DNA of 5,541 nt from Candidatus Auribacterota bacterium (GCA_016932965.1 JAFGBW010000177.1:1-5541); one strand, 5' to 3'. Positions 1-5,541 are shown, counted from the first letter of the stretch. Notes: generated by a model not told the origin, from the sequence alone. Made by a program: numbers and translations.

Positions 1-194
1 ATTTTAGTCTCATCTCTGCGACCCTGGGCAGCTGAAGCTTTCGCAACCTCATCGTATGGAACATAGGTTGCCAAACCTTTTTTCGATAAAACCGATGTCA
101 GTGCGCTGGTCAGAGTTGTTTTTCCATGATCCACATGCCCAATCGTGCCTATGTTCACATGAGGCTTTGTACGCTCGAATTTACCCTTTGCCAT
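1..194 (-). CDS. tuf: Elongation factor Tu, N-terminal fragment (cut by window edge)
   Basis: EF-Tu is the GTPase that delivers aminoacyl-tRNA to the ribosomal A site. The 64 complete codons visible begin [20 protein letters not shown] and include the P-loop (G1) motif GHVDHGKT at residues 19-26, which is diagnostic of EF-Tu; the rest of the roughly 400-residue protein lies beyond position 1. The ATG start is supported by an AAGGAG Shine-Dalgarno a few bases upstream and by the standard MAK...FERTKPHVN start of the family. It lies about 30 bp downstream of tRNA-Thr on the same strand, so the two are probably cotranscribed. The switch I (effector) region is unusual: instead of the common IDxAPEExARGITI pattern, residues 47-64 read [18 protein letters not shown] and the next codon starts AT (Ile or Met). 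This resembles what I recall of planctomycete EF-Tu. The family call is secure; the lineage hint is inference. Confidence 0.97.
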
Positions 195-200
195 TGTCCT

Positions 201-206
201 CTCCTT
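201..206 (-). promoter_or_regulatory. Ribosome binding site of tuf
   Basis: On the minus strand AAGGAG is followed by AGGACA and then the ATG of tuf, a near-ideal Shine-Dalgarno at 6 nt spacing. It fixes the tuf start codon and suits a very highly translated gene. Confidence 0.85.
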
Positions 207-224
207 TTCATTTTTTGTCTAACA

Positions 225-298
225 AGCCCGCGAGCGGAATTGAACCGCCGAACCTTTCGCTTACCATGCGAATGCTCTACCTACTGAGCTACACGGGC
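225..298 (-). tRNA. tRNA-Thr (anticodon GGT)
   Basis: The minus strand folds into a full cloverleaf. The acceptor stem is GCCCGTG/CGCGGGC with one T-G wobble, and the discriminator base is T. The D arm is GCTC-AGTAGGTA-GAGC. The anticodon stem is TTCGC/GCGAA with loop ATGGTAA, giving anticodon GGT, which reads ACC/ACT threonine codons. The T arm is GGCGG-TTCAATT-CCGCT. CCA is not encoded (TGTT follows the discriminator), so it must be added after transcription. Two oddities are a 6-nt variable region (AGGTTC, usually 5 or fewer) and A rather than a pyrimidine at position 32. The gene sits just upstream of tuf, as in the classic tRNA-Thr-tufB arrangement of many bacteria. No neighbouring Tyr or Gly tRNA genes are present between it and the promoter. 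Confidence 0.95.
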
Positions 299-368
299 AT
301 TATCTAATATTATTTTTTCTTCGTTGCTCCATTCTTTCCATGCTAGAAAATCCAAGGAAAATGGCAAA

Positions 369-396
369 ACTATAGTATTATTGTTCTTTACGTCAA
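369..396 (-). promoter_or_regulatory. Sigma70-type promoter for tRNA-Thr-tuf
   Basis: On the minus strand TTGACG (391-396) and TATAGT (369-374) are separated by 16 bp, each matching five of six consensus bases. The predicted start, near 362, lies about 65 nt upstream of the mature tRNA 5' end, leaving a leader that RNase P would remove. The promoter begins only 17 bp after the stop codon of the upstream gene on the same strand, so tRNA-Thr-tuf can be driven independently of it. This is recognised by consensus only. Confidence 0.7.
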
Positions 397-413
397 GCAG
401 AAAATTTATTTTT

Positions 414-1931
414 TTAACCGCCTGAATCAGGCAGGCTGATATCCATTTTAAAACCTTTGTCGATTTTGGAAAAAATAACAATCAAATTCGCTTCTTTCTC
501 CGTTCTAACAGCAGATTTATCTGAGAGTTCTTTCCCCTCTTTCAGGGATTGAATCACTTCCAGAAAATAAGGATAATTCATCTGAAAACGCAGGAATGAA
601 TCCGATGCAGGAGGCGAAATCAAATCCTGAGTAGCAATAATGGGCCTTATATTATCTCCCAGACAACCGACAATGGCTCCAGCCTCTTCCTGAAAAGTAA
701 AATGGATTTCCGGCTCTTTTTTTAGAAATATTCTTACAGCCTGAACCATGAGAAAAGGCCAGCCAGCAGAAGCCTGATTTTGTTTAGGGATGATCCTCAT
801 TCTGACCGTCTTTATGGAATCAGCGGACACAACCGCCTCACAACGAAAAGGAGTGTTATAAAACAAACGTTTCATCCTGTCTTTGAACTCAGCCAGACTG
901 ATTCTTCTTTTTTCTCTTGAAATCGCAATCGTGGCTTGAACATCTCCCAGCTCAGAAATAGAGGCCGCACTTTTAAAAAAAAGGGTTGATGACGGGAGAG
1001 TGTCTTTTCCTCCGAAAATTCTTGCTGTTGATGTGCGAAGCAACCTGGCTTCCTCAGAGGTGATCGCGTACAGCTGGAACATCCGGTCAATGTATTGACG
1101 TAAAAATAGGGACATCCTCATCGGATTCAACACTCCTGCAATGGAAGAAAAAGGTTTCTCAGCAAGAAACAACTGTTGGGAAGAAGGGGAAGGACCCGGA
1201 ATCACACTCAGAAACGGACTGCCTTCCTTAAAGGTAAAACGAAAAGAAAAAGTCTGATTATTTTCTTCTGTTTGAAGGGAAGCATGAAAAATAACGACAG
1301 AGAGGGAATCTATGACCCATAACAGGCCTTCTAAAAATTGATTGAATTGTCTTTGCAGGGCAGGAACTTCTGAAAAAGATAACGTAAAAAAAGCCATGCC
1401 TTTCAATAAATAGATCATCTGACGGTATTCATTCCAGATATGTTCCACATGTATTTTAGCGAATAGTCCTGTTCCCGACCGGGAAGGGATATCCCTTTGG
1501 ATCTCTTGAAGAAGAGTCTCAGCGTCTGCCAAGGCTTTTTGAGATTCACTGAAGGCGCATATACCGCCCGGCATTTTCTTTCCCAGTAAGGGAGGAGAAA
1601 CAGAGGAAAGCATGGAAGAAGGATCAATCGATGGCACAAAAACGATTCTGTCCGGTTTATTCCACAGGGATGGCTGCTGAGTCATTGCAGTCACCCAAAC
1701 CGCGTATAAGGGTTTTGTCCTGTCCAGAGCGGTCCAGGCATGCCCCAAAGAAGCGGTCATTTGTAGTTCCCACCATGCCCTCCATGACGGTCCCATGGAA
1801 GGGCCGGCCATTTTACCGATGTGATTTTCAAATTCTTCAAAAGAAGAGACTTTAACCGCAATCAATATGGCTGAATGAGACGGCATAAGAAAGCCGAAAT
1901 ACATCATGATAATAAATAAAATCGTTCTCAT
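414..1931 (-). CDS. Secreted protein of unknown function (about 505 aa)
   Basis: I do not recognise a named family. The protein starts with a clear signal peptide: Arg at position 2, a hydrophobic core ILFIIMMYFGFLM, and a likely signal peptidase I site after SHSA (about residue 21), so it is probably exported to the periplasm or outer surface. The rest lacks a convincing transmembrane helix. It is rich in alternating polar/hydrophobic segments (for example QTFSFRFTFKEGSPFLSVI) that suggest beta sheet, with two more hydrophobic, probably helical stretches near residues 170-220. The layout, a beta strand, a short 'SSFEEFENHIGK' helix, then a segment ending in D-R-x-K-P before a hydrophobic strand, resembles large uncharacterised secreted proteins (DUF3352-like) that I associate with planctomycetes; this is inference. 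I see no catalytic motif. ATG at 1931 has AGGA 9 nt upstream; an in-frame TTG at 1937 with AGGAG 11 nt upstream is an alternative adding two residues. It is transcribed divergently from the SPFH operon and towards tRNA-Thr-tuf. Confidence 0.85.
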   Translation of the reverse strand: MRTILFIIMMYFGFLMPSHSAILIAVKVSSFEEFENHIGKMAGPSMGPSWRAWWELQMTASLGHAWTALDRTKPLYAVWVTAMTQQPSLWNKPDRIVFVPSIDPSSMLSSVSPPLLGKKMPGGICAFSESQKALADAETLLQEIQRDIPSRSGTGLFAKIHVEHIWNEYRQMIYLLKGMAFFTLSFSEVPALQRQFNQFLEGLLWVIDSLSVVIFHASLQTEENNQTFSFRFTFKEGSPFLSVIPGPSPSSQQLFLAEKPFSSIAGVLNPMRMSLFLRQYIDRMFQLYAITSEEARLLRTSTARIFGGKDTLPSSTLFFKSAASISELGDVQATIAISREKRRISLAEFKDRMKRLFYNTPFRCEAVVSADSIKTVRMRIIPKQNQASAGWPFLMVQAVRIFLKKEPEIHFTFQEEAGAIVGCLGDNIRPIIATQDLISPPASDSFLRFQMNYPYFLEVIQSLKEGKELSDKSAVRTEKEANLIVIFSKIDKGFKMDISLPDSGG

Positions 1932-2051
1932 CCTCAATGATCCTGGTGCTCCTGTCTGATTACAGATAAGATTTAAACCATGAATTTAACGAATTGACAC
2001 GAAGAAAATGTTGAGATTGACTAAAGACATAAAAACTGTCATGTTATTTTT

Positions 2052-2066
2052 TTGATCCATGATCAA
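2052..2066. repeat. Short perfect inverted repeat TTGATC-CAT-GATCAA
   Basis: Two 6-bp arms in perfect inverted symmetry around a 3-bp centre lie between the tentative SPFH promoter and its Shine-Dalgarno. The position would suit an operator, or a small hairpin in the 5' leader, but arms this short can arise by chance. No known regulator site is recognised. Confidence 0.3.
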
Positions 2067-2076
2067 CTTTTATCTC

Positions 2077-2084
2077 AGAGAGGG
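2077..2084 (+). promoter_or_regulatory. Ribosome binding site of the first SPFH gene
   Basis: AGAGAGGG lies 6 nt before ATG 2091 and decides the start. An in-frame TTG at 2052 would add 13 polar residues but has only T-rich sequence and no Shine-Dalgarno in front of it. The ATG start also places the charged N-tail and membrane helix as expected. Confidence 0.75.
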
Positions 2085-2090
2085 AACAGC

Positions 2091-3617
2091 ATGATCTTTT
2101 TAAAAAAACAATCCGGGGAAGAAAATAAGAAACTTTTTTTCCTTGCCCATGCCGGATGGATAGCGGCCGGTATCCTGATCTTTTTTCTTCCCTATTGGAT
2201 ATGGTTCTTCTGGCGAATCGAACCCAAAGCAGGAGAAATTGCTGTTCTCATCCGGAAAACAGGAGAACCCTTGCCTTCAGGAAAAATCCTGGCTACAGAA
2301 ATCCATGAAAAAGGCATTCAGATGGATGTGCTCCCTGAAGGTCGATATTTTTACAATCCCTATACCTGGGACTGGCAAATAAAAAAGATTACGGACATTC
2401 CGGCAGGCAAGCTGGGGGTGCAGATCCGTCTTTTCGGAAAAGATCTCCCTGAGGGAAAAATCATTGCCGGAAATGATGAAAAAGGAATTTTAAAGGAAGT
2501 CCTGATGCCAGGCCGGTACCGGATCAACCCTTATGCCTATGAAATCCGCCTGTTCAATGCTATTTCGGTGCCCCTGGGATCTGTCGGGGTACTGACCCAG
2601 TTGACCGGCAAGGACATCTTGACCGGTCCTGTGCCGGACAACATCAATACCTATCTGGTTGGACCAGAAGAAAAAGGGGTCCAGACAACGGTATACCCGC
2701 CCGGGACTTATTACCTCAATCCTTATCTTTACATGATCACAATCGTGAACCTAAAAAGTCAGCGTTTTGAAATGAGTAAGGAAGACTCCATTAATTTTTT
2801 GTCTCAAGATGGTTTTACAATCACAGTGGAAGGGACACTTGAATGGGCAGTGAAACAGGACTCCGCTCCGCTCATTACTACTGAGGTCGGAGACCTGGAT
2901 GACGTGCTGAATAAAATCATTCTTCCCGCTGCCAGGGGATTTTCCAGGATTGAAGGGTCAAAAAAGCCTGCCATTGACTACATCATGGGTGAAACCCGGC
3001 AGGAGTTTCAGGACAAGCTCGCGAAACATTTGACTGACCTTTGCGGAAAACGGGGAATTGAAATCCGGTCGGTTCTGATCCGTAATATCATTCCTCCTCA
3101 GAAGATTGCGGGGATCATCAGACAAAGACAAATCGCTGTCCAGAACCGCAGAAAATATGAACAGCAGATTGCTGAAGCTCAATCCAGGGCGGAACTCGCA
3201 AAACAGGAAGAATTAGCTAATCAGAACCGGGAAAAAATTGAGCAGGAAACCATTAAAATCCGGGCTGTCATCAATGCACAGCAACAGCAGTCCGTTGCCC
3301 TGACAGAAGCCAATAAAAATCTGGAAGTGGCCAAATTGCATAATGAAGCCGCTGATTTTCAGGCTAAAGCCAAAGTGGCTCTGGGAGAAGCCCAAAGAGA
3401 TGTGATCAAGATGAAAATGGAAGCAGAAGCAAATGCCCTCCAGCAAAAAGCACAATCTTTCAAGGATGGTTCCAACTGGGCGCGATATGTTTTTTATCAA
3501 ACCATTGCAAAAAAAATCATGCGCATTTTCACGGATGATCAGGGCGCCATCGGAAATATTTTCAATCAATTCACTTCGCCTCATGCTTCCTCTTCTCAGA
3601 AAGGGGGGACCCAATGA
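2091..3617 (+). CDS. Membrane-anchored SPFH (band 7) protein A with three tandem N-terminal repeats
   Basis: This 508-aa protein belongs to the SPFH/prohibitin/flotillin superfamily, whose members build large membrane-associated oligomers. Visible order: a Lys-rich N-tail (KK at 5-6 and 13-14); one transmembrane helix at about 17-41; three tandem repeats at about 47-100, 104-158 and 161-219, each with a G-x-(I/L/V)-(A/G)-V start, an EKGI/EKGV turn and an (E/P)G-x-Y-x-x-NPY end; an SPFH domain at about 225-350 (DGFTITVEGTLEWAV, NKIILPAARGFSRI, KRGIEIRSVLIRNIIPP); an Ala/Gln/Glu/Lys-rich coiled coil at about 345-455; and a hydrophobic C-terminal stretch near 461-495 (YVFYQTIAKKIMRIFTDD). Positive charge before the helix predicts N-in topology with the bulk outside the cytoplasm, as for HflK/HflC. 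Its stop overlaps the start of the paralogue (ATGA), implying translational coupling and probably a shared complex. I do not assign hflK or a flotillin symbol, because the triple repeat is not part of those proteins. The superfamily call is firm; the role is unknown. Confidence 0.9.
   Translation: MIFLKKQSGEENKKLFFLAHAGWIAAGILIFFLPYWIWFFWRIEPKAGEIAVLIRKTGEPLPSGKILATEIHEKGIQMDVLPEGRYFYNPYTWDWQIKKITDIPAGKLGVQIRLFGKDLPEGKIIAGNDEKGILKEVLMPGRYRINPYAYEIRLFNAISVPLGSVGVLTQLTGKDILTGPVPDNINTYLVGPEEKGVQTTVYPPGTYYLNPYLYMITIVNLKSQRFEMSKEDSINFLSQDGFTITVEGTLEWAVKQDSAPLITTEVGDLDDVLNKIILPAARGFSRIEGSKKPAIDYIMGETRQEFQDKLAKHLTDLCGKRGIEIRSVLIRNIIPPQKIAGIIRQRQIAVQNRRKYEQQIAEAQSRAELAKQEELANQNREKIEQETIKIRAVINAQQQQSVALTEANKNLEVAKLHNEAADFQAKAKVALGEAQRDVIKMKMEAEANALQQKAQSFKDGSNWARYVFYQTIAKKIMRIFTDDQGAIGNIFNQFTSPHASSSQKGGTQ
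2229..2747 (+). repeat. Three tandem protein repeats (about 55 aa each) in SPFH protein A
   Basis: The three units cover residues 47-100, 104-158 and 161-219. They share a pattern: an opening beta strand (EIAVLIRKTG, KLGVQIRLFG, SVGVLTQLTG), then a lysine/glycine turn, then EKGI/EKGI/EKGV, then a strand ending EGRYFYNPY, PGRYRINPY and PGTYYLNPY. The third unit is a few residues longer in its middle. The repeat looks like a multiplied version of the beta-hairpin that opens many SPFH domains. Similarity is visible at protein level only, so the duplications are old. Confidence 0.85.
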
Positions 3618-5368
3618 AAATACCCTCTTTTAGAAACATCCTTCTCACTGTATTGGCTTTGATTGCAACCGATGGAATATGGTCATGGGGTTTCTGCAGA
3701 TTCTATGTTCCTCCGGATCGCATGGCTATCATCACAGCCAAAACCGGTGATGCTCTTCCGGCAGGAGAAATTCTGGCAGAAAAAGGCCAAAAGGGAGTCT
3801 GGAAAGAAGTGCTGGGCGAGGGCCGTTATTTTTTCAATCCCATCCTGTATGAAAAGGAAATCAGACCGCTTATCCGGATTGATATCGGAAAAGTGGGAAT
3901 CGTAACATCAAAAGTCGGCCAAAATCTGCCTCCTGGAGAATTTCTGGCGGAAAAGGGACAAAAAGGGATTCAAAAAGCAGTTTTAGGCCCCGGTAAATAC
4001 AGAATCAATCCATACGGCTACGAAGTGCACTTCTTCGATGCATTGCAAATACCAATCGGATACGTCGGGGTTGTGACTTCCCTTTCAGGAAAAGAAACCC
4101 AAGAAGGCTTGTTCGCCAAACCAGGAGAAAAAGGCGTGCTTTCCAATGTTCTTCAGCCCGGACTGTATTATATCAATCCCAGGCAATACATGGTGAATAT
4201 ACTGGAAGTGGGAACCAATCAGATTTCTCTTATAGGCAAGACGGATACCATGCAGATGAAAGACGAAGAATTTGACGTGCTCAGGACAAAAAAGACCGAT
4301 AACATCGCCCGCAATATGGTGGTCCAATCCCATGTAATTGAACAGCAGCTCGAAAAATCCGATGAAAAGAAAAAAAATTATAACCTCTCGATTCAAAAAG
4401 CAAGGGATCAGGCCGTTATGCCGATGAGACAACACATGCAGCAAGGTTCCCAGCAGACAGTCCAGGCTGAATACCTTCCGGAAAAAGAACTCTCGTCAGC
4501 ACCTTCTTTATCATCCAACATCATCCAGTTTATCGAGTTTCCTTCCAAGGACGGGTTCAACATCTGCCTGGACATGACCGTGGAGTTTGAATTCATGCCG
4601 AAAAACAGCGCTTTTATTTACAAGGAATTCGGCGACTTGTTCCAGGTTGTGGAAAAAATCATTCTGCCTCAAATCCTTTCCATTTCAAGGTTAAAAGGCT
4701 CTGCATACGGAGCCAGGGATTTCATTGTCGGAGAAGGCAGGGAAAAATTCCAGGATGATCTAGTCCTGAAACTGAAGGAAACCCTTTCCCCCAAAGGAAT
4801 AGAAATCCGTTCTGCTCTTATCCGCCATGTGATTGTGCCGGATGACATTTGCAGTCCCATTCAGGAAGCCTCCATCGCCATAGAACAGAACCTGACCAAT
4901 ATCGAAAAACAGGAAACCGCAAAAAAGCTGGCGGAATTGAATACCGAGCTCAGTCTCATTTCCCAGCGCAGGGAACAGGTCCAGCAGGAAACCCAAAAGA
5001 TCAAAGCTGAAATCAAGGCCAATGAGGAAAAAGACGTGGCTGAAATTCAGGCTGCTACTCTTAAAAAAGCGGCTGAAATTGAGAACCAGACAGCCCTGGT
5101 CCAGGCTGAACGAACCCGTAAAATCGCCAAAGCGGAAAGCGAGGTTATCAGGATGAAAGGAGTCGCAGAAGCTGAAGGTTTCAGACTGAAGGTCCAGGCT
5201 CTGGGCGACCCCCAATCCTATTCTTTGCTTGAATTTGCCCAGAACCTGCCGCCGAATCTGAAACTGACCATCGCTCACACAGGACAGGGAACCTTATGGA
5301 CTGATCTGGAAAAATCCCTGTCCGGTCAGCTGGCCGGGTTAAAAATTTTAGAAAAAGAAGGAAAATAA
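3614..5368 (+). CDS. Membrane-anchored SPFH (band 7) protein B, paralogue of A with an extra insert
   Basis: This 584-aa protein has the same plan as A: a short N-tail with Lys/Arg; a transmembrane helix at about 8-27; three repeats at about 33-88, 90-144 and 147-198 (ending EGRYFFNP, PGKYRINPYGY and PGLYYINPRQY); an SPFH domain at about 305-425; a coiled coil at about 420-530 rich in Ala/Glu/Lys/Gln; and a C-terminal segment, LPPNLKLTIAHTG, reminiscent of flotillin-type C-ends. Between repeat 3 and the SPFH domain (about 205-305) it carries a polar, Gln/Met/Lys-rich insert that A lacks. Paralogy is clear in matched segments, such as KIILPQILSISRLKG against KIILPAARGFSRIEG and GIEIRSALIRHVIVP against GIEIRSVLIRNIIPP. 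The ATG overlaps the stop of A as ATGA, with a G-rich AAAGGGGGGA Shine-Dalgarno inside the end of A. This arrangement suggests coupled, near-stoichiometric synthesis and a hetero-oligomer, in analogy with HflK-HflC. The exact function is not known. Confidence 0.9.
   Translation: MKIPSFRNILLTVLALIATDGIWSWGFCRFYVPPDRMAIITAKTGDALPAGEILAEKGQKGVWKEVLGEGRYFFNPILYEKEIRPLIRIDIGKVGIVTSKVGQNLPPGEFLAEKGQKGIQKAVLGPGKYRINPYGYEVHFFDALQIPIGYVGVVTSLSGKETQEGLFAKPGEKGVLSNVLQPGLYYINPRQYMVNILEVGTNQISLIGKTDTMQMKDEEFDVLRTKKTDNIARNMVVQSHVIEQQLEKSDEKKKNYNLSIQKARDQAVMPMRQHMQQGSQQTVQAEYLPEKELSSAPSLSSNIIQFIEFPSKDGFNICLDMTVEFEFMPKNSAFIYKEFGDLFQVVEKIILPQILSISRLKGSAYGARDFIVGEGREKFQDDLVLKLKETLSPKGIEIRSALIRHVIVPDDICSPIQEASIAIEQNLTNIEKQETAKKLAELNTELSLISQRREQVQQETQKIKAEIKANEEKDVAEIQAATLKKAAEIENQTALVQAERTRKIAKAESEVIRMKGVAEAEGFRLKVQALGDPQSYSLLEFAQNLPPNLKLTIAHTGQGTLWTDLEKSLSGQLAGLKILEKEGK
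3710..4207 (+). repeat. Three tandem protein repeats (about 55 aa each) in SPFH protein B
   Basis: The units cover residues 33-88, 90-144 and 147-198. Units 1 and 2 share almost the same core (LPAGEILAEKGQKGVWKEVL and LPPGEFLAEKGQKGIQKAVL), so they are more alike than any pair in protein A. Unit 3 (GYVGVVTSLSGK, GEKGVLSNVL, PGLYYINP) is closest to unit 3 of protein A in position and sequence. The set of three therefore predates the A/B duplication, and units 1 and 2 of B may have been partly homogenised. Confidence 0.85.
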
Positions 5369-5395
5369 TCCGGACAGCAGTCATACCCTTTCGCC

Positions 5396-5541
5396 ATGAT
5401 GATTACGATGCTGGATGAAAAAAGATGGAAAGATCTGAAAGCCCGCCTGGCAAGATCAAAATTCAGGAGCCGTTTCAGACTCAGGGAAAAAGAGTCCGTT
5501 TATCTTCATTCAAAGGGAATGCCAGTCATCCAGGAGCATGC
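5396..5541 (+). CDS. DUF4186 family protein, N-terminal fragment (cut by window edge)
   Basis: The 48 complete codons visible read MMITMLDEKRWKDLKARLAR, continuing SKFRSRFRLREKESVYLHSK and GMPVIQEH. The S-x-FR-S-R-F-x-L motif followed by a Y...KG...I..HA pattern matches my memory of the start of DUF4186 proteins, small cytoplasmic bacterial proteins (roughly 120 aa) of unknown function. Their conserved Cys/His-containing C-terminal half would lie beyond the window. The reading frame opens 27 bp after the stop of SPFH protein B and happens to be in the same frame. No strong Shine-Dalgarno is visible, and ATGs at 5396, 5399 and 5408 are all possible starts. It is probably at the end of the SPFH transcript, since no terminator separates them, but a functional tie is not implied. 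Confidence 0.7.
   Translation, partial: MMITMLDEKRWKDLKARLARSKFRSRFRLREKESVYLHSKGMPVIQEH

What the first reader, a model, noticed from the sequence alone, without database searches (positions are those of the whole stretch)
2091..5368. Pair of coupled SPFH paralogues with a vault-like architecture: tandem repeats, SPFH shoulder, helical cap
Both proteins show three tandem beta-type repeats of about 55 aa, then an SPFH domain, then a long coiled coil. Known structures of the eukaryotic major vault protein have the same order: tandem N-terminal repeats forming the barrel wall, an SPFH-fold shoulder, and a cap helix. HflK/HflC show that SPFH pairs can form closed membrane cages. The sequence shows the repeats and the ATGA coupling directly. 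That the two proteins form a hetero-oligomeric, membrane-anchored, short-walled cage or barrel is inference. Unlike vault protein, each has an N-terminal membrane helix.
Basis: partly seen in the sequence, partly recalled or inferred. Interest (0 to 1): 0.6.

Follow-up and report, generated by a model that had tools for sequence, protein, structure and literature searches.

The report
Bacterial membrane-anchored vault-like protein pair
Two neighbouring, translationally coupled bacterial genes, kept together across at least seven phyla, encode membrane-anchored relatives of the proteins that build membrane cages; each carries extra wall segments folded like those of the giant eukaryotic vault particle, so the pair probably builds a tall, vault-like cage on the membrane whose contents and job are unknown.

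Summary
Gene A (2091-3617, 508 aa) and gene B (3614-5368, 584 aa) overlap by ATGA. Each encodes a membrane helix, three ~57-aa beta repeats, an SPFH domain and a long helix. One correction: the third repeat is the SPFH domain's own N-terminal subdomain (SPFH1), so there are two extra SPFH1 copies. B also has a ~100-aa low-confidence insert between SPFH1 and SPFH2.

AlphaFold models of both proteins have the major vault protein (MVP) as Foldseek's top PDB hit. A's three repeats plus SPFH superpose on MVP residues 323-683 (266 residues, 5.0 A). At sequence level neither protein is an MVP: no Vault or shoulder profile match, and only a marginal repeat signal. The repeats resemble SPFH1 of HflC more.

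The pair is conserved: 79 of 80 loci in seven named phyla hold A then B (the exception is a contig end), 62 with the 4-bp overlap. A and B form separate clades with parallel histories. No third gene is conserved. The host genome also has HflK and HflC, so this is not its HflKC.

Best reading: a hetero-oligomeric, membrane-anchored SPFH cage with a vault-like wall, bridging classical SPFH domes and the vault. Oligomerisation, sidedness and cargo are inferred.

The parts
2091..3617 (+). Gene A, 508-aa SPFH protein with N-terminal membrane helix; Shine-Dalgarno-like GAGAGG upstream
2121..2210 (+). A: N-terminal membrane helix (aa 11-40)
   Evidence: AlphaFold2 helix 11-40; hydropathy 2.2 over 19 residues
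2223..2399 (+). A repeat 1 (aa 45-103), vault/SPFH1-type beta repeat
   Evidence: repeat profile 78.7 bits
2400..2570 (+). A repeat 2 (aa 104-160)
   Evidence: repeat profile 81.0 bits
2571..2759 (+). A repeat 3 (aa 161-223) = SPFH1 subdomain of the SPFH domain
   Evidence: repeat profile 60.1 bits; superposes with SPFH1 of prohibitin, erlin and HflC from model residue ~156
2760..3098 (+). A: SPFH2 (shoulder) domain (aa 224-336)
   Evidence: Band_7 match aa 195-364; stomatin SPFH domain Z 12.6, 109 residues, 2.3 A
3099..3533 (+). A: long C-terminal helical region (aa 337-481)
3614..3617 (+). ATGA stop/start overlap, preceded by AAGGGGGG Shine-Dalgarno-like sequence
   Evidence: 4-bp overlap in 62 of 79 relatives and 1-bp overlap in 7
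3614..5368 (+). Gene B, 584-aa SPFH paralogue
3623..3694 (+). B: N-terminal membrane helix (aa 4-27)
3710..3880 (+). B repeat 1 (aa 33-89)
   Evidence: repeat profile 80.1 bits
3881..4051 (+). B repeat 2 (aa 90-146)
   Evidence: repeat profile 91.9 bits
4052..4222 (+). B repeat 3 (aa 147-203) = SPFH1 subdomain
   Evidence: repeat profile 67.5 bits
4223..4531 (+). B: ~100-aa low-confidence insert between SPFH1 and SPFH2 (aa 204-306)
   Evidence: pLDDT mostly 30-58; almost absent from the L022 relative
4532..4840 (+). B: SPFH2 (shoulder) domain (aa 307-409)
   Evidence: Band_7
4841..5242 (+). B: long C-terminal helix (aa 410-543)
5276..5317 (+). B: invariant C-terminal motif (H)xGxGTLWTD (aa 555-568)
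   Evidence: invariant columns G557, G559, T560-D564 in 59 B proteins and in 7 divergent ones

Best explanation
A and B are paralogous SPFH proteins that are made together from one coupled operon and assemble, probably alternating, into a ring on the cytoplasmic membrane. An N-terminal helix anchors each chain. Above it stand two additional SPFH1-type beta modules, then the canonical SPFH1-SPFH2 unit, and the long helices close the top as a cap. The result would be a half-cage like HflK/HflC or prohibitin but with a taller, vault-like wall (three beta tiers; classical SPFH proteins have one and MVP has nine), enclosing a membrane patch. Its likely job is to segregate a set of membrane proteins or lipids, for protection or quality control. 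Shown here: the domain order, the repeat fold (predicted) and its match to MVP, the gene coupling, the conserved pairing and the parallel histories. Inferred: ring and cage assembly, A-B alternation, sidedness (weak lean to the periplasm by analogy with HflK/C) and function.
For: Both AlphaFold models (pLDDT 83 for A, 77 for B; repeats mostly 82-98) put MVP first in Foldseek. A residues 42-372 superpose on MVP 323-683 over 266 residues at 5.0 A. The SPFH1-SPFH2-helix part matches prohibitin, erlin, HflK/C, stomatin and flotillin cages with Z 11-17, all known to form rings (PMC12624060, PMC13100048). Strict A-then-B pairing in 79 of 80 loci, overlap coupling in 69 of 79, separate A and B clades that group the same distant organisms together, and A-B distance correlation 0.956 against a permutation maximum of 0.255 fit obligate partners such as HflK/HflC or PHB1/PHB2.
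Against: No multimer was modelled. Rmsd over the full length is large because the long helices point differently, and pTM is only 0.60 and 0.51. Middling Z values can arise from common arrangements (tool note). The positive-inside rule does not settle topology: A leans N-in, B leans the other way. No conserved neighbour points to a cargo or a protease partner. The distance correlation would also arise from simple co-inheritance.
Confidence: 0.65

Rival explanations
1. The pair is an HflK/HflC-type regulator of the FtsH protease with a longer stalk: the cage wraps FtsH hexamers and limits their access to membrane substrates.
For: Two coupled SPFH paralogues with an N-terminal helix, as in HflKC; HflC is the best sequence match among solved structures (E 0.0002) and HflK the best NCBIfam match of A (E 1e-5). 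FtsH-family proteins are found in 42 of 44 genomes of the phylum.
Against: The host genome has separate HflK matches over the curated cut-off (291 and 254 bits), each next to a weaker match to the same profile that looks like HflC. A scores 25 bits against the HflK cut-off of 159. FtsH is near-universal, so its presence says little, and no gene family recurs consistently next to the pair.
Confidence: 0.25
2. A flotillin-like microdomain scaffold: A and B cluster in the membrane and organise lipids, with the repeats as a spacer or lipid-binding module rather than a closed wall.
For: Single-gene relatives with three or four such repeats are annotated 'flotillin family protein' in Rhizobium and SPFH proteins elsewhere. 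Flotillin and stomatin folds match.
Against: Flotillin-type prokaryotic SPFH genes usually sit in an operon with an NfeD partner (PMC2636767); no partner gene is conserved here. The NCBIfam FloT model scores 16.6 bits against a cut-off of 700 and only on the coiled coil.
Confidence: 0.2
3. A true bacterial branch of the major vault protein that gained a membrane helix and lost repeats, or the ancestor of MVP.
For: Same domain order and fold, with one-to-one superposition of three repeats plus shoulder on the MVP segment R7-R9 plus shoulder (repeat names by established MVP numbering).
Against: No Vault or MVP-shoulder Pfam match among the families listed for 55 A and 59 B proteins at E up to 10. 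The repeat profile finds nothing in human MVP, and profile comparison is marginal (18.6 against a null maximum of 18.3; 10.8 against 14.2 for an MVP-repeat profile), whereas HflC SPFH1 clears its null (22.4 against 17.3). Independent multiplication of SPFH1 explains it equally well.
Confidence: 0.15

Closest known systems
Major vault protein (MVP), eukaryotic vault particle
   Same: Tandem three-stranded beta repeats, then SPFH shoulder, then long cap helix; top Foldseek hit for both proteins
   Different: Three repeats, not nine; N-terminal membrane helix; two paralogues; no detectable Vault-family sequence match; MVP is soluble and closes two half-cages at its N-termini (PMC13100048)
HflK/HflC (SPFH3) membrane cage
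   Same: Coupled pair of SPFH paralogues, each with an N-terminal membrane helix; SPFH1-SPFH2-helix fold
   Different: One SPFH1 module only; the host genome has its own HflK/HflC-type genes
Prohibitin PHB1/PHB2 and erlin 1/2 cages
   Same: Highest Z scores for the SPFH1-SPFH2-helix part (14-17); hetero-oligomeric, membrane-anchored
   Different: Single SPFH1; eukaryotic organelles
Multi-repeat single-gene SPFH proteins ('flotillin family protein') of Rhizobium, Paraburkholderia, Streptomyces, phages
   Same: N-terminal hydrophobic stretch, three or four of the same repeats, SPFH domain
   Different: One gene, longer repeats with insertions, mostly about 21-29% identity; outside the A/B clades
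SPFH11a/b of the 2009 survey of prokaryotic SPFH proteins (PMC2636767)
   Same: Two SPFH subgroups always adjacent in one operon, seen in Chloroflexi, Acidobacteria, Planctomycetes and Deltaproteobacteria
   Different: SPFH11b is said to lack the coiled coil, which B has; member sequences could not be checked here

Membership tests
SPFH / Band 7 superfamily | Band_7 profile match over curated cut-off | tested here: met
   92.8 and 60.0 bits against 23.6; all 55 A and 59 B relatives match
SPFH / Band 7 superfamily | SPFH1-SPFH2 fold followed by a long helix, membrane anchor upstream | tested here: met
SPFH / Band 7 superfamily | Assembly into a ring or cage | not testable with these tools
   no multimer prediction on hand
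Major vault protein | Vault repeat / MVP shoulder sequence profiles | tested here: not met
   no such match listed at E up to 10 for 55 A or 59 B proteins; repeat profile finds nothing in human MVP
Major vault protein | Tandem beta repeats plus SPFH shoulder of MVP fold and arrangement | tested here: met
   4hl8 Z 10.9, 266 residues, 5.0 A, model 42-372 to MVP 323-683; 3gf5 repeats Z 9.4, 151 residues, 4.2 A
Major vault protein | Nine repeats and no transmembrane anchor | tested here: not met
   three repeats and an N-terminal membrane helix
HflK / HflC | HflK equivalog model over cut-off | tested here: not met
   A 25 bits against 159.4; no HflK hit for B
Flotillin (FloT) | FloT equivalog model over cut-off | tested here: not met
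   B 16.6 bits against 700; A none
SPFH11a/b | Sequence membership in the 2009 subfamily | not tested
   sequence lists are in a supplement that could not be read

The most novel reading that the evidence does not exclude
A and B form a membrane-anchored 'one-third-height vault': a hetero-oligomeric cage whose wall tiers are homologous to the MVP repeats, making this operon, and the wider bacterial multi-repeat SPFH proteins, the living intermediate from which the eukaryotic vault arose.
Probability: 0.2. Interest if true: 0.8.

Novelty: new variant of a known kind. Interest (0 to 1): 0.55.

Why it matters
[quoted passage not shown] Here is a widespread bacterial operon in which membrane-anchored SPFH proteins carry tandem modules of that fold. 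It offers a small bacterial system for asking how repeat number sets cage height, how vault walls evolved and what SPFH cages hold.

Tried and rejected
Search of IMG/VR with the A profile found no relative, though phage records do hold distant multi-repeat SPFH proteins. A Vault-family search of 59 genomes rang nowhere, controls included, so it says nothing about absence. Neighbourhood analysis of 80 loci found no conserved third gene; the most frequent family occurred in 6 loci, an ABC transporter by its sequence. The positive-inside rule failed to settle sidedness. The idea that A/B replaces HflKC was rejected for this genome because HflK-type genes are present; in the phylum the pattern is mixed. 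A Foldseek search of viral models returned ordinary SPFH proteins and nothing that changed the reading.

Full report
OBSERVATION. The window holds two long co-oriented reading frames, A (2091-3617, 508 aa) and B (3614-5368, 584 aa), overlapping by ATGA, each with a Shine-Dalgarno-like sequence. Both carry a Band_7/SPFH domain. Internal self-alignment of the N-terminal regions scores 202 (A) and 239 (B) against shuffle maxima of 42 and 46. Three repeats of about 57 residues are present in each protein, with 27-47% identity among all six and a shared consensus resembling pxGxvGVvtxxxGxxLPxGxilAxxGqKGIxxxVLxPGxYxxNPyxYxv (read).

ANATOMY. AlphaFold2 models built on 55 A and 59 B sequences have mean pLDDT 83 and 77, with the repeats mostly at 82-98. 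The order is: membrane helix, repeats 1 and 2, repeat 3, SPFH2, long helix. Repeat 3 superposes with the SPFH1 subdomain of prohibitin, erlin and HflC (alignments start at model residue ~156 in A and ~142 in B). So the extra elements are two additional SPFH1-type modules between anchor and SPFH domain. B carries a low-confidence insert between SPFH1 and SPFH2 (aa ~204-306) that is almost missing in the L022 relative, and an invariant C-terminal GTLWTD motif.

STRUCTURAL KIN. For both models the top Foldseek match in the PDB is the major vault protein (E 4e-11 and 2e-10). VIA-align places A residues 42-372 on MVP 323-683, 266 residues at 5.0 A (4hl8, Z 10.9). The repeats alone match the crystal structure of MVP R1-R7 (3gf5, 151 residues, 4.2 A, Z 9.4). 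By the established MVP numbering (own knowledge), 323-683 spans repeats R7-R9, the shoulder and the start of the cap helix. Prohibitin, erlin, HflK/C and stomatin mostly score higher Z (11-17) but over the single-SPFH1 part. Long-range rmsd values are large because the helices point in different directions.

SEQUENCE KIN. No member of either family matches Vault or MVP-shoulder profiles among the families listed at E up to 10. The repeat profile against human MVP (a sequence recalled and then confirmed identical to PDB 11dr chain A) is marginal: 18.6 against a null maximum of 18.3, and 10.8 against 14.2 for a profile of MVP repeats. Against HflC it aligns with the SPFH1 region and clears its null, 22.4 against 17.3. 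Profile searches of the PDB return HflC first for both families, with erlin, prohibitin and (for B) QmcA and flotillin further down. So the repeats are SPFH1-type by sequence and MVP-like by predicted fold and arrangement. Common descent with MVP is not shown.

CONSERVATION AS A PAIR. The single scan of 84,980 species genomes gave 160 relatives, of which the best 80 were fetched. Their named phyla are Verrucomicrobiota, Kiritimatiellota, Lentisphaerota, Planctomycetota, Pseudomonadota, Thermodesulfobacteriota and Fidelibacterota. These are names in record titles of mostly metagenome bins, so outliers (for example the single Fidelibacterota record) may be binning or naming errors. In 79 of 80 loci A is followed by B; the exception, L049, ends soon after A. 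The 4-bp overlap occurs in 62 of 79 and a 1-bp overlap in 7. In a tree of 58 proteins B forms one well-supported group (98) and A one group with weaker support (65). Distant organisms group the same way in both: Desulfobacterales inside Kiritimatiellales, and Contendobacter near a Verrucomicrobia/Kiritimatiellota pair. That pattern suggests transfer of the pair as a unit. A and B distances correlate at 0.956. No third gene family is conserved nearby.

WIDER FAMILY. Single-gene relatives with four such repeats exist in Rhizobium, Paraburkholderia, Streptomyces, a 642-kb uncultured phage and genome G047; Vibrio phages have three. Annotations call them flotillin family, SPFH or hypothetical proteins. 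Multi-repeat SPFH proteins are therefore a broad bacterial and phage class, and the A/B operon is its paired form.

FUNCTION. Rings and domes are the rule among solved SPFH assemblies, several of them hetero-oligomers (PMC12624060, PMC13100048). The obligate coupled pair argues for a hetero-oligomer by analogy with HflK/HflC and PHB1/PHB2. The extra tiers would raise the dome above the membrane. The host genome has two separate HflK matches over the curated cut-off, each beside a weaker HflC-like match, so A/B is not simply its HflKC. Other carriers in the phylum have only sub-threshold HflK matches or none. FtsH-family proteins are near-universal there (42 of 44 genomes) and hence uninformative. 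Sidedness is unresolved. Cargo is unknown; segregation or quality control of membrane proteins is the family-based guess.

LITERATURE. The vault study PMC13100048 calls MVP domains unique to the vault. A 2009 survey defines SPFH11a/b, two subgroups always adjacent in one operon (PMC2636767), but says SPFH11b lacks the coiled coil, and its sequence lists could not be read here; identity with A/B is open. In the open-access library searched I found no description of this pair; subscription journals are mostly not held.

VERDICT. The cage and hetero-oligomer claims are plausible and untested. Membership in the MVP family is not met at sequence level.

Noticed in passing
414-1937 (-): 507-aa protein divergent from A, with a signal-peptide-like start; no Pfam or NCBIfam match.
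   Followed up: partly
3-298 (-): tRNA-Thr(GGT) directly upstream of the truncated EF-Tu gene, an ordinary thrT-tuf arrangement.
   Followed up: no
5396-5541 (+): Start of an ORF running off the contig (MMITMLDEKRWKDLKARLARSKFRSRFRL...), downstream of B.
   Followed up: no
L114:1708-5710: In Streptomyces clavuligerus plasmids a four-repeat SPFH gene follows two TIR-domain genes on the same strand with a short gap; a possible defence-like cluster.
   Followed up: no
L112, L113, L116: Vibrio phages and a 642-kb uncultured phage encode SPFH proteins with three or four of these repeats.
   Followed up: partly
5276-5317 (+): C-terminal GTLWTD motif invariant in B proteins and without assigned function.
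   Followed up: no
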